64,000 nucleotides of DNA, from positions 62,001 through 126,000 of the forward strand of contig NZ_FZNO01000003.1 of NCBI RefSeq assembly GCF_900188025.1. Reading direction: 5' to 3'. Each line of letters begins with the position of its first letter. Position 1 is the stretch's first letter. This stretch comes from Blastococcus mobilis (lineage in GTDB: Bacteria; Actinomycetota; Actinomycetes; Mycobacteriales; Geodermatophilaceae). The translations under genes and the position numbers were made by a program. The notes under the pieces are model-generated. The model ran no database searches and had not been told where the DNA came from. It was given only the letters and a program-made list of their open reading frames with translations. This document shows, piece by piece, positions 1-64,000 of the stretch.

Positions 1-2
1 AC

Positions 3-401
3 GACTTCGACGCCGCCTGGGCCGACGAAGAGGACGAGCCGGTCGTCGTCAAGCTCCTGGGCGAGGAGTGGGCGTGCAAGCGCCCCTCGGAGGTGCCGGC
101 CGCGCTGCTGCTCAAGCTGGACCGGCTCATGCTCGCCGCCGCCGGCGCCGACGTCCCCGACGACTTCGTCGTCGACGACTCCCTGTCCTCCGAGTCGATC
201 CTGCGGCAGCTCGCCGGCGACGACAACGTCGACGCCTGGCTGGCCCGCGGCCTTCCCTACAAGCGGCTGGCCGCGGTGTCGCAGTACCTCAACGCCGTCT
301 ACCGGGGGCAGGACCCGGCGGGGGAAGCGCCGGCCGCCAACCGCCAGGAGCGGCGGGCGGCGGCCAAGAAGCCGAAGCGGTCCGGATCGCCGAAGTCCTG
401 A
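3..401 (+). CDS. Tail assembly chaperone, zero-frame product (5' partial)
   Basis: The frame is open from the window edge, so the true start lies to the left; 132 residues are visible. It resembles the short (gpG-like) tail assembly chaperone of actinophages, which helps wrap the tape measure protein before tail polymerisation. The C-terminus is Lys/Arg-rich (AAKKPKRSGSPKS). The identification rests mainly on position directly before the tape measure gene and on the overlapping -1 frame, because the sequence family diverges fast. Confidence 0.75.
   Translation, partial: DFDAAWADEEDEPVVVKLLGEEWACKRPSEVPAALLLKLDRLMLAAAGADVPDDFVVDDSLSSESILRQLAGDDNVDAWLARGLPYKRLAAVSQYLNAVYRGQDPAGEAPAANRQERRAAAKKPKRSGSPKS
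320..326 (+). other. Candidate -1 ribosomal slippery heptamer G GGG GAA
   Basis: Zero-frame codons here are GGG (321-323) and GAA (324-326), preceded by a G. The P-site Gly tRNA can re-pair perfectly on GGG at 320-322. The A-site tRNA would mismatch at its middle base (GAA to GGA), so slippage may be mainly P-site driven. No better heptamer is visible in the overlap. Confidence 0.5.
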
Positions 402-652
402 CCCACTGGAAGGCGCTCGAGTGCGACTTCCACGACAGGTACGGGGTCGCTGACCTGCAGCACGAGTTGACGAGACGGACGTGGAGGTGGTTCACGGTGA
501 AGCTTTCCGGCCTCCTGTCCACCGACTCGCTGCTGACCAACGTCCTGTTCCCGGTCGACCCCACGACGGGTGAGCGCACCCGGGCCGAGCCGGTGACGGT
601 GCTCGACGACCCGGACGCCGTGGACGCGTTCTTCGCCCGGCAGGCCGGCTGA
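320..652 (+). CDS. Tail assembly chaperone, -1 frame extension (gpGT-like)
   Basis: This frame is -1 relative to the upstream chaperone and continues about 83 codons past that gene's stop at 399-401. It has no convincing start or ribosome site of its own. The translated part has the Trp/Tyr/Leu-rich character of a gpT segment (VLTHWKALECDFHDRYG, TWRWFTVKLSGLL). It ends in a TGATG overlap with the tape measure start. The real product is inferred to be a fusion with the upstream chaperone made by programmed -1 slippage. The listed start is the putative slip site, not an initiation codon. Confidence 0.75.
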   Translation, partial: GGSAGRQPPGAAGGGQEAEAVRIAEVLTHWKALECDFHDRYGVADLQHELTRRTWRWFTVKLSGLLSTDSLLTNVLFPVDPTTGERTRAEPVTVLDDPDAVDAFFARQAG

Positions 653-2787
653 TGTCCCTCACCGCCGCCGAACTCAAGGCGGTCTACACCGTCGACGAGG
701 GCCCGCTGGACCGCTCCCTGGGCGGGCTGGGCGGGAAGGTGAAGGGCGCCGTCGGGGGCGCTGTCGCCGCCGCCGCGGGCCTGTTCGCGTTCGGCGAGAT
801 CAAGGACGGGTTCCTGTCCTTCACCGGGGCGGCGTCGGACCTGAACGAGACGATCAACAAGTCGTCGGTGATCTTCGGTGCCAACGCGGCGGCGATGGAC
901 GACTGGTCGAAGGGGGCGGCGACCAACCTCGGCCTGTCCCGGCAGCAGGCCCTCAACGCCGCTGCCGGGTTCGGCGACATGTTCTCCCAGATCGGGTTCG
1001 CCGGCGACAAGGCCGCCGACATGTCCCGGCAGGTCGTGCAGATGTCGGCCGACCTGGGCAGCTTCAACAATCTGGACACCGCGGACGTCGCCGACCGGAT
1101 GAGCGCCGCGTTCCGCGGCGAGTTCGACTCCCTCCAGGCGCTCATCCCCAACATCAACGCCGCCCGGGTGGAGTCCGAGGCGCTGGCGATGACCGGCAAG
1201 GAGAACGCCGAGGCGCTGACCGCGCAGGAGAAGGCCGCGGCCGTCCTCGCGATCGTGCAGAAGGACGGCGCCCGCGCCATGGGCGACTTCGCGAAGACCT
1301 CCGACGGGGCCGCGAACTCGGCGAAGATCGCCACCGCCGAGTGGGAGGACCAGAAGGCCGCGATCGGCCAGGACCTGCTGCCGGCACTGACGGCCATGAT
1401 CGGGTTCGTCCGCTCCACGGTGATCCCCGGCGTGGGGGCGCTGGCCTCGTTCATCAAGGATGACGCGATCCCCGCCATCCGGGACATGGCGCAGTGGATC
1501 GACGCCAACAAGGGCCCGATCATGGTCGTCGCCGGTGTGATCGCGGCGGTGTTCCTGCCGCACCTGATCGCCCTCGGCGTGCAGTCGCTGCGGACGAAGG
1601 CCATCGTCGTCGGCGCGTGGATCGCCAAGCAGGCCGCCGCGATCGGTGCCGCCATCGTCCACTCCGCGCAGATCGCCTGGATGATCGTCCGGTTCGTCGC
1701 CCTCTCCGCGGCCGCGGTGCTGAACGCCGGCCTCACGGTGGGCGCCTGGATCGGCATGGGTGTCGCCGCCGTCGCTCAGGCCGCGATCGTCGCCGCCGCG
1801 TGGCTGGGAGCTCAGGTGCGCACTGTGGCGTCGCTGGTCGTCATGGCCGCCGGGTTCGTCGCCCAGGGCGCGGTCATGGTCGCGTCCACGGCCGTGACGG
1901 TCGCCTCTGTCGTCGCCGGCTGGGTGCTGATGGGCGCTCAGGCGCTCATCCAGGCCGCTCGCATGGCCGCCGCCTGGTTCATCGCCCTCGGCCCGGTCGG
2001 CTGGGTGATCGCCGCCGTCATCGGCCTGGTCGCCCTGATCGTCGCCAACTGGGACACCGTCGTCCGCTGGACGCGGCAGGCGTGGGAATGGGTCGTCGGC
2101 GCCGTGAAGTCCGCGGTGCAGTTCATGGTCAACGCCTTCCTGAACTTCACGCTGCCCGGCCTGATCATCAAGCACTGGGACACCATCAAGTCCGCGTTCT
2201 CCAACGGCGTCTCGGCCGCGGTCGGCTTCGTGCGCGAGCTGCCCGGCAGGGCGGCGGCTGCCCTGGGGAACCTCGGCTCGCTCCTGGTCGGCGCCGGCGG
2301 CGACCTGATCCGCGGATTCATCAACGGCATCAAGAGCGCGTTCGGGCGGGTGAGGGACACCCTGTCGAACCTGACGTCGATGCTGCCGGACTGGAAGGGC
2401 CCAGCTGCCCGCGACGCAACGATCCTGCGCAACGCCGGCCGACTGGTCATGGGCGGTTTCGAAGCTGGGCTGGTGTCGAAGTTCGGAGACGTCCGCCGCA
2501 CCCTGGGCGATTTCACCGGGCAGTTGCAGGCTGCGACGGCCCCCGAGATGCTGCGTCTCGCCGACACGCAGGCCCTGGCCGGGCTCACCGTCCGGCCGCC
2601 CGCCGTCGCCGCCAGGCCCGCCGTCCCGGCCGCAGCTGGGGCGGCGGGCGGCGTGGGCGGCGCTGGGGCCGCGGGTGGCGGGATCGGTGAGCTGATCCAC
2701 ATCGACAACTACCACGAGGCCCCCGGCTCGTCGCCGCAGCAGAACGCGCAGGCGCTCGCCATCGAGTGGCGCACCAGGGGCGTGTGA
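652..2787 (+). CDS. Phage tail tape measure protein
   Basis: The product has 711 residues. It follows the chaperone pair and sets tail length in siphoviruses. The N-terminal ~280 residues are Ala-rich helices with typical tape-measure wording (DLNETINKSSVIFGANA). The middle (~290-480) is a long run of hydrophobic segments that may insert in the host membrane during DNA ejection. The C-terminus holds a Gly/Ala linker. By the usual ~0.15 nm per residue the tail would be near 100 nm. The ATG overlaps the preceding TGA, showing translational coupling. No lysozyme or peptidase motif was noticed. Confidence 0.93.
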   Translation: MSLTAAELKAVYTVDEGPLDRSLGGLGGKVKGAVGGAVAAAAGLFAFGEIKDGFLSFTGAASDLNETINKSSVIFGANAAAMDDWSKGAATNLGLSRQQALNAAAGFGDMFSQIGFAGDKAADMSRQVVQMSADLGSFNNLDTADVADRMSAAFRGEFDSLQALIPNINAARVESEALAMTGKENAEALTAQEKAAAVLAIVQKDGARAMGDFAKTSDGAANSAKIATAEWEDQKAAIGQDLLPALTAMIGFVRSTVIPGVGALASFIKDDAIPAIRDMAQWIDANKGPIMVVAGVIAAVFLPHLIALGVQSLRTKAIVVGAWIAKQAAAIGAAIVHSAQIAWMIVRFVALSAAAVLNAGLTVGAWIGMGVAAVAQAAIVAAAWLGAQVRTVASLVVMAAGFVAQGAVMVASTAVTVASVVAGWVLMGAQALIQAARMAAAWFIALGPVGWVIAAVIGLVALIVANWDTVVRWTRQAWEWVVGAVKSAVQFMVNAFLNFTLPGLIIKHWDTIKSAFSNGVSAAVGFVRELPGRAAAALGNLGSLLVGAGGDLIRGFINGIKSAFGRVRDTLSNLTSMLPDWKGPAARDATILRNAGRLVMGGFEAGLVSKFGDVRRTLGDFTGQLQAATAPEMLRLADTQALAGLTVRPPAVAARPAVPAAAGAAGGVGGAGAAGGGIGELIHIDNYHEAPGSSPQQNAQALAIEWRTRGV

Positions 2788-3653
2788 TGGGACCGACCAG
2801 CATCCTGTGGGGCGGCCTCACCCTCGCCACCGGCCAGGACGGCCCCTACCGGCTGACGTCGCTGGAGGGCTGGGAGGAGCTCCCCCCGGCCCGCTACGAC
2901 AAGCAGTCGCGCACCAACGCCCACGGCGCCCACCCGTCCCGGGTGTTCTCCGACGAGCGGCTGGTGATCGTCGAGGGGTTCTGCTGGTCCGCCACGGAGC
3001 GGGATGCGCTGCTCGCGCAGCTGCAGGCCGCCACCCCGTTCCAGGACGACGAGCAGCCGCTGACCGTCACCGCCGCCGGGCGGACCTTAAGCGCGTCTGC
3101 GCAGCTGCTGCAGGCCCGCCCCATGCTGCTCAAGGGCCAGTGGGGCATCGGCCGGTTCGGGTGGCTGCTGCAGTGGCGCTGCCCCGACCCGCTCCGGTAC
3201 GGGCCGCCGCGCACCGTCGCCACCCCGCTGCCCGCCCCCGGCGGGGGCCTGCAGTACAACCTGTACAAGACCGGGTTCCTCGACTACGGGCAGCCGGGCA
3301 CGCTCGGCCGGGTCACGTTGACCAACGCGGGCACCGCGCCGGCCCCGATCCTGTTCGGGGTGCGGGGCGGCCTCGAGCAGGGCTGGGAGATCTCCGCCGC
3401 CGGTGACCGGCTGCGGTACGTGGCGCCGGTGCCGTCCGGGCAGGTGATCGAGGTCGACACCGCGGTCGGGACGGTGATGGTGGAGGGCACTGCGTCCCGC
3501 CGCAGCAGCCTCGTAATCTCCGACTGGCTGTACGTGCCCCGGGCGGCGCCCGACGGCACACCGGGTGAGCTCACCGTCCAGTTCACCTCCCTCGGCGGCT
3601 CCCGCGACCCCGCGGCGGAACTGTCGGCCACCTCGTCGGACGTGTACTGGTGA
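2787..3653 (+). CDS. Siphovirus distal tail (Dit-like) protein
   Basis: 288 residues. It lies immediately after the tape measure gene, where siphoviruses encode the distal tail protein that forms the hub joining tube and tip. The N-terminal half has the Dit-like mix of short strands and a central tryptophan-rich part (RFGWLLQWRCPDPLRYG). The C-terminal half reads as a beta-sandwich, with NAGTAPAPILFGVRGG recalling galectin-like Dit domains. I chose the ATG at 2787 because it forms a TGATG overlap with the upstream stop; an in-frame GTG at 2766 would overlap 22 bases and has no better ribosome site. Confidence 0.75.
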   Translation: MGPTSILWGGLTLATGQDGPYRLTSLEGWEELPPARYDKQSRTNAHGAHPSRVFSDERLVIVEGFCWSATERDALLAQLQAATPFQDDEQPLTVTAAGRTLSASAQLLQARPMLLKGQWGIGRFGWLLQWRCPDPLRYGPPRTVATPLPAPGGGLQYNLYKTGFLDYGQPGTLGRVTLTNAGTAPAPILFGVRGGLEQGWEISAAGDRLRYVAPVPSGQVIEVDTAVGTVMVEGTASRRSSLVISDWLYVPRAAPDGTPGELTVQFTSLGGSRDPAAELSATSSDVYW

Positions 3654-4819
3654 CCGCCCCCAGCATGGGGCTGCTGTCGTGGCTCCCCGGCCGCCCCGCC
3701 CGCCCGACAGTGCGAACCACGCTGCTGTTCGGCGACCTGCGGACCGGCCGCATCACCGACACGCTGGACGCCACCACCTGCAACTGGACGCAGGTCAACA
3801 ACGACGCCGGCGCCGTCGACCAGGTGGTCGTGCCCGAACGGGAGGTGCGCCGCAAGGACCTGCGTCGTACCGCGCGGGCGGCGCGCACGTTCCTGGCCGT
3901 CGACATCGACGGCCGCATCCAGCAGTTCGGGCCCATCTGGTCACGCACCTGGGACGACGAACGCCAGCAGCTCACCCTCGGCGCGGCCGGCCTCTGGAGC
4001 CTGTTCGACCACCGCAAGGTGCTCCCTGTCCTCGCGGCCGGGCAGCGGGTGCAGGACGCCGTCACGACGGTGTCCGGCACTGATCTGGGGGGCATCGGCC
4101 AGTACCTGGTCGCCCAAGCCATGGCACACGTCGGCGGCAACCTGCCGGTCATCCTCCCTGAGCTGCGCGCCGGAGACCGGACCGAGACGTTCTACGGCTG
4201 GGAGCTCCTCGACGTCGGCGACCAGATCCGGCAGCTCACCAAGCGCGAGACCGCCGCCCCCGACATCCGGTTCCGGCCCCGCTACACCGCCGACCGGCTC
4301 GGCATCGAGGCCGTGATGGAGACCGGCACCGAGGACACCCCGCTGCTCACCCAGATCGGCGACGACTGGTACTTCGACACCACCGTCCCCAAATCCCCGG
4401 TGCTGAACATCTCCACCGACGAGGACGCCACCGTCATGGGCCAACGCGCCTGGGTGACCGGCTCCGGCCAGGAACAGGACGTGCGCATCGGCACCGCCTA
4501 CGACCCCACCCAAGTCAACGACGGCTACCCGCTGCTCGAGGTGGAGGAGATGCGCTCCAACGTAATCGAGCAGGCCACGTTGGACGGGCACGCCGAGAAC
4601 CTCCGGGACCGCTCCGCCCGCCCGATCGAGATCTGGAAAGTGACGGTGCGCGCCGAGGCCGCGGTGGAGGTGCTGGCCGGCGACTACGCCCGCGTCATCG
4701 TCCCCGCCGACCACGCGTGGCTGCCGGCCGGTGAGGCGTTCATGCGGATCAAGACTAAGAGTGGGGATCTGGGAGACACGGTGACGCTGGACATGTACCC
4801 CGTGGCCGGGACCGTCTGA
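3650..4819 (+). CDS. Minor tail protein (Gp37-like tail tip protein)
   Basis: 389 residues. It starts at a GTG overlapping the previous TGA. The N-terminal part (TLLFGDLRTGRITDTLDA, then FGPIWSRTWDDERQQLTLGA) matches my memory of the ReqiPepy6 Gp37-like family of actinophage tail tip proteins. The role is inferred as the base of the tail tip, contacting the distal tail protein on one side and the fibre on the other. No enzymatic motif is apparent. Order and coupling with neighbours support a structural role; the family name is from recall, not a search. Confidence 0.75.
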   Translation: MTAPSMGLLSWLPGRPARPTVRTTLLFGDLRTGRITDTLDATTCNWTQVNNDAGAVDQVVVPEREVRRKDLRRTARAARTFLAVDIDGRIQQFGPIWSRTWDDERQQLTLGAAGLWSLFDHRKVLPVLAAGQRVQDAVTTVSGTDLGGIGQYLVAQAMAHVGGNLPVILPELRAGDRTETFYGWELLDVGDQIRQLTKRETAAPDIRFRPRYTADRLGIEAVMETGTEDTPLLTQIGDDWYFDTTVPKSPVLNISTDEDATVMGQRAWVTGSGQEQDVRIGTAYDPTQVNDGYPLLEVEEMRSNVIEQATLDGHAENLRDRSARPIEIWKVTVRAEAAVEVLAGDYARVIVPADHAWLPAGEAFMRIKTKSGDLGDTVTLDMYPVAGTV

Positions 4820-5574
4820 TGGGCGTCGATGCGGGAACCCCGCCGGGGCTGTTCGAGCGGATTCGGCAGATGGTCCGCGACGAGGTCGCGAAGCTGCTGC
4901 GCTCGGGCCTTCTCCGCTCGGCGTCGATCGGCGAGGGCGGGCTGACGCTGCGCGGCGGGTTCTTCCGGATGCGCAACGCCGCCGACACCTCCAACGCCTT
5001 CTACATCGGGGCCGTCACCCCGGCGCAGCCGGACGGCACCCCGCAGCCCGGCTGGATCGTGCGCCGCGCCGACGGCACCAACGTGCTGCTGCTGCGTGAC
5101 GCCTTCCCCGAGAACGGACCGGACGGGGTCCACCAGGCACTGAGCTGGCTCGACCGGACCGGCAACACCGTACTGGCCGACGACACAGACTCCGGGCAGG
5201 GCTTGGCGCGCCCCTACGTGCCGATCGTGTTCTATCGGTCGCGGAACAGCGACTGGCCCACCGTCACCGGCGGGGACTGGCAGACGGTGTACCGGGCGAA
5301 GGCGCCGAAGCAGCAGCCGCGGCTGCTGGTCCGAGCGTTCGCCGGAGCCACGGACGGCAGCACCTCCGGCGAACTCCGCGTGATGATCAACGGGACGCAG
5401 CACGGAAGCACACAGGCTGTCGTCGGGGCGACCGTCGGCGAGTTCATCTTCGGCCCGGACGCAGTCGCCGGTAGCCACATGTCGGACCTGTCGGTGGAGA
5501 TTCAGGCACGGGTGACCGCCGGGACTGGCGGCATCCGGGTGTCCCCGTCGCAGGGTGAAGGGCGGCAGTCCTAG
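4819..5574 (+). CDS. Minor tail protein, probable tip or fibre attachment
   Basis: 251 residues; the ATG overlaps the previous stop (TGATG). The N-terminal ~40 residues form an amphipathic helix (FERIRQMVRDEVAKLLRSG), then short beta-rich stretches with an SIGEGGLTLRGGFFRMR motif typical of tail-fibre shafts. The C-terminal half looks like a beta-sandwich (LLVRAFAGATDGSTSGELRV). It most likely links the tip complex to the receptor-binding protein at 6187. Its TAG stop at 5572-5574 overlaps the stop of the convergent cargo gene through the palindrome CTAG. Confidence 0.65.
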   Translation: MGVDAGTPPGLFERIRQMVRDEVAKLLRSGLLRSASIGEGGLTLRGGFFRMRNAADTSNAFYIGAVTPAQPDGTPQPGWIVRRADGTNVLLLRDAFPENGPDGVHQALSWLDRTGNTVLADDTDSGQGLARPYVPIVFYRSRNSDWPTVTGGDWQTVYRAKAPKQQPRLLVRAFAGATDGSTSGELRVMINGTQHGSTQAVVGATVGEFIFGPDAVAGSHMSDLSVEIQARVTAGTGGIRVSPSQGEGRQS

Positions 5575-6080
5575 CCGTTGTAGTCGCCTGGCGGCGGCGC
5601 GTCGGGGCGCTCCTCGGACAGCGGCTCGACCGGCACGGGCGGCGCGGGCACGTACGTGGTGCCGGCGGGGTCGGTGTACGGAGCGTTCGGGTCGTAGCTG
5701 TCCCCGGACTGATTGCCGACCTTCGCCCCCGCGGGGACAGATTGGGGTGCGGGCACGGGCTTCGGTGCCGTGGCGGGGCCCGGGGCCGGGGCGGGGGCGA
5801 ACTCCGGGGCGGGCTCGGGAGTGGTCACGGGCTCGACGGTAGGCGTCGCCGTGTCGGCGACCAGCTGCTCCGGGACAGGCTCCGGGGCCGGGGCGGTGAC
5901 CTCCGTGGTCGGGCTGGCGGTCGGCGTCGCCTCGACGGTGGTCACCTCTGCCACCTCGTCGGTGGCCGGTGTGGAGGTAACCACGGCCGCGGTCGCGGTG
6001 CCGCCGACGGCGAGCAGCAGCGCGCCCCCCATCACCGACAGGCCGACCCGGGTGCGGGCCATCGCGAGCATCCTGCGCAT
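5571..6080 (-). CDS. Secreted or membrane-anchored Pro/Ala-rich protein, prophage cargo (moron-like)
   Basis: 169 residues on the strand opposite to the tail genes, wedged between two of them. An N-terminal hydrophobic segment (~12-34, VGLSVMGGALLLAVGGTATA) is a signal peptide or anchor. The rest is low complexity, rich in Pro, Ala, Glu, Thr and Val, with no Cys, like a cell-wall-spanning stalk. It has its own promoter-like -10 and a GGGGGAG ribosome site 7 nt before the ATG. Independent expression inside a late operon is the hallmark of a moron; lysogenic conversion of the host surface is my inference. Confidence 0.7.
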   Translation of the reverse strand: MRRMLAMARTRVGLSVMGGALLLAVGGTATAAVVTSTPATDEVAEVTTVEATPTASPTTEVTAPAPEPVPEQLVADTATPTVEPVTTPEPAPEFAPAPAPGPATAPKPVPAPQSVPAGAKVGNQSGDSYDPNAPYTDPAGTTYVPAPPVPVEPLSEERPDAPPPGDYNG

Positions 6081-6110
6081 TTCGTCACTCCCCCGTGTAG
6101 TTGGCTGCTC

Positions 6111-6116
6111 ACGCTA
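6111..6116 (-). promoter_or_regulatory. -10 element of the cargo gene (TAGCGT)
   Basis: TAGCGT on the minus strand, 30 nt before the ATG at 6080, with a GGGGGAG ribosome site in between. It would let the gene be transcribed in the lysogen. Confidence 0.45.
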
Positions 6117-6186
6117 GAGCATCCGAGCCGGGACTGACACCCCCCCACGCACCGTTGGGTGAATCCCGACCGATGGAGGCCGCCGC

Positions 6187-7278
6187 GTGGGCAACGCCCT
6201 GCACACCCCCGGACAGCCCGGCGCCGGCGCCGTCTCCCCCGCCGAGGCCCGGCTGGACGACGCCGGCCTGATCGCCGTCCAGGGCCCCGGCCTGATCGCC
6301 CCGCGCACCGGGGTGCTGTACGGGCCCGGCTCCACGACCCTGGTGACCGGCACCTCGGACACCGCGCCGATGACGGTTCAGATCGCCCCGCACCACTGGG
6401 TGACGTCGCGGCAGGACGCCGACGGCGTGTACCGCGGCGCGCTCGAGGCCGCCCGCAAGGTGAGCATCGGCGCAGCCCCCGCCTCCGGGGCCGGCACTCG
6501 CATCGACGTCGTCTACGAGAAGCAGAACGACGCCTACTCGACCATCAGCCCCGACGGCACCACCGAGCCTGTCTATGCCGTGGCGGCCGGACAGCCGGGT
6601 GGGGCGAAGCCGGCGATCCCGGTCGGCGCCATCGAGGTGGCCACCGTCGCCGTCTCCCCGGGTGCGACGGCCACCAACGGCGCCGGCGTGCTGATCACCA
6701 ACACCGCCCGGCAGACCGTTCCCCGGAACACCCGCATCCCCGTCCGCAACCAGGCCGAGCAGGACGCGCTCACCGCGTTCCCCGGCCTCGAGGTGTACCG
6801 GCTCGACGACGGCCGGGTGCAGCTCTGCACCTCGGCGGGCCCGCCGGCCGTGTGGGTGACGACGTTCGACCCGACGAACCCACCGCGCACGGGAAGGGCG
6901 TACTCCGCCGACGCCTACACCGGCGCCTCGGTCACCGGGGTCACGAACGTCCTGCGGACCATCGCCTACCCCGATCCGGGCTTCCCGCACCGGGTGCTGG
7001 TGGACGCCTACCACCGGGCGCTGGTCTCGCCCGGCAGCAGCTGGAATCTGACCGCCCGAGTGGACACCACCGGCGGCACCCTGATCCGCCCGGTCGGCAG
7101 CGCCACCTCAACCAGCTACGCCGACGTCCGCATCCACGGGGGGATCTCCGGGGTGCTGTCCGGCGGGCACTCCGTCCTTATCTGCGCCGAGAGGGTCGCC
7201 GGCGTCACGGGTGACGGCTACCAGGTGCAGACCGAGGCGAACCTCCAGTCCTACCGCGTTCAGGTGGTACCGGCATGA
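6187..7278 (+). CDS. Probable tail fibre or receptor-binding protein
   Basis: 363 residues, GTG start with GGAGG 7 nt upstream. It lies between the minor tail proteins and the endolysin, the usual place of a receptor-binding protein. The N-terminus (~1-100) resembles structural domains of actinophage fibres (VSPAEARLDDAGLIAV, APMTVQIAPHHWV). The C-terminal third is a beta-rich lobe (FPHRVLVDAYHRALV and after). I saw no depolymerase or lyase motif, so attachment without cleavage is the default reading. The stop overlaps the endolysin start (ATGA). Confidence 0.6.
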   Translation: MGNALHTPGQPGAGAVSPAEARLDDAGLIAVQGPGLIAPRTGVLYGPGSTTLVTGTSDTAPMTVQIAPHHWVTSRQDADGVYRGALEAARKVSIGAAPASGAGTRIDVVYEKQNDAYSTISPDGTTEPVYAVAAGQPGGAKPAIPVGAIEVATVAVSPGATATNGAGVLITNTARQTVPRNTRIPVRNQAEQDALTAFPGLEVYRLDDGRVQLCTSAGPPAVWVTTFDPTNPPRTGRAYSADAYTGASVTGVTNVLRTIAYPDPGFPHRVLVDAYHRALVSPGSSWNLTARVDTTGGTLIRPVGSATSTSYADVRIHGGISGVLSGGHSVLICAERVAGVTGDGYQVQTEANLQSYRVQVVPA

Positions 7279-8270
7279 GCATCACGATCATCGGCCGCGC
7301 CCAGTGGGGTGCGCGTCACGAGGACGGCGGCGGCTCCGCCCCGCTGCCGGCGAAGGAATGGTGGCTGCACCACTCGGTCACCATCGCCCCCGACCTGCTG
7401 CCGCCGTTCGACGACGACGACGCCGCGGTCCGCACGCTGGAGGCCATTGGTGAGCAGCGGTTCGGCCGCGGCATCTCCTACACCTTCGCGATTACGCCGA
7501 TCGGACGCGTCTACGTCGGGCACAGCATGAACCGCCTCGGCGCGCACACAGGCGGACGCAACAGCATCGCCCGCGCGATCTGCTTCGTCGGCAACTACGA
7601 CGCCGCCCGCCCCACGGCGGCGCAGGTCGAGGCCGCCGCGCAGCTGCTCGTGCAGGAGTACCGCGCCGGTCGCTCGACCCGCTACACGCTCAACGGCGGC
7701 CACCAGCAGGCCTCGGGCGCGTCCACCGCCTGCCCTGGCCGGTACGGCATGGAAGCCATCCCCGCGATCAACGCTCGAGCCGCCGCCATCCTCGGCGGCG
7801 CCCCACCCCTGGAGGACTTCCCCGTGTTCAGTCAGTGGTCCCTGGAAGAGAAAAACGCCTTCGGTGAGTGGCTCAAGCGCTGGGTCGTGCAGGAGGAGAT
7901 CCGGCAGACCTCGGCCGCGCTGATCGCGCAGGCGGTCCTGCACCACCCGGTACCCGCCGCGCAGCGAACCCACCCCGACGGCACCCCCAACCCCGACGCC
8001 ACGGCGACCCTCGCCGGGCTGGTCGGCTGGAACGACGCCCACCTCGACATCACCCGGGCGCTCATCGCCTCCGTCGGGCAGGTGGACACGGCCGTGCTCG
8101 CCCGCGAGCTCGCGGGCCCGCTGGCTGCGGCGGTTCGCTCTGAGCTCAGCGACGTGGACGGCGCGTCCGAGGCCGACATCGAGGCCGCGACCGAGCGGGC
8201 CATGCGCAGGCTGCTGCTCGGCGGGCTGGACGGCTCCACCGCCGACCCGGCCGCCGTCACCACCTCCTGA
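7275..8270 (+). CDS. Endolysin: N-acetylmuramoyl-L-alanine amidase (amidase_2/PGRP fold)
   Basis: 331 residues. The N-terminal ~175 residues form an amidase_2 domain that cuts the muramoyl-alanine bond of peptidoglycan. Visible signatures are GRAQWGAR near the start, a zinc His in WWLHHS (H32/H33), GISYTFAI, and the closing His/Cys pair in NGGHQQASGASTACPG. The C-terminal ~150 residues are helical and acidic with no recognised LysM or SH3 repeat, perhaps a wall-binding or holin-interacting part. There is no signal peptide, so a holin is needed, consistent with the next gene. The ATG overlaps the upstream stop. Confidence 0.9.
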   Translation: MSITIIGRAQWGARHEDGGGSAPLPAKEWWLHHSVTIAPDLLPPFDDDDAAVRTLEAIGEQRFGRGISYTFAITPIGRVYVGHSMNRLGAHTGGRNSIARAICFVGNYDAARPTAAQVEAAAQLLVQEYRAGRSTRYTLNGGHQQASGASTACPGRYGMEAIPAINARAAAILGGAPPLEDFPVFSQWSLEEKNAFGEWLKRWVVQEEIRQTSAALIAQAVLHHPVPAAQRTHPDGTPNPDATATLAGLVGWNDAHLDITRALIASVGQVDTAVLARELAGPLAAAVRSELSDVDGASEADIEAATERAMRRLLLGGLDGSTADPAAVTTS

Positions 8271-8338
8271 CCGCCGCAGCGTGACCAGAGGGTGCACAGC
8301 CGTGGCGCCGGGCCACTCGCCACGGACGGAGGCCGAAC

Positions 8339-8593
8339 GTGACCGCCGGCGACATCGGCACCATGCTGACCGGCCTCACCGCACTGGTCACCGCACTGGG
8401 CGCCATCTACCTCCAACGGCAGAGGCGGGCAGCCTTGGACGCCGACGCGCTGGAGAAGGAACGCAACGGGCTGCGGCAGCGGGTGGAGTCGCTGTTGCGG
8501 TACATCCACGTGTTGCGGCGCCTGCTGGCCGAGCACGGGATCGAGGCCCCGCCGATGCCCGCTGAGCCGGACGAGACGGAGGTCAAAAGGTGA
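8339..8593 (+). CDS. Holin-like small membrane protein
   Basis: 84 residues, GTG start with GGAGG 6 nt upstream. There is one hydrophobic segment (~5-24, [20 protein letters not shown]), then a charged heptad-like helix (~28-66) that should form a coiled coil on the cytoplasmic side. Its size, single membrane segment and position right after the endolysin suggest a one-segment holin that releases the amidase. The family is not recognised by sequence. It overlaps the collagen-like gene by GTGA. Confidence 0.6.
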
Positions 8594-9255
8594 CCGAGCA
8601 CGCGGCGCGCCGCCCAGTGGGGCGGTTGGCGCTGCCCGTCCTCGTCCTCGTCGGTATCGCAGTGATGGCCGGGTGGCTGTACATGGGCAACCGGGCCGAC
8701 AACGCGGAGACAGCCCGTGACGACGCCGCGGCGACGGCGCAGGACCTGGCCGTGCAGGTCGCGGACGTGTGCACCCAGGACCCGCCCGCAGCGGCGGCAT
8801 CGGGATTGCAGTGTGACCGCGCCGAGATGGTGGCGGAGAAGGGCCCGCAGGGTGATCCGGGCCCGCGTGGTGAGCCCGGGGAGCGCGGCCCGGCCGGGCC
8901 GCAGGGCCCGTCGGGGCCGTCCGGTCCCCCTGGTGCGACCGGCCCGGCGGGTCCGTCCGGCCCTCCCGGGGCAGACGGCGAGACCGGCGGCATGGGCGCG
9001 GCTGGACAGTCCGGCCCCGTCGGGCCTCCGGGGCCTGCCGGGGAGCAGGGGCCGGGCGGGCCACCTGGCCCAGCCGGTCCACCTGGTCCTGCCGGGCCCG
9101 CCGGACCGCCGGGAGCTCCCGGCGAGCCGGGCGCCGACGGTTCCCCGCCCGCCGACTGGACGTGGCGCGACCCGCTCACCGGCGTCACCTACACGTGCAC
9201 CCGCGACCCCGGCTCCCCCGACAGCGAGCCGACCTACACCTGCACCGCGAGCTGA
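8590..9255 (+). CDS. Membrane-anchored collagen-like protein
   Basis: 221 residues. The N-terminus has a transmembrane helix (~12-30) after a short basic tail, then a short helical stretch. Uninterrupted Gly-X-Y triplets follow for about 100 residues (~85-185, nt ~8840-9145), rich in GPP, GPA and GEP. The tail (~186-221) carries two cysteines in a TYTC repeat. Collagen repeats are common in phage fibres, but those lack a membrane anchor. Here anchor plus lysis-gene neighbours suggest a trimeric stalk reaching across the wall, perhaps a spanin-like lysis factor or a surface protein of the lysogen. Function unknown. Confidence 0.75.
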
Positions 9256-9268
9256 GGAGAACTTCCCC

Positions 9269-9772
9269 GTGCCATTCGCTCGCGGCCCGGTGCTCTGCTA
9301 CCGGGGGGCCGGCCAGTACGCCACCGTCGGCCCGACCGAGTACGTCGGTGAGGACGACGTCCTGCACATCCCGTCGGACTTTCCCACCGACCTGGCGTCG
9401 GTGCCGCGGCTGTTCTGGACGTTGATCCCGCCGACGGGGGCGTACGAGAAGGCTGCGGTGCTGCACGACTGGCTGTGCGTCCAGCTCGCACGGGCACGCA
9501 GCACCGGCGGCCGCGCGCCGGTCACCGCTCGGGACACCGACGGCCTCTTCCGCCGGGTCATGCGGGAGGGTCAGGTGGGTTTCGTCACCCGCTGGTTGAT
9601 GTGGGTCGGAGTCCGCTGGGGCGCGCTCGCGAACCCGGCCCGACGGGCCGGATGGTGGCGGGACGCGCCCCTCGTCCTACTGCTCACCGCCATCGGCCTG
9701 GCCATCGTCGTGGCCGGCATGTGGGGAGCACACCTGGCCGTCGACCAGCTTCTGCGGCTGGTCGCTCAGTAG
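9269..9772 (+). CDS. DUF1353 family protein with C-terminal membrane segment
   Basis: 167 residues. I set the start at the GTG at 9269, preceded by an AGGAG site and 13 nt after the upstream stop; the frame is open further upstream only as a shadow of the collagen gene. The N-terminal ~100 residues match the DUF1353 pattern common in phages: PSDFPTDLASVPRLFW, then AAVLHDWLC with conserved Asp, His and Asp. The C-terminal ~35 residues are hydrophobic (PLVLLLTAIGLAIVVAGMW), indicating membrane association. The biochemical role of DUF1353 is unknown; its place suggests a late or lysis role. Confidence 0.75.
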   Translation: MPFARGPVLCYRGAGQYATVGPTEYVGEDDVLHIPSDFPTDLASVPRLFWTLIPPTGAYEKAAVLHDWLCVQLARARSTGGRAPVTARDTDGLFRRVMREGQVGFVTRWLMWVGVRWGALANPARRAGWWRDAPLVLLLTAIGLAIVVAGMWGAHLAVDQLLRLVAQ

Positions 9773-10029
9773 CAGTCGAGCTCGCGCATCCGCTCGTCCG
9801 CGGCCTTCATGTAGGCCGTCGCTGCCTCGGCCTGCTCACTGCCGGCCTCGGCCCGGTCGTGGTTGGCGCTGGCGGTGTCGAACTCGGTCTGTAGCGCCGC
9901 GCAATCGGTGGCGGCCTCGATGCGCTCGTACACCTCGACGCTGCCTGGCCGGTCCTCCGTCGCGTCCTCGCTGCCGCCGCAGGCCGTCAGGGCTGCCAGG
10001 GCGGTGAGCACGGTCAGGGCCTTGCGCAT
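9766..10029 (-). CDS. Small lipoprotein, prophage-edge cargo gene
   Basis: 87 residues. The signal peptide MRKALTVLTALAALTACGG contains the lipobox LTAC with Cys17 as the lipidation site. The mature part is a single acidic helix (EVYERIEAATDCAALQTEF onward) with three Cys besides the lipidated one. The ATG at 10029 has GGAGG exactly 6 nt upstream; the alternative ATG at 10035 abuts that site and is less likely. It lies between the last late gene and the attachment site, on the opposite strand, a typical place for genes expressed in lysogeny. Superinfection exclusion is a possibility only. Confidence 0.75.
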   Translation of the reverse strand: MRKALTVLTALAALTACGGSEDATEDRPGSVEVYERIEAATDCAALQTEFDTASANHDRAEAGSEQAEAATAYMKAADERMRELDCY

Positions 10030-10216
10030 GGTCATCCTCCGGTGACGTCGGGTTGTCGGCCGGTAGCAGACCACACCAGGCCGCCGGTGTCTCCCAGACG
10101 GCTGGGCGTGCGCCGCACGTGCGCCACGACGCTTCACTCCGTCGACGTCTGCTGTCGCCCTCGACACGCAACACCGCAGGTCAGGCGCATACCCGCAGGT
10201 GAGCGGGGTGGCGCAC

Positions 10217-10265
10217 CTTCCCTGACACGGAAGAGGTCACTGGTTCGATCCCAGTATCGCCCACC
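10217..10265 (+). other. attR: 3' half of tRNA-Val(GAC) at the prophage-chromosome junction
   Basis: A perfect anticodon arm (CTTCC, loop CTGACAC, GGAAG; anticodon GAC at 10224-10226) is followed by variable loop, T arm (ACTGG-TTCGATC-CCAGT) and acceptor 3' strand ATCGCCC plus ACC. The D arm and the 5' acceptor strand (expected GGGCGAT) are absent; the upstream bases do not pair with ATCGCCC. Half a tRNA gene at the end of a phage gene run is the signature of integration into a tRNA gene. The intact tRNA-Val should lie at the left end of the prophage. Confidence 0.85.
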
Positions 10266-10301
10266 GAGCCCCGCCGGCGGATTCGTCCGCCAGCGGGGCT
10301 C
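10266..10301 (+). terminator. Hairpin after the tRNA-Val 3' end
   Basis: GAGCCCCGC pairs with GCGGGGCTC, and GGCGGA with TCCGCC around a TTCG loop, with a modest T run after it (GTCTTTC). It probably was the natural terminator of the tRNA gene before phage integration. Confidence 0.7.
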
Positions 10302-10374
10302 GTGTCTTTCCGGCTCAGGGCACGCGTGCAGCGTCGGCGGTGGAGCCTCCCGACCGGGCATCCCCCGGGCCGAC

Positions 10375-10536
10375 TCAGCCCGCTTCGCGCCGGTCCCGCT
10401 CGAGGGCCTCGCTCCGCTGGTGCGCCCGGACGGCACGCTCCCGCCGACGAGCGATCGCCGCGGCGGCACCGATCCAGAACGAGACGGCGAGGCCCACGAC
10501 GCCCCAGATGCTCAGCAGCCACACCCACCACGGCAT
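10375..10536 (-). CDS. Small membrane protein, hypothetical
   Basis: 53 residues starting MPWWVWLLSIWG. GAGGAGG lies 7 nt before the ATG at 10536, which is why I prefer this start to an in-frame codon further out. One transmembrane helix (~3-25) is followed by a charged Arg/Glu-rich cytoplasmic tail. No family is recognised. It is the first chromosomal gene beyond the attachment site, so phage passage may have affected its neighbourhood. The following stretch to 10668 shows no other gene. Confidence 0.6.
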   Translation of the reverse strand: MPWWVWLLSIWGVVGLAVSFWIGAAAAIARRRERAVRAHQRSEALERDRREAG

Positions 10537-10668
10537 GCGCGCCTCCTCGTGCGGCGCACACCATCCCTTGGACGAACTGGTTCCGCAAGAGGAAGGGCCG
10601 CCGACCCGCACCGCCGGACCGGGCCGCCCACGAGGATCACCTCTCGGGCAGCCCGGGAGCCACGCCGA

Positions 10669-10902
10669 TCAGCGGGTGCCGCGGCGCCGGGCCGATCGCC
10701 ACCACAGCAGCGCGATCATCATCTCCAGGGCCGCCACCACGGCGAAGAGGCCCTGCCCTATCGGATTCGCCTCCTCGTCGAGCAGGACGGCGATGGCCGT
10801 GCCCACCGTGATGACGACGAGGGACACCCACGTCGTCGACTGCGCCCGCCGGACCTCGGGGGCCGCCGTCCCGGTGGGCTGCGCGCAGCCCGGCTCGCTC
10901 AT
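10669..10902 (-). CDS. Two-segment membrane protein downstream of coaE, hypothetical
   Basis: 77 residues: a polar N-terminus, two hydrophobic segments (~25-42 [17 protein letters not shown] and ~50-68), then a basic tail ([11 protein letters not shown]). Its ATG overlaps the coaE stop (ATGA), so it is almost certainly translated with coaE. Function unknown. Confidence 0.65.
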
Positions 10903-11495
10903 CCGGTCACCGGCTGGATGCGTTCCACCCAGAACCGGTCGACCTGCTCGGCCAGCTGCTCCGGTGTTCCGCTGTTGTCCAGGACGACGTCGGCGACCGC
11001 CCGGCGCTGCCCGTCTGAGGCCTGCGCCGCCATCCGCGCGCGTGCGTCCTCGGCCGTGAGGCCGCGCTGGACGAGCCGGGACACCCGCGTCGCGGGATCG
11101 GCCTCCACCACCAGCACGAGGTCGTAGGAGGCCGCCTGCCCGGTCTCCACCAGCAGGGGGACGTCGTGCACGACGACGGCGCCGGGCGGGGCGGCCGCGG
11201 CCAGCTCGGAGGCTCGGGCGCGGACCAGCGGGTGGACGATCCCGTCCAGCCGGCGACGGGCCTCCGGATCGGCGAACACGACGGCGGCGAGGGCGGCACG
11301 GTCCAGGGCACCGTCGGATGCGAGGACCCTTTCCCCGAACGCCTCGACGATCCGCGCCAGGCCCGGAGTCCCCGGCTCGACCACCTCGCGGGCGATCCGG
11401 TCGGCGTCCACGATCACGGCCCCCCGGGCGGCCAGCAGCGCCGAGACGGTGCTCTTGCCGGACCCGATGCCTCCGGTCAGTCCGATGCGCACCAC
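10899..11495 (-). CDS. coaE: Dephospho-CoA kinase
   Basis: 198 residues. It catalyses the last step of coenzyme A synthesis, phosphorylating the 3'-hydroxyl of dephospho-CoA with ATP. The P-loop [10 protein letters not shown] is at ~7-16, followed by the [13 protein letters not shown] motif that binds substrate and the lid region [11 protein letters not shown]. The first of two adjacent GTG codons (11495) is chosen because TACTGT ends 6 nt before it, fitting a leaderless start, and it gives the usual M-x-RIGLTGG beginning. Some actinobacterial CoaE proteins are longer through a fused UPF0157 domain; this one is the short form. Confidence 0.93.
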
Positions 11496-11501
11496 GTCCG
11501 G

Positions 11502-11507
11502 ACAGTA
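11502..11507 (-). promoter_or_regulatory. Leaderless -10 (TACTGT) for coaE
   Basis: TACTGT, spacer 6 nt, then GTG. No ribosome binding site lies between. Confidence 0.5.
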
Positions 11508-11655
11508 ACCACCAGCGGTGCCGTCCTCGCGGCGGGCCATGTCACGGCCCGGTAACGCGTGACCGTTCCCCCCGGCGCGTCGCACCAGTCACACGCGTCA
11601 CGGCACTAACGTCCGTCACGGCGATCTTCCCCGCCGAGAGAGGCAGAACGAGAAC

Positions 11656-11928
11656 ATGAGCCGTCCCACCCCCGCCGGTCCCTCGTCGTCGCATGCCGCC
11701 CACCGAGGCGCCGGACGCCACCGGCTCGGTGCCACCACGGGTGTGCGCTGCGCCGACATCCCTGCCGTGCGTGAGCGGATGCAGTTCCAGCGCCCCGCGG
11801 CCCCGCGGCGCAACGTCTTCCTGCAGTGGCTGTTCCAGGCCCCGTCCGCCGGCCGCCACACGTGGAGCTTCCTCGCCGGCTCGGGCGGCCGCCCGCGCAC
11901 CGCATTCGCCATCATCCTCAGCCTCTGA
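11656..11928 (+). CDS. Hypothetical basic protein upstream of tandem repeat
   Basis: 90 residues, Arg-, His- and Pro-rich, ending in a hydrophobic FAIILSL. The third codon positions are strongly GC, as in real genes of this genome, and two hairpins follow as terminators. The ribosome site is weak (GAGAGAGG about 12 nt upstream). No domain is recognised. The last codons are part of a 20-bp tandem duplication at 11913-11952, so the C-terminus sits on unstable DNA. It may be a small basic protein or a non-genuine frame. Confidence 0.4.
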   Translation: MSRPTPAGPSSSHAAHRGAGRHRLGATTGVRCADIPAVRERMQFQRPAAPRRNVFLQWLFQAPSAGRHTWSFLAGSGGRPRTAFAIILSL

Positions 11929-11952
11929 GGAACATCCTCAGCCTCTGAGGAA
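11913..11952 (+). repeat. Two exact tandem copies of a 20-bp unit containing a short palindrome
   Basis: Units 11913-11932 and 11933-11952 are identical. Each contains CCTCAG-CCT-CTGAGG, a small inverted repeat. The first copy covers the stop codon of the preceding frame. Confidence 0.9.
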
Positions 11953-11964
11953 GGATCCCGTCCT

Positions 11965-11992
11965 CCCCGGCCTGTGCACGCTCAGGCCGGGG
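11965..11992 (+). terminator. GC-rich hairpin (CCCCGGCCTG/CAGGCCGGGG)
   Basis: Ten-base arms around an 8-nt loop, inside a stretch that begins like the dispersed intergenic element (ATCCCGTCCTCC). No T run follows, so termination by this hairpin alone is doubtful. Confidence 0.4.
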
Positions 11993-12009
11993 CCCGGGAC
12001 GGCGCTGCA

Positions 12010-12044
12010 GAAAGGCCCCGCGAACGCCGTCCGCGGGGCCTTTC
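12010..12044. terminator. Bidirectional intrinsic terminator
   Basis: GAAAGGCCCCGCG pairs with CGCGGGGCCTTTC around a short loop, so an A run and a T run flank the stem. It would stop transcription from the small gene on the plus strand and leftward transcription past rpsA. Confidence 0.8.
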
Positions 12045-12075
12045 TCGTGCCCGCAGGATCTCCTGCCTCAGCACG

Positions 12076-12115
12076 CCGGAGGCCCGGCACCCCCTGAGGG
12101 ATGCCGGGCCTCCGG
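12076..12115 (-). terminator. Terminator hairpin downstream of rpsA
   Basis: The 14-base arms CCGGAGGCCCGGCA and TGCCGGGCCTCCGG flank a 12-nt loop, 17 nt after the rpsA stop. Confidence 0.75.
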
Positions 12116-12132
12116 ACCGGTACCGCTAGTGC

Positions 12133-13599
12133 TCACTCACCGCCGGCGAGCTTGGCCCGCAGCGCGGCCAGTGCCTCGTCGCTGGCCAGGGTGCCGCCGG
12201 TCGCCGGGGCGTCCGGGCCGGCCGCGTCGTCGCTGGAGTAGCTGCCGCCGGCGGCCGCCTCGGCGTCGGCCTCCTTCGCTGCGGCGATCTGCTTGCGGTG
12301 CGCCTCGTAGCGGGCCTGGGCCTCGGCGTACTGCCGCTCCCACTCCTCGCGCTGCGCGTCGAAGCCCTCGCGCCACTCGCCGGTGTCGGCGTCGAAGCCC
12401 TCGGGGTAGAGGTAGTTGCCCTCGGCGTCGTAGGAGGCGGCCATGCCGTAGGCGGCCGGGTCGAACTGCTCCTCGTCGCCGACGACGCCCTCGTTGGCCT
12501 GCTTGAGCGAGAGCGAGATGCGGCGGCGGTCCAGATCGATGTCGATGACCTTGACCAGGATCTCGTCGCCGACCTGCACGACCTGCTCGGGGATCTCCAC
12601 GTGGCGCTCGGCCAGCTCGGAGATGTGCACCAGGCCCTCGATGCCCTCGTCGACGCGGACGAACGCACCGAAGGGAACCAGCTTGGTGACCTTGCCGGGG
12701 ACGACCTGCCCGATCTGGTGGGTCCGGGCGAACTGACGCCACGGGTCCTCCTGCGTCGCCTTCAGCGACAGCGAGACCCGCTCACGGTCCAGGTCGACGT
12801 CGAGGACCTCGACGGTGACCTCCTGGCCCACCTCGACGACCTCGGACGGGTGGTCGATGTGCTTCCACGACAGCTCCGAGACGTGCACCAGGCCGTCGAC
12901 GCCGCCGAGGTCCACGAACGCACCGAAGTTGACGATCGAGGAGACGACACCCGAGCGGACCTGCCCCTTGGCGAGCTTGTTGAGGAACTCGCTGCGGACC
13001 TCGGACTGCGTCTGCTCCAGCCACTGACGCCGGGAGAGGACCACGTTGTTGCGGTTCTTGTCCAGCTCGATGATCTTCGCCTCGAGCTCGCGGCCCACGT
13101 AGGGCTGCAGGTCCCGGACGCGACGCATCTCGACCAGCGAAGCGGGGAGGAAGCCGCGCAGGCCGATGTCGAGGATGAGGCCACCCTTGACGACCTCGAT
13201 GACGGTGCCGGTGACGACCTCGTCGGCTTCCTTCTTGGCCTCGATCGTCCCCCAGGCACGCTCGTACTGTGCGCGCTTCTTGGAGAGGATCAGCCGCCCT
13301 TCCTTGTCCTCCTTCTGGAGGACCAGGGCTTCCACCTCGTCGCCGACGCTGACGACCTCGTTCGGGTCGACGTCGTGCTTGATGGAGAGTTCGCGCGAGG
13401 GGATGACGCCCTCGGTCTTGTAGCCGATGTCCAGCAGCACCTCGTCCCGGTCGACCTTGACGATGACGCCCTCGACGATGTCCCCATCGTTGAAGTACTT
13501 GATCGTCTGGTCGATCGCCGCGAGGAAGTCCTCGGCCGAGCCGATGTCGTTGATCGCGATCTGGGGGGTGCTGGAAGGACGGACCTGGGTGGAGGTCAT
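12133..13599 (-). CDS. rpsA: 30S ribosomal protein S1
   Basis: 488 residues, the usual actinobacterial size. S1 binds mRNA and helps load structured or leadered messages onto the 30S subunit. Four S1/OB-fold repeats are visible at roughly 36-105, 122-188, 208-277 and 293-363; the last two show the classic [19 protein letters not shown] and [20 protein letters not shown] patterns. Gram-negative S1 has six repeats. The C-terminal ~120 residues are acidic and low complexity. ATG start. The genome also shows many leaderless starts, which need S1 less. Confidence 0.97.
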
Positions 13600-13819
13600 G
13601 TGGTTGGTAGCTCCGGACGGGGGATGCGTAGGGACAGGACGACCCGCGGCCGTGGGACCGCGGGGATGATCAGCGGGGAGAACCGGCGCGGGCCTTCCCG
13701 TGTGGGGAAGAGCACGACAGACCTCTGGCGCACTCCCATGGTACGGACGCGCGGAGGCCCGGGTCCACCTGGGTGCGCGCCCGGGGACCGCTGCCCCGGC
13801 GTGTCACCATCGGCGCGCC

Positions 13820-14671
13820 ATGACCGACTCGTCGACTGCTCCCTCCGGCCTCCCGCTCGCCGATGACGGCTATCCCGCGGCCGGCGGTGTCGCGCGCCGC
13901 CGCGCCGGTGTGGAGGAGTCGGTGCGGGCCAACCGCCGGTGGTGGGACGCCGCCGCGCCGGCGTATCTCGCCGAGCACGGTGCGGACCTGGGGGACGCCG
14001 ACTTCCTGTGGTGCCCGGAGGGGTTGCGGGAAGCCGAGGCGCATCTGCTGGGCGACGTCGCCGGGCGCCGGGTGCTGGAGCTCGGCTGCGGCTCGGCGCC
14101 GTGCGCCCGCTGGCTGCGGACGGCCGGCGCCGACGTGGTCGCCCTGGACCTCTCCGCCGGGATGCTGCAGCACGCCGCCGAGCTGAACCGCGCCACCGGC
14201 GTCGCGGTGCCGCTGGTGCAGGCCGACGCCGGGGCGCTCCCGTTCACCGACGGCTCCCTGGACCTGGCGTGCTCGGCCTTCGGTGGTCTCCCGTTCGTCG
14301 CAGACGTCGAGGGGGCCCTGCGCGAGGTGGCCCGCGTCCTGCGGCCGGGTGGCCGGTTCGTCGCCTCGGTGAACCACCCCATGCGCTGGCCGTTCCCGGA
14401 CTCCGCCGACCCCGAGGACCTGCGGATCGTCTCCTCCTACTTCGACCGGACCCCCTACGTGGAGACCGACGACGCCGGCAACACGGTGTACGTGGAGCAC
14501 CACCGCACGGTCGGTGACTGGGTGCGGGCGGTCGTCGGCGCGGGCCTGGTCCTCGACGACCTGGTCGAGCCCGAGTGGACCGCCGGCCGGACGGAGAACT
14601 GGGGCCAGTGGTCCCCCGAACGCGGCGCCCTGGTGCCGGGCACCCTGATCCTGGTCTGCCGCCGGTGCTGA
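13820..14671 (+). CDS. Class I SAM-dependent methyltransferase
   Basis: 283 residues, ATG start at 13820. It is a Methyltransf_11-type Rossmann domain: motif I VLELGCGSAPCARWL, then VVALDLSAGMLQHA, the acidic loop QADAGALPFTDGSLDLA, and the helix REVARVLRPGGRFVASV. The N-terminal ~45 residues carry an RRWWDAAAPAYLAEHG element. It is close to the small methyltransferases found beside rpsA and polA in many actinobacteria. The substrate is not predictable from sequence. It is divergent from rpsA, with the shared control region at 13600-13819. Confidence 0.88.
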   Translation: MTDSSTAPSGLPLADDGYPAAGGVARRRAGVEESVRANRRWWDAAAPAYLAEHGADLGDADFLWCPEGLREAEAHLLGDVAGRRVLELGCGSAPCARWLRTAGADVVALDLSAGMLQHAAELNRATGVAVPLVQADAGALPFTDGSLDLACSAFGGLPFVADVEGALREVARVLRPGGRFVASVNHPMRWPFPDSADPEDLRIVSSYFDRTPYVETDDAGNTVYVEHHRTVGDWVRAVVGAGLVLDDLVEPEWTAGRTENWGQWSPERGALVPGTLILVCRRC

Positions 14672-14728
14672 GCCCACGACCACCCCGACCCCGGGCCCGG
14701 CCTCTGGGAAGTGGGCCCCCTGGACGGC

Positions 14729-14797
14729 ATGTCGGACCCCGTCTTCCTCGAACTCGTCGTGCGTGCGACGCACGCAACCATGATCGACCCGCGCTGA
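14729..14797 (+). CDS. Possible micro-ORF before a terminator
   Basis: 22 codons (MSDPVFLELVV, ending MIDPR), open further upstream in frame. Its TGA lies in the first bases of the hairpin at 14794-14830, as for a real last gene before a terminator. The ribosome site is poor and no homologue comes to mind. Reported for completeness. Confidence 0.15.
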   Translation: MSDPVFLELVVRATHATMIDPR

Positions 14798-14830
14798 GCG
14801 CCCTCTCACGACGTGCGAGAGGGCGCTCAG
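14794..14830. terminator. Convergent terminator between methyltransferase and polA
   Basis: Arms CTGAGCGCCCTCTC and GAGAGGGCGCTCAG pair perfectly around a 9-nt loop, 31 nt past the polA stop and 120 nt past the methyltransferase stop. Confidence 0.75.
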
Positions 14831-14861
14831 CGTGTTCTGGCGCTGCTCGGAGGGCGGGACC

Positions 14862-17606
14862 TCAGTGCGCCGCGTCGTTCCAGGTCCTGCCGAAGCCGAC
14901 CGAGACCTCGAGCGGCACCGAGAGCTGGGCGGCGGCGGCCATCTCCCGCCGCACGAGCTCCTCGAGCCTCTCCCGCTCCCCCGGCGCCACCTCGAGCACG
15001 AGCTCGTCGTGGACCTGGAGCAGCATCCGCGACGCCAGCCCCTCGGCGGCGATCGCCTTCTCCACCTTGAGCATGGCGACCTTGATGACATCGGCGGCAG
15101 AGCCCTGGATGGGGGCGTTGAGCGCCATCCGCTCGGCCATCTCCCGGCGCTGGCGGTTGTCGCTGGTGAGGTCGGGCAGGTAGCGGCGCCGGCCCAGAGT
15201 GGTCTCGGTGTAACCGGTCGTCCGCGCCTCGTCCACGACGGTGTCGAGGTACTCGCGGATGCCGCCGAAGCGCTCGAAGTAGGCCTGCATCTGCCCGCGC
15301 GCCTCCTCGGGGGTGATGCGCAGCTGCTGGGCCAGTCCGTAGGCGGAGAGCCCGTAGGCCAGTCCGTAGCTCATCGCCTTGATCCGGCGACGCATCTCCG
15401 GGTCGACGCTCTCGATCGGGATGTCGAACGCCCGGGAGGCGACGAAGGAGTGCAGGTCCTCCCCCGAGGTGAACGCCTCGATCAGGCCCTCGTCCCCGGA
15501 GAGGTGGGCCATGATCCGCATCTCGATCTGGCTGTAGTCCGCCGTCATCAGCGACTCGTAGCCCTGCCCCACGACGAACGCCTGCCGGATCCGGCGCCCC
15601 TCGGCCGTGCGGATCGGGATGTTCTGCAGATTGGGGTCGGTCGACGACAGCCGCCCGGTCGCAGCGATCGTCTGCTGGAACGTGGTGTGGATGCGGCCGA
15701 CGTCGTCGACCATCGGGATCAGGCCGTCGATGACCGTCCGCAGCCGGGTGACGTCCCGGTGGCGGAGGAGGTGCTCGAGGAAGGGGTGCCCGGTCGAGGC
15801 CAGCAGCGAGGTCAGCGCCTCGGCGTCGGTCGTGTAGCCGGTCTTGTTCTTCTTCGTCTTGGGCAGACCCAGCTCGTCGAAGAGCACCGTCTGCAGCTGC
15901 TTGGGCGAGCCGAGATTCACCTCCCGCCCGATGACGGCGTAGCACTCGGCCGCCGCGGCGGCGACGCCTTCGGCGAACTCCTTCTGCAGGTCGTGCAGGA
16001 AGTCCAGGTCCACGGCGATGCCCCGGTACTCCATGGCGGCCAGCACGCGGGTCAGCGGAAGCTCGATCTCACCGAGGAGGGAATCGCCTCCGCGCTGGCC
16101 GAGCACGGTCTCGAGGGCATCGGAGAGGTCGTTGACGGCGACGGCCTTGAGGACGTCGGCGTGTGCGGCCTCCTTCGCGACGTCGTCCTCGCTGGGACCC
16201 AGGCCGTCGAGGGTGAGCTGGCCCTCGGGCTCGGCGGCGTTCTTCAGCTCACGCCGCAGGTAGCGGACGGCGAGATCCCCGAGGTCGAACGACCGCTGCC
16301 CCGGCAGCGCGAGGTAGGCGGCCAGCGCGGTGTCGCTGATGACCCCGTTCAGCTCCCAGCCCCGTGCCCAGATCGCCAGCAGCGGGCCCTTGACCTCGTG
16401 GACGACCTTGGCGGCGGACGGATCGGCCAGCCAGGCGGCGAGGGCCTGTTCGTCGGCGGCGTCCAGGGAGGGGCCGACGTCGACGAACGTGGCGTGGTCG
16501 TTCGCGGCCGCGAGCGCCAGCCCGGTCAGCTCGCCGGTGCCGCGGCCCCACGTGCCACGGAAGATGACGCCGGTCCGGCCCGTGCGGGCGTTGGCCTGCA
16601 GCCAGTCGGCGAGCCCGCCGGGGGTCACCTCGTCCTCGGCGACGTCGAAACCGCCCTCGACCTCCGGTTCGGCGCTGGTGAGCGTCGCGAACAGCCGGTC
16701 ACGCAGCACCCGGAACTGCAGGTTGTCGAAGAGGGTGTGCACCTCGTTGCGGTCCCAGGGCTGGACGGCGAGGTCGGCGGGGCCCACCTCGAGCGGGACC
16801 GCGCGGTCGAGCTCGGTCAGCCGGCGGTTCTGCAGCACCGAGGAGAGGTGCTCGCGCAGCTTCTCACCGACCTTCCCCTTCACCGTGTCGACCTGGTCGA
16901 CCAGCGCGTCCAGCGAGCCGTACTCGCGGACCCACTTGGCCGCCGTCTTCTCCCCCACGCTCGGAATGCTCGGCAGGTTGTCGCTCGGGTCGCCCCGGAG
17001 CGCGGCGAAGTCGGGGTACTGGGCGGGCGTCAGCCCGTACTTGGTCTCGACCTCCTCCGGCGTGAACCGGGTGAGGTCCGAGACGCCCTTCCGGGGGTAC
17101 AGCACGGTGACGTGCTCGTTGACCAACTGCAGCGCGTCGCGGTCCCCGGTGCAGATCAGCACGTCCATGCCCTGCTCCACCGCCTGGACGGTGAGGGTGG
17201 CGATGACGTCGTCGGCCTCGTAGTTCTCCGCGGTGATGACCGGGACGCGCAGCGCGGCCAGCACCTCCTGGACGAGGCTGACCTGCCCGCGGAAGTCCGT
17301 CGGGCTCTCCGAGCGGTTGGCCTTGTAGTCGGCGTAGATCTCGCTGCGGAAGGTCTTCCGGCTGACGTCGAAGGCGACCGCCAGGTGCGTGGGCTGCTCG
17401 TCGCGCAGCACGTTGATCAGCATCGACGTGAAGCCGTAGACGGCGTTGGTCGGCTGACCCGTCGTCGTGGAGAAGTTCTCGACCGGCAGGGCGAAGAAGG
17501 CGCGGTAGGCGAGCGAGTGCCCGTCCAGCAGCAGCAGCCGGGGGCGGACCCCCGTCCCGGTGGGAACGGCGGCAGGGGCGCTGGGAGCGGAGACCTGAGC
17601 GGACAT
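14862..17606 (-). CDS. polA: DNA polymerase I
   Basis: 914 residues. It fills gaps and removes RNA primers. An N-terminal 5'-3' exonuclease domain (~20-310; LLLLDGHSLAYRAFFAL, ICTGDRDALQL) precedes a 3'-5' exonuclease-like domain (~340-530). The polymerase domain (~540-914) shows DPNLQNIP, motif A LMTADYSQIEMRIMAHLSG, the finger motif RRRIKAMSYGLAYGLS and motif C MLLQVHDELVLEV. The 3'-5' exonuclease site lacks the DTE acidic triad, so proofreading is inferred lost, as in other actinobacterial PolI. The ATG at 17606 is chosen because TAGGAT sits 8 nt before it; the frame stays open upstream without a convincing start. Confidence 0.96.
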   Translation of the reverse strand: MSAQVSAPSAPAAVPTGTGVRPRLLLLDGHSLAYRAFFALPVENFSTTTGQPTNAVYGFTSMLINVLRDEQPTHLAVAFDVSRKTFRSEIYADYKANRSESPTDFRGQVSLVQEVLAALRVPVITAENYEADDVIATLTVQAVEQGMDVLICTGDRDALQLVNEHVTVLYPRKGVSDLTRFTPEEVETKYGLTPAQYPDFAALRGDPSDNLPSIPSVGEKTAAKWVREYGSLDALVDQVDTVKGKVGEKLREHLSSVLQNRRLTELDRAVPLEVGPADLAVQPWDRNEVHTLFDNLQFRVLRDRLFATLTSAEPEVEGGFDVAEDEVTPGGLADWLQANARTGRTGVIFRGTWGRGTGELTGLALAAANDHATFVDVGPSLDAADEQALAAWLADPSAAKVVHEVKGPLLAIWARGWELNGVISDTALAAYLALPGQRSFDLGDLAVRYLRRELKNAAEPEGQLTLDGLGPSEDDVAKEAAHADVLKAVAVNDLSDALETVLGQRGGDSLLGEIELPLTRVLAAMEYRGIAVDLDFLHDLQKEFAEGVAAAAAECYAVIGREVNLGSPKQLQTVLFDELGLPKTKKNKTGYTTDAEALTSLLASTGHPFLEHLLRHRDVTRLRTVIDGLIPMVDDVGRIHTTFQQTIAATGRLSSTDPNLQNIPIRTAEGRRIRQAFVVGQGYESLMTADYSQIEMRIMAHLSGDEGLIEAFTSGEDLHSFVASRAFDIPIESVDPEMRRRIKAMSYGLAYGLSAYGLAQQLRITPEEARGQMQAYFERFGGIREYLDTVVDEARTTGYTETTLGRRRYLPDLTSDNRQRREMAERMALNAPIQGSAADVIKVAMLKVEKAIAAEGLASRMLLQVHDELVLEVAPGERERLEELVRREMAAAAQLSVPLEVSVGFGRTWNDAAH

Positions 17607-17614
17607 CGCCGTCG

Positions 17615-17620
17615 ATCCTA
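17615..17620 (-). promoter_or_regulatory. Leaderless -10 (TAGGAT) for polA
   Basis: TAGGAT, 8-nt spacer, then ATG on the minus strand. Confidence 0.5.
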
Positions 17621-17647
17621 AGAGGACCCCGTTGCCCCCCACCGCTC

Positions 17648-17707
17648 GAGCAAGGACCCCGTCCTCCCCACCCTTCGCGAGCTCAGGGCGGCCCCCTGGA
17701 CGGGGCC
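17648..17707 (+). repeat. Dispersed intergenic palindromic element, copy A
   Basis: Begins GGACCCCGTCCTCC (17653) and ends GGACGGGGCC (17698-17707), so CCCCGTCC and GGACGGGG can pair over a ~36-nt interior. It lies between divergent polA and the thioesterase. Its first 14 bases match copies B, C and D. A partial copy (GAGGACCCCGTTG) lies just to its left at 17622. Confidence 0.75.
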
Positions 17708-17750
17708 GGCCCTGCGGCGGGGCCGGCTCTGCGGCGGGGCCAGGGGTGGC

Positions 17751-17756
17751 TACCGT
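17751..17756 (+). promoter_or_regulatory. Leaderless -10 (TACCGT) for the thioesterase
   Basis: TACCGT, 6-nt spacer GCCCGG, then GTG at 17763. A tandem GC-rich direct repeat (CTGCGGCGGGGCC twice) precedes it at 17711-17741. Confidence 0.5.
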
Positions 17757-17762
17757 GCCCGG

Positions 17763-18167
17763 GTGACGACCTCTCCCCCGTCGTGGGCCCCCGCCCGCGT
17801 CAGCAGCCCGCTCGACGACAAGCTCGGCATCCAGATCGTGGACTTCGACCCCGACCGGCTCGTCGCGACGATGCCGGTGGAGGGCAACGAGCAGCCCCTC
17901 GGCCTGCTGCACGGCGGCGCGACCTGTGCACTGGTGGAGACGATCGGCAGCTGGGCCGCCATCCTGGGAGTGGGCCCGGACCGCAAGGCGGTGGGTATCG
18001 AGCTCAACGCCAGCTACATCCGCTCGGTGACGTCCGGCGTCGTCACGGCGGTCTGCACGCCGGTGCGCCGGGGGCGGACGCTGGCGACCTTCCTCATCGA
18101 GGTATGCGACGACGAGGGCCGGCCCACGGCCACTGCCCGGCTGACCTGCATGATCCTGCCCGCCTGA
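17763..18167 (+). CDS. Hotdog-fold acyl-CoA thioesterase (PaaI/MenI-like)
   Basis: 134 residues, GTG start. It hydrolyses an acyl-CoA thioester in the cytoplasm. The hotdog signature GLLHGGATCALVETIGSWAA is at ~47-66, where HGG and the Glu/Thr pair form the catalytic site, followed by VGIELNASYIRSV. Size and motif fit the PaaI family, which includes the menaquinone thioesterase MenI and phenylacetyl-CoA thioesterases; the substrate is not decided by sequence. Being next to polA is common in actinobacteria. Confidence 0.85.
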   Translation: MTTSPPSWAPARVSSPLDDKLGIQIVDFDPDRLVATMPVEGNEQPLGLLHGGATCALVETIGSWAAILGVGPDRKAVGIELNASYIRSVTSGVVTAVCTPVRRGRTLATFLIEVCDDEGRPTATARLTCMILPA

Positions 18168-18170
18168 CCG

Positions 18171-18809
18171 TCAGCCCTCGACGGCCGCCGTCGGCAGCGC
18201 GCGGACGACCGGCCGCCGTCGTAGGGGCGCCCGGCGTGGCGCGGGGACGAGCAGGCCGCTCCGCTGCCAGGCGGCCAGTGATCGGGTGAGCGAGTCGAGC
18301 CCGACGATGCGGCGCGTGGTCAGCGGCGCGAAGCCCATGCGGGCGAAGAACCGCTGCCGCTCCGCCTCGTGCCCACCGACCGCGGCGACGACGTGGTCGG
18401 CGCCGTTCTCCTGCGCGTATGCGGCCGCCGCGGCCAGCAGGACGGCGCCGGCACCACGGCGCCGGTACTCGCGGTGGACGACGAAGGTGTCCACCGTGAC
18501 CTGCGGATTGCCGAGCACCTGGGACAGCGGGTCGAGGCCCAGGACGGCGAGGCCGACCGCCACCTCACCGTCGGCGCCACCGGCCGCGGCGTTGGGACCC
18601 GGGAGGACGGCGAGGACCACGCGATGACCCGCGTCGTCGAGCAGCCGGCGGAACCCGGAGGCGGCGGCGTTGAGCCGGGTGTGGCCGCTCAGGACGTCCT
18701 CCGCGTGGGCGTCGGCACGGTGCTGCCGGACGAGCCCGAGGACGGCGGGCAGGTCGGCGGGACGCGCCGTGCGCGTGACCACGCGGGACCGCGAACCGGT
18801 TCCTGACAC
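18171..18809 (-). CDS. GNAT family N-acetyltransferase
   Basis: 212 residues. It transfers an acetyl group from acetyl-CoA to an unknown amine. The core GNAT motif is seen as VDTFVVHREYRRRGAGAVLL, the pyrophosphate-binding R/Q-x-x-G-x-G/A loop (YRRRGAGA), then AYAQENGADHVVAAVGGHEAERQRFFARMGF, the usual beta6/beta7 part. The GTG at 18809 follows GGGGGAGG closely; the frame is open further upstream but without motif. The C-terminal ~50 residues are Arg-rich. Its 3' end is convergent with the thioesterase, 3 nt apart. Confidence 0.8.
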   Translation of the reverse strand: MSGTGSRSRVVTRTARPADLPAVLGLVRQHRADAHAEDVLSGHTRLNAAASGFRRLLDDAGHRVVLAVLPGPNAAAGGADGEVAVGLAVLGLDPLSQVLGNPQVTVDTFVVHREYRRRGAGAVLLAAAAAYAQENGADHVVAAVGGHEAERQRFFARMGFAPLTTRRIVGLDSLTRSLAAWQRSGLLVPAPRRAPLRRRPVVRALPTAAVEG

Positions 18810-18962
18810 ACGAGCCTCCCCCGAGAAGGTGGGGCAAGACTGCACCGCTGAACAGCCGTGATGACGGCGGCGCGCCGCAGCAGTACCGACCGTTACCGGG
18901 CTGGCGTGTCGCGGAAAGGTCACAGGTCAGCCCGGAAAGAGAGACGAGGAACACAACCGGGT

Positions 18963-18968
18963 TAGGGT
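18963..18968 (+). promoter_or_regulatory. -10 element (TAGGGT) for the livHMGF operon
   Basis: TAGGGT, then about 31 nt to the GTG at 19000, with GGGAGG 4 nt before it; a short-leader promoter. The -35 side is unclear. Confidence 0.4.
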
Positions 18969-18999
18969 CCGTGCTCAATCATCCGCCCTGGGAGGTCGA

Positions 19000-20358
19000 G
19001 TGACGCACGCGGGAAACCGTGCCCGCCGGCACGGTCGACGTTCGGGCCCCGACGGGTCCCCGCATCGGTCTCCGGGCCGCCGTCGATCTCGGAGACCGCA
19101 CGGGACCGTCGTACGGGCCCTGTTGGTCCTTGCCTTCGGGCTCGGGCTGACGGCCTTCACGCCCGGCATCGCGCAGGCCGAGGGGGAGGCAGTGGCCGGC
19201 ACCCTCCAGACGAGCCTCAGCGGTCCGATCGAGGGTGTCGAGGTCCTCGTCGAGAGCGTCGACGGCGAGCGCATCGACGAGGTCGAGTCCGACGAGAACG
19301 GCCGGTGGTCGGTCGACCTCCCGGGCCCCGGCCAGTACGTCGTCAGCATCGACGCCGACGACCTGCCCGAGGGGGTGACGCTGAGCGGCGAGGAGAGCCG
19401 CACCGTCACCGTGGCCGAGGGGCGGCGCCAGCCGGTCAACCTCGGGCTGGAGGACGGCAGCCGCGGCGCCGGCGGCGGAGGGGTCCGGGCGGTCCAGCTG
19501 CTCGTCGACGGCCTGCGGTTCGGCCTGCTCATCGCCATGTGCGCCGTCGGCCTGTCGTTGATCTTCGGCACGACCGGGCTGACGAACTTCGCCCACGGCG
19601 AGCTGGTGACCATCGGCGCCGTCGTCGCCTGGTACATCAACATCCAGGGCGGCGTCCCGCTGATCCCGGCCACGTTGCTGGCCATGGTCGTCGGCGGCGC
19701 CGTCGGTGCGCTCAACGAGCTCGGTATCTGGCGGCCGCTGCGCCGCCGCGGGACGGGGCTGGTTGCGGCGCTGGTCGTCTCGATCGGCCTGTCGCTGGTG
19801 CTGCGCTACGGCATCCAGATCTTCTACGGCGGCCGGTCGAGCCCGTACGGCCAGTACCAGTCGCAGCGAGCGGTGGACTACGGGCTGTTCAACCTGACCA
19901 ACCGGGCCCTGTTCTCCATCGTCATCTCGGTGGTCGTGCTGGTGCTCGTCGCCCTCATGCTGCAGCGCACGAAGATCGGCAAGGCGATGCGGGCGGTCTC
20001 GGACAACCGTGACCTCGCCGCGTCGTCCGGCATCGACGTCAACCGGGTGATCATGGTCGTCTGGGTGATGGGAGCAGGCCTGGCCGCCCTCGGTGGAGTT
20101 CTGCTGGGCCTCTCGGACCAGGTGCAGTGGGACATGGGCTTCCGGCTTCTGCTGCTGATGTTCGCCGGGGTGACCCTGGGCGGGCTCGGCACCGCCTACG
20201 GCGCCCTCGTCGGCAGTCTCGTCGTCGGCGTCTTCGTCCAGATGTCGACGCTGGTCATCCCCGACGACATGAAGTACGTCGGCGGGCTGCTGCTCTTGAT
20301 CGTCATCCTCGTCATCCGGCCCCAGGGGATCCTGGGCAGCCGCGCACGGATCGGCTGA
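19000..20358 (+). CDS. livH: LivH-type ABC permease with signal peptide and extracellular beta-rich domain
   Basis: 452 residues, against ~300 for ordinary LivH. The order is: a basic Arg-rich tail (1-36), a signal peptide or first anchor (~37-60, ending GIAQA), a beta-rich domain (~66-151), a Gly linker (154-161), then the permease (~163-452). The domain has alternating strands with a VESDENGRWSVDLPGPGQYV core, like carboxypeptidase regulatory or SpaA-type domains. The permease shows LSLIFGTTGLTNFAHGEL and GAVVGALNEL-like motifs and multiple helices. It moves branched-chain amino acids or similar ligands with LivM. First gene of four. Confidence 0.9.
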   Translation: MTHAGNRARRHGRRSGPDGSPHRSPGRRRSRRPHGTVVRALLVLAFGLGLTAFTPGIAQAEGEAVAGTLQTSLSGPIEGVEVLVESVDGERIDEVESDENGRWSVDLPGPGQYVVSIDADDLPEGVTLSGEESRTVTVAEGRRQPVNLGLEDGSRGAGGGGVRAVQLLVDGLRFGLLIAMCAVGLSLIFGTTGLTNFAHGELVTIGAVVAWYINIQGGVPLIPATLLAMVVGGAVGALNELGIWRPLRRRGTGLVAALVVSIGLSLVLRYGIQIFYGGRSSPYGQYQSQRAVDYGLFNLTNRALFSIVISVVVLVLVALMLQRTKIGKAMRAVSDNRDLAASSGIDVNRVIMVVWVMGAGLAALGGVLLGLSDQVQWDMGFRLLLLMFAGVTLGGLGTAYGALVGSLVVGVFVQMSTLVIPDDMKYVGGLLLLIVILVIRPQGILGSRARIG

Positions 20359-20361
20359 GCC

Positions 20362-21360
20362 ATGGGAGACCTGCTCGACGCTCTGTCTGTCGCCCTGAAG
20401 GCCGGTCTCGGCTTCCAGGCGATCTTCTTCGGACTGCTGGCGATCGGCATCAACGTGCAGTTCGGTTACACCGGGCTGCTCAACTTCGGCCAGATCGCCT
20501 TCGCGATGCTCGGAGGATTCGGCATCGCGGTGTCGGTGAGCCAGTGGGGCCTGTCCTTCTGGGTCGGTGTCCTCGTCGGCCTCCTGGCTGCCGTCGTCCT
20601 CGCGTTGCTGCTCGGTCTGCCGACCCTGCGGCTGCGGGCCGACTACCTGGCGATCGCCACCATCGCGGCAGCCGAAGGGCTGCGGCTGCTGTTCCGCTCG
20701 GTCTCGGCCACGCCGGTCACCGGCGGCACCCGTGGACTGGCGGCGTTCAACCGCGACTTCATCGCGCTCGCCCCGTGGGAGACCGGCAAGCGCTACTCGT
20801 TCCTGGGGACCACGTGGTCCGGCGCCGAGCTCTGGGTCATGTTGGTCGGATGGGTCGTCGTCGCCCTGGGGTGCGTGCTCGTCTGGCTGCTCATGCGCAG
20901 CCCCTGGGGCCGGGTGGTCAAGTCGGTGCGCGAGGACGAGGACGCCGTCCGCGCCCTGGGCAAGAACGTCTACGTCTACAAGATGCAGGCGCTGGTCCTC
21001 GGCGGCGTCTTCGGTGCACTCGGCGGGATGATCTACGCCGTGGGCACCGGCTCGGCCATCCCCGACCAGTACCAGAACGCCAATACGTTCCTGGCGTACG
21101 CGGCGCTCATCCTGGGCGGCGCCGCCCGGGTGCTCGGCCCGGTGATCGGGGCCATGCTGCTGTTGTTCCTCATCCAGTTCGCCGACACCCTGCTGCGCAC
21201 GCTGATCAGCAACGGCGTCATCCCGGAGGGCCTGTTCACCGCGACCGACGTGGCGGCGATCCGCTTCGTCCTCGTGGGCCTGGGCCTCATGCTGCTCCTG
21301 GTCTTCCGGCCACAGGGCATCTTCGGTGACCGACGAGAGGTGATGCTCGATGCCCGCTGA
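20362..21360 (+). CDS. livM: LivM-type ABC permease
   Basis: 332 residues, ATG start 3 nt after the livH stop. It is the second membrane subunit of the branched-chain amino-acid transporter family. Visible family marks are INVQFGYTGLLNFGQIAFAMLGGF near the N-terminus (TGLLNFGQ motif), LPTLRLRADYLAIATIAAAEGLRL in the middle, and a coupling segment with SVREDEDAVRALGKNVYVYK that contacts the ATPases. About nine hydrophobic segments are seen. Its end overlaps livG by 11 nt. Confidence 0.93.
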   Translation: MGDLLDALSVALKAGLGFQAIFFGLLAIGINVQFGYTGLLNFGQIAFAMLGGFGIAVSVSQWGLSFWVGVLVGLLAAVVLALLLGLPTLRLRADYLAIATIAAAEGLRLLFRSVSATPVTGGTRGLAAFNRDFIALAPWETGKRYSFLGTTWSGAELWVMLVGWVVVALGCVLVWLLMRSPWGRVVKSVREDEDAVRALGKNVYVYKMQALVLGGVFGALGGMIYAVGTGSAIPDQYQNANTFLAYAALILGGAARVLGPVIGAMLLLFLIQFADTLLRTLISNGVIPEGLFTATDVAAIRFVLVGLGLMLLLVFRPQGIFGDRREVMLDAR

Positions 21361-22402
21361 CCCGACTCCCCACGGCGCGACGGCGTCCGGTGCCGGCGCG
21401 CCCGGCGCCGGCGACCGGTCCGATGCCCCGGGCGGCTTCCACAGCGGGGATGCCCCTCGCCGGCTGGCCCAGGCCGCGCTGCGCGACCTCCCCTGGGAGG
21501 TGGGCGTCGCCAAGCCGGACCCGGCGGTCGTCGTCGACGGCGTCACCCGGACGTTCGGCGGCCTCACCGCGGTCTCGGTGGACCACCTGGAGATCCAGCG
21601 CGGCGGGATCACCGGTCTGATCGGCCCCAACGGTGCCGGCAAGACCACGCTGTTCAACCTGCTCACGGGGTTCGACCAGCCCGATACCGGCACCTGGTCG
21701 TTCAACGGCCGGTCGCTGGGCAAGATGGCGCCGCACGAGGTGGCCCGGCTCGGCGTGGTCCGGACCTTCCAGCTGACCAAGGCCCTGTCACGCCTCACCG
21801 TGCTGCAGAACATGCTGCTCGGGGCGCAGGACCAGCGCGGCGAGAGCTTCTTCCGGGCCCTCGTCCCGGGCATCTGGCGAGGCCAGGAGAAGGCCAACAC
21901 CGAGAAGGCGATGGAGCTGCTCCATCGGTTCAAGCTGGACACCAAGAAGGACGACTTCGCCGGCACGCTGTCGGGCGGTCAGCGCAAGCTGCTCGAGATG
22001 GCTCGGGCGCTGATGAGCGACCCGCACGTCGTCATGCTGGACGAGCCGATGGCCGGGGTGAACCCGGCCCTGACGCAGAGCCTGCTCGGGCACGTCAAGG
22101 ACCTGCGCGAGCAGGGCATGACCGTCATCTTCGTCGAGCACGACATGGACGTCGTGCGCGACATCAGCGACTGGGTGGTCGTCATGGCGGCCGGCCGGAT
22201 CATCGCGGAGGGCCCGCCGGAGTCCATCAGCCAGAACCAGGCCGTGGTCGACGCCTACCTGGGGGCCCACCACGATGCGCCGCTGACCGTCGAGGAGGAG
22301 GACCAGGTGCTCGCCCAGGCGGAACAGGCGATCGCGCGCGAGGAACAGACCGACGGTGACGTGCTGAGCGCCGATACCAGGCCCGAGAGGACCGACCGAT
22401 GA
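21350..22402 (+). CDS. livG: LivG-type ABC transporter ATP-binding protein
   Basis: 350 residues, longer than the usual ~255. An N-terminal ~55-residue Gly/Ala/Pro-rich stretch and a C-terminal ~45-residue acidic tail are extra. The ATPase core has Walker A GPNGAGKTTLFN, signature LSGGQRKLLEMA, Walker B VVMLDEPMAGVNP with catalytic Glu, and the H-loop EHDMD. An in-frame start nearer the core would give the standard size, but the ATG at 21350 overlaps livM as coupled genes usually do. Confidence 0.93.
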   Translation: MPADPTPHGATASGAGAPGAGDRSDAPGGFHSGDAPRRLAQAALRDLPWEVGVAKPDPAVVVDGVTRTFGGLTAVSVDHLEIQRGGITGLIGPNGAGKTTLFNLLTGFDQPDTGTWSFNGRSLGKMAPHEVARLGVVRTFQLTKALSRLTVLQNMLLGAQDQRGESFFRALVPGIWRGQEKANTEKAMELLHRFKLDTKKDDFAGTLSGGQRKLLEMARALMSDPHVVMLDEPMAGVNPALTQSLLGHVKDLREQGMTVIFVEHDMDVVRDISDWVVVMAAGRIIAEGPPESISQNQAVVDAYLGAHHDAPLTVEEEDQVLAQAEQAIAREEQTDGDVLSADTRPERTDR

Positions 22403-23247
22403 GCGAGCCCCTGTTCCAGGTGGACGAGTCCGGCGAGGACCTCACCCGCGCCGACACGGCGACGTCCACCCAGCTCTCCCCGGCCGAGAAGGCCGCCACC
22501 CGCGAGGAGCACACGCGCCTGGCCGAGGGAGCGCTGGTGCGGGCCGACGACCTGGTCGCCGGTTACGTGCCAGGGGTGAACATCCTGCGCGGGTGCGACT
22601 TCTACCTCCAGGACGGGGAACTGGTCGGCATCATCGGGCCGAACGGGGCCGGGAAGTCCACCTTGCTCAAGGCGCTGTTCGGGCTGATCCCCGTGCGTTC
22701 GGGGTCGGTGACCCTGCGAGGTGAGGACATCACCTCGGCGCCGGCGCACCGGCTGGTGTCCCTGGGCGTGGGCTATGTGCCGCAGAACAACAACGTGTTC
22801 CCCTCGCTGACCATCGAGGAGAACATGCAGATGGGCGTCTACCTGCGGCCGAAGACGTTCAAGGACCGCTTCGACTTCGTCGTCGACCTGTTCCCGCTGC
22901 TCGGCGAGCGACGGAAGGGCAAGGCCGGGTCGCTGTCCGGTGGCGAACGGCAGATGGTCGCCATGGGCCGGGCGCTGATGATGGACCCGTCGGTGCTGCT
23001 GCTCGACGAGCCCTCGGCGGGCCTGTCCCCCGCCTACCAGGACGAGGTCTTCATCCGCTGTCGGCGGATCAACGCGACCGGTGTCTCGATCATCATGGTC
23101 GAGCAGAACGCGCGCCGATGCCTGCAGATCTGCGACCGCGGCTACGTCCTCGACCAGGGCCGCAACGCCTACACCGACACCGGGGAGTCGCTCATGCACG
23201 ACCCGAAGGTCATCGAGCTCTACCTGGGGACCCTGGCGAAGGCGTAG
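22399..23247 (+). CDS. livF: LivF-type ABC transporter ATP-binding protein
   Basis: 282 residues; the ATG overlaps the livG stop (ATGA). It pairs with LivG to power import. An extra N-terminal ~45 residues precede the core, which holds Walker A GPNGAGKSTLLKALFG, signature LSGGERQMVAMG, Walker B VLLLDEPSAGLSP and EQNARR (the LivF-type switch region). It is the last gene of the operon and is followed by a perfect hairpin 22 nt after the stop. Confidence 0.93.
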   Translation: MSEPLFQVDESGEDLTRADTATSTQLSPAEKAATREEHTRLAEGALVRADDLVAGYVPGVNILRGCDFYLQDGELVGIIGPNGAGKSTLLKALFGLIPVRSGSVTLRGEDITSAPAHRLVSLGVGYVPQNNNVFPSLTIEENMQMGVYLRPKTFKDRFDFVVDLFPLLGERRKGKAGSLSGGERQMVAMGRALMMDPSVLLLDEPSAGLSPAYQDEVFIRCRRINATGVSIIMVEQNARRCLQICDRGYVLDQGRNAYTDTGESLMHDPKVIELYLGTLAKA

Positions 23248-23269
23248 CAGGCCCGGACTCCGCGCGGCA

Positions 23270-23303
23270 CAGCGCCGGCCCTCCCGCGGGAGGGCCGGCG
23301 CTG
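23270..23303 (+). terminator. Perfect 34-bp palindrome ending the livHMGF operon
   Basis: Arms CAGCGCCGGCCCTCCCG and CGGGAGGGCCGGCGCTG are perfect complements of 17 nt with no spacer, giving a very stable hairpin 22 nt past livF. No T run follows. Confidence 0.75.
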
Positions 23304-23461
23304 TCCCGTGTGCGGGACGGATGCGGGACAGCGCCGCAGGTCCGGTGGTGGGGCGTCGTCCCGGGCACGGACCTTCCACCGCCTGGAATGTCGGTGCTCG
23401 GTCGACGCTGCCGAGAGCGGCCACGGACCGGGACCGAGCGGACAGCGCGGCCTGCACAGCA

Positions 23462-23497
23462 CAGTGGCCCGGCACCGAGAACGGTGCCGGGCCACTG
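23462..23497 (-). terminator. Terminator hairpin of the binding-protein gene
   Basis: Arms CAGTGGCCCGGCACCG and CGGTGCCGGGCCACTG surround an AGAA loop, 38 nt past the end of the minus-strand gene. The ~160 bases between this and the livF terminator show no gene. Confidence 0.8.
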
Positions 23498-23535
23498 CGG
23501 GAACACCTACCGGGTCAGCGACCCGGCACGGGAGA

Positions 23536-24864
23536 TCAGCGCTGCGGGCCGATGCCCTGGGCGTTGAGACCCTGGATGATCTTCGACGACTCCTCGAACC
23601 CGATCACCACGATCGCGTCGGGGTTGAGCTCGACCATCTGCTGGACCTCGGAGTCGAAGTTCGCAGCCTGCGGGTCGTAGATGATCGTCTTGATGTCGCC
23701 CTCGGAGAGGCCGCCCTCGACCAGGTTCTTGGCGGTGTTCTCCGCCAGGCCGGTGCCGTACGGGTCGTTGAGGGCCAGGATCCCGACGGTGTTGTTGCCC
23801 TCCTCGAGGATGAGGTCGGACAGCGCGCGGGCCTGCAGCACGTCCGGGGGCGCGGTGCGGAAGTACAGACCGTTGTCGTTGTACGTCGTGAAGATGTCCG
23901 AGGTGTTCGCCGGGGAGATCTGCATGACGCCGGCACCGGTGATGGTGTCGATGACGGTCTGGCTCACGCCGGACGACGCGGCGCCGACGATCGCGTTCAC
24001 GCCGGCCTGCAGGAGACGGTCGACGGTCTGCGTGGCGGTGTCGGTCGAGGTGTCACCGGAGTCGCCGCCCTCGGCACGGACGGGAGCGCCGAGGACGCCG
24101 CCCGCCTCGTTGATGTCGGAGATCGCCAGGTTGAAGGCGGCGATCTCCGGCGGGCCGAGGAAGGCCAGGTTGCCCGTCTCGGGCAGCAGGTAGCCGATGA
24201 CCAGCGGCTCACCGGTCGTGCCGGGCGGGGCCGGCGGCGGACCCTCGTCGGTGGAGGCATTGGCCTCGTCCCCGGCGAAGACGTACTCGTTGTCCTCGGC
24301 GTGGATCGTGTTGTCCTCGGCGAACTGGAGGATGCCGAAGCTCGCCTCGGCCGGCTCGCCCGCGTCGGTGAAGGCCAGCGGACCCGAGACGCCGTCGTAG
24401 TCCGGGTTGCCACCGGAGTTGATGATCTCCAGGCAGGACGCGAAGTCCTCGCACTTCTCGCCACCGGAGGTCACGCCGTTGACGTAAGCCTTGAAGACGT
24501 TGGCGTCGTTGGTGCCCGCCATCTGGGCGGCCAGCGCGGTGATCACGACGGCGTCGTAGGTCTCACCGGCGTAGTTGTAGTCCTGCAGTTCGGGGTCGAT
24601 CTCGAGCAGACGGTCGGTGAATTCGGAGCCGAGCTCGGTGAGCGGCGTGGTGCCCTTCATCCCGGCCAGCGCGCCCTCCTCGTCGAAGTCCTCGCCGAGA
24701 GCGTTCCCCATGTTGCCGTCGGTGCCGTAGATGTTGACCTGCTTCTCGCCGCCACCCTCACCGCCGGTGTCGCCACCCTCCTCGCCGCCGCCGCCACAGG
24801 CGGTGAGCGCGAGCAGGGCGGCACCGGTGACGGCGATGCTGCGGGCAGTGGTGCCAGTGCGCAT
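23536..24864 (-). CDS. livK: Branched-chain amino-acid-type binding lipoprotein with circularly permuted order
   Basis: 442 residues, ATG at 24864 with GGGAG upstream. The lipobox LTAC places the lipid on Cys23. The rest is in unexpected order. Residues ~42-200 (from VNIYGTDGNMGNAL to AEDNTIHAEDNEYVFAGDE) are what normally forms the C-terminal third of a LivK protein, including the Cys138/Cys144 pair. After a Pro-rich linker (~201-219), residues 220-441 (from PLVIGYLLPETGNLAFLG to GLNAQGIGPQ) are the normal N-terminal two thirds. The protein stops where a canonical one would run on into VNIYGTDGN. Ligand capture for LivHMGF is inferred; the gene is convergent with that operon. Confidence 0.88.
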   Translation of the reverse strand: MRTGTTARSIAVTGAALLALTACGGGGEEGGDTGGEGGGEKQVNIYGTDGNMGNALGEDFDEEGALAGMKGTTPLTELGSEFTDRLLEIDPELQDYNYAGETYDAVVITALAAQMAGTNDANVFKAYVNGVTSGGEKCEDFASCLEIINSGGNPDYDGVSGPLAFTDAGEPAEASFGILQFAEDNTIHAEDNEYVFAGDEANASTDEGPPPAPPGTTGEPLVIGYLLPETGNLAFLGPPEIAAFNLAISDINEAGGVLGAPVRAEGGDSGDTSTDTATQTVDRLLQAGVNAIVGAASSGVSQTVIDTITGAGVMQISPANTSDIFTTYNDNGLYFRTAPPDVLQARALSDLILEEGNNTVGILALNDPYGTGLAENTAKNLVEGGLSEGDIKTIIYDPQAANFDSEVQQMVELNPDAIVVIGFEESSKIIQGLNAQGIGPQR

Positions 24865-25081
24865 CAAGCAACTCCCAGTGTCATCGTTCTGTGCGTCGCC
24901 GGACGGGTCCGCAGGACGAATCCGCCGCTCGGACGCCCGATCGGTGCGGAGAACCTAACTGCCACGGGAGAGGATGCACCCGGCGTTCCACTGACCGTGA
25001 TGAGGTCGTGATCTGAGCCACTCCGCCGAGAACGTCGGCGAACCGTGCGTCACGACGGAGTACGGCCCCGGCCGAGCCGGG

Positions 25082-25705
25082 TCAGGCGGTCGTGCCCTCG
25101 CTCGCCGGGTCCGCGACGGCGTCCGCGACCGCCCCGGCGTCAACGATCGACTGCGCGAGCCCCTTCATCGAGGTGCGCTGGTTCATCGCCGTCCGCTGGA
25201 TCCAGCGGAACGCCTCCGCCTCGGTGATCCCCTGCTGGGCCATGAGCAGGCCCTTGGCCTTCTCGACGACCTTGCGCGTCTCCAGCCGCTCCTCGAGCGT
25301 GCGCACCTCGCCGTCCAGAGCTGTCATCTCCGAGAACCGGGCGCGCGCCACCTCGATGGCCGGGACCAGATCGTTCTTCGAGAACGGCTTCACCAGGTAG
25401 GCCATGGCGCCGGCGTCCCGCGCCCGCTCGACGAGTTCCCGCTGGCTGAACGCGGTGAGCACGATGACCGGCGCGATGCGGGCCGAGGCGATCTGCTCGG
25501 CGGCCGAAAGCCCGTCCAGGACGGGCATCTGGATGTCGAGGATGACCAGGTCCGGACGCAGCTCGGTCGCCCGGTCGACAGCCTGCTGGCCGTCACCCAC
25601 CTCCGCGACGACGGAGTACCCCTCTTCCTCGAGCATCTCTTTGAGGTCGAGACGGATGAGCGCCTCGTCCTCGGCGATGATGACGCGGATCGTCTCGGTG
25701 CTCAC
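25082..25705 (-). CDS. pdtaR: ANTAR-domain response regulator (PdtaR-like)
   Basis: 207 residues, GTG start. An N-terminal receiver domain (~5-120) has the acidic pocket AEDEA, phospho-acceptor Asp57 in LVILDIQMPVLDG, and the switch Thr and Lys in VIVLTAFSQ and YLVKPFSK. A C-terminal ANTAR domain (~130-190) has RKVVEKAKGLLMAQQGITEAEAFRWIQ, which binds paired hexaloop RNA hairpins and prevents transcription termination. The usual partner is the sensor kinase PdtaS, not in this window. TAGGCT 8 nt before the start suggests a leaderless mRNA. Confidence 0.93.
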   Translation of the reverse strand: MSTETIRVIIAEDEALIRLDLKEMLEEEGYSVVAEVGDGQQAVDRATELRPDLVILDIQMPVLDGLSAAEQIASARIAPVIVLTAFSQRELVERARDAGAMAYLVKPFSKNDLVPAIEVARARFSEMTALDGEVRTLEERLETRKVVEKAKGLLMAQQGITEAEAFRWIQRTAMNQRTSMKGLAQSIVDAGAVADAVADPASEGTTA

Positions 25706-25713
25706 GGTGGAGG

Positions 25714-25719
25714 AGCCTA
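25714..25719 (-). promoter_or_regulatory. Leaderless -10 (TAGGCT) for pdtaR
   Basis: TAGGCT, 8-nt spacer, then GTG on the minus strand. Confidence 0.5.
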
Positions 25720-25780
25720 GCGACGTCGGGGCCGCCGCACCTCACCGCTACGCTGCTCGTGCAGCCGGGTTCCCCGGTCG

Positions 25781-25857
25781 GCCCCCGTACCCCAATCGGC
25801 AGAGGGAGCGGATTCAAAACCCGCGCAGTGTGCGTTCGAGTCGCACCGGGGGCACCA
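25781..25857 (+). tRNA. tRNA-Leu (anticodon CAA), CCA encoded
   Basis: Seven-base acceptor GCCCCCG/CGGGGGC, T arm GTGCG-TTCGAGT-CGCAC, anticodon loop TTCAAAA reading CAA at 25815-25817. The variable loop is only about 5 nt, whereas leucine tRNAs are usually class II with a long arm, and the closing anticodon pair is A-C. I recall short CAA tRNAs annotated as Leu in other actinobacteria. The CCA end is encoded. Confidence 0.85.
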
Positions 25858-25881
25858 TGCAGTCTGTCGTCCTCCGGACGA

Positions 25882-26148
25882 CACCGCGGCCAATGGCCGT
25901 CCTCGGAATCGTTGAGCCGCTGCGTCACGCCTCCGCGGACCCCTCCGGGGCCCACCCGCCCCGACAAAGACACCGCGGCCAATGGCCGTCCCCGGAATCG
26001 TTGGGCCGCTGCGTCACGCCCCCGCGGACCCCTCCGGGGCCCACCCGCCCCGACAAAGACACCGCGGCCAATGGCCGTCCCCGGAATCGTTGAGCCGCTG
26101 CGTCACGCCCCCGCGGACCCCTCCGGGGCCCACCCGCCCCGACAAAGA
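25882..26148 (+). repeat. Three tandem copies of an 89-bp unit
   Basis: Copies start at 25882, 25971 and 26060; a fourth begins at 26149 and decays after a few bases. Copies differ by one to three substitutions. Each starts CACCGCGGCCAATGGCCGT, which holds the palindrome CGGCCA-A-TGGCCG, and ends in CCCCGACAAAGA. The array fills the gap between tRNA-Leu and the decarboxylase. No gene is seen in it. Confidence 0.95.
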
Positions 26149-26179
26149 CACCACGGCCGACCGCTCACCGGTCAGGCAA

Positions 26180-26185
26180 TACGGT
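26180..26185 (+). promoter_or_regulatory. Leaderless -10 (TACGGT) for the decarboxylase
   Basis: TACGGT, 6-nt spacer GGTGCC, GTG at 26192; it begins about 30 nt after the tandem array. Confidence 0.5.
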
Positions 26186-26191
26186 GGTGCC

Positions 26192-27844
26192 GTGAGCGAC
26201 GCCTCGAACGTCCCGGTCCCCCACATGACGCCCGAGCAGTTCCGGCAGCACGGCCACGAGGTCGTCGACTGGATCGCCGACTACTGGTCCCGGATCGGCG
26301 ACTTCCCGGTGCGCTCCCAGGTCTCCCCCGGTGAGGTGCGCGCGACCCTGCCGGCCGAGGCGCCCGAGCAGGGCGAGCCGTTCTCCGCCGTCCTCGCCGA
26401 CCTCGACCGGATCGTCCTCCCCGGGACGACGCACTGGCAGCACCCCGGCTTCTTCGGCTACTTCCCCGCCAACACGTCCGGACCCTCCGTCCTGGGTGAC
26501 CTCGTCTCGGCGGGCCTCGGCGTCCAGGGGATGTCGTGGGTGACCAGCCCGGCCGCGACCGAGCTCGAGCAGCACCTCATGGACTGGGTCGCCGACCTCC
26601 TCGGCCTCCCCGCGTCGTTCCGCTCCACCGGCACGGGCGGTGGGGTCGTCCAGGACTCCAGCTCCGGCGCCAACCTGGTCGCGCTGCTGGCCGCCCTCCA
26701 CCGCGCGAGCAGGGGCGGCACCGTCCGCCACGGTGTGGAGCCGGACCGCGCCACCGTCTATGTCTCCTCGCAGACCCACTCGTCCATGGAGAAGGCGGTC
26801 CGGATCGCCGGCCTGGGCAGCGACGCCGTCCGCATCGTCGAGGTCGACGGCGACCTCGCCATGCGGCCGGCGGCTCTCGCGGCCCGGCTCGAACGCGACA
26901 TCGCCCGGGGCTACACCCCGGTGCTGGTCTGCGCCACGGTGGGGACGACGTCGACGACGGCGATCGACCCGCTCGCCGAGCTCGGGCCGATCTGCCAGAA
27001 GTACGGCGTCTGGCTGCACGTGGACGCCGCCTACGCCGGGGTGAGCGCGCTCGTCCCCGAGCTGCGCGAGCTCCAGGCCGGCGTGGAGTGGGCCGACAGC
27101 TACACCACCGACGCCCACAAGTGGCTGCTCACCGGCTTCGACGCCACCCTGTTCTGGGTGGCCGACCGGGTCGCGCTCACCGGCGCCCTGGCGATCCTCC
27201 CGGACTACCTCCGCAACGCCGCCACGGACGCCGGGACGGTCGTGGACTTCCGCGACTGGCAGATCCCCCTCGGCCGCCGCTTCCGGGCGCTCAAGCTGTG
27301 GTTCGTCCTCCGCTGGTACGGCGCGGAGGGGCTGCGGTCGCACATCCGCGCACACGTCGCCATGGCACAGCAGCTGGCCGGGTGGGCGGCGGCCGACGAA
27401 CGGTTCGACGTCGTCGCGCCGCATCCGCTCTCCCTGGTCTGCCTGCGCCCCCGATGGGCCGACGAGGTCGACGCCGACGTCGCCACCATGACCCTGCTGG
27501 AGCGCCTCAACGACGGCGGCGAGGTGTTCCTCACCCATACGACGGTCGAGGGACAGGCCGTCCTGCGGATCGCGGTCGGCTCCCCCACGACCACCCCCGC
27601 ACACGTCGAGCGCGTGTGGACGCTCCTCCGTGAGAGCTTCGACTGGTTGGCCGCCGACTTCGCCGCCGCGGCGGCCGAGCGCGCCACCCAGCGCAGGGCG
27701 GAGCAGGAGGCCGAGGAGGCCCGGGCGCGGCAGGCCGCTGAGCCGACCCCGTCGTCCGACGAGGCAACCGCTGACGAGGCGACCGCTGAGGCGGAGGGAT
27801 CCGCGGCCGACGAGGGCTCGCTCAGTCCGTCAGTGCCCGGATGA
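26192..27844 (+). CDS. Group II pyridoxal-phosphate amino-acid decarboxylase
   Basis: 550 residues. It is in the aromatic-L-amino-acid/glutamate decarboxylase family and makes an amine plus CO2. Signatures are HWQHPGFFGYFPANTS near ~75, GGGVVQDSSSGANLVALLAA, the PLP-stacking region THSSMEKAVRIAG, HVDAAYAG, and Schiff-base Lys310 in TTDAHKWLLTGFD. The true substrate (tyrosine, tryptophan, DOPA or other) is not readable. The ~60-residue C-terminal tail is acidic and low complexity. GTG at 26192 is set by the upstream -10; ATG at 26225 is an alternative. Its 3' end overlaps convergent tesB by 23 bp. Confidence 0.9.
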   Translation: MSDASNVPVPHMTPEQFRQHGHEVVDWIADYWSRIGDFPVRSQVSPGEVRATLPAEAPEQGEPFSAVLADLDRIVLPGTTHWQHPGFFGYFPANTSGPSVLGDLVSAGLGVQGMSWVTSPAATELEQHLMDWVADLLGLPASFRSTGTGGGVVQDSSSGANLVALLAALHRASRGGTVRHGVEPDRATVYVSSQTHSSMEKAVRIAGLGSDAVRIVEVDGDLAMRPAALAARLERDIARGYTPVLVCATVGTTSTTAIDPLAELGPICQKYGVWLHVDAAYAGVSALVPELRELQAGVEWADSYTTDAHKWLLTGFDATLFWVADRVALTGALAILPDYLRNAATDAGTVVDFRDWQIPLGRRFRALKLWFVLRWYGAEGLRSHIRAHVAMAQQLAGWAAADERFDVVAPHPLSLVCLRPRWADEVDADVATMTLLERLNDGGEVFLTHTTVEGQAVLRIAVGSPTTTPAHVERVWTLLRESFDWLAADFAAAAAERATQRRAEQEAEEARARQAAEPTPSSDEATADEATAEAEGSAADEGSLSPSVPG

Positions 27845-28700
27845 GCCCTTCCTGCGCGACCGTGGCGACGTGCGTGCCGTCGGCCGACCAGATCTTCCCG
27901 AAGCACAGCGCTCGACCCGACGAGGCCGCGGGGCTGTCGGTCTCGTAGAGGAACCAGTCGTCGGCGCGGACGGGCTGGTGGAACCACACGGCGTGGTCGA
28001 GGCTCGCGCCGACGAAGTCCGGCCAGCCGCCACCGAGCCGGGCGAAACCGGCCGAGAGCAGCGTCAGGTCGCTCACGAACGTCAGCGCGGCCGCGTGCAC
28101 CGCGGGGTCCTCCCCCAGCTCGCCGGCGACCCGCAGCCAGGTATAGGTCTGCGTGGTCGGGGGCGACTTCGGCGGCGCCGCGAACGGGTCCTGCAGGAAA
28201 CGCTGGTCGACGACGCGGCCCATCGCGTCCATCCAGGCCGCCTTGTCGCCGTGCCGCGCGACGATCTCGGCGGTGCCGGGCAGCGTCTGGGGTGCGGGGA
28301 CCTCGGGCATGGGCGTGGCGTGCTCGGCGACCGGCATCTCCCCGGCGTGGAAGTCCGCCGTGAGCGCGAAGATCGCGACGTCCTCGCCCTTGCGCTGCTG
28401 CCAGGCCACCACCCGGCGGGTCGTGAACGACCGGCCGTCCCGGATCCGGTCGACGGCGTAGCGGATCTCCGCGAGCGGGTCACCCGGCCGCAGGAAGTAC
28501 GAGTGCAGCGAGTGCACGCCGCGCTCGGGGGCGACCGTGCGGCCCGCGGCCATGAGCGCCTGGCCCGCGACCTGCCCGCCGAAGATGCGCTGCCGCTCGG
28601 TGCTCGGCGTCTGCCCGACGAACACGTCGGTGTCGCGCTCCTCCAGGTCCAGCACCGCCTTCAGCGCGGCCGCCTGCGTGCCCTCCGTGCCACCGGTCAC
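27822..28700 (-). CDS. tesB: Acyl-CoA thioesterase II
   Basis: 292 residues, GTG start overlapping the pyk stop (GTGA). It hydrolyses medium- and long-chain acyl-CoA. Double hotdog fold: N-terminal half with QRIFGGQVAGQALMAAGRTV and LHSYFLRPGDP, C-terminal half with SLDHAVWFHQPVRADDWFLYE, where the Asp and the later Gln (VAQEGLIR) belong to the Asp-Gln-Thr active site. Full family length (~285-300). Co-transcription with pyk is expected. Confidence 0.93.
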   Translation of the reverse strand: MTGGTEGTQAAALKAVLDLEERDTDVFVGQTPSTERQRIFGGQVAGQALMAAGRTVAPERGVHSLHSYFLRPGDPLAEIRYAVDRIRDGRSFTTRRVVAWQQRKGEDVAIFALTADFHAGEMPVAEHATPMPEVPAPQTLPGTAEIVARHGDKAAWMDAMGRVVDQRFLQDPFAAPPKSPPTTQTYTWLRVAGELGEDPAVHAAALTFVSDLTLLSAGFARLGGGWPDFVGASLDHAVWFHQPVRADDWFLYETDSPAASSGRALCFGKIWSADGTHVATVAQEGLIRALTD

Positions 28701-30112
28701 GAGTCGGTGCCGACTTCGTGCACGCGGATCAGGTTGGTGGACCCCACCGTGTTGGGCGGACTGCCGGCCACGACGACGACCCGGTCGCCGACCTTGAGCC
28801 GTCCGATCGACAGCAGCGAGAAGTCCACCTGGGCGACCATGTCGTCGGTGTGCTCCACCGCGGGCACGAGGAACGTCTCGACGCCCCAGGAGAGCGCGAG
28901 CTGGCTGCGCACCCGCGCGTCGACCGTGAAGGCGAGCAGCGGCTGACGCGGGTGCAGCGCGGCGAGCCGGCGGGCGGTCTCCCCCGTCTGCGTGAACGTC
29001 GCGAGCGCCTTGACGCCGAGTGCCTCGCCGACATCCTTGGCCGCCCGCACGATCGCCCCGGAGCGCGAGCGGGAGCGCCGCTCCACGTCGGGCACCCAGA
29101 GGTGATCGCTCTCGACCGCGTCGATGATGCGCTCCATCGTCCGGACCGCCCCGATCGGGTGCGCTCCCACCGAGGTCTCCCCCGAGAGCATGACCGCATC
29201 GGCACCGTCCAGGACGGCGTTGGCCACGTCGGAGGCCTCCGCTCGTGTCGGTCGGGAATTGGTGATCATCGACTCGAGCATCTGGGTCGCCACGATGACC
29301 GGCTTGTTGCGCTCCCGGGCCGCCTGAACGGCACGCTTCTGCACCAGCGGCACCTGCTCCAGCGCCAGCTCCACACCGAGGTCGCCGCGGGCGACCATGA
29401 TCCCGTCGAACGCCTCGACGATGGCCTCGAGGTTCTCCACCGCCTCCGGCTTCTCCAGCTTCGCGATCACCGGCACGGAGATGTCCTCCTGCCGCATGAT
29501 GTCGCGGACCAGTTCGACGTCGTGCGGGTGCCGGACGAAGGACAGCGCGATGAAGTCGACCCCGAGGTGCAGGGCGAATCGCAGGTCCTCCTCGTCCTTG
29601 TCCGACAGCGCCGGGACGCTGACGGCGACGCCCGGCAGGGACAGCCCCTTGTTGTTGGACACCTGGCCGCCCTCGACGACGAGGCAGACCACGTCCGGGC
29701 CGTCGACCCGCACCACGGTGAGGGCGAGCTTGCCGTCGTCCACCAGCAGGCGGTCGCCCACGCGGACGTCGTCGGCGAGGTTCTTGTACGTGGTGGAGAC
29801 CCGCTCGGCGGTGCCGTCGACGTCGTCGACCGTGATGCAGACCTGGCTGCCGGTCGGCCAGCTCACCGGCCCGTCGGAGAAGGTGCCCAGCCGGATCTTC
29901 GGGCCCTGGAGGTCGGCGAGGATAGCGACGGCGTGACCGGTGGCGTCCGAGGCCTGGCGGACGAGTGCGTAGGCGGCGGCGTGGTGCTCGTGCGCTCCAT
30001 GGCTGAAGTTCAGCCGCGCCACGTCCATCCCGGACTCGACGAGGGCCGTGACCTGCTCCAGGGAGCTGGTCGCCGGTCCGAGGGTGCAGACGATCTTGGC
30101 GCGGCGGGACAT
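28697..30112 (-). CDS. pyk: Pyruvate kinase
   Basis: 471 residues. It makes pyruvate and ATP from phosphoenolpyruvate. Near the N-terminus are SRRAKIVCTLGPATSS and VARLNFSHG; the active-site block is VPVIAKLEKPEAVENL with its Lys, and GIMVARGDLGVEL. The Thr/Lys region KPVIVATQMLESMI follows, then the C-terminal regulatory domain. The ATG at 30112 is set by TAGCGT 7 nt before it; the open frame further upstream is GC shadow. Followed directly by tesB. Confidence 0.96.
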   Translation of the reverse strand: MSRRAKIVCTLGPATSSLEQVTALVESGMDVARLNFSHGAHEHHAAAYALVRQASDATGHAVAILADLQGPKIRLGTFSDGPVSWPTGSQVCITVDDVDGTAERVSTTYKNLADDVRVGDRLLVDDGKLALTVVRVDGPDVVCLVVEGGQVSNNKGLSLPGVAVSVPALSDKDEEDLRFALHLGVDFIALSFVRHPHDVELVRDIMRQEDISVPVIAKLEKPEAVENLEAIVEAFDGIMVARGDLGVELALEQVPLVQKRAVQAARERNKPVIVATQMLESMITNSRPTRAEASDVANAVLDGADAVMLSGETSVGAHPIGAVRTMERIIDAVESDHLWVPDVERRSRSRSGAIVRAAKDVGEALGVKALATFTQTGETARRLAALHPRQPLLAFTVDARVRSQLALSWGVETFLVPAVEHTDDMVAQVDFSLLSIGRLKVGDRVVVVAGSPPNTVGSTNLIRVHEVGTDS

Positions 30113-30119
30113 GCCGATA

Positions 30120-30125
30120 ACGCTA
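30120..30125 (-). promoter_or_regulatory. Leaderless -10 (TAGCGT) for pyk
   Basis: TAGCGT, 7-nt spacer, ATG on the minus strand. Confidence 0.5.
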
Positions 30126-30237
30126 GTGGTCCGCCGAACGTCCGGCGCCTGCGACCCGGATCGGGCCCCGCGTGTCGACGGCGGCCGGGTCGCGCCGAGT
30201 GGGACCCGGAGGGTTCCGCGCAGGCGGGATGGACTCG

Positions 30238-30285
30238 CTCCTCCGGACCGGAGGACGGCTGCTGGCCGCGTGCGGTCCGGAGGAG
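30238..30285 (-). terminator. Hairpin downstream of gltD
   Basis: CTCCTCCGGACC and GGTCCGGAGGAG form 12-bp arms around a 24-nt interior, 10 nt past the gltD stop; it separates gltBD from the pyk promoter. Confidence 0.6.
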
Positions 30286-30294
30286 CGCGATGTT

Positions 30295-31777
30295 TCAGCG
30301 GAGGGCCACCGTCGTCGGGGTCACCGGCGCCGGGAGCATGGAGTTCCCCGTGAGCCACCTGTCCGCGGCCGCCGCCGCGGCACGGCCCTCGGCGATGGCC
30401 CAGACGATCAGCGACTGCCCACGGCCGATGTCGCCGGCGACGAACACCCCCGGCACGGTCGCCATGAACTCCTCGTCCCTGGCCACGTTGCCGCGTCCGT
30501 CCACCTCGACGCCGAGGGCGTCGACGAGCCCCTCGCGCTGCGCCCCGGTGAAGCCCATGGCCAGGAAGACCAGGTCGGCGCGCAGTTCCCGCTCGGTGCC
30601 CTCGACCTTCTGGAACCGGCCGTCCACCCGCTCCACCTCGTGGAGGAGGAGCGCGCGCACGGCGCCGTTCCCGTCATCCAGGAACCGCTCCGTGTTGACC
30701 GAGTACAGCCGTTCGCCACCTTCCTCGTGCGCGCTGGAGACGCGCATGATCATCGGATAGGTCGGCCACGGGTTGGTCTCCTGGGCGCGCCGCGCCGGCG
30801 GGGCCGGCATGATCTCCAGCTGGGTCACCGACGCGGCCCCCTGCCGGTGGGCGGTGCCGAGGCAGTCGGCGCCGGTGTCACCACCACCGATGATCACGAC
30901 GTGCTTGCCGCGGGCGTTGATCGGCGGGTCGTCGAGCTCGCCGAGCGCCTGCAGGTTCCCGTAGGGCAGGTACTCCATCGCCAGGTGGATGCCGGCCAGC
31001 TCCCGTCCCGGCGCGGGGAGATCGCGACCGATGGTCGCCCCGCCGGCGAGGACGACTGCGTCGTGCTCCCCGCGCAGCTGCTCGGTGGACAGGTCCCCGT
31101 CCCTGCTACCGCCGACCTCGACGCCGGTCACGAACCGCGTGCCCTCGGCGCGCATCTGGTCCAGCCGGCGGTCCAGGACGGCCTTCTCCATCTTGAACTC
31201 GGGGATGCCGTAGCGGAGCAGCCCGCCGATCCGGTCGGCCCGCTCGTAGACGGTCACGTCGTGCCCGGCCCGGGTGAGCTGCTGGGCGGCGGCCAGGCCG
31301 GCCGGGCCCGAGCCGACGACGGCGACCTTCTTGCCCGTGCGCTCCGCCGGCGTCTGCGGCTGGACCCACCCCTCCTCGAAGGCGCGGTCGATGATCTCCC
31401 ACTCGATCTGCTTGATCGTGACCGGCGACTCCTGCAGGTTCAGCACGCAGGAGCCCTCGCACGGGGCGGGGCACAGCTTGCCGGTGAACTCCGGGAAGTT
31501 GTTGGTCGCGTGCAGCCGCTCGATCGCCTCCTGCCAGTCGTCCCGGCGGGCCAGGTCGTTCCACTCCGGGATCAGGTTCGCCACCGGACAGGCGTGGTGG
31601 CAGAACGGGATGCCGCAGTCCATGCAGCGTGCGGCCTGCTTGCGGACCTCGGCGACGGGGAAGACGGCGTCCTCGCCGTTCTGCCGGGAGAGGTAGACGT
31701 CCTTCCAATCCATGATCCGGACGTCGACCGGCCGGCGCGGCGGCAGCTCCCGCTCGTACTTGAGGAAACCAGTCGAG

Positions 31778-31785
<8 letters not shown>
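30295..31785 (-). CDS. gltD: Glutamate synthase (NADPH) small subunit
   Basis: 496 residues. It takes electrons from NADPH through FAD and Fe-S clusters to the large subunit. The N-terminal Fe-S region shows [20 protein letters not shown] and later CPAPCEGSC. The FAD fold has [21 protein letters not shown] (~145) and the NADPH fold [16 protein letters not shown]. The GTG start at 31785 overlaps the gltB end by 8 nt with GGAGG inside gltB, showing coupling. Length is normal. Confidence 0.96.
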
Positions 31786-36451
<4,666 letters not shown>

Positions 36452-36706
36452 GTCACTCCCGTCGTCGGCGGCCACCCACGTCCTCGAGCGAGGCGCACGG
36501 GTGGGGGGCACGGGGGCCCGGGGCCGGTGGTCATGGGCGGCGAAACAGGCAGCACTGCGGAGAGCCGACTGCCGGGAGCAACATGGGTCCCGGCCGCCGA
36601 GGCTGGGCCCGTCGGCGGGGTGACCGACGGACTGTCGTCCGCGGGGCGACGCTGGCCCGGTTCCGACGGTGACGACCCGGCCAGGATCGCCAGCGGGTCT
36701 GAGCGA

Positions 36707-36712
36707 AGGGTA
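36707..36712 (-). promoter_or_regulatory. Candidate -10 (TACCCT) and ~250-nt leader of gltBD
   Basis: The 356 bases between gltB (start 36451) and lgt (end 36808) hold no gene. TACCCT on the minus strand is the best -10, implying an unusually long untranslated leader for this gene-dense region. No known riboswitch pattern was recognised in it. Confidence 0.3.
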
Positions 36713-36807
36713 CACAGCCGTAACACCGGCCCGTCTCGCACGAACCGGCGTTGCGGCGCGTCGACAGGATCGCTGCGGTACCTGGCCGACGCAACCTGCG
36801 TGAGCGG

Positions 36808-37722
36808 TCAGCCGGGCTCTGCGGGTCGGTGCTCATCGTCGCCTGCGGGCGTCGCTCGCGTGCTACCGGCGGGGCCGGCGTCGGCGGGCAGGGCGTCGTC
36901 CTGGTTCTGCCGGTGGATCACCTCGCGAGGCTTCCCGCGCTGCCAGACGAAGTAGGCCACGGCCAGCAGACCGACCACGACCGAGGTGAAGACGTTGAGC
37001 CGGATGCCGAAGAACGTCTCGGCCGGGTCGGTGCGCAGCAGCTCGATCCACAGGCGTCCCGCGCAGTAGGAGACCACGTAGAGCGCGAACGCCCGACCGT
37101 GACCGAGACGGAACCGGCGATCGGCCCAGATGACGAACGCCGCGGCCGCGAGGTTCCACAGCATCTCGTAGAGGAACGTCGGGTGGAACGTCGCGACGTC
37201 CAGGTACTCGGCCGGTCGGTGCTCCGGGGCGATCTCGAGTCCCCAGGGCAGGGTCGTCGGCCCACCGAACAGCTCCTGGTTGAACCAGTTGCCCAGCCGG
37301 CCGATCGCCTGCGCGACGAGCAGGCCGGGCGCCAGCGCGTCGGCGAACGCAGGCAACGGGATACCCCGCTGCCTGCAGGCGATCCAGGCGCCCACCCCGC
37401 CGAGGGTGATCGCTCCCCAGATGCCGAGGCCTCCCTCCCAGATGGCGAAGGCCCGCATCGGGTCGCCTCCCTCGCCGAAGTACGCGCGAGGACTGGAGAT
37501 CACGTGGTAGATCCGGCCGCCGATGATCCCGAACGGCACGGCCCAGACGGCGATGTCCAGGACGTCGCCGGGTGCCCCCCCACGGGCGACCCAGCGCTTC
37601 TCGGTCATCAGCACGGCCGCGACGATCCCGGCGATGATGCACAGCGCGTACGCCCGCAGCGGGAACGGGCCGAGCTCCCACACGCTCTCGCTCGGGCTCG
37701 GGATGGACGCCAGGACGTTCAC
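36808..37722 (-). CDS. lgt: Prolipoprotein diacylglyceryl transferase
   Basis: 304 residues, GTG start overlapping the trpA stop (GTGA). A membrane enzyme that attaches diacylglycerol from phosphatidylglycerol to the lipobox Cys of prolipoproteins, such as those at 9766 and 23536. About seven membrane segments; the family marks are [27 protein letters not shown], the signature [16 protein letters not shown] and [12 protein letters not shown] with its His. The C-terminal ~40 residues are polar. The trpB-trpA-lgt order is typical of actinobacteria. Confidence 0.96.
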
Positions 37723-38504
37723 GCGCGGACCCCCGACGCCAGATCCTTGGACAGGGTGCGGACGCCCTCGGGGCCACGGCCCTCCAGCAGCTCGCGCACG
37801 TAGGCCGAGCCGACGATGACCCCGTCTGCGAAGACGGCGACCTCGGCGGCCTGGTCGCCGTTCGAGACCCCCAGCCCGACGCAGACGGCGAGATCGGGGG
37901 CGGCCGCACGGGTCCGGGCGACCAGCTTCTCGGCCGCATCACCGACGGTGGCGCGGGTGCCGGTCACACCCATGGTCGAGGCCGCGTACACGAAGCCCCG
38001 GCAGGCCGCGGCGGTCGAGCGCAGGCGGGCGTCGGTGGACGACGGCGCGACGAGGAAGACCCGGTCGAGGCCGTGCTCCTCCGAGGCCGCCAGCCAGTCG
38101 GCCGCCTCGTCGGGGATCAGGTCGGGCGTGATGGCCCCCGCTCCTCCGGCGGCGGCGAGATCGGCGGCGAACCGCTCGACGCCGTAGCGCTCGATCGGGT
38201 TCCAGTAGCTCATGACCACGGGGACGGCGCCGGCATCCGCGACCGCGGTCACCGCCTTCAGCACGTCCCGCATGCCCACGCCGGCCCGGACGGCGGCGTC
38301 CACGGCCTGCTGGATCACCGGGCCGTCCATGCCGGGGTCGCTGTAGGGGACCCCGATCTCGATCACGTCCGCGCCACCCTCGACGGCGGCCACCATCGCT
38401 GCGATCGAGTCCTCGACGCTCGGGTAGCCGACCGGGAGGTAGGCGATCAGCGCGGCCCGGTCCTCGGCCCTTGCGGCGGCGATGCGGTTCGCCAGTGCGC
38501 TCAT
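37719..38504 (-). CDS. trpA: Tryptophan synthase alpha subunit
   Basis: 261 residues, ATG overlapping the trpB stop. It cleaves indole-3-glycerol phosphate to indole and glyceraldehyde-3-phosphate, passing indole to TrpB. TIM barrel with catalytic Glu49 and Asp60 in [19 protein letters not shown], and the phosphate-binding end [10 protein letters not shown]. Normal length. Confidence 0.96.
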
Positions 38505-39877
38505 GCCGTTTCCCCGGCGTCCTGGCCGGCCACGGCCTCGTCGTTGCTGACCGCGCCCTCGGTGGGGTTCTGGTCGGTATCCAGTCCGGGTCCGGGGTCG
38601 ACCTCCTGGTGGTCGCCGAGCCCGAACCAGCGCGACGCCGTCTCGACGTCCTTGTCGCCGCGGCCGGAGAGGTTCACCAGCAGCAGCGGAGGCTCGTCTC
38701 CCCGCCCACCAGCCCCGCGCGACCCCAGCTCCTTGCCCAGGGAGATCGCCCCGGCGAGGGCGTGGGCGGACTCGATCGCCGGGATGATGCCCTCGGTCCG
38801 GCAGAGCAGCGCGAAGGCCTCCATGGCCTCCGCGTCGGTGACAGCCCGGTACTCGGCACGGCCGATGTCGTGCAGGTAGGAGTGCTCGGGTCCGACACCG
38901 GGGTAGTCCAGGCCGGCGCTGATCGAGTGCGACTCGATCGTCTGGCCGTTGTCGTCCTGCAGCAGGTAGGACCGGGCGCCGTGCAGCACACCGGGCGAGC
39001 CGCCGGTGATCGTCGCCGCGTGTCGGCCCGTGTCGACGCCGTCGCCGCCGGCCTCGAGTCCGACCAGCCGCACACCGTCGTCGGGCACGAACGCGGTGAA
39101 GATCCCGATCGCGTTGGACCCGCCGCCGACGCAGGCCAGGACGGCGTCGGGCAGTCGGCCCTCCCGCTCCAGCACCTGCGCGCGGGCCTCGTCACCGATC
39201 ACCCGCTGGAAGTCACGGACCATCGCCGGGAACGGATGCGGTCCGGCCACGGTGCCGAAGACGTAGTTCGTCGTCTCGACGTTGGTGACCCAGTCGCGGA
39301 ACGCCTCGTTGATGGCGTCCTTGAGGGTCCGGGAGCCGGTGGTCACCGGGATGACCTCGGCGCCCAGCAGCCGCATGCGGGCGACGTTGAGCGCCTGCCG
39401 CCGGGTGTCCTCCTCGCCCATGTAGACGGTGCACGACAGGCCCATCAGGGCCGCGGCGGTGGCCGTCGCGACGCCGTGCTGGCCGGCCCCGGTCTCCGCG
39501 ATGACCCGCGACTTGCCGATCCGCTTGGTCAGGAGCGCCTGGCCGAGAACGTTGTTGATCTTGTGCGAGCCGGTGTGGTTGAGGTCCTCGCGCTTGAGCA
39601 GGATGCGGACGCCCCCGGCGTGCTCGGCGAACTTCGGCACCTCGGTGAGGGGACTGGGCCGGCCGGTGTAGTCACGCTGGAGCCGGTCGAACTCGGTGAG
39701 GAAGGCCGGGTCCACCCGCATCGCCTCGTAGGCCTCCGTCAGATCGTCGAGCGCGGCGATCAGCGCTTCCGGCACGAACCGCCCGCCGAAGATGCCGAAG
39801 TGGCCGGTGGCGTCGGGCCAGCCCGGGCGCGCCGGTAGGAGACGTTCCCCGGACGGTCGCACTGAGCTGGTGGTCAT
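38501..39877 (-). CDS. trpB: Tryptophan synthase beta subunit
   Basis: 458 residues. It condenses indole with serine on PLP. Schiff-base Lys106 is in [17 protein letters not shown], the phosphate-binding loop is [10 protein letters not shown], and catalytic Glu lies in [13 protein letters not shown]. About 45 residues after the catalytic core (from GDHQEVDPG to the end) are an acidic, probably disordered tail not found in standard ~400-residue TrpB. The ATG is leaderless by TACGCT 6 nt upstream. First gene of trpB-trpA-lgt. Confidence 0.96.
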
Positions 39878-39883
39878 GGGATC

Positions 39884-39889
39884 AGCGTA
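39884..39889 (-). promoter_or_regulatory. Leaderless -10 (TACGCT) for trpB
   Basis: TACGCT, 6-nt spacer GATCCC, ATG on the minus strand. No attenuator or leader peptide is possible in a transcript starting at the ATG. Confidence 0.5.
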
Positions 39890-39910
39890 AGGACCTCCCT
39901 GCCCCCCACC

Positions 39911-39970
39911 GAAGAAGGACCCCGTCCTCCTCTTCCCTCGCTAGCTCGGGACGAGCCTCTGGGCGGGGCC
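39911..39970 (+). repeat. Dispersed intergenic palindromic element, copy B
   Basis: Starts GAAGAAGGACCCCGTCCTCC and ends GGGCGGGGCC, with CCCTCGC and AGCTCGGGACGAGCCTC inside. It lies between divergent trpB and the decayed gene at 40042. Confidence 0.75.
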
Positions 39971-40029
39971 GGGGCGGGCCCCTCCAGGGAGCCCAGGGGC
40001 AGCGCGTTGGCCGGCCGCGGCGGTCGCAC

Positions 40030-40035
40030 TACGGT
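40030..40035 (+). promoter_or_regulatory. Leaderless -10 (TACGGT) kept by the pseudogene
   Basis: TACGGT, 6-nt spacer, GTG at 40042: the promoter outlived the gene. Confidence 0.4.
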
Positions 40036-40041
40036 CCGTCC

Positions 40042-40318
40042 GTGATCGAGACGGGACGCGAGGCAGTGCTCGCCACCTTCCGCTGGTCGGACGGGCAGGC
40101 CGACATCTGGCGGGTGTTCCGGGATGCCGCTGCGCTTCAGGAGGTCGTCGCCGCGCTGGCTGCTCCCTGGTGCGGCGCTGGTTCTGGACTGCGGGGCGCG
40201 GTTCCTCGGCTCGTCGGTGATCGTGGACCAGCTGGAGGAGCGCACCCGCGCCCGCTTGGGACGGGTCGCGGCGGTGGTGACGCGCGAGGACCTGGGCGAC
40301 GCCGGCAGGACGAGCTGA
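40042..40318 (+). pseudogene. Decayed phosphoribosyltransferase-like gene (internal deletion and frameshift)
   Basis: The first ~42 codons (ETGREAVLATFRWSDGQADI, then WRVFRDAAALQEVVAALAAP) read like the N-terminus of an adenine or orotate phosphoribosyltransferase-type protein. In another frame the last ~45 codons (LVLDCGARFLGSSVIVDQL, then TRARLGRVAAVVTREDL) read like its C-terminus. The middle, including the PRPP-binding loop, is gone, and the halves are out of frame. The combined length is ~90 residues against an expected ~190. A single real gene in either frame is unlikely. Confidence 0.7.
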
Positions 40319-40328
40319 CCGGGCGGGG

Positions 40329-41138
40329 TCAGCGCGTCGTGCGCGGGGTGGCGGGGTGCGCCCCCGCCGTCACCAGGTCCGCGACGGCCTGGCGCGCGTC
40401 GCCCGCGGTGACCAGACCCTCCCCGACGAGCACGGCGTCGGCCCCGGCCGCGGCGTAACTGATCAGGTCGTGCGGCCCACGGACGCCGGACTCGGCCACC
40501 TTCACCACCCCGGAGGGCAGGCCGGGGGCGATCTTCTCGAAGGTCGAGCGGTCGACCTGGAGCGTGGTGAGGTCGCGGGCGTTGACGCCGATGACCGAGG
40601 CGCCGGCGTCCATGGCGCGGTCGGCCTCGGCCTCGGTGTGCACCTCGACCAGCGCCGTCATCCCGAGGGACTCGACCCGCTCGAGGAGACCGACCAGCGC
40701 GTTCTGCTCGAGCGCGGCGACGATCAGGAGGACGACGTCGGCACCGTGGGCGCGAGCCTCGTGCACCTGGTAGCTGGTGACGATGAAGTCCTTGCAGAGC
40801 ACGGGGACCTCCACCACCGCGCGGACCGCATCGAGGTCGGCCTGCGAGCCGCCGAACCGGCGCCGCTCCGTGAGGACGCTGATCACCCGGGCGCCGCCGG
40901 CGGCGTACTGGACGGCCAGCTGCGCGGGGTCGGCGATCGCGGCGAGGTCGCCCTTGGAGGGACTGCGCCGTTTCACCTCCGCGATCACGCCCACCCCGGG
41001 GGCGCGGAGCGCGGCGAGGGCGTCCATCGCCGGGCGGGCGTCGAGCGCCGCGGCCTTCACCTCGGCCAGCGGGGTGAGCGCCTCGCGGGCGGCGAGGTCG
41101 GCACGGACGCCGGCGACGATCTCGTCGAGCACGTTCAC
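40329..41138 (-). CDS. trpC: Indole-3-glycerol phosphate synthase
   Basis: 269 residues, GTG start. It closes the indole ring in tryptophan synthesis. TIM barrel with [17 protein letters not shown] (catalytic Lys), [20 protein letters not shown] (catalytic Lys), [12 protein letters not shown], and [11 protein letters not shown] with SGV phosphate binding near the end. Normal length, not fused to TrpF, as expected where PriA does that step. A 13-codon ORF with its own ribosome site overlaps its start (GTGA). Confidence 0.96.
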
Positions 41139-41176
41139 GGCTGCGCACCTGCCGACACCGCAGGGCGGCTACTCAC
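41135..41176 (-). CDS. 13-codon upstream ORF coupled to trpC
   Basis: GTG start with GGAGG 5 nt upstream, peptide [13 protein letters not shown], and a TGA overlapping the trpC GTG. It contains no Trp codon, so it is not a classical attenuator peptide. Translation through it could deliver ribosomes to trpC, whose own start has no separate ribosome site. Confidence 0.35.
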
Positions 41177-41232
41177 GCGGTCCTCCGGATGTCGCACCAG
41201 GACGTCCCCTCAGCGTGCGGTTGGGTGGACCC

Positions 41233-41238
41233 ACTGTA
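41233..41238 (-). promoter_or_regulatory. Candidate -10 (TACAGT) for trpC
   Basis: TACAGT on the minus strand, about 57 nt before the micro-ORF start; implies a separate promoter for trpC. Confidence 0.4.
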
Positions 41239-41296
41239 GAAGGGTCGACCTCCCCGCCTCGGCAGGGGGCAGGTTCACCGGCCTCGGACGGTTCCG

Positions 41297-41908
41297 CTAC
41301 GCCGTGGGGTCCTCGCCCCGATCGAGGGCCTTCCAGGCCGCCTGGGCGCGGTCCTCGTCGGTCTCCGGGCGGTTCGGCGCGGGCCCGGCGGGGCCGGTCG
41401 GCGCACCCGGCCCCCGCTCGTACCGCCGTCCCATGGCCGGCCAGTTCCGGCCCCGGAGCACCACGAGGATCCCCGCGGCCACGGCCAGGGCGCCGGCGAC
41501 CGCGGCCAGCGCCGGCCAGGCCGTGGGGCCGCCGACGGCCACCTCGCCGACCCACCCGCCCACGTCGTCGGGTGCGATCCCCGAGCTGAGGGCGCGCAGC
41601 CCCGACCAGGCGAGCACCCCGCCGGCCGCGGCGACGAGCAGGCCGACCACCACCCGGGCGGCGCCGCGGACGGCGAGCAGCGCGACGGCGGCCGCCAGCA
41701 GGACGAGCCCGGCCGCCGGCACGAGCGGCGCGGCGTCGGTACCGGACAGCGCGCCCTCGATCGGCGGCAGCGGGGCCGGGCGTTCGACGATGTACCCGGC
41801 CCACGTCCGGCCCCCGGCGGTCAGCCCCAGCCCACCGGCGACCGCGGCACCGACCACCGCGGCGGTGAGCTCACGGCGGGCGGTGGAGCCGGAGGGACCA
41901 TCGCTCAC
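41297..41908 (-). CDS. Trp biosynthesis-associated membrane protein (TIGR02234-like)
   Basis: 203 residues, GTG start overlapping the trpE stop (GTGA). Four hydrophobic segments: ~12-32 (LTAAVVGAAVAGGLGLTAGG), ~55-75, ~82-102 and ~120-145. The ERPAPLPPIEG loop and polar C-terminus fit a conserved actinobacterial membrane protein found between trpE and trpC. The function is unknown; proposals are a transporter or scaffold for the pathway. The frame runs open upstream across trpE as a GC shadow, which I reject. Confidence 0.8.
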   Translation of the reverse strand: MSDGPSGSTARRELTAAVVGAAVAGGLGLTAGGRTWAGYIVERPAPLPPIEGALSGTDAAPLVPAAGLVLLAAAVALLAVRGAARVVVGLLVAAAGGVLAWSGLRALSSGIAPDDVGGWVGEVAVGGPTAWPALAAVAGALAVAAGILVVLRGRNWPAMGRRYERGPGAPTGPAGPAPNRPETDEDRAQAAWKALDRGEDPTA

Positions 41909-43404
41909 GGCAGCTCCCGCAGGCCTTCCGCCGTCGCGATCGCCGACAGCACGGCGCGTGCCTTGTGGCGGGTCTCGGCCTCCTCGGTGGCCGGGTCGCT
42001 GTCGGCGACGACGCCGGCGCCGGCCTGCACGTACGCCCGTCCCTGATGGAGGACCGCCGTGCGGATCGCGATCGCCATGTCCATGTCGCCGCTGGCGTCG
42101 ACGTACCCGACGGTTCCGGCGTACAGCGCCCGGCGGGTCGGCTCCAGCGACTCGATGATCTCCATGGCCCGCGGCTTGGGTGCCCCCGAGACGGTGCCCG
42201 CCGGGAACGTGGCATCGAAGACGTCGAGCGCGTCGTGGTCGGGGGCCACCTCCCCGGTCACCGTGGAGACCAGGTGCATGACGTGGCTGTAGTGCTCGAC
42301 CCGCATGAAGTCGGGGACCTCGACGGTCCCCGGGACGCACACCCGCCCCAGGTCGTTGCGCGCGAGATCGACCAGCATCACGTGCTCGGCGCGCTCCTTC
42401 GGGTCGGCCAGGAGGCCCTCGGCCAGGCGCACGTCCTCCTCGGGGGTGGCGCCACGCGGCCGGGTTCCGGCCGGCGGGTGCACGACCGCCGCCGTCCCGG
42501 TGACCGTCACGAGCGCCTCGGGTGACGACCCGACGATGTCGAAGGGGCTCTCCCGTCCGGCGAAGCGCAGCAGGTACATGTAGGGCGAGGGGTTCGTGGC
42601 CCGCAGCACCCGGTAGAGGTCGAGCGCCTCGACGTCGGTGGCGAGCTCGAACCGCTGGGCCAGCACCACCTGGAAGGCGTCCCCGGCGCGGATGTGCTCG
42701 CGGATCCGCTCGACGCCGTCCTCGTACGCCCCCGGCCGCAGATTGCTCTGCACCGGTGGCGCGTCGGCCCGCTCCAGCACGGCGACCCCGTGCGGCACGG
42801 CCTTGGTCAGGTCCGCGGCCATGGCGTCGAGGCGGGCGACGGCGTCCTCGTATCCCCTGGTCGCTCCGCGCAACGCGTTGGCGATGAGCAGCACCGAGCC
42901 GTCCGTGTGGTCGAGGACCGCGAGGTCGGTCACGAGCATCATCGCCAGCTCGGGCATCCCGAGGTCGTCGGCACTGATCTGCGGCAACCGCTCCAGCCGC
43001 CGGACGACGTCGTACCCGAGGTAGCCCACCAGTCCGCCGGTCAGCGGCGGCAGGCCGGGGTTCCGCGGCGAGCGGAAGCGACGGGCGAGGGTGCGGACGG
43101 CGGCGAGTGGATCGGTCGGCAGGTCGTCGGTGAGATTCGGCACCTCCTCCCCCAACCACTGGGTGACGCCGTCCCGCTCGGTGAGCACCCCGGCGCTGCG
43201 GACGCCGACGAAGCTGTACCGCGCCCAGCGCTTGCCCTGCTCGGCGGACTCCAGCAGCACCGTGCCGGGCCGGTTGCCGGCCAGCTTGCGATAGATGCCG
43301 ACGGCGGTCTCGCCGTCGGCCAGCAGCTTGCGGGCGACCGGCACGACCGGCTGCTCCAGGGCCGCGAACTCCTCACGGGAGGGGACGGTGACGCCGAACC
43401 TCAT
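41905..43404 (-). CDS. trpE: Anthranilate synthase component I
   Basis: 499 residues. It converts chorismate to anthranilate using ammonia from a glutaminase subunit (TrpG, not in the window). The N-terminal tryptophan feedback motif LLES is at 50-53. The C-terminal chorismate-binding domain has [63 protein letters not shown] and [20 protein letters not shown]. The ATG overlaps the hisI stop (ATGA), so hisI-trpE-membrane protein are one coupled unit. Confidence 0.96.
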
Positions 43405-43775
43405 GGTGCGGTCCCCTCCACCGCGGGCAGCGAGCGGAAGAAGCAGCTGCGCTCGCCGGTGTGGCAGGCCGCGCCCTCCTGGTCCACGAGCACGAGCAGC
43501 GCGTCGCCGTCGCAGTCCACCCGCACCTCGCGCACCCATTGACGGTTGCCGGAGGTCTCGCCCTTCACCCAGTACTCCCCGCGACTGCGGGACCAGTAGG
43601 TCCCCCGTCCGGTGGTCAGGGTGCGCCGGAGCGCCTCGTCGTCCATCCACGCGAGCATGAGCACCTCGCCGGTGTCGTGCTGCTGGACGATGGCGGCCAC
43701 CAGCCCCGCCGGGTCGCGGCGGAGCAGGGCGGCGACCTCGGGGGCCAGCTGAGGGTCGGCGGGAACGGCGGACAT
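43401..43775 (-). CDS. hisI: Phosphoribosyl-AMP cyclohydrolase
   Basis: 124 residues. Third step of histidine synthesis, opening the adenine ring of phosphoribosyl-AMP. The signature [20 protein letters not shown] is followed by [27 protein letters not shown] with metal-binding Asp residues and [10 protein letters not shown] with Cys ligands. The HisE half is absent, as in other actinobacteria where hisE is separate. The -10-like CAGACT lies 6 nt before the ATG, a weaker version of the leaderless pattern. Heads the hisI-trpE operon. Confidence 0.95.
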
Positions 43776-43800
43776 GCTCCCAGTCTGCCGTGCCCGGCGG

Positions 43801-44466
43801 TCAGGCCTGCCGAGTGCTGCCGAACCAGCGCCGGCCGGGGCCGACGAGCAGCATGCCCAGACCCACCAGCGGGCCGGCGGCGAAGAACAGCGAGAAGGAC
43901 GCGATCGCCCCCTCGGAGCCGAACGCGCCGATCTCCGACAGCAGCCGGACGGCCCAGTACCCGGCGAGGAGGACCTGGGCGGCGAGGGCCGCCACCAGCA
44001 GCCGCCACGCGCCCCGGCGGCGGGTGTTCAGTGCCCAGACGCCGCCGCCGGCGAGCACGACCGCCGCCAGCACCTGGACGACCGCGAGCACGGTGCCCTC
44101 GGTGGCCAGCGCGTCCACCGCGGCCGGGGAGGGCACACCGTCGGCCCCGGCGGCGGCGAGGTCCGCGATCGAGGCGATGAACCAGAGGTACAGGGAGGCG
44201 ATCAGGGTCACGACGGCCTGGGCGAGAGCCAGCACGGCGGCGGTGATGAGCTGGCCGGGGCGCTGCGGGGGCCGCGGCGGGACCGGCCCCCATGGAGCCG
44301 GCGGCCCCCACTGCGGCGCCGGGTGGTAGGCGGCCGGGTAGCCGTAGGCCCCGGGATACGGCTGGGTCGTCGCGGGCGGGCCGGCGTAGGGCGCGCCCTG
44401 CTCGGTGGGCGTGGCCGGATCGGCCCACGGGCTCGGGGCCGGCGGCCCCCAGTTGGCGCCCGTCAC
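43801..44466 (-). CDS. Membrane protein with Pro/Gly/Tyr-rich N-terminus, hypothetical
   Basis: 221 residues, GTG start with GGGAGA upstream. The N-terminal ~70 residues are Pro-, Gly-, Tyr- and Trp-rich and probably disordered and cytoplasmic ([29 protein letters not shown]). Four hydrophobic segments follow (~72-95, ~122-143, ~150-170, ~188-208). This layout is common in actinobacterial membrane proteins of unknown role. It ends 25 nt before the hisI start. Confidence 0.75.
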
Positions 44467-44542
44467 CGTGTCTCCCGTTCGCTCCCGTGGGGCGCTCCGC
44501 TCCTCACTCGTTCCTCGCTGCGATGCTCACGCCCCTGTCCGC

Positions 44543-46216
44543 TCACAGGGCGGCCGCCGCGGCACGGCCGGCCACCCGGCCGGAGAACAGGCACCCGCCG
44601 AGGAAGGTGCCCTCCAGGGCCCGGTAGCCGTGCATGCCGCCGCCACCGAAGCCGGCGATCTCCCCCGCCGCGTAGAGACCGGGGAACACCTGGCCGCCCG
44701 GCCGGAGGACCCGGCCGGACAGGTCGGTCTCGAGTCCACCGAGGGTCTTGCGGGTGATCAGGTTCAGCCGGACGGCGATCAGCGGGCCGGCCTCCGGGTC
44801 CAGGATCCGGTGCGGCGGGGCCACCCGGATGAGCTTGTCGCCGATGTAGTTGCGGGCGCCCCGGATGGCGGTGACCTGCAGGTCCTTGGTGAAGGGGTGG
44901 GCGATCTCCCGGTCGCGGGCCACGATCTCCCGCTCGATCTGCGCGAGGTCCAGCTCCGGCGTCCCGCCGGTGATCCGGTTCATCCCGGCGACGAGTTCCG
45001 GCAGTGTGGCGGCGACGACGAAGTCCTCGCCCTTGTCCAGGAATGCCTGGACAGGGGCGGCCACGCCGGCCTGCACCCGTGTCGCGAGCAGCCGGACGTC
45101 CCTGCCGGTGAGGTCGGGATTCTGCTCGGAGCCCGACAGCCCGAACTCCTTCTCCACGATCTTGTGGGTCGCGACGAACCAGGTGTGCTCGTAACCGGTC
45201 GTCCCGATGTGGGCGAGGGTCCCCAGGGTGTCGAAGCCGGGGAACAGTGGCACCGGCAGCCTCCTGCCGGTGGCGTCGAACCACATCGACGAGGGGCCCG
45301 GCAGGATGCGGATGCCGTGCTTGTCCCACACCGGTGAGTGGTTGGCGATGCCTTCCGTGTAGTGCCACATGCGGTCGCTGTTGACCACGCTGGCGCCGGC
45401 GGCCTCGGTGGCCTGGAGCATGCGGCCGTCGACGTGCGCGGGCACGCCCGAGAGCAACCGCTGCGGAGCCGGACCGAGCCGGGCCGGCCAGTTCTTGCGG
45501 ACCAGCTCGTGGTTGCCGCCGATCCCGCCGGCGGTCACGACGACGGCCTGCGCGGTGATCTCGAAGTCCCCGACCTCGGTGCGCGAGCTCGCCTCGCCGC
45601 GGGCCACCCCGCTGCTCTCCAGCACGGCGCCACGCACCCCGGTCACCGCATCCCCGGTCACGACCAGCTCGGAGACGCGGTGCCGGAAGCGCAGTTGCAC
45701 CCGGCCGGCCTCGACGGCGGCGCGCACGCGGCGGGCGAACGGCTCGACGATGGCCGGGCCCGTGCCCCACACGATGTGGAAGCGGGGCACGGAGTTGCCG
45801 TGTCCGGTGGCGGTGTACCCGCCGCGCTCGGCCCAGCCGACGATCGGGAAGAAGCCGATGCCCTGCTCCTTGAGCCAGGCCCGCTTCTCCCCCGCGGCGA
45901 ACTGCAGGTAGGCCTCGGCCCACTGCCGTGGCCAGTGATCGGAGTCGCGGTCGAAATCAGCCGTGCCGAACCAGTCCTGGCGGGCGAGCTCCAGGGAGTC
46001 GTGCACCCGCAGCCGCCGCTGCTCCGGCGAGTCGACGAGGAAGAGCCCCCCGAAGCTCCACCAGGCCTGTCCGCCGAGGGAGGCCTCGGGTTCCTGCTCC
46101 AGCAGGATGACGCGCTTGCCGGCGTCGGCGAGCTCCGCGGTGGCCACCAGGCCGGCGAGCCCCGCCCCCACGACGACGACGTCTGTCTCCATGCGGCCGG
46201 GCTCGTTGCTGGTCAC
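44543..46216 (-). CDS. FAD-binding dehydrogenase (KstD/fumarate reductase-like flavoprotein)
   Basis: 557 residues. N-terminal FAD fold VVVVGAGLAGLVATAELADAG with LLEQEPEASLGGQAWWSFGG, where the Gly-rich segment holds the isoalloxazine, and C-terminal FPGLYAAGEIAGFGGGGMHG and LEGTFLGGCLFSGRVAG. The architecture matches the conserved FAD-binding dehydrogenase family near ketosteroid dehydrogenase and fumarate reductase. The substrate is unknown. GTG at 46216 is favoured by TAGCGT 7 nt upstream; ATG at 46192 would start at METDVVVVGAG. Confidence 0.85.
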   Translation of the reverse strand: MTSNEPGRMETDVVVVGAGLAGLVATAELADAGKRVILLEQEPEASLGGQAWWSFGGLFLVDSPEQRRLRVHDSLELARQDWFGTADFDRDSDHWPRQWAEAYLQFAAGEKRAWLKEQGIGFFPIVGWAERGGYTATGHGNSVPRFHIVWGTGPAIVEPFARRVRAAVEAGRVQLRFRHRVSELVVTGDAVTGVRGAVLESSGVARGEASSRTEVGDFEITAQAVVVTAGGIGGNHELVRKNWPARLGPAPQRLLSGVPAHVDGRMLQATEAAGASVVNSDRMWHYTEGIANHSPVWDKHGIRILPGPSSMWFDATGRRLPVPLFPGFDTLGTLAHIGTTGYEHTWFVATHKIVEKEFGLSGSEQNPDLTGRDVRLLATRVQAGVAAPVQAFLDKGEDFVVAATLPELVAGMNRITGGTPELDLAQIEREIVARDREIAHPFTKDLQVTAIRGARNYIGDKLIRVAPPHRILDPEAGPLIAVRLNLITRKTLGGLETDLSGRVLRPGGQVFPGLYAAGEIAGFGGGGMHGYRALEGTFLGGCLFSGRVAGRAAAAAL

Positions 46217-46223
46217 GGGAGCG

Positions 46224-46229
46224 ACGCTA
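46224..46229 (-). promoter_or_regulatory. Leaderless -10 (TAGCGT) for the flavoprotein
   Basis: TAGCGT, 7-nt spacer, GTG; it lies at the 3' end of the upstream membrane-protein gene. Confidence 0.5.
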
Positions 46230-46718
46230 GCGGGAACGTGCGGGCTTTCGCCGTCCCTCCGGCGGGCGACGCGCCCGCGTCCACTCACGGACGGGCCGCC
46301 GGACGGTCAGGAGCAGGCAGCCCAGCGGACCCACGGCCAGGAGCACCACCGACCACAGCGCCTCGCCCCCGCCGAGGGCGACGAAGAACGCCGCGAGCCC
46401 CACCAGGGCGGCCAGCGGCAGCACGGCCCCGACCGCCAGCACGACCCAGCCCCGGGAACGCCCGGTGAACACCAGCGCCGATCCCGCCACCGCGAGCACG
46501 GCGAGCAGCAACGGACCGGCCATGAACCAGTCCCAGCCGATCTCCGGCGTCCACATCAGCCAGGCCAGGTAGACGTCCTCGGCGGCGACCACCAGCCCGA
46601 AGAAGGCGGCGAACGGGACGAGGAGGGGTCGTTCCGCCGCCGGCGCCGCGACGACGCGGGGGGCGGGCCGCGGTGAGCGCCGCGCCGGTGCACGGCTGCG
46701 CGAGGCGGACGACGGCAT
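46227..46718 (-). CDS. Three- to four-segment membrane protein, hypothetical
   Basis: 163 residues: a basic, Arg/Pro/Ser-rich N-terminus (~1-30), hydrophobic segments at ~32-55, ~67-85, ~90-112 and ~120-136, and a basic C-terminus. Leaderless ATG by TAGGCT. Its last bases contain the -10 of the downstream flavoprotein. No family recognised. Confidence 0.7.
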   Translation of the reverse strand: MPSSASRSRAPARRSPRPAPRVVAAPAAERPLLVPFAAFFGLVVAAEDVYLAWLMWTPEIGWDWFMAGPLLLAVLAVAGSALVFTGRSRGWVVLAVGAVLPLAALVGLAAFFVALGGGEALWSVVLLAVGPLGCLLLTVRRPVREWTRARRPPEGRRKPARSR

Positions 46719-46724
46719 GGTTCG

Positions 46725-46730
46725 AGCCTA
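46725..46730 (-). promoter_or_regulatory. Leaderless -10 (TAGGCT) for the gene at 46718
   Basis: TAGGCT, 6-nt spacer CGAACC, ATG on the minus strand. Confidence 0.5.
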
Positions 46731-46763
46731 GGACGCGGAACTGCGGGTCAGCCGGAGTGCCAC

Positions 46764-47171
46764 CTATCGAGCGACCCGCCGCGCGGTGACCCAGGCGCGG
46801 ACCCGGGGCAGAACCGCGAGCACGGTGGTGATCAGCGGAAACAGGAGGGTGAGGACGCCGAACGCACCGGCGCCCCAGCCACCCACTGCCTGCCCGTAGA
46901 CGAGCAACGCGGCGAGCACGCCGGCGGTGACCGCGAGCACCGACCACGACCGGCCGGCCAGCAGCAGCACCCCACCGACGAGCAGCCCGAGCACCAGGAG
47001 GACCGGCACGGCGATCAGCAGCCAGGCGTTGCCCTCGACACGCCCGCCCGAGAAGGCGATGGCCGCCAGGAGGAAGATCGCCGGCACGGACGCGCTCAGC
47101 AGGCCGAGGACGGCGGCGGCGATCGCCGGGGCGGGCGGCCTCCGGCGGGTCGGGCCGGCGGCAGGGTGCAC
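46764..47171 (-). CDS. Four-segment membrane protein, hypothetical
   Basis: 135 residues, GTG start. Short Pro/Arg-rich N-terminus, then hydrophobic stretches ~15-40, ~48-72, ~76-95 and ~100-122, ending WVTARRVAR. TACGCT 6 nt upstream marks a leaderless start. It may be distantly related to the neighbour at 46227, since both are small polytopic proteins with basic ends, but I cannot show homology. Confidence 0.7.
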   Translation of the reverse strand: MHPAAGPTRRRPPAPAIAAAVLGLLSASVPAIFLLAAIAFSGGRVEGNAWLLIAVPVLLVLGLLVGGVLLLAGRSWSVLAVTAGVLAALLVYGQAVGGWGAGAFGVLTLLFPLITTVLAVLPRVRAWVTARRVAR

Positions 47172-47177
47172 GCGCGC

Positions 47178-47183
47178 AGCGTA
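47178..47183 (-). promoter_or_regulatory. Leaderless -10 (TACGCT) for the gene at 47171
   Basis: TACGCT, 6-nt spacer, GTG on the minus strand. Confidence 0.5.
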
Positions 47184-47188
47184 GAGCG

Positions 47189-49024
47189 TCAGGCGGCCGG
47201 AGCCGGGCTTCCCGCCGAGGAACGCCGCCAGGAGGCGTGCAGCCGGGCGTACGGGCCGTCGGCGTCCACCAGCTCCGCGTGCGTGCCGCGCTGCACGACC
47301 CGGCCGGCGTCGACGACGAGCACCTCGTCGGCCCGTTCGGCGGTGGACAACCGGTGCGCGATCGTCAGTGTGGTCCGGCCGTCGGTCAACCGGTCCAGGG
47401 CACGGGTCAGCCGCTGCTCGGTGGCCGGGTCGACCGCGCTGGTGGCCTCGTCGAGCACCAGCAGGTCGGGATCGGCCACGTAGGCGCGGGCGACCGCGAC
47501 CAGCTGCCGCTCCCCGGAGGACAGCGACTCCCCGCGCTGCCCGACCGGCGTCCGTACGCCGTCGGCGAGGCCGGCGACCCAGGCCTCCAGCCCGAGGTCG
47601 TCGAAGGCGGCGGTGACGTCCGCGTCGGTCATCCCGGGGCGTCCGTAGCGGACGTTGTCGGCCACGGTCGCGTCGAACAGGAAGCCGTCCTGCGGCACCA
47701 TCACCACCCGCCCGCGCAGCGACGAGAAGGCGACCTCCTCCAGCGGCACCCAGCCCCCGGCGTCCGACCCGAGCAGCACCCGCCCCTCTTCGGGGTCCAT
47801 CAGTCGGGTGACCAGCTTGGCGAACGTGGTCTTCCCGGAGCCGGTCTCCCCCACGATCGCCACCCGCTGCCGGGGCTCGATGGTGAGCGCGACGTGGTCG
47901 AGGGCGAGGCGCGCCCCCGGGGTGTAGCGGAACGAGACGTCGTCGAAGCGAACGCCCAGCGGCCCGGAGGGCAGGTCGCGCACCCGCTCCGGGTCGGCGA
48001 CCTCCGGGTCCCGGACGTCGGGCTCGGTGTCGATGACGTCGAGCACGCGGCGGAAGCCGGCGACGGCGTTCTGGGCCTCGTTGAGCACCTCACTGGCGGT
48101 CTGCACCGGTGCGACGAAGAGCGTGACCAGGAAGAGGAACGCCACCAGGGTCCCGACCGAGATCTCCCCCGCCAGCCCCAGCAGCACGCCGACGACGACC
48201 ACCGCCGCGTTGGCGATCGCGGCCACGAACTCTCCGCTGACGAAGACGGCCGCGGTGACCTTCTGGGCGTCGACCTGCGCTCGGTACTGCCGGTCGATCG
48301 CGGCGTCGATGCGGGCCGCCGTCCGGCCACCGACGCCGTACGCGCGCACCGTGGGCGCGCCGACGACGGACTCCGCGACGGCCCCCAGGACGTCCCCGAC
48401 CCGCTCCCGGACGACGCCGTAGGCGGTAGCCAGACGCTGGGCGAACCAGCGGACGGCGATCGCCAGCGGGACGAAGCAGACCAGGACCAGCAGCGTGAGC
48501 TGCCACGAGTAGAGGGACATGACCACCGTGGCCACGACGAGCTGGCCGACGCTGACCAGGCCGAGCACCCCGCCCCACTGCATGAAGGTGGAGAGCTGGT
48601 CGACGTCGCTGGTGACGCGGGAGACCAGAGATCCCCGCCGCTCCCCCTGCTGGTGCAGCACCGAGAGGTCGTGGACGTGACGGAACGCGCGGACCCGCAG
48701 CCGGGCCAGCGCGGTCTCCGTGGTGCGGAAGAGGCGCACGTTCATGCGGTAGACCGCGACGGCGGTGATCAGCACGACGACGGCGCAGAGCAGGACGAGC
48801 CGGGTGACCAGACCCATGTCGGGGCCGCCGGGAGCCGCGAGCCCGCGGTCGATGACCTGCTGGACGGCGATCGGCACGACCACCCGCCCCGCGGTGGCCA
48901 GCAGCGCGAGCGCGAAGGTGAGCGGCAGCCCGCGGCGGAACTCCGGCATCATCCGCAGACCCCGGCGCAGGGTGGCGAACGCGCCCTCGCGTCGGTGGTC
49001 CGCGGGCAGCACGGGCTCGCTCAT
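47189..49024 (-). CDS. ABC exporter half-transporter, consensus Walker B subunit
   Basis: 611 residues, ATG overlapping the stop of its partner (ATGA). An N-terminal membrane domain (~1-330, six helices) and an ATPase domain. Walker A is GETGSGKTTFA, Walker B LLVLDEATSAVDP with the catalytic Glu, and the switch His is in TIAHRLSTAERADEV. The signature is LSSGERQ, a deviation from LSGGQ. It should pair with the next gene's product as a heterodimeric multidrug- or lipid-type exporter. Substrate unknown. Confidence 0.92.
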   Translation of the reverse strand: MSEPVLPADHRREGAFATLRRGLRMMPEFRRGLPLTFALALLATAGRVVVPIAVQQVIDRGLAAPGGPDMGLVTRLVLLCAVVVLITAVAVYRMNVRLFRTTETALARLRVRAFRHVHDLSVLHQQGERRGSLVSRVTSDVDQLSTFMQWGGVLGLVSVGQLVVATVVMSLYSWQLTLLVLVCFVPLAIAVRWFAQRLATAYGVVRERVGDVLGAVAESVVGAPTVRAYGVGGRTAARIDAAIDRQYRAQVDAQKVTAAVFVSGEFVAAIANAAVVVVGVLLGLAGEISVGTLVAFLFLVTLFVAPVQTASEVLNEAQNAVAGFRRVLDVIDTEPDVRDPEVADPERVRDLPSGPLGVRFDDVSFRYTPGARLALDHVALTIEPRQRVAIVGETGSGKTTFAKLVTRLMDPEEGRVLLGSDAGGWVPLEEVAFSSLRGRVVMVPQDGFLFDATVADNVRYGRPGMTDADVTAAFDDLGLEAWVAGLADGVRTPVGQRGESLSSGERQLVAVARAYVADPDLLVLDEATSAVDPATEQRLTRALDRLTDGRTTLTIAHRLSTAERADEVLVVDAGRVVQRGTHAELVDADGPYARLHASWRRSSAGSPAPAA

Positions 49025-50796
49025 ACGGCCACCTCCGCCTGCGAGTAGGCGCGGACCAGGGCCGCGTAGCCGGGGACCTCGGCGAGCAGTTGCTCGTGGC
49101 TGCCGCGCGCGAGCACCTGCCCCCGCTCGAGCCACACCACCTCGTCGGCCAGGGCGATCGTGGCCTGCCGGTAGGCGACCACGACCACGGTCGCCGGGTC
49201 GTCCCCGCCCCGCAGCGCGTCGAGGATGTGCGCCTCGATCGACGGGTCGACCGCGCTCGTGGCGTCGTCCAGCACGAGCAGCCGCGGTCGGCGGACGACG
49301 GCGCGGGCGAGCGCGAGCCGCTGTCGCTGGCCGCCCGACAACGTCGCCCCGCGCTCGCCGACCCGGGTGTCGAGGCCCTCGGGCAGCGCCGCGACGAAGC
49401 GGTCCGCCGCGGCCACCCGCAGGGCGGCCCAGACCTCGTCATCGGAGAACGGAGCGCCGAGGGTGACGTTGCCGCGCACGGTGTCGTCGAAGAGGAACGT
49501 GCCCTGCGCGACGAAGGCGGCCTGGCCGCTGACCTCGCCCTCCCGCAGCCGGCGCAGGTCCACGCCGTCGATGAGCACCGTGCCGTCGGCGGGGTCGACC
49601 AGGCGGACCAGTAGCCCGGCCAGGGTGGACTTGCCCGAGCCGGTCGGACCGACGACGGCCACCGTGGTGCCGGCCGGCACGTCGAAGGTGACTCCGCGCA
49701 GCGTCGGGGAGGCGGCGTCGGAGAAGGCGAAGTCCACGCCCTCCACCCCGAGCGCGGCCCCGGCGCCCACGGCCACTGCCAGGTCGGGCCCGTACGGGGT
49801 CTCCCCCGTCGCCTCCAGCACCGGCGTGACCCGGTCGAATCCGGCCAGCGCCCGGGGCAGGTCGGCAAGCACCCAGCCGATGGCGCGGATGGGCAGCGCC
49901 AGGAGGGTGAACAGGTAGGCGATGGAGACGAGGCTGCCGGCGTCGGTGCTGCCGTCGGCGACCCGGCCCGCCCCGATCAGCAGCACGGCCAGCGTGCCGA
50001 GATTGGGCAGCGCCTCCATCATCGGGTCGAACAGGCCACGGACCCGGCCGACGGCGACCAGACCGTCCCGCAGCTCTTCGGCGCGAGCCCGAAAGCGATC
50101 GGTCTCCGCGGCCTCCCGGCCGAGCGTCTTCACGACCAGCGCCGCGTCGAAGCTCTCGTGCGCGATCTCGCTGACCTCGGCGCGCAGCTGCTGGGCCCGC
50201 TGCATCCGCGGCGACATGACCTGCGAGTAGACGACGTTGACGACGAAGACCAGCGGGAAGACGACGAGGCCGACGAGGGCGATCAGCGGGTCGGTGAGGA
50301 CCAGCGCGACCACGGTGATCGCGATCATCACCAGTGCGCCGACGGCGAAGGGCAGCGGCGCGACGAAGAACCAGGCGGCCTCGACGTCGGAGTTGGCGTT
50401 GGACAGCAGCTGGCCCGTCGGGTGGCGCTGGTGCCAGGACAGCGGCAGCCGCAGATACTGGCGGGTGACCCGGCGGCGGTAGTCGGCCTGCAGCCGGTAG
50501 CTCATGATCCCGGCAAAGAGCCGACGGCCGAGGATGCCGACGATCTTCAGCAGCGCCACCCCGATGATCGCCACGGACGCCAGGGTCAGCGCGGCGGCCG
50601 TCGTCGCCCCCTCAGCGAAGGACGGGAGCAGCACCCGGTCGGTGATCTCGCCGATGACGTAGGCGCTCGCGACGGTCATGGCGCCGTAGACGCTGCTGGC
50701 GGCGACGGCCAGGCTGAACATGCCCGGCTGCTCGACGACGGAGCGCCCCACGTGACGGAGACCGCGCCGGACGACGGGGTCTCGGCGGCGGGCCAC
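49021..50796 (-). CDS. ABC exporter half-transporter, degenerate Walker B subunit
   Basis: 591 residues, GTG start with GAGGAG ~4 nt upstream. Same fold as its partner. Walker A GPTGSGKSTLA and signature LSGGQRQRLA are canonical, but Walker B reads LLVLDDATSAVDP with Asp in place of the catalytic Glu, and the switch region is VVAYRQATIALADEV with Tyr in place of His. So one of the two composite ATP sites is degenerate, as in heterodimeric exporters such as TM287/288 and BmrCD. A -10 candidate TACCAT lies at 50830-50835. Confidence 0.92.
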   Translation of the reverse strand: MARRRDPVVRRGLRHVGRSVVEQPGMFSLAVAASSVYGAMTVASAYVIGEITDRVLLPSFAEGATTAAALTLASVAIIGVALLKIVGILGRRLFAGIMSYRLQADYRRRVTRQYLRLPLSWHQRHPTGQLLSNANSDVEAAWFFVAPLPFAVGALVMIAITVVALVLTDPLIALVGLVVFPLVFVVNVVYSQVMSPRMQRAQQLRAEVSEIAHESFDAALVVKTLGREAAETDRFRARAEELRDGLVAVGRVRGLFDPMMEALPNLGTLAVLLIGAGRVADGSTDAGSLVSIAYLFTLLALPIRAIGWVLADLPRALAGFDRVTPVLEATGETPYGPDLAVAVGAGAALGVEGVDFAFSDAASPTLRGVTFDVPAGTTVAVVGPTGSGKSTLAGLLVRLVDPADGTVLIDGVDLRRLREGEVSGQAAFVAQGTFLFDDTVRGNVTLGAPFSDDEVWAALRVAAADRFVAALPEGLDTRVGERGATLSGGQRQRLALARAVVRRPRLLVLDDATSAVDPSIEAHILDALRGGDDPATVVVVAYRQATIALADEVVWLERGQVLARGSHEQLLAEVPGYAALVRAYSQAEVAV

Positions 50797-51021
50797 GGTG
50801 CTCCTCGGGGGTCGGTCGACGGCCTTCGGATGGTACGCGCGTTCGTTAGAGTCGCTAACCGGATTTCCGGCTGCTGGACACCGGCCGGTCGACGGCCCTC
50901 TCCGTAACCTCCGCCGCCGATCCCCTCTTCCCGCGCCCTTCCCGGGACGTGCGCGCGCGTCGGGTGGCCGCCGGCGAGATGTGCGTGCCCGCCGGGCCCG
51001 TCCCAGGCCGAAGCCGACGCG

Positions 51022-51816
51022 TCAGGGAAGCGGGGTGTCGGCCTCGTGGCGGACCGGGACACCGGCGCCGGCCAGCGCGTCCTTCACCTCGCCGATGCGC
51101 ATGACGCCGAAGTGGAAGACGCTCGCGGCCAGGACGGCGTCCGCACCTGCCTCGACCGCCGGCGGGAAGTGCTCGGCCGCGCCCGCCCCTCCGCTGGCGA
51201 TCAGCGGCACCGACACCTCGCGCCGCACCTGGCGGATCAGCTCGGTGTCGAACCCGGTCCGGGTGCCGTCGGCGTCCATGGAGTTGAGCAGGATCTCGCC
51301 GGCCCCGAGCTGAGCGGCCCGGACGCACCACTCGACGGCGTCCTGGCCGGTCCCCCGCCGTCCGCCGTGGGTGGTGATCTCGAAGCCCGAGTCGGTGACC
51401 GCGCCGTCCTGGCAGCGCCGCGCGTCCAGGGACAGCACCAGCACCTGGTTGCCGTACCGGTCGGCGATCTCGGCGATCAGCTCGGGCCGGGCCACGGCTG
51501 CGGTGTTGACCGCCACCTTGTCCGCGCCCGCCCGCAGCAGCCGGTCCACGTCCTGGGGGCTGCGCACCCCGCCGCCGACGGTCAGTGGGATGAAGACGCT
51601 CTCCGCCGTCCGGCTGACCACGTCGTAGGTGGTGGCGCGGTCGCCGGAGCTCGCGGTGATGTCGAGGAAGGTCAGCTCGTCGGCGCCCTCGGCGTCGTAG
51701 ACCCTCGCCATCTCCACCGGGTCGCCGGCGTCGCGCAGGTCGACGAAGTTCACGCCCTTGACCACGCGCCCGGCGTCGACGTCCAGGCACGGGATGACGC
51801 GGACCGCGAGACTCAC
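51022..51816 (-). CDS. hisF: Imidazole glycerol phosphate synthase, cyclase subunit
   Basis: 264 residues, GTG overlapping the upstream stop. It works with HisH (encoded at 56008) to make imidazole glycerol phosphate and AICAR. TIM barrel with catalytic Asp12 ([16 protein letters not shown]) and Asp131 (LVLSLDARR), and phosphate loops VGGGVRS and [11 protein letters not shown]. Last gene of priA-ridA-hisF. Confidence 0.96.
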
Positions 51817-52205
51817 GCCCCAGCCCCCCGGACTGCGTCCGCCTCGATCTCCACGAGCATCGCCGGATCGATCAGCGCGGCCACCTGCACCATCGAGGTG
51901 GCCGGCCGGACGTCCCCGAAGACCTCGCCGTGCGCGCGGCCGATCTCGTCCCAGCGGGAGATGTCGGTGACGAACATCCGCGTCCGGACGACGTCGGCGA
52001 GGGTGAAGCCGGCCCGCTCCAGGGACTCCCGGACGGTGACGAGGGCCTGCCGGGTCTGCGCCCGCGCGTCGCCGGGGTGGGCGACCGCCCCGTCGACGAC
52101 GGAGGTGGTGCCGCTGACCCAGGCGGCGTCCCCGCGGACGACGACCCGGCTGTAACCGACGATCCCCTCCCAGGGTGCTCCGGAGCCGAGGCGGATGACA
52201 CTCAC
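51813..52205 (-). CDS. RidA family protein
   Basis: 130 residues. RidA proteins hydrolyse reactive enamine/imine intermediates released by PLP enzymes, protecting other enzymes; the sub-group here is uncertain. Chorismate-mutase-like fold marks are [20 protein letters not shown] and [29 protein letters not shown], then [12 protein letters not shown] and VEIEADAV. The catalytic Arg (usually before the last strand) is replaced or shifted to the RPATS region. GTG and TGA overlap both neighbours, so it is translated within the his operon. Confidence 0.88.
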
Positions 52206-52936
52206 GACGCGGCCTCCTCGGTCACCCGCAGCGCCTCCGGCAGGGTGAACGCACCCGCGTAGAGGGCCTTGCCGACGATCGCGCCCTCGACCCCGACGGC
52301 GGTCAGGCCGGCCAGCGCGCGGATGTCCTCCAGCGAGCTCACCCCGCCGGACGCGACGACCGGCCGCGGGGTCGCGGCGCAGACCTCGCGGAGCAGGTCG
52401 AGGTTCGGCCCGCGCAGCGTCCCGTCCTTGGTGATGTCGGTGACCACGTACCGGGCGCACCCCTCGGCGTCCAGGCGGGCCAGGGTCTCGTAGAGCTCGC
52501 CGCCCTCCTTGGTCCAGCCGCGGGCGGCCAGCCGGGTGCCGCGCACGTCCAGGCCCACGGCGATCCGGTCACCGTGCTCGGCGATCGCCCGGGCACACCA
52601 CTCCGGTGACTCCAGCGCCGCCGTCCCCAGGTTGACCCGGCGGCAGCCGGTGGCCAGTGCGGCGGTCAACGACTCGTCGTCCCGGATACCGCCGGAGAGC
52701 TCCACGTCGACGTCGAGCTCGCCGACCACGCGGGCCAGCAGCTCACGGTTGCTGCCGCGACCGAAGGCGGCGTCGAGGTCGACCAGGTGGACCCACTCGG
52801 CGCCGTCGCGCTGCCAGGTCATGGCCGCCTCGAGGGGGTCGCCGTAGGAGGTCTCGCTCCCGGCCTCCCCCTGCACGAGGCGGACCGCCTGACCATCGGC
52901 GACGTCGACGGCGGGGAGCAGCTGCAGCTTCGGCAC
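52202..52936 (-). CDS. priA: Phosphoribosyl isomerase A (HisA/TrpF bifunctional)
   Basis: 244 residues. It isomerises ProFAR in histidine synthesis and phosphoribosyl anthranilate in tryptophan synthesis. Catalytic Asp11 ([15 protein letters not shown]) and a second Asp ([14 protein letters not shown], ~167) are present, with [10 protein letters not shown] and [11 protein letters not shown] phosphate loops. No separate trpF is seen, which supports the dual role known in Streptomyces and Mycobacterium. TAGGCT 7 nt before the GTG marks a leaderless start. Heads priA-ridA-hisF. Confidence 0.94.
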
Positions 52937-52943
52937 GGCGACC

Positions 52944-52949
52944 AGCCTA
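52944..52949 (-). promoter_or_regulatory. Leaderless -10 (TAGGCT) for priA
   Basis: TAGGCT, 7-nt spacer GGTCGCC, GTG on the minus strand. Confidence 0.5.
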
Positions 52950-52987
52950 GGAGCGGGTCCGCCGCGCCCCTGCGGCAGGCTGTCGCC

Positions 52988-53014
52988 GTGGAGTGCTGCC
53001 GTGGAGTTCGCTGA
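52988..53014 (+). CDS. Possible leaderless Cys-Cys micro-ORF overlapping the nitroreductase start
   Basis: GTG GAG TGC TGC and four more codons to a TGA at 53012-53014, with CAGGCT 6 nt before the GTG. It overlaps the next gene's start out of frame and contains that gene's GGAG site. Could be a regulatory leader peptide or chance. Confidence 0.2.
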
Positions 53015-53600
53015 GGTGGTCCGCCGTCGCCGCATGGTGCGGGACTACGACCCGGACCGGCCGGTGCCGTCGGACGTGCGCGACCGGCTGCTGGAGCACG
53101 CGATCCGGGCGCCGTCGGCCGGGTTCAGCCAGGGCTGGGCGTTCCTCGTGCTGGAGACCCCGGAGGAGCGCGAGCGGTTCTGGACGGCGACCACCGATGG
53201 CGGGGCTCCGGACGGATGGCTCACCCGGATGCGCCGGGCGCCGCTGCTGATCGTCCCGATGTCGGACAAGTCCGCCTATCTCGACCGCTACGCCGAGCCG
53301 GACAAGGGCTGGACCGACCGGGACGAGGCACGCTGGCCGGTGCCCTACTGGGACGTCGACACCGGGATGGCGTCGCTGCTCATGCTGCTGACCGCCGTCG
53401 ACGAGGGGCTCGGCGCGTGCTTCTTCGGCATCCCGCCCGAGCGGCTCACCGCGTTTCACGAGGTCTTCGGGGTGCCTGCGGGTTTCCGGCCGGTCGGCTG
53501 CGTCTCCGTCGGCTATCCGGGCGACGGCGACCGCCGCTCCCCCTCGCTGCGCCGCGGCCGCCGCGGCATCGAGGAGGTCGTGCACCGCGGACGGTGGTGA
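53001..53600 (+). CDS. Nitroreductase family oxidoreductase
   Basis: 199 residues, GTG start with GGAG 7 nt upstream. FMN-dependent, NAD(P)H-using family. The N-terminal [20 protein letters not shown]-type motif is seen as [17 protein letters not shown], with [16 protein letters not shown] holding the FMN phosphate. The central [22 protein letters not shown] and [15 protein letters not shown] complete the fold. The real substrate (nitro-aromatic, quinone, coenzyme) is not readable. Divergent from priA. Confidence 0.88.
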
Positions 53601-53609
53601 GGAGCCCGG

Positions 53610-55967
53610 TCAGCCGAGCGCGGTGGTCGCCGCGACCAGCACCAGGTCGGCGCTGTGCGAGCCGGCAGCGTCGACGCCGTCGGGCCGCGGCTCGCGCCCG
53701 GGCAGCCCCTCGAGACCGTTGCTCGCCTCGATCACCCGCAGGTCGACCGCCCCGTCGCCGTCGATCCCGAACGTCGCCCGGAGCCCACCCTCGGGTGGCG
53801 CATGGAAGACGATCCACGCCCGGTCCCGGCCGAGTTCCGCCTCGGGCACCGCGCGCCCCGCGACGCGGCCGGTCGCCACCCTGCCGCCCTCCACGCGCAG
53901 GTCGAGAGTCATCATCCGCACAGCGGGCCGCTGCGGGCTGATGCGGACGGTGACCTCTCGCCGGCCGCCGACCACCGTGTCGGACACGGTCTCCACCCCC
54001 GCAGCAGGCAGGTCGGCCGGCGCCGCCCGGCCCGACCACACCTCACCGCCCAGGTGCGGGTACTCGACGGGCAGCTCGAACCGGCTGCCCACGTACTCCG
54101 CGGTGTACACGCCCGGGGTGCTCTCCGTGCTCACCCACGTGGCCAGCCCGGTGTCCTGGTCGAGCACGTACGCCAGCCGGCTGGGCACCGGGTGGTCGGC
54201 GTCGAACCGGTCGACCTGCAGCCCGACGACGGTGCATGCCACGGCCACCACCAGAGCGGTCGCGGGCACCGCGGCGACCGGCAGCCAGGATCCGCGGACG
54301 GCGGCCCGCTCCGGATCGGGGAAGAGCGGGTCGAGAGCGGGCAGCAGGGCGAGCAGGAGGAGCGTCACGACCGCCGACGGGGCTGCCGCAGCGCTCAGGC
54401 CGAGAGCCGGGAAGAGCAGGGCGACGGTCGGCGCGAGCACCACGACCGCCACGGCTCCCGAGAGCAGCGCCGTCACGATCCGGACGGCGGGCGAGGAGGT
54501 GACGGCCGCGAGCAGGCCGGCGAGCGCCCCGGCCAGGGCCGGCCACGCCGTCAGGTACGCACCACCGGGCGCGACCGCGGCCAGGACAGCGGTGAGCACC
54601 GCCAGCCAGACCAGCGCTCCGGCGGCGAGGGGGTCGGCCCCCACCCGGCGGCGCAGCACGGCATACCAGGACAGCACCACGCCGGCCACCAGCGCGACGG
54701 TCGCCACCCGGAACCAGCCGGGTCGCCACGGATCGACCAGCTGCTCGTACCCCGGCCGGACCATGGCCAGCAGCGCCCACAGTCCCTCGGCTGCGAGCGG
54801 CGCGAGGACGAGCGGCACCGTGGTCAGCAGCGTGCCCGCCATGGTGCGGCGGAGCGAGCTGCTCCCCCGCCGGTGGACGACGAGGACCAGGAGGCCGACC
54901 GCGACCAGCGCTGCGCCCGCGAGCGGCCACACCAGCGTTCCCGGATAGCGGACCAGTTCGCCGAGGACCGGGAAGTAGGTGGCGTCGTCGGCGCCCGGCG
55001 AGGCCAGCGCGGTCAGGTCGCGGCTCCCGAGCTCGCGGGCGATGGCCAGGGCGTTGTCGCCCAGCGCCTGCAGGGTCCCCCGATCCAGCCGCTCGGGCAC
55101 GTCCTGCGGGGTGTGGTACGCGGCCACCCCGTCGATGAACGCGACGTTCAGGCCGGTGAAGTCGCCGTCGGCCATGAGCATGCTGAAATCGGTGGAGTTG
55201 GGCAGGGCCCGGTAGACCTCGACGGCGAAGCTGCTCGCGACGGGGTGTGGAGCGGCCGCGGCGTAGGCATCGGCCAGCCCGGCGTTGCCGGGAGAGGTCT
55301 CGAACATGATCGGCGGCCCGCCCGTGCCGCGGGCCTCCAGGTTCAGCACGACACCACCCGCGGAGGCGAGCGGATGCGCGGCGGCGAACGCCTCCGCTCC
55401 GCAGGTGCAGGCCTCCTCGGCGTCGGTGAACACCACCACCACGTCGTTGCGCAGCCGGGGCCCGGTGGTGAGCGCCCGCACCGCCTCCAGGACGGCGGCC
55501 ACCCCGGCCGCGTCGTCGGCGGCGCCCGGCCCGGTCGCCACCGAGTCGTGGTGGGCGGTGAGGAACAACCGGCCGGTGGACCGGGTGCCGGGGAGGTAGC
55601 CGACGACATTGCGGACGGAGGCCATCCGGGTCTCGCCCGACGCCGTCCGTACGGCACCCACCGCGTTCTGGACGCGGGTGTCCAGCCCCAGACCGGTGAG
55701 CGTCTCGACGAGGCCGTCCACCACCCCCTCGCTCGCCGCACTGCCGGGGACGTGCACGCCCGACGCGATCTCCTGCACGTGCGCGAGGGCCCGCGTCGCG
55801 CTGAACTCGGTCGCCGGCGCGTCGGCCGGCGCGGGTCCGGGGGGCTGGAGGGCAGCGACGCTCCAGCCGGTGAGCCCGAGCAGCAGGGCGGTCAGGACCA
55901 GCCCAGCGCTGCGGCGGGGCCGGCCCGCGGACCTGCGACCGGCGGTGCGTGACCGGGCAGCTGGCAC
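53610..55967 (-). CDS. Membrane-embedded M28-family zinc peptidase
   Basis: 785 residues, GTG start. A signal anchor (~22-41) leads to an outward-facing M28 peptidase domain (~55-330) with zinc ligands His139/140-Asp141 in LTAHHDSVATG, Asp151 in PGAADDAAGV, the catalytic Glu pair in FTDAEEACTCG (184/185), and AYHTPQDVPERL further on. About seven to nine membrane helices (~340-590) follow, then a C-terminal extracellular beta-rich part. The layout recalls vacuolar membrane protease Pff1/FXNA-like proteins. Likely an aminopeptidase; substrate unknown. Leaderless by TAGGGT. Confidence 0.88.
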   Translation of the reverse strand: MPAARSRTAGRRSAGRPRRSAGLVLTALLLGLTGWSVAALQPPGPAPADAPATEFSATRALAHVQEIASGVHVPGSAASEGVVDGLVETLTGLGLDTRVQNAVGAVRTASGETRMASVRNVVGYLPGTRSTGRLFLTAHHDSVATGPGAADDAAGVAAVLEAVRALTTGPRLRNDVVVVFTDAEEACTCGAEAFAAAHPLASAGGVVLNLEARGTGGPPIMFETSPGNAGLADAYAAAAPHPVASSFAVEVYRALPNSTDFSMLMADGDFTGLNVAFIDGVAAYHTPQDVPERLDRGTLQALGDNALAIARELGSRDLTALASPGADDATYFPVLGELVRYPGTLVWPLAGAALVAVGLLVLVVHRRGSSSLRRTMAGTLLTTVPLVLAPLAAEGLWALLAMVRPGYEQLVDPWRPGWFRVATVALVAGVVLSWYAVLRRRVGADPLAAGALVWLAVLTAVLAAVAPGGAYLTAWPALAGALAGLLAAVTSSPAVRIVTALLSGAVAVVVLAPTVALLFPALGLSAAAAPSAVVTLLLLALLPALDPLFPDPERAAVRGSWLPVAAVPATALVVAVACTVVGLQVDRFDADHPVPSRLAYVLDQDTGLATWVSTESTPGVYTAEYVGSRFELPVEYPHLGGEVWSGRAAPADLPAAGVETVSDTVVGGRREVTVRISPQRPAVRMMTLDLRVEGGRVATGRVAGRAVPEAELGRDRAWIVFHAPPEGGLRATFGIDGDGAVDLRVIEASNGLEGLPGREPRPDGVDAAGSHSADLVLVAATTALG

Positions 55968-55973
55968 TCCGTC

Positions 55974-55979
55974 ACCCTA
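55974..55979 (-). promoter_or_regulatory. Leaderless -10 (TAGGGT) for the M28 peptidase
   Basis: TAGGGT, 6-nt spacer GACGGA, GTG on the minus strand. Confidence 0.5.
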
Positions 55980-56007
55980 GGTGGGCGGTGGTGCGTCCCG
56001 GTGCAGG

Positions 56008-56646
56008 TCAGTCGAGTGTCCGCAGCCAGTTCTCGAGCAACTGGGCGCCCGCGTCACCGCTCTTCTCGGGGTGGAACTGCGTCGCCGAGAGAGCGCCGTT
56101 CTCGACCCCGGCCACGAACCGGTCGCCGTGCTTCGCCCAGGTGACCTTGGGCCTGGCCAGGGGTGAGGGCGGACCGTCCGCCCCGAGCGGGAAGTCGCGG
56201 ACCCCGTAGGAGTGCACGAAGTAGAAGCGCTGATCGGCCAGACCGTCGAACAGGACGCTGTCCTCCGGCACCTCGACGGTGTTCCAGCCCATGTGCGGCA
56301 GGACCGGCGCCTCGAGCTGCTCCACCACGCCCGGCCACTCGCCGCAGCCCTCGGCGTCGTGGCCGTGCTCGACACCGCGCTCGAAGAGGATCTGCATACC
56401 CACGCAGATGCCGAGGACCGGCCGGCCCCCGGCCAGGCGACGCCCGATGATCCGGGGGCCGTCGACGCCGCGCAGCCCGTCCATGCAGGCGGCGAAGGCC
56501 CCCACCCCGGGGACGACGAGACCGTCGGCGTCCAGGGCGGTCTCCCGGTCCGAGGTCACCGTGACGTCCGCCCCGACGCGGGCCAGCGCCCGCTCCGCCG
56601 ACCGGAGGTTGCCGGACCCGTAGTCGAGGATGGTCACCTTCTTCAC
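56008..56646 (-). CDS. hisH: Imidazole glycerol phosphate synthase, glutaminase subunit
   Basis: 212 residues. It releases ammonia from glutamine and channels it to HisF (encoded at 51022, ~4.4 kb away). Class I amidotransferase: [18 protein letters not shown] at the N-terminus, nucleophile Cys81 in [14 protein letters not shown], and the His-Glu of TQFHPEKSG. The GTG at 56646 is favoured by TAGCGT 7 nt upstream; the frame is open a little further back without a ribosome site. It has its own promoter and so is separable from hisDCB. Confidence 0.95.
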
Positions 56647-56653
56647 TCCTGCC

Positions 56654-56659
56654 ACGCTA
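56654..56659 (-). promoter_or_regulatory. Leaderless -10 (TAGCGT) for hisH
   Basis: TAGCGT, 7-nt spacer GGCAGGA, GTG on the minus strand. Confidence 0.5.
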
Positions 56660-56754
56660 CCCAGCAGCGCTGGGTGGCCCGCAGGCATTCCGGCAGCCGG
56701 CCGTTGCCGTGGACCGCCCGAGCGTGCGAGGGGTGGGGAGGAGGCGGTCCCTGC

Positions 56755-56931
56755 TCAGACGAGGCGGAGGAGACCCGCGGCGCTGGCCAGCAGGGCGGCG
56801 ACCAGGAGGACGACGGCGAGCGCGATCTGCGGCCCGCCGCGGGCGGCGGACTCCTCGTCGGTGCGCCAGACGCTCCAGGCGCCGCCGAGGAGGAAGCCGC
56901 CGAGGAGCAGCAGGACGAGTCCGAAGGTCAC
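56755..56931 (-). CDS. 58-residue membrane protein between hisB and hisH
   Basis: Two hydrophobic segments (~3-19, FGLVLLLLGGFLLGGAW, and ~36-55, IALAVVLLVAALLASAAG) are joined by a charged loop VWRTDEESAARGG and followed by LLRLV. The GTG start lies 3 nt after the hisB stop, so it is translated with hisB. A small membrane gene in this place is, from memory, common in actinobacterial his operons. Function unknown. Confidence 0.75.
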   Translation of the reverse strand: MTFGLVLLLLGGFLLGGAWSVWRTDEESAARGGPQIALAVVLLVAALLASAAGLLRLV

Positions 56932-56934
56932 GGG

Positions 56935-57531
56935 TTACAGGGCGCCCTTGGTGGAGGGCACATCGGTGACCCGCGGGTCGATCGCGACGGCCTGGCGAAG
57001 GGCGCGGGCCAGCGCCTTGAACTGGCCTTCGACGATGTGGTGGGCGTCGCGGCCGGCGTAGAGGACCCGCACGTGCAGGCTGATCCGCGCGTTGAAGGCG
57101 AAGGACTCCAGGACGTGCTTGGTCAGGCTGGTCGGGTAGTCCGGCCCGATCATCGGCGTCATGTTCTCGGGCTCGGAGTGCACGAAGTACGGCCGGCCGG
57201 AGAGGTCGACGGCGGCCTGGGCCAGCACCTCGTCCATCGGGATGGTGGCGTCCCCGTAGCGGGTGATGCCGCGCTTGTCGCCCAGGGCCTGTGCGAAGGC
57301 CTGCCCCAGCGCGATCGCGACGTCCTCCACCGTGTGGTGGGCGTCGATGTGCAGATCACCGTCGGCCTGCACCGAGATGTCGATGCCGCTGTGCTTGGAC
57401 AGCGCGGTGAGCATGTGGTCGTAGAAGCCCACGCCCGTGCTGATCGAACTGGTCCCGGTGCCGTCGAGGTTCAGCTCGACGACCAGCTTGGTCTCGCTGG
57501 TGGCGCGCTCGACGCGTGCGGTGCGACTCAT
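56935..57531 (-). CDS. hisB: Imidazoleglycerol-phosphate dehydratase
   Basis: 198 residues, ATG overlapping the hisC stop (ATGA). Manganese enzyme of histidine synthesis. Metal-binding motifs are [34 protein letters not shown], the Glu/His pair of VHSEPENM and, near the end, [19 protein letters not shown]. No fused phosphatase domain, as expected outside enterobacteria. TAA stop, rare here. Confidence 0.96.
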
Positions 57532-58649
57532 GCGCCCGATTCTCCCCCAGTGCTCCGGGAGGTCGCCGCCACCTCACCCAGCGCGGTGAGGAAGGCGTCG
57601 GTCTCAGCGGGAGTGCCCGCGGTGACGCGCAGCCAGCCGGGCAGGCCGACGTCGCGCACCAGGACCCCCCGGTCGAGGAGGGCCTGCCAGGTCGCGGGCG
57701 CGTCGGTGAAGTGCCCGAACAGCACGAAGTTGGCGTCACTGGGCACGCTTGTCAGGCCCATCACCGGGAGCGCCGCGACGATCCGGTCCCGCTGGGCCTT
57801 GACCGCGTCGACGGTGGCCAGGAGCGCGTCGGTGTGCGCCAGGGCGGCGCGGGCGGCGGCCTGGGTCAGCGAGCTCAGGTGGTACGGCAGCCGGACCAGC
57901 TGCAGCGCGTCGACGACCGCAGGGTCCGCGGCGAGGTAGCCCAGGCGCAGCCCGGCCATGCCGAAGGCCTTGCTCATCGTCCGGCTGACGATCAGCCGGG
58001 GCCGGCCGGGCAGCAGGGTCAGCGCGGACGGCGTCCCGGAGCGGGCGAACTCCGCGTACGCCTCGTCCACGACGACGACGCCGGTCGTGGCGTCGTAGAT
58101 CGCCTCGATCGTCTCCAGCGCGACGGCGGTGCCCGTCGGGTTGTTCGGGCTGGTCACGAAGACGACGTCAGGACTCACGTCGCGGACCTGCGCGGTCGCC
58201 GCGGCGGCGTCGATGGTGAAGTCGGCCCGGCGGTGGCCGTCGACCCACTCGGTGCCCGTCCCGCCCGAGATGATGGGGTGCATCGAGTAGGACGGCGTGA
58301 AGCCCAACGCCGTCCGGCCGGCACCGCCGAAGGCCTGCAGGATCTGCTGCAGGACCTCGTTGGACCCGTTGGCGGCCCAGACCTGCCCGGGCTCCACCGG
58401 CTCCCCGCTGGTCCGCGACAGGTAGGCAGCGAGGTCGGTGCGCAGCGCGACGGCGTCGCGGTCGGGGTACCGGTTGAGTTCCAGCGCCGCGTGGCCGAGG
58501 GCCGCGCCCAAGTCGGCGAGCAGCTCGGCGGGCAGCGGGTACGGGTTCTCGTTGGTGTTCAGCCGGTGGGTGGCGGGAACCTGGGGGGCGCCGTAGGGCG
58601 AGCGGCCCCGCAGCTCCGGCCGCAGCGGGAGCTCGTCGAGGGAAGGCAT
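57528..58649 (-). CDS. hisC: Histidinol-phosphate aminotransferase
   Basis: 373 residues, ATG overlapping the hisD stop (TGATG). PLP-dependent class II aminotransferase; moves an amino group from glutamate to imidazole acetol phosphate. [11 protein letters not shown] near the start, [41 protein letters not shown], and Schiff-base Lys227 in [18 protein letters not shown]. Phosphate-binding Arg in [12 protein letters not shown]. Normal length. Confidence 0.96.
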
Positions 58650-59953
58650 CAGCCGGTCTGCCGGATCCGGACGGCGGCCGCGTGGGCCGGCAGGTCCTCC
58701 GCACCGGCCAGGGCGTCGATGTGCCCGGCCACCGCAGCCAGCGCCTGCCGGTCGTACTCGACCACGTGGATCCCGCGCAGGAACGACTGCACGGACAGCC
58801 CGCTGGAGAACCGCGCGCAGCCGCCGGTGGGCAGCACGTGGTTGGACCCGGCGCAGTAGTCGCCGAGGGACACCGGTGACCAGGCGCCCACGAAGATCGC
58901 CCCGGCGTTGCGGACCCGGGCCGCCACCTCGCGCGCGTCCCGCGTCTGGATCTCCAGGTGCTCGGCGGCGTAGGCGTCGACGACGCGCAGGCCCGCGTCG
59001 AGGTCGTCGACCAGCACGATGCCGGACTGCGTGCCGTCGAGGGCGGTCGTGATGCGGTCGGAGTGCTTGGTGGCCGCCACCTGGCCGGGCACGAGCGCCA
59101 GCACGGCGTCGGCGAGCTCCTCGCTGGGGGTGACGAGCACCGCCCCGGCGAGCGGGTCGTGCTCGGCCTGGCTGATCAGGTCCGCGGCGACGTGCGCCGG
59201 GTCGGCGGTGTCGTCGGCGAGGATCGCGACCTCGGTGGGACCGGCCTCGGAGTCGATGCCGATGAGCCCGCGCAGCAGCCGCTTCGCCGCGGTCACGTAG
59301 ACGTTGCCCGGCCCGGTGACCATGTCCACGGGCTCGCAGGAACCCGCGCCGTAGCCGAACGTCGCGACCGCCTGGGCCCCACCGACGGCGTAGACCTCGG
59401 TGATGCCCAGCAGCGCGCAGGCCGCGAGCACGCCCGGGTCCGGCAACCCGCCGTGGTCGCGCTGCGGCGGCGAGGCCACGGCGATCGACTGCACGCCGGC
59501 GATCTGCGCCGGGACGACGTTCATCACCACGCTGGACAGCAGCGGGGCCAGGCCACCCGGCACGTAGAGGCCGACCCGGCGCACCGGGACCCACCGCTCG
59601 GTGATGGTGCCACCCGGGACCACCTGGGTGGTGACGTCGGTCCGGCGCTGGTCGGCATGCACCGTCCGGACGCGGGTGATCGCCTCTTCGAGCGCGGCCC
59701 GCAGCGTCGGGTCGCACTCGGCGAGCGCCCGGTCCAGGGCGGCCTGGGGAACGGCGAAGTCCTCGCTGTCCACGCCGTCGAGGCGAGCGGTGATCTCACG
59801 GACCGCCTGGGCCCCTCGGATGCGCACGTCCTCGCACAGCGGCCGGACCGTGGCCATGACCGAGTCGATGTCCGTGCCGGCGCGCGGCAGCAGGCCGGCG
59901 AGATCACGGGGCCCCGGCAGCGCGGATCCGCGCAGGTCGATGCGGGCGAGCAC
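58649..59953 (-). CDS. hisD: Histidinol dehydrogenase
   Basis: 434 residues, GTG start with GGAGG 6 nt upstream. It oxidises histidinol to histidine in two NAD-dependent steps. [55 protein letters not shown], then the zinc-binding Gln/His in [15 protein letters not shown] and the Glu-His pair in [13 protein letters not shown]. First gene of hisD-hisC-hisB. A TACCCT -10 at 60032-60037 implies a leader of ~70 nt, unlike the leaderless neighbours. Confidence 0.96.
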
Positions 59954-60031
59954 GGGATGCCTCCGGATGGTGAGCGGGTGGGCCAGAGTGTGGTGGGCGG
60001 GGAAGTCAGAGTGCGGTGCGGCGGGAACTCC

Positions 60032-60037
60032 AGGGTA
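60032..60037 (-). promoter_or_regulatory. Candidate -10 (TACCCT) for hisDCB
   Basis: TACCCT on the minus strand, 79 nt before the GTG of hisD, in the divergent gap shared with the LON-domain gene. Confidence 0.4.
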
Positions 60038-60070
60038 GCCAGAGCCGGCGCATGCCTTCCCGCCCGCCCG

Positions 60071-60076
60071 TACGGT
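60071..60076 (+). promoter_or_regulatory. Leaderless -10 (TACGGT) for the LON-domain gene
   Basis: TACGGT, 6-nt spacer GGGCGG, ATG at 60083. Confidence 0.5.
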
Positions 60077-60082
60077 GGGCGG

Positions 60083-60916
60083 ATGGGTGAGCTCATCCCA
60101 CTGTTCCCACTCGGGACGCCGCTGTTCCCCGGCATCGTTCTGCCGCTGCAGATCTTCGAACCGCGGTACCGGCGCCTGATGCACGACCTGCTCAGCCATC
60201 CCGAGGCCGACGACCGACGGTTCTTCGGCGTCGTCGCCATCCGGCAGGGGTGGGAGGTCGAGCGGGTGGCCCCGGCCGAGGCGCTCTACGACGTGGGCTG
60301 CACAGCCCGGGTGCAGGCCGTGCGCCCGCAGGCCGACGGGAGGTTCCGGATCGTCACCGTGGGTGGGGAGCGCTTCCGCTTGCTGGACGTCGTGGTCGCC
60401 GACGACCCGCCCTACCTGCAGGCCGAGGTCGAGTGGCTGGCCGAGGAGGAGGCCGCCGAGGAGGCGGCCGGTGACGCCGACGGGCTGCTGACCCCGGGGG
60501 CCGCCGGCGCCACCCCGCTCTGCGACGACGACACGGACGATCTGGTGGCCGCCGTCGCCCGCGGCTCCCTGGACGTCCTGTCCCGAGGGGTCCGCGACCT
60601 GTTCAGCCGCTACGTCGCCGAGGTGTCGGGCCTGGGCAGCGGAGGCAGTGCCGGCGACGAGGAGCCGACGATGGACGCCGAGACCGCCGTCCTGCTCGAC
60701 GCGGTCAGCGACGATCCCACCGCGCTGTCCTACCTGGTCGCATCGGCGGCACAGCTGACCACCGAGGACCGGCAGGCGCTGCTCGCGGAGTCGGCCACGC
60801 GGCGGCGCCTGACTCTGGAAGCACGCCTGCTGCGCCGCGAACTGACGCTGCTGCAGACGCTCGGCGCGGTGCCCGTGCCGCTCCAGCAGTTCCTCACACC
60901 CATGACCGTCAACTGA
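60083..60916 (+). CDS. LON substrate-binding domain protein
   Basis: 277 residues. It has the N-terminal substrate-recognition domain of Lon protease alone (~1-210): [28 protein letters not shown], then [23 protein letters not shown] and [14 protein letters not shown]. There is no AAA or protease domain. A Glu/Ala-rich insertion (~130-155) and a helical C-terminus follow. Such stand-alone proteins are common in actinobacteria; the role is unknown, perhaps a protein-binding adaptor. The frame open upstream of 60083 crosses hisD antisense and is not real. Confidence 0.88.
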
Positions 60917-60973
60917 AAGAGGACCCCGTCCTCCTCACCCCTCGCAGGCTCGGGGCGAGCCTCGGGACGGGCC
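60917..60973 (+). repeat. Dispersed intergenic palindromic element, copy C
   Basis: Begins directly at the LON-gene stop codon (AAAGAGGACCCCGTCCTCC) and ends GGGACGGGCC; inside are ACCCCTCGC and GGCTCGGGGCGAGCCTC. It may double as a terminator. Confidence 0.75.
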
Positions 60974-60994
60974 ACCGAGTCAGCGGCCGCACCG

Positions 60995-61648
60995 TCAGGC
61001 GGAGGGGCGGCCCGGTGGCGGGACGTCGACGAGCGGGCGCTCCCCCGCCGGTGACTCCCCGGCGACCTGCGGCGGCGGCCACGTCCTCGTCTCGCCGGGG
61101 TCCGTGCGCCCCAGGTCGTCGCGAGGGGCGTACAGAACGGCCACCAGGTAGGCCAGCAGTGCGGTGAACGGCGCGAGGGCGAGCGCCGGTAACGAGCCCA
61201 GCGTGAGCGAGGTCGTCACCTGGGCACCGACATCGGCCAGCTCAGCTCGGCTCGGGCCGGCACCGAGGAGCTCGCCGAGCTGCCAGGCCACGGCGGACAT
61301 CAGACACGCGCCCACCGCGAGGGCGAGCACGGTCGCGACTCCGCGCCGATGGCGGAGAGACCACGCCGCCGCGCCGGCCAGCAGGCCGAGGCCCGCGAGG
61401 AGGAGGGCGAAGACGGCGTCGTCGGCGATCAGGAGCTCGTCGGAGGGGTTCCCGATCGGGACCGGTTCGGCGTCGGTCACGCGGAAGTCCGCCCGGGGCG
61501 CCAGCCACCACCAGAGCAGACCGGCGGGCACGCCGGCTGCCACCAGCGCGAGCACGATCCCGGCCGAGCTGCGCAGGTCCGCCCGAACCTCGGACCAGCC
61601 TCCCCAGTAGGCCGACGCCGCACGGGGCAGGGGCGAGGGATGGCTCAC
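60995..61648 (-). CDS. DUF2567-like membrane protein
   Basis: 217 residues from the GTG at 61648 (ATG at 61669 would add 7). Hydrophobic segments at ~28-50, ~78-98, ~102-125 and ~150-175; the loop APRADFRVTDAEPVPIGNPSDELLIADDAVFALLLAGLG-like region (split here: DFRVTDAEPVPIG, ELLIADDAVF) is extracellular in the DUF2567 pattern I recall from mycobacteria. The C-terminal ~40 residues are Pro-rich and polar. Function unknown. It is transcribed away from dnaE across repeat copy D. Confidence 0.65.
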   Translation of the reverse strand: MSHPSPLPRAASAYWGGWSEVRADLRSSAGIVLALVAAGVPAGLLWWWLAPRADFRVTDAEPVPIGNPSDELLIADDAVFALLLAGLGLLAGAAAWSLRHRRGVATVLALAVGACLMSAVAWQLGELLGAGPSRAELADVGAQVTTSLTLGSLPALALAPFTALLAYLVAVLYAPRDDLGRTDPGETRTWPPPQVAGESPAGERPLVDVPPPGRPSA

Positions 61649-61699
61649 CGCTCCAGTGAACAACGGCATCCCGGCACGCGCCGGGCCGGTCGTCAGTGC

Positions 61700-61758
61700 G
61701 GCCCCGTCCCGAGGCTCACCACGAGGTTGCGAGGGGGTAAGGAGGACGGGGTCCTTGC
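61700..61758 (-). repeat. Dispersed intergenic palindromic element, copy D
   Basis: Minus-strand copy, beginning 1-2 nt after the dnaE stop (GCAAGGACCCCGTCCTCC) and ending GGGACGGGGCC, with ACCCCCTCGC inside. Same placement, right after a stop codon, as copy C. Confidence 0.8.
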
Positions 61759-64000
61759 TCACAGGATGGCCACGCTGGTGGGCCCGAGCAGGGCCTTGAT
61801 GTCGCCCATGAGTGCCGTGCTCGGGCGTACCCGAAGCCCCTGGTCGAGGCGCAGGACCGTCTCGCGGCTGCCGTTGACGAGCTTGAGCTGCACCTCGGTC
61901 GTGCCCGGGTGACTGCCCAGCACCTCGCGCAGCCGCTCCACCACCGGCGGGGTGCAGCGGGCCGCGGCCATCGAGACGAGCACCGGGCCGCGCGGGCCCT
62001 CGGTGAGCTCGGGGATGGTGACCTCGGAGCCGAACAGCGAGGGCTGGTCGTCGCGCCGGCTGATCCGCCCCTTGACCACGATGATCTGGTCGCGCACGAC
62101 CTTCTCGGAGACCTCGGCCCACGTCTTGGGGAAGAACAGCACCTCGATGCCCGACTCGAGGTCCTCCAGCGTCGCGATCGCCCACGGCGCACCCTGCTTG
62201 TTGGTGCGCGGCGAGACCGAGGTGAGGATGCCGGCGATGGTGACGTTCGCGCCGTCCTCGACGCCGCCGGCGTTGATCTCGGCGATCGGGGTGTCGGCGT
62301 TGGCCGCGAGCACGTGCTCGACGCCGTGCAGCGGGTGGTCGGAGACGTAGAGGCCGAGCATGTCGCGCTCGAACATCAGCCGCTCGCTCTTGGACCAGTC
62401 GGCGGTCGGGATGGTGATGTCGAGGGCGCTGCCGAACGGGTCGTCGGCCGCGTCGCCCTCGCCGAAGCTGCCGAACAGGTCGAACTGCCCCTCGGCCTCC
62501 TTGCGCTTGAGCCCCATCGCGGAGTCGACGGCCTGGGCGTGGATCGCGACGATGCCCTGCCGGGAGTGGCCGAGCGAGTCGAAAGCACCGGCCTTGGCCA
62601 GGGACTCGATGACCTTCTTGTTGCAGGCCACGGTGTCGATCTTGCGCATGAAGTCCGCGAAGTCCTTGAACGCGCCCTTCTCCTCGCGCGCCCGGACGAT
62701 CGACTCGACGACGTTGTGCCCGACGTTGCGCACCGAGGCCATGCCGAAGCGGATGTCGGTGCCGACAGCGGTGAAGTCCCAGGACGACTCGTTGACGTCG
62801 GGCGGGAGCACCTTGATGCCCATCCGGCGGCACTCGGCCAGGTAGATCGGCCGGCGGTCCTTGTCGTCGCCCACGCTGGTGAGCAGGCCGGCCATGTACT
62901 CGGCCGGGTAGTTGGCCTTGAGGTAGGCCGTCCAGTAGGAGATCAGCCCGTACGCCGCCGAGTGCGCCTTGTTGAAGGCGTAGTCGGCGAACGGGACCAG
63001 GATGTCCCAGAGCGTCTTGATCGCGGCGGCGGAGAAGCCGTTGGCCTTCATGCCGGCTTCGAAGCCGACGAACTCCGCGTCCAGGACGGACTTCTTCTTC
63101 TTGCCCATCGCGCGGCGCAGCAGGTCGGCCTTGCCGAGCGAGTACCCGGCGACCTTCTGCGCGATCGCCATGACCTGCTCCTGGTAGACGATCAGGCCGT
63201 AGGTCTGGCCGAGGATCTCCTCCAGCGGCTCGGCCAGCTCCGGGTGGATCGGCGTGATCTCCTGCTGGCCGTTCTTGCGCAGGGCGTAGTTGGTGTGCGA
63301 GTTGGCGCCCATCGGCCCCGGGCGGTAGAGCGCACCGACGGCCGAGATGTCCTCGAAGTTGTCCGGCCGCATGAGCCGCAGCAGCGACCGCATCGGACCG
63401 CCGTCGAACTGGAAGACCCCGAGGGTGTCGCCCCGGCCCAGGAGCTCGTAGGTCGCCTTGTCGGTGAGGTCCTTGCTGAGTTCGTCGAGGTCGATCGGCT
63501 CCTTGCCGTTCGCCACGATGTTGCGCAGGGCGTCGTCGATGACCGTGAGGTTGCGCAGCCCCAGGAAGTCCATCTTGAGCAGGCCGAGCGTCTCGCACGT
63601 CGGGTAGTCGAACTGCGTGATGACGGCGCCGTCGGCCTCGCGCCGCATGATCGGGATGCTGTCGATCAGCGGGTAGCGGCCGATGATCACGCCGGCGGCG
63701 TGCACGCCCCACTGGCGCTTCAGGCCCTCCAGTTTGCGGGCCTGGTCGACGACCTCGGCCGCGCCGGGGTCGGACTCGTACCGGGCACGGAACTCCGCGG
63801 CCTCCTTGTAGCGCGGGTGGGCCGGGTCGAAGATCCCCGAGAGCGGGATGTCCTTGCCCATCACGCCCGGCGGCATGAGCTTGGTCAGCTCGTCGCCCAC
63901 CGAGTACGGGCGGTCGAGCACTCGGGCGGCGTCCTTGATCGCGGCCTTCGCCTTGATCGTGCCGTAGGTGACGATCTGGCTGACCCGCTCCTCGCCGTAC
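61759..64000 (-). CDS. dnaE: DNA polymerase III alpha subunit, C-terminal part (continues past window)
   Basis: 747 residues visible; the N-terminal ~430, with the PHP domain and the first two catalytic aspartates, lie beyond position 64000. The visible part includes the palm Asp in LGLLKMDFLGLRNLTVIDDA, the finger and thumb (TYGLIVYQEQVMAIAQKVAG, ADLLRRAMGKKK, FVKAHSAAYGLISYWTAYLK-like segment seen as NKAHSAAYGLISYWTAYLK), helix-hairpin-helix elements and the OB fold (VTIAGILTSVSPRTNKQGAP). It is the replicative polymerase. It ends directly at repeat copy D. Confidence 0.96.
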   Translation of the reverse strand, partial: YGEERVSQIVTYGTIKAKAAIKDAARVLDRPYSVGDELTKLMPPGVMGKDIPLSGIFDPAHPRYKEAAEFRARYESDPGAAEVVDQARKLEGLKRQWGVHAAGVIIGRYPLIDSIPIMRREADGAVITQFDYPTCETLGLLKMDFLGLRNLTVIDDALRNIVANGKEPIDLDELSKDLTDKATYELLGRGDTLGVFQFDGGPMRSLLRLMRPDNFEDISAVGALYRPGPMGANSHTNYALRKNGQQEITPIHPELAEPLEEILGQTYGLIVYQEQVMAIAQKVAGYSLGKADLLRRAMGKKKKSVLDAEFVGFEAGMKANGFSAAAIKTLWDILVPFADYAFNKAHSAAYGLISYWTAYLKANYPAEYMAGLLTSVGDDKDRRPIYLAECRRMGIKVLPPDVNESSWDFTAVGTDIRFGMASVRNVGHNVVESIVRAREEKGAFKDFADFMRKIDTVACNKKVIESLAKAGAFDSLGHSRQGIVAIHAQAVDSAMGLKRKEAEGQFDLFGSFGEGDAADDPFGSALDITIPTADWSKSERLMFERDMLGLYVSDHPLHGVEHVLAANADTPIAEINAGGVEDGANVTIAGILTSVSPRTNKQGAPWAIATLEDLESGIEVLFFPKTWAEVSEKVVRDQIIVVKGRISRRDDQPSLFGSEVTIPELTEGPRGPVLVSMAAARCTPPVVERLREVLGSHPGTTEVQLKLVNGSRETVLRLDQGLRVRPSTALMGDIKALLGPTSVAIL

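Follow-up and report, generated by a model that had tools for sequence, protein, structure and literature searches.

A naturally circularly permuted LivK-type binding lipoprotein beside livHMGF in Blastococcus mobilis, and the probable recurrence of its rearrangement in Actinomycetota

Introduction

Can a substrate-binding lipoprotein of the LivK type be circularly permuted in nature, and if so, how and how often did the rearrangement take place, and does the product serve the importer beside which it is encoded? These questions are raised by a gene in a 64,000-nucleotide stretch of the Blastococcus mobilis genome (hereafter the window), in which the two sequence blocks of a branched-chain amino acid type binding protein appear in swapped order. 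Most known cases of natural circular permutation are isolated, ancient events that came to light through structures. Our main reading, to which we assign a probability of roughly 0.86, is that the gene encodes the binding lipoprotein of the adjacent LivHMGF importer, and that this is a naturally circularly permuted type I protein (LivK/Peripla_BP_6) made in place.

The permuted gene and its product

The gene occupies positions 23536..24864 on the reverse strand, as do all the features described in this section, and comprises 442 codons plus a stop when counted from the ATG at 24864, with the stop codon at 23536-23538. The first-pass annotation had described both the reading frame and a lipoprotein signal as intact, and both descriptions hold. 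An in-frame TTG at 24867, upstream of the ATG, was the start chosen by the ORF caller, and residues of the protein (P0001) are numbered here from that TTG, one codon before the ATG, so that Cys24 corresponds to the Cys23 of the earlier numbering. M2 and R3 are invariant among 14 aligned sequences, as are A23, C24 and G25 of the lipobox. A terminator had also been reported 3' of the gene; the GC-rich hairpin found there has no T-run, and a scan gave no terminator-like site.

The signal peptide (24796..24864), identified from its sequence, ends at the lipobox LTA-Cys and is followed by a Gly/Glu-rich tether (24742..24795) that leads from the lipid-bearing Cys to the first strand and is mostly modelled with low confidence. 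The block that is C-terminal in canonical relatives comes next (residues 43-200; 24268..24741), as identified by a profile match, by alignments and by BLASTP against L148, a canonical relative from genome G252. This block contains the invariant residues Cys139 and Cys145, and sequence comparison places at its start a beta-alpha unit, YGTDGN...ALGEDF (residues 43-64; 24676..24741). A linker (residues 201-219; 24211..24267) runs from the old C terminus to the old N terminus and into the block that canonical relatives carry at their N-terminal end (residues 220-441; 23545..24210), recognised by its Peripla_BP_6 match. The last two codons, Q442 and R443, together with the stop (23536..23544), constitute the new C terminus, at the point where a canonical protein would continue into the moved unit.

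Block order relative to canonical proteins

The first-pass annotation had proposed a circular permutation, and separate comparison of the two blocks with L148 bears this out. Residues 201-441 align with L148 42-284 (61% identity, E = 1e-92) and residues 46-200 with L148 290-441 (51% identity, E = 1e-46), that is, in swapped order. Only five residues lie between the two matched blocks within L148, which ends at the start of the permuted protein's linker and is itself colinear with the solved LivJ-type structure 4gnr from residue 9 to 320, across the switch point.

Pfam also displays the swap. Its Peripla_BP_6 profile fits residues 222-441 at 109.2 bits (curated cut-off 31.7) through positions 2-217 of 343, so that the profile match is significant but not colinear over the whole profile, the remaining third lying upstream in swapped order. 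When the N-terminal fragment ahead of the linker is searched in isolation, it aligns with ANF_receptor at positions 226-351 of 353 with E = 1.1e-4 and 21.8 bits, below the curated cut-off of 25.4. NCBIfam gave partial matches well below their cut-offs, the highest of them to PRK15404, a branched-chain amino acid binding protein, and in phmmer searches against solved structures only the second block aligned with LivJ-type proteins, the top match spanning residues 221-439. Searches with profiles that run in one direction thus annotate just about two thirds of such a permuted protein.

The L148 alignment of the 201-441 block extends back through the Pro-rich linker into the L148 stretch that precedes the N block. 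This agrees with the earlier description of the linker as joining the old C and N termini and, given the simple composition of such linkers, weakly suggests that it descends from the opening stretch of another copy of the gene.

Conservation in Geodermatophilaceae

A full-length colinear copy of the permuted protein is present in 92 of 112 genomes of the family, its own included, and 12 of these 92 are single-contig assemblies. Without the source genome the count is 91 of 111, at 61-81% identity (both family figures are hand counts over search rows). Within the genus, 12 of 16 genomes carry such a copy, again including its own. The 20 family genomes lacking a full-length copy comprise nine with no match, eight with weak matches only and three with fragments. 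Named records with a permuted copy belong to Blastococcus, Geodermatophilus, Modestobacter, Klenkia and Goekera, and three genomes (G085, G088 and G104) carry an additional paralogue in canonical order, at 42-44% and 39% identity.

The source is a draft assembly of 88 contigs, in which two adjacent gene copies might in principle have been misjoined, a circumstance that the first-pass annotation had named as fatal to its proposal. The chance of this is practically nil: the same block order recurs in colinear full-length copies from independent assemblies, single-contig ones among them, as well as in the named records, and the gene is interior to a contig of 289 kb. We conclude that the permutation is genuine and has been conserved; its extent across the family goes beyond what a single sequence could show.

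Two permuted arrangements

Arrangements were first read from the best 80 loci, by tblastn and ORFs. Among 139 fetched ORFs containing both blocks, 72 have the arrangement of the window gene (CP-A), 21 have a second permuted arrangement (CP-B) and 46 are canonical; these numbers are not a prevalence, since the ORFs are best matches to permuted queries and a few loci were fetched twice. CP-A proteins start with the YGTDGN...ALGEDF unit, which is internal in canonical relatives. Besides the window gene they include loci L062-L106 (almost all Geodermatophilaceae), 16 Micromonospora loci, and L129, L134, L135 and L140. CP-B proteins start about 26 residues later and carry the same unit at their very end. 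Among the best 80 loci this arrangement is found in L107-L116, L120, L121, L123 and L126, from organisms named as Acidimicrobiia, Acidimicrobiales, Microthrixaceae, Ilumatobacteraceae, or merely Actinomycetota or Actinomycetes. Full-length CP-B rows occur in 6 of 396 genomes drawn evenly across the phylum, and in 2 of 35 genomes of the family f30. Of 26 further loci in that family, 25 are canonical and one, L243, is incomplete and comprises the N block only.

Two CP-B loci looked unusual by eye. The CP-B frame at L113:7734-9191 has a middle stretch that seems to be out of frame, as if through two compensating frameshifts, possibly reflecting sequencing error or decay. At L116, a second CP-B copy (1-999) is immediately followed by a single ORF (1031-4000) in which an Hsp70-like ATPase region is combined with a transmembrane stretch and a CP-B binding-protein block.

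Predicted structure and position of the cuts

The permuted chain as a whole is predicted to fold. AlphaFold2 gave the window protein a pLDDT of 87.5 and a pTM of 0.86 from an alignment of 34 sequences, with pLDDT below 50 in residues 1-39 only and a folded part that extends from strand 45-48 to just past helix 427-436. A CP-B protein was modelled at pLDDT 79.1 and pTM 0.78 from 11 sequences; its folded part runs from strand 70-73, the counterpart of strand 71-75 in the window protein, to a closing strand 441-445 and helix 447-451. The 50 Foldseek matches listed for the model are LivJ-type and related binding proteins together with class C receptors, with 209-259 aligned columns and target TM values up to 0.56. 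Among the top PDB matches, LivJ-type chains of about 345-375 residues align over about 210-235 columns, as expected of a permutant, since an alignment that follows sequence order can take in just one of its blocks.

The first-pass annotation had located the new ends at a crossover between the two lobes. The model, read together with the expected topology of the fold, instead puts the cut in a helix-to-strand loop inside one lobe. By what we take to be the type I topology, the CP-A and CP-B cuts each fall in a C-lobe loop that leads from a helix into a strand; the second lobe switch comes one or two strands later, and the loops presumably face away from the cleft. With a cut there, the lipid anchor would no longer sit at the outer end of the N lobe but at the outer end of the C lobe. 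By analogy with LivJ, the permuted protein may hold a small amino-acid-like ligand between its two lobes.

Genomic neighbourhood

Four Pfam-identified transport genes lie on the forward strand next to the permuted gene: the permeases livH (19000..20358) and livM (20362..21360) and the ATPases livG (21350..22402) and livF (22399..23247), the last of which is convergent with it. LivH carries an N-terminal CarboxypepD_reg-like domain ahead of the permease domain, at 30.5 bits, just below the cut-off of 32.3. A tie between this extra domain and the permutation was considered and dropped, as LivH matches reach that region in several canonical loci too. On the other side of the permuted gene, a tandem array of an 89-base unit (25880-26158; 3.1 copies, 97% matches) overlaps the start of a forward-strand ORF at 25982-27844 that by eye resembles a pyridoxal-phosphate-dependent decarboxylase.

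The convergent placement of the binding-protein gene and livF is found in 43 of the 45 CP-A loci L062-L106, in 12 of 14 CP-B loci (Acidimicrobiia type, from the best 80 loci) and in all four loci of the second CP-A lineage; the four misses in the first two groups are all at contig ends. Canonical loci share it in 16 of 18 cases. Of the two exceptions, the G085 paralogue is co-directional, and the other locus gave no liv match over 17 kb. The permuted gene thus occupies the place of the canonical gene in most lineages seen. The two CP-B genes of family f30 are divergent from livH, and one locus (L119) was incomplete in the neighbourhood survey. Searches of up to 8 kb on each side of the 16 Micromonospora permuted genes gave livHMGF matches at none of them (L117, L118, L122, L124, L125, L127, L128 and nine more).

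These positions make it likely, as far as gene order and homology can tell, that the permuted protein is the binding protein of the adjacent LivHMGF importer. It might instead act apart from that importer, for example as a sensor or decoy, with the operon using another binding protein. The Micromonospora copies would fit such a role, as would the location of the permuted gene on the strand opposite to livHMGF and the ten Peripla_BP_6 matches in its own genome, itself among the ten. We regard this as decidedly unlikely, given that the opposite-strand placing is also the rule in canonical relatives and that the genome contains no close canonical paralogue, the sole further match to the permuted protein having 26% identity.

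Proposed mechanism

Under our main reading, a canonical gene would have been duplicated in tandem, and in-frame fusion of the duplicates would have given an N-C-N-C chain, which would become C-linker-N once the leading N block and the trailing C block had been lost. The rearrangement would have taken place in situ, beside livF. CP-A and CP-B would then have retained different copies of one beta-alpha unit, which fits alternative trimming of a duplicated intermediate. Duplication-fusion followed by trimming, as suggested in the first-pass annotation, is still the best mechanism we can offer, although the searches returned neither an intermediate nor a vestige: the DGN motif of the moved unit occurs at both ends in none of the 93 permuted ORFs, the class examined for it, two N cores occur in no ORF, and no significant vestige was detected in the window flanks (best E 0.14).

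Number of origins

For phylogenies, permuted chains were rotated in silico and then aligned with canonical chains. The main tree contains 88 of the 139 ORFs, leaving out near-duplicates in Geodermatophilaceae and Micromonospora, the truncated CP-B copy L116_0 and double-fetched loci. A second tree of 112 rows adds 24 of the 25 further canonical rows and leaves out the incomplete L246.

The 88-row tree needs four changes of arrangement. CP-A has two origins in this tree, one for Geodermatophilaceae plus Micromonospora, with Micromonospora on a long branch, and one for L129, L134, L135 and L140; CP-B likewise has two, one of the Acidimicrobiia type and one for the pair in family f30. The AU test rejects a single clade of all permutants (p = 2.7e-5) and a single CP-A clade (p = 1.3e-7). 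For a single CP-B clade it gives p = 0.037 with 88 rows, and with 112 rows it does not reject such a clade (p = 0.26). In the 112-row tree, CP-A takes three changes. When the 17 Acidimicrobiia-type CP-B rows are joined to the main CP-A group, p is 0.012, and with all 19 CP-B rows it is 0.0036, both for groups picked after seeing the tree; the branch that sets the main CP-A group apart has support 94/84, below the strict mark. A quick tree rooted with an outgroup, whose branches are very long, displays two CP-A and two CP-B changes, with its well-supported branches alone forcing one change per group.

Trees of the N half and of the C half, both weakly resolved, each need three CP-A and two CP-B changes. 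In both, path lengths put L129, L134, L135 and L140 closer to canonical rows than to any other permutants, and the same holds for the f30 pair, though barely so for the C half. These trees also bear on the idea that parts of two different binding proteins were fused by domain shuffling, in place of a permutation of one gene. A like possibility has been raised for the permuted lipoprotein TpMglB-2 on account of the poor conservation of its moved part (PMC4990184), and the nearest canonical rows differ between the two half trees for some permutants. Yet both blocks of the window protein match one and the same canonical protein at the identities given above, and the half trees agree on the CP-A and CP-B change counts, albeit with few columns in the C-half tree, so that we consider such a fusion very improbable.

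With one gene permuted, the rearrangement could have happened in a single ancient event, with the ends later sliding from CP-A to CP-B and with reversions to canonical order. All permutants do belong to one subfamily and have two neighbouring cuts, and both the CP-B result with 112 rows and the few changes forced by the outgroup-rooted tree are compatible with this. It is nevertheless unlikely in view of the rejected single clades (all permutants, CP-A), the low p value for the main CP-A group joined with all CP-B rows, the multiple changes needed by each half and the canonical order of the outgroup.

From these phylogenies, at least two origins are strongly supported, three are favoured and four are possible; we have reduced the claim from four because its CP-B part weakened as rows were added. 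Transfer between lineages could explain the f30 CP-B pair. Rearrangements of this kind probably arose independently in related lineages, at the CP-A cut or one beta-alpha unit later at the CP-B cut.

Relation to known permuted binding proteins

Permuted type I binding proteins are already known, as exemplified by TpMglB-2. Text searches of open-licence PubMed Central met no report of a permuted LivK or branched-chain amino acid binding protein, in keeping with the first-pass annotation, which knew of no described permuted member of this family. TpMglB-2 (Tp0684) is a permuted glucose-binding lipoprotein for which a "Type Ic / Cluster Bc" was proposed, with relatives reported in treponemes and Gram-positives; its first three N-lobe strands are now C-terminal and the order of its C lobe is unaffected (PMC4990184). 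Like TpMglB-2, the window protein is a lipidated type I binding protein with a natural circular permutation, as judged from sequence and model. It differs from TpMglB-2 in belonging to LivK/Peripla_BP_6 and not to an MglB-like glucose family, in a cut between helix and strand in what is presumably the C lobe and in moved parts that keep 51-61% identity to a canonical relative; it therefore shares the permuted fold of Type Ic but neither the cut nor the family. Glycine betaine-binding proteins, as found by CPSARST, are likewise binding proteins related by circular permutation, although of another family and detected by structure (PMC2395249).

Compared with the LivJ/LivK type itself (PF13458 Peripla_BP_6; 4gnr), the window protein has two homologous blocks, a lipoprotein signal, livHMGF as neighbour and a predicted alpha/beta fold, but its blocks are swapped and its chain begins and ends in the former C-terminal region. 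Canonical LivK relatives belonging to this subfamily in Actinomycetota (L148, L158, L179, L181 and others) share its neighbourhood and, in many cases, the motifs SPANTS and YGxDGN; unlike the window protein, they have the ordinary N-to-C order.

Implications

The surprising part of these results is the probable recurrence of the permutation. We lean, by a little better than even odds, to the view that this LivK-type subfamily in Actinomycetota went through three or more permutations, which cut two neighbouring helix-to-strand loops and happened mostly in place beside the same operon. Each event would have moved the tether to the other lobe, and the rearrangement may hence have been favoured either because tethering was under selection or because the locus is prone to duplication. 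The canonical, CP-A and CP-B versions are clearly alike in sequence and stand beside the same operon, which makes them directly comparable. Their comparison would allow one to test whether the lobe that bears the anchor matters for delivery to the ABC importer, how permutation proceeds in genes and how a chain may be rearranged without loss of its fold.
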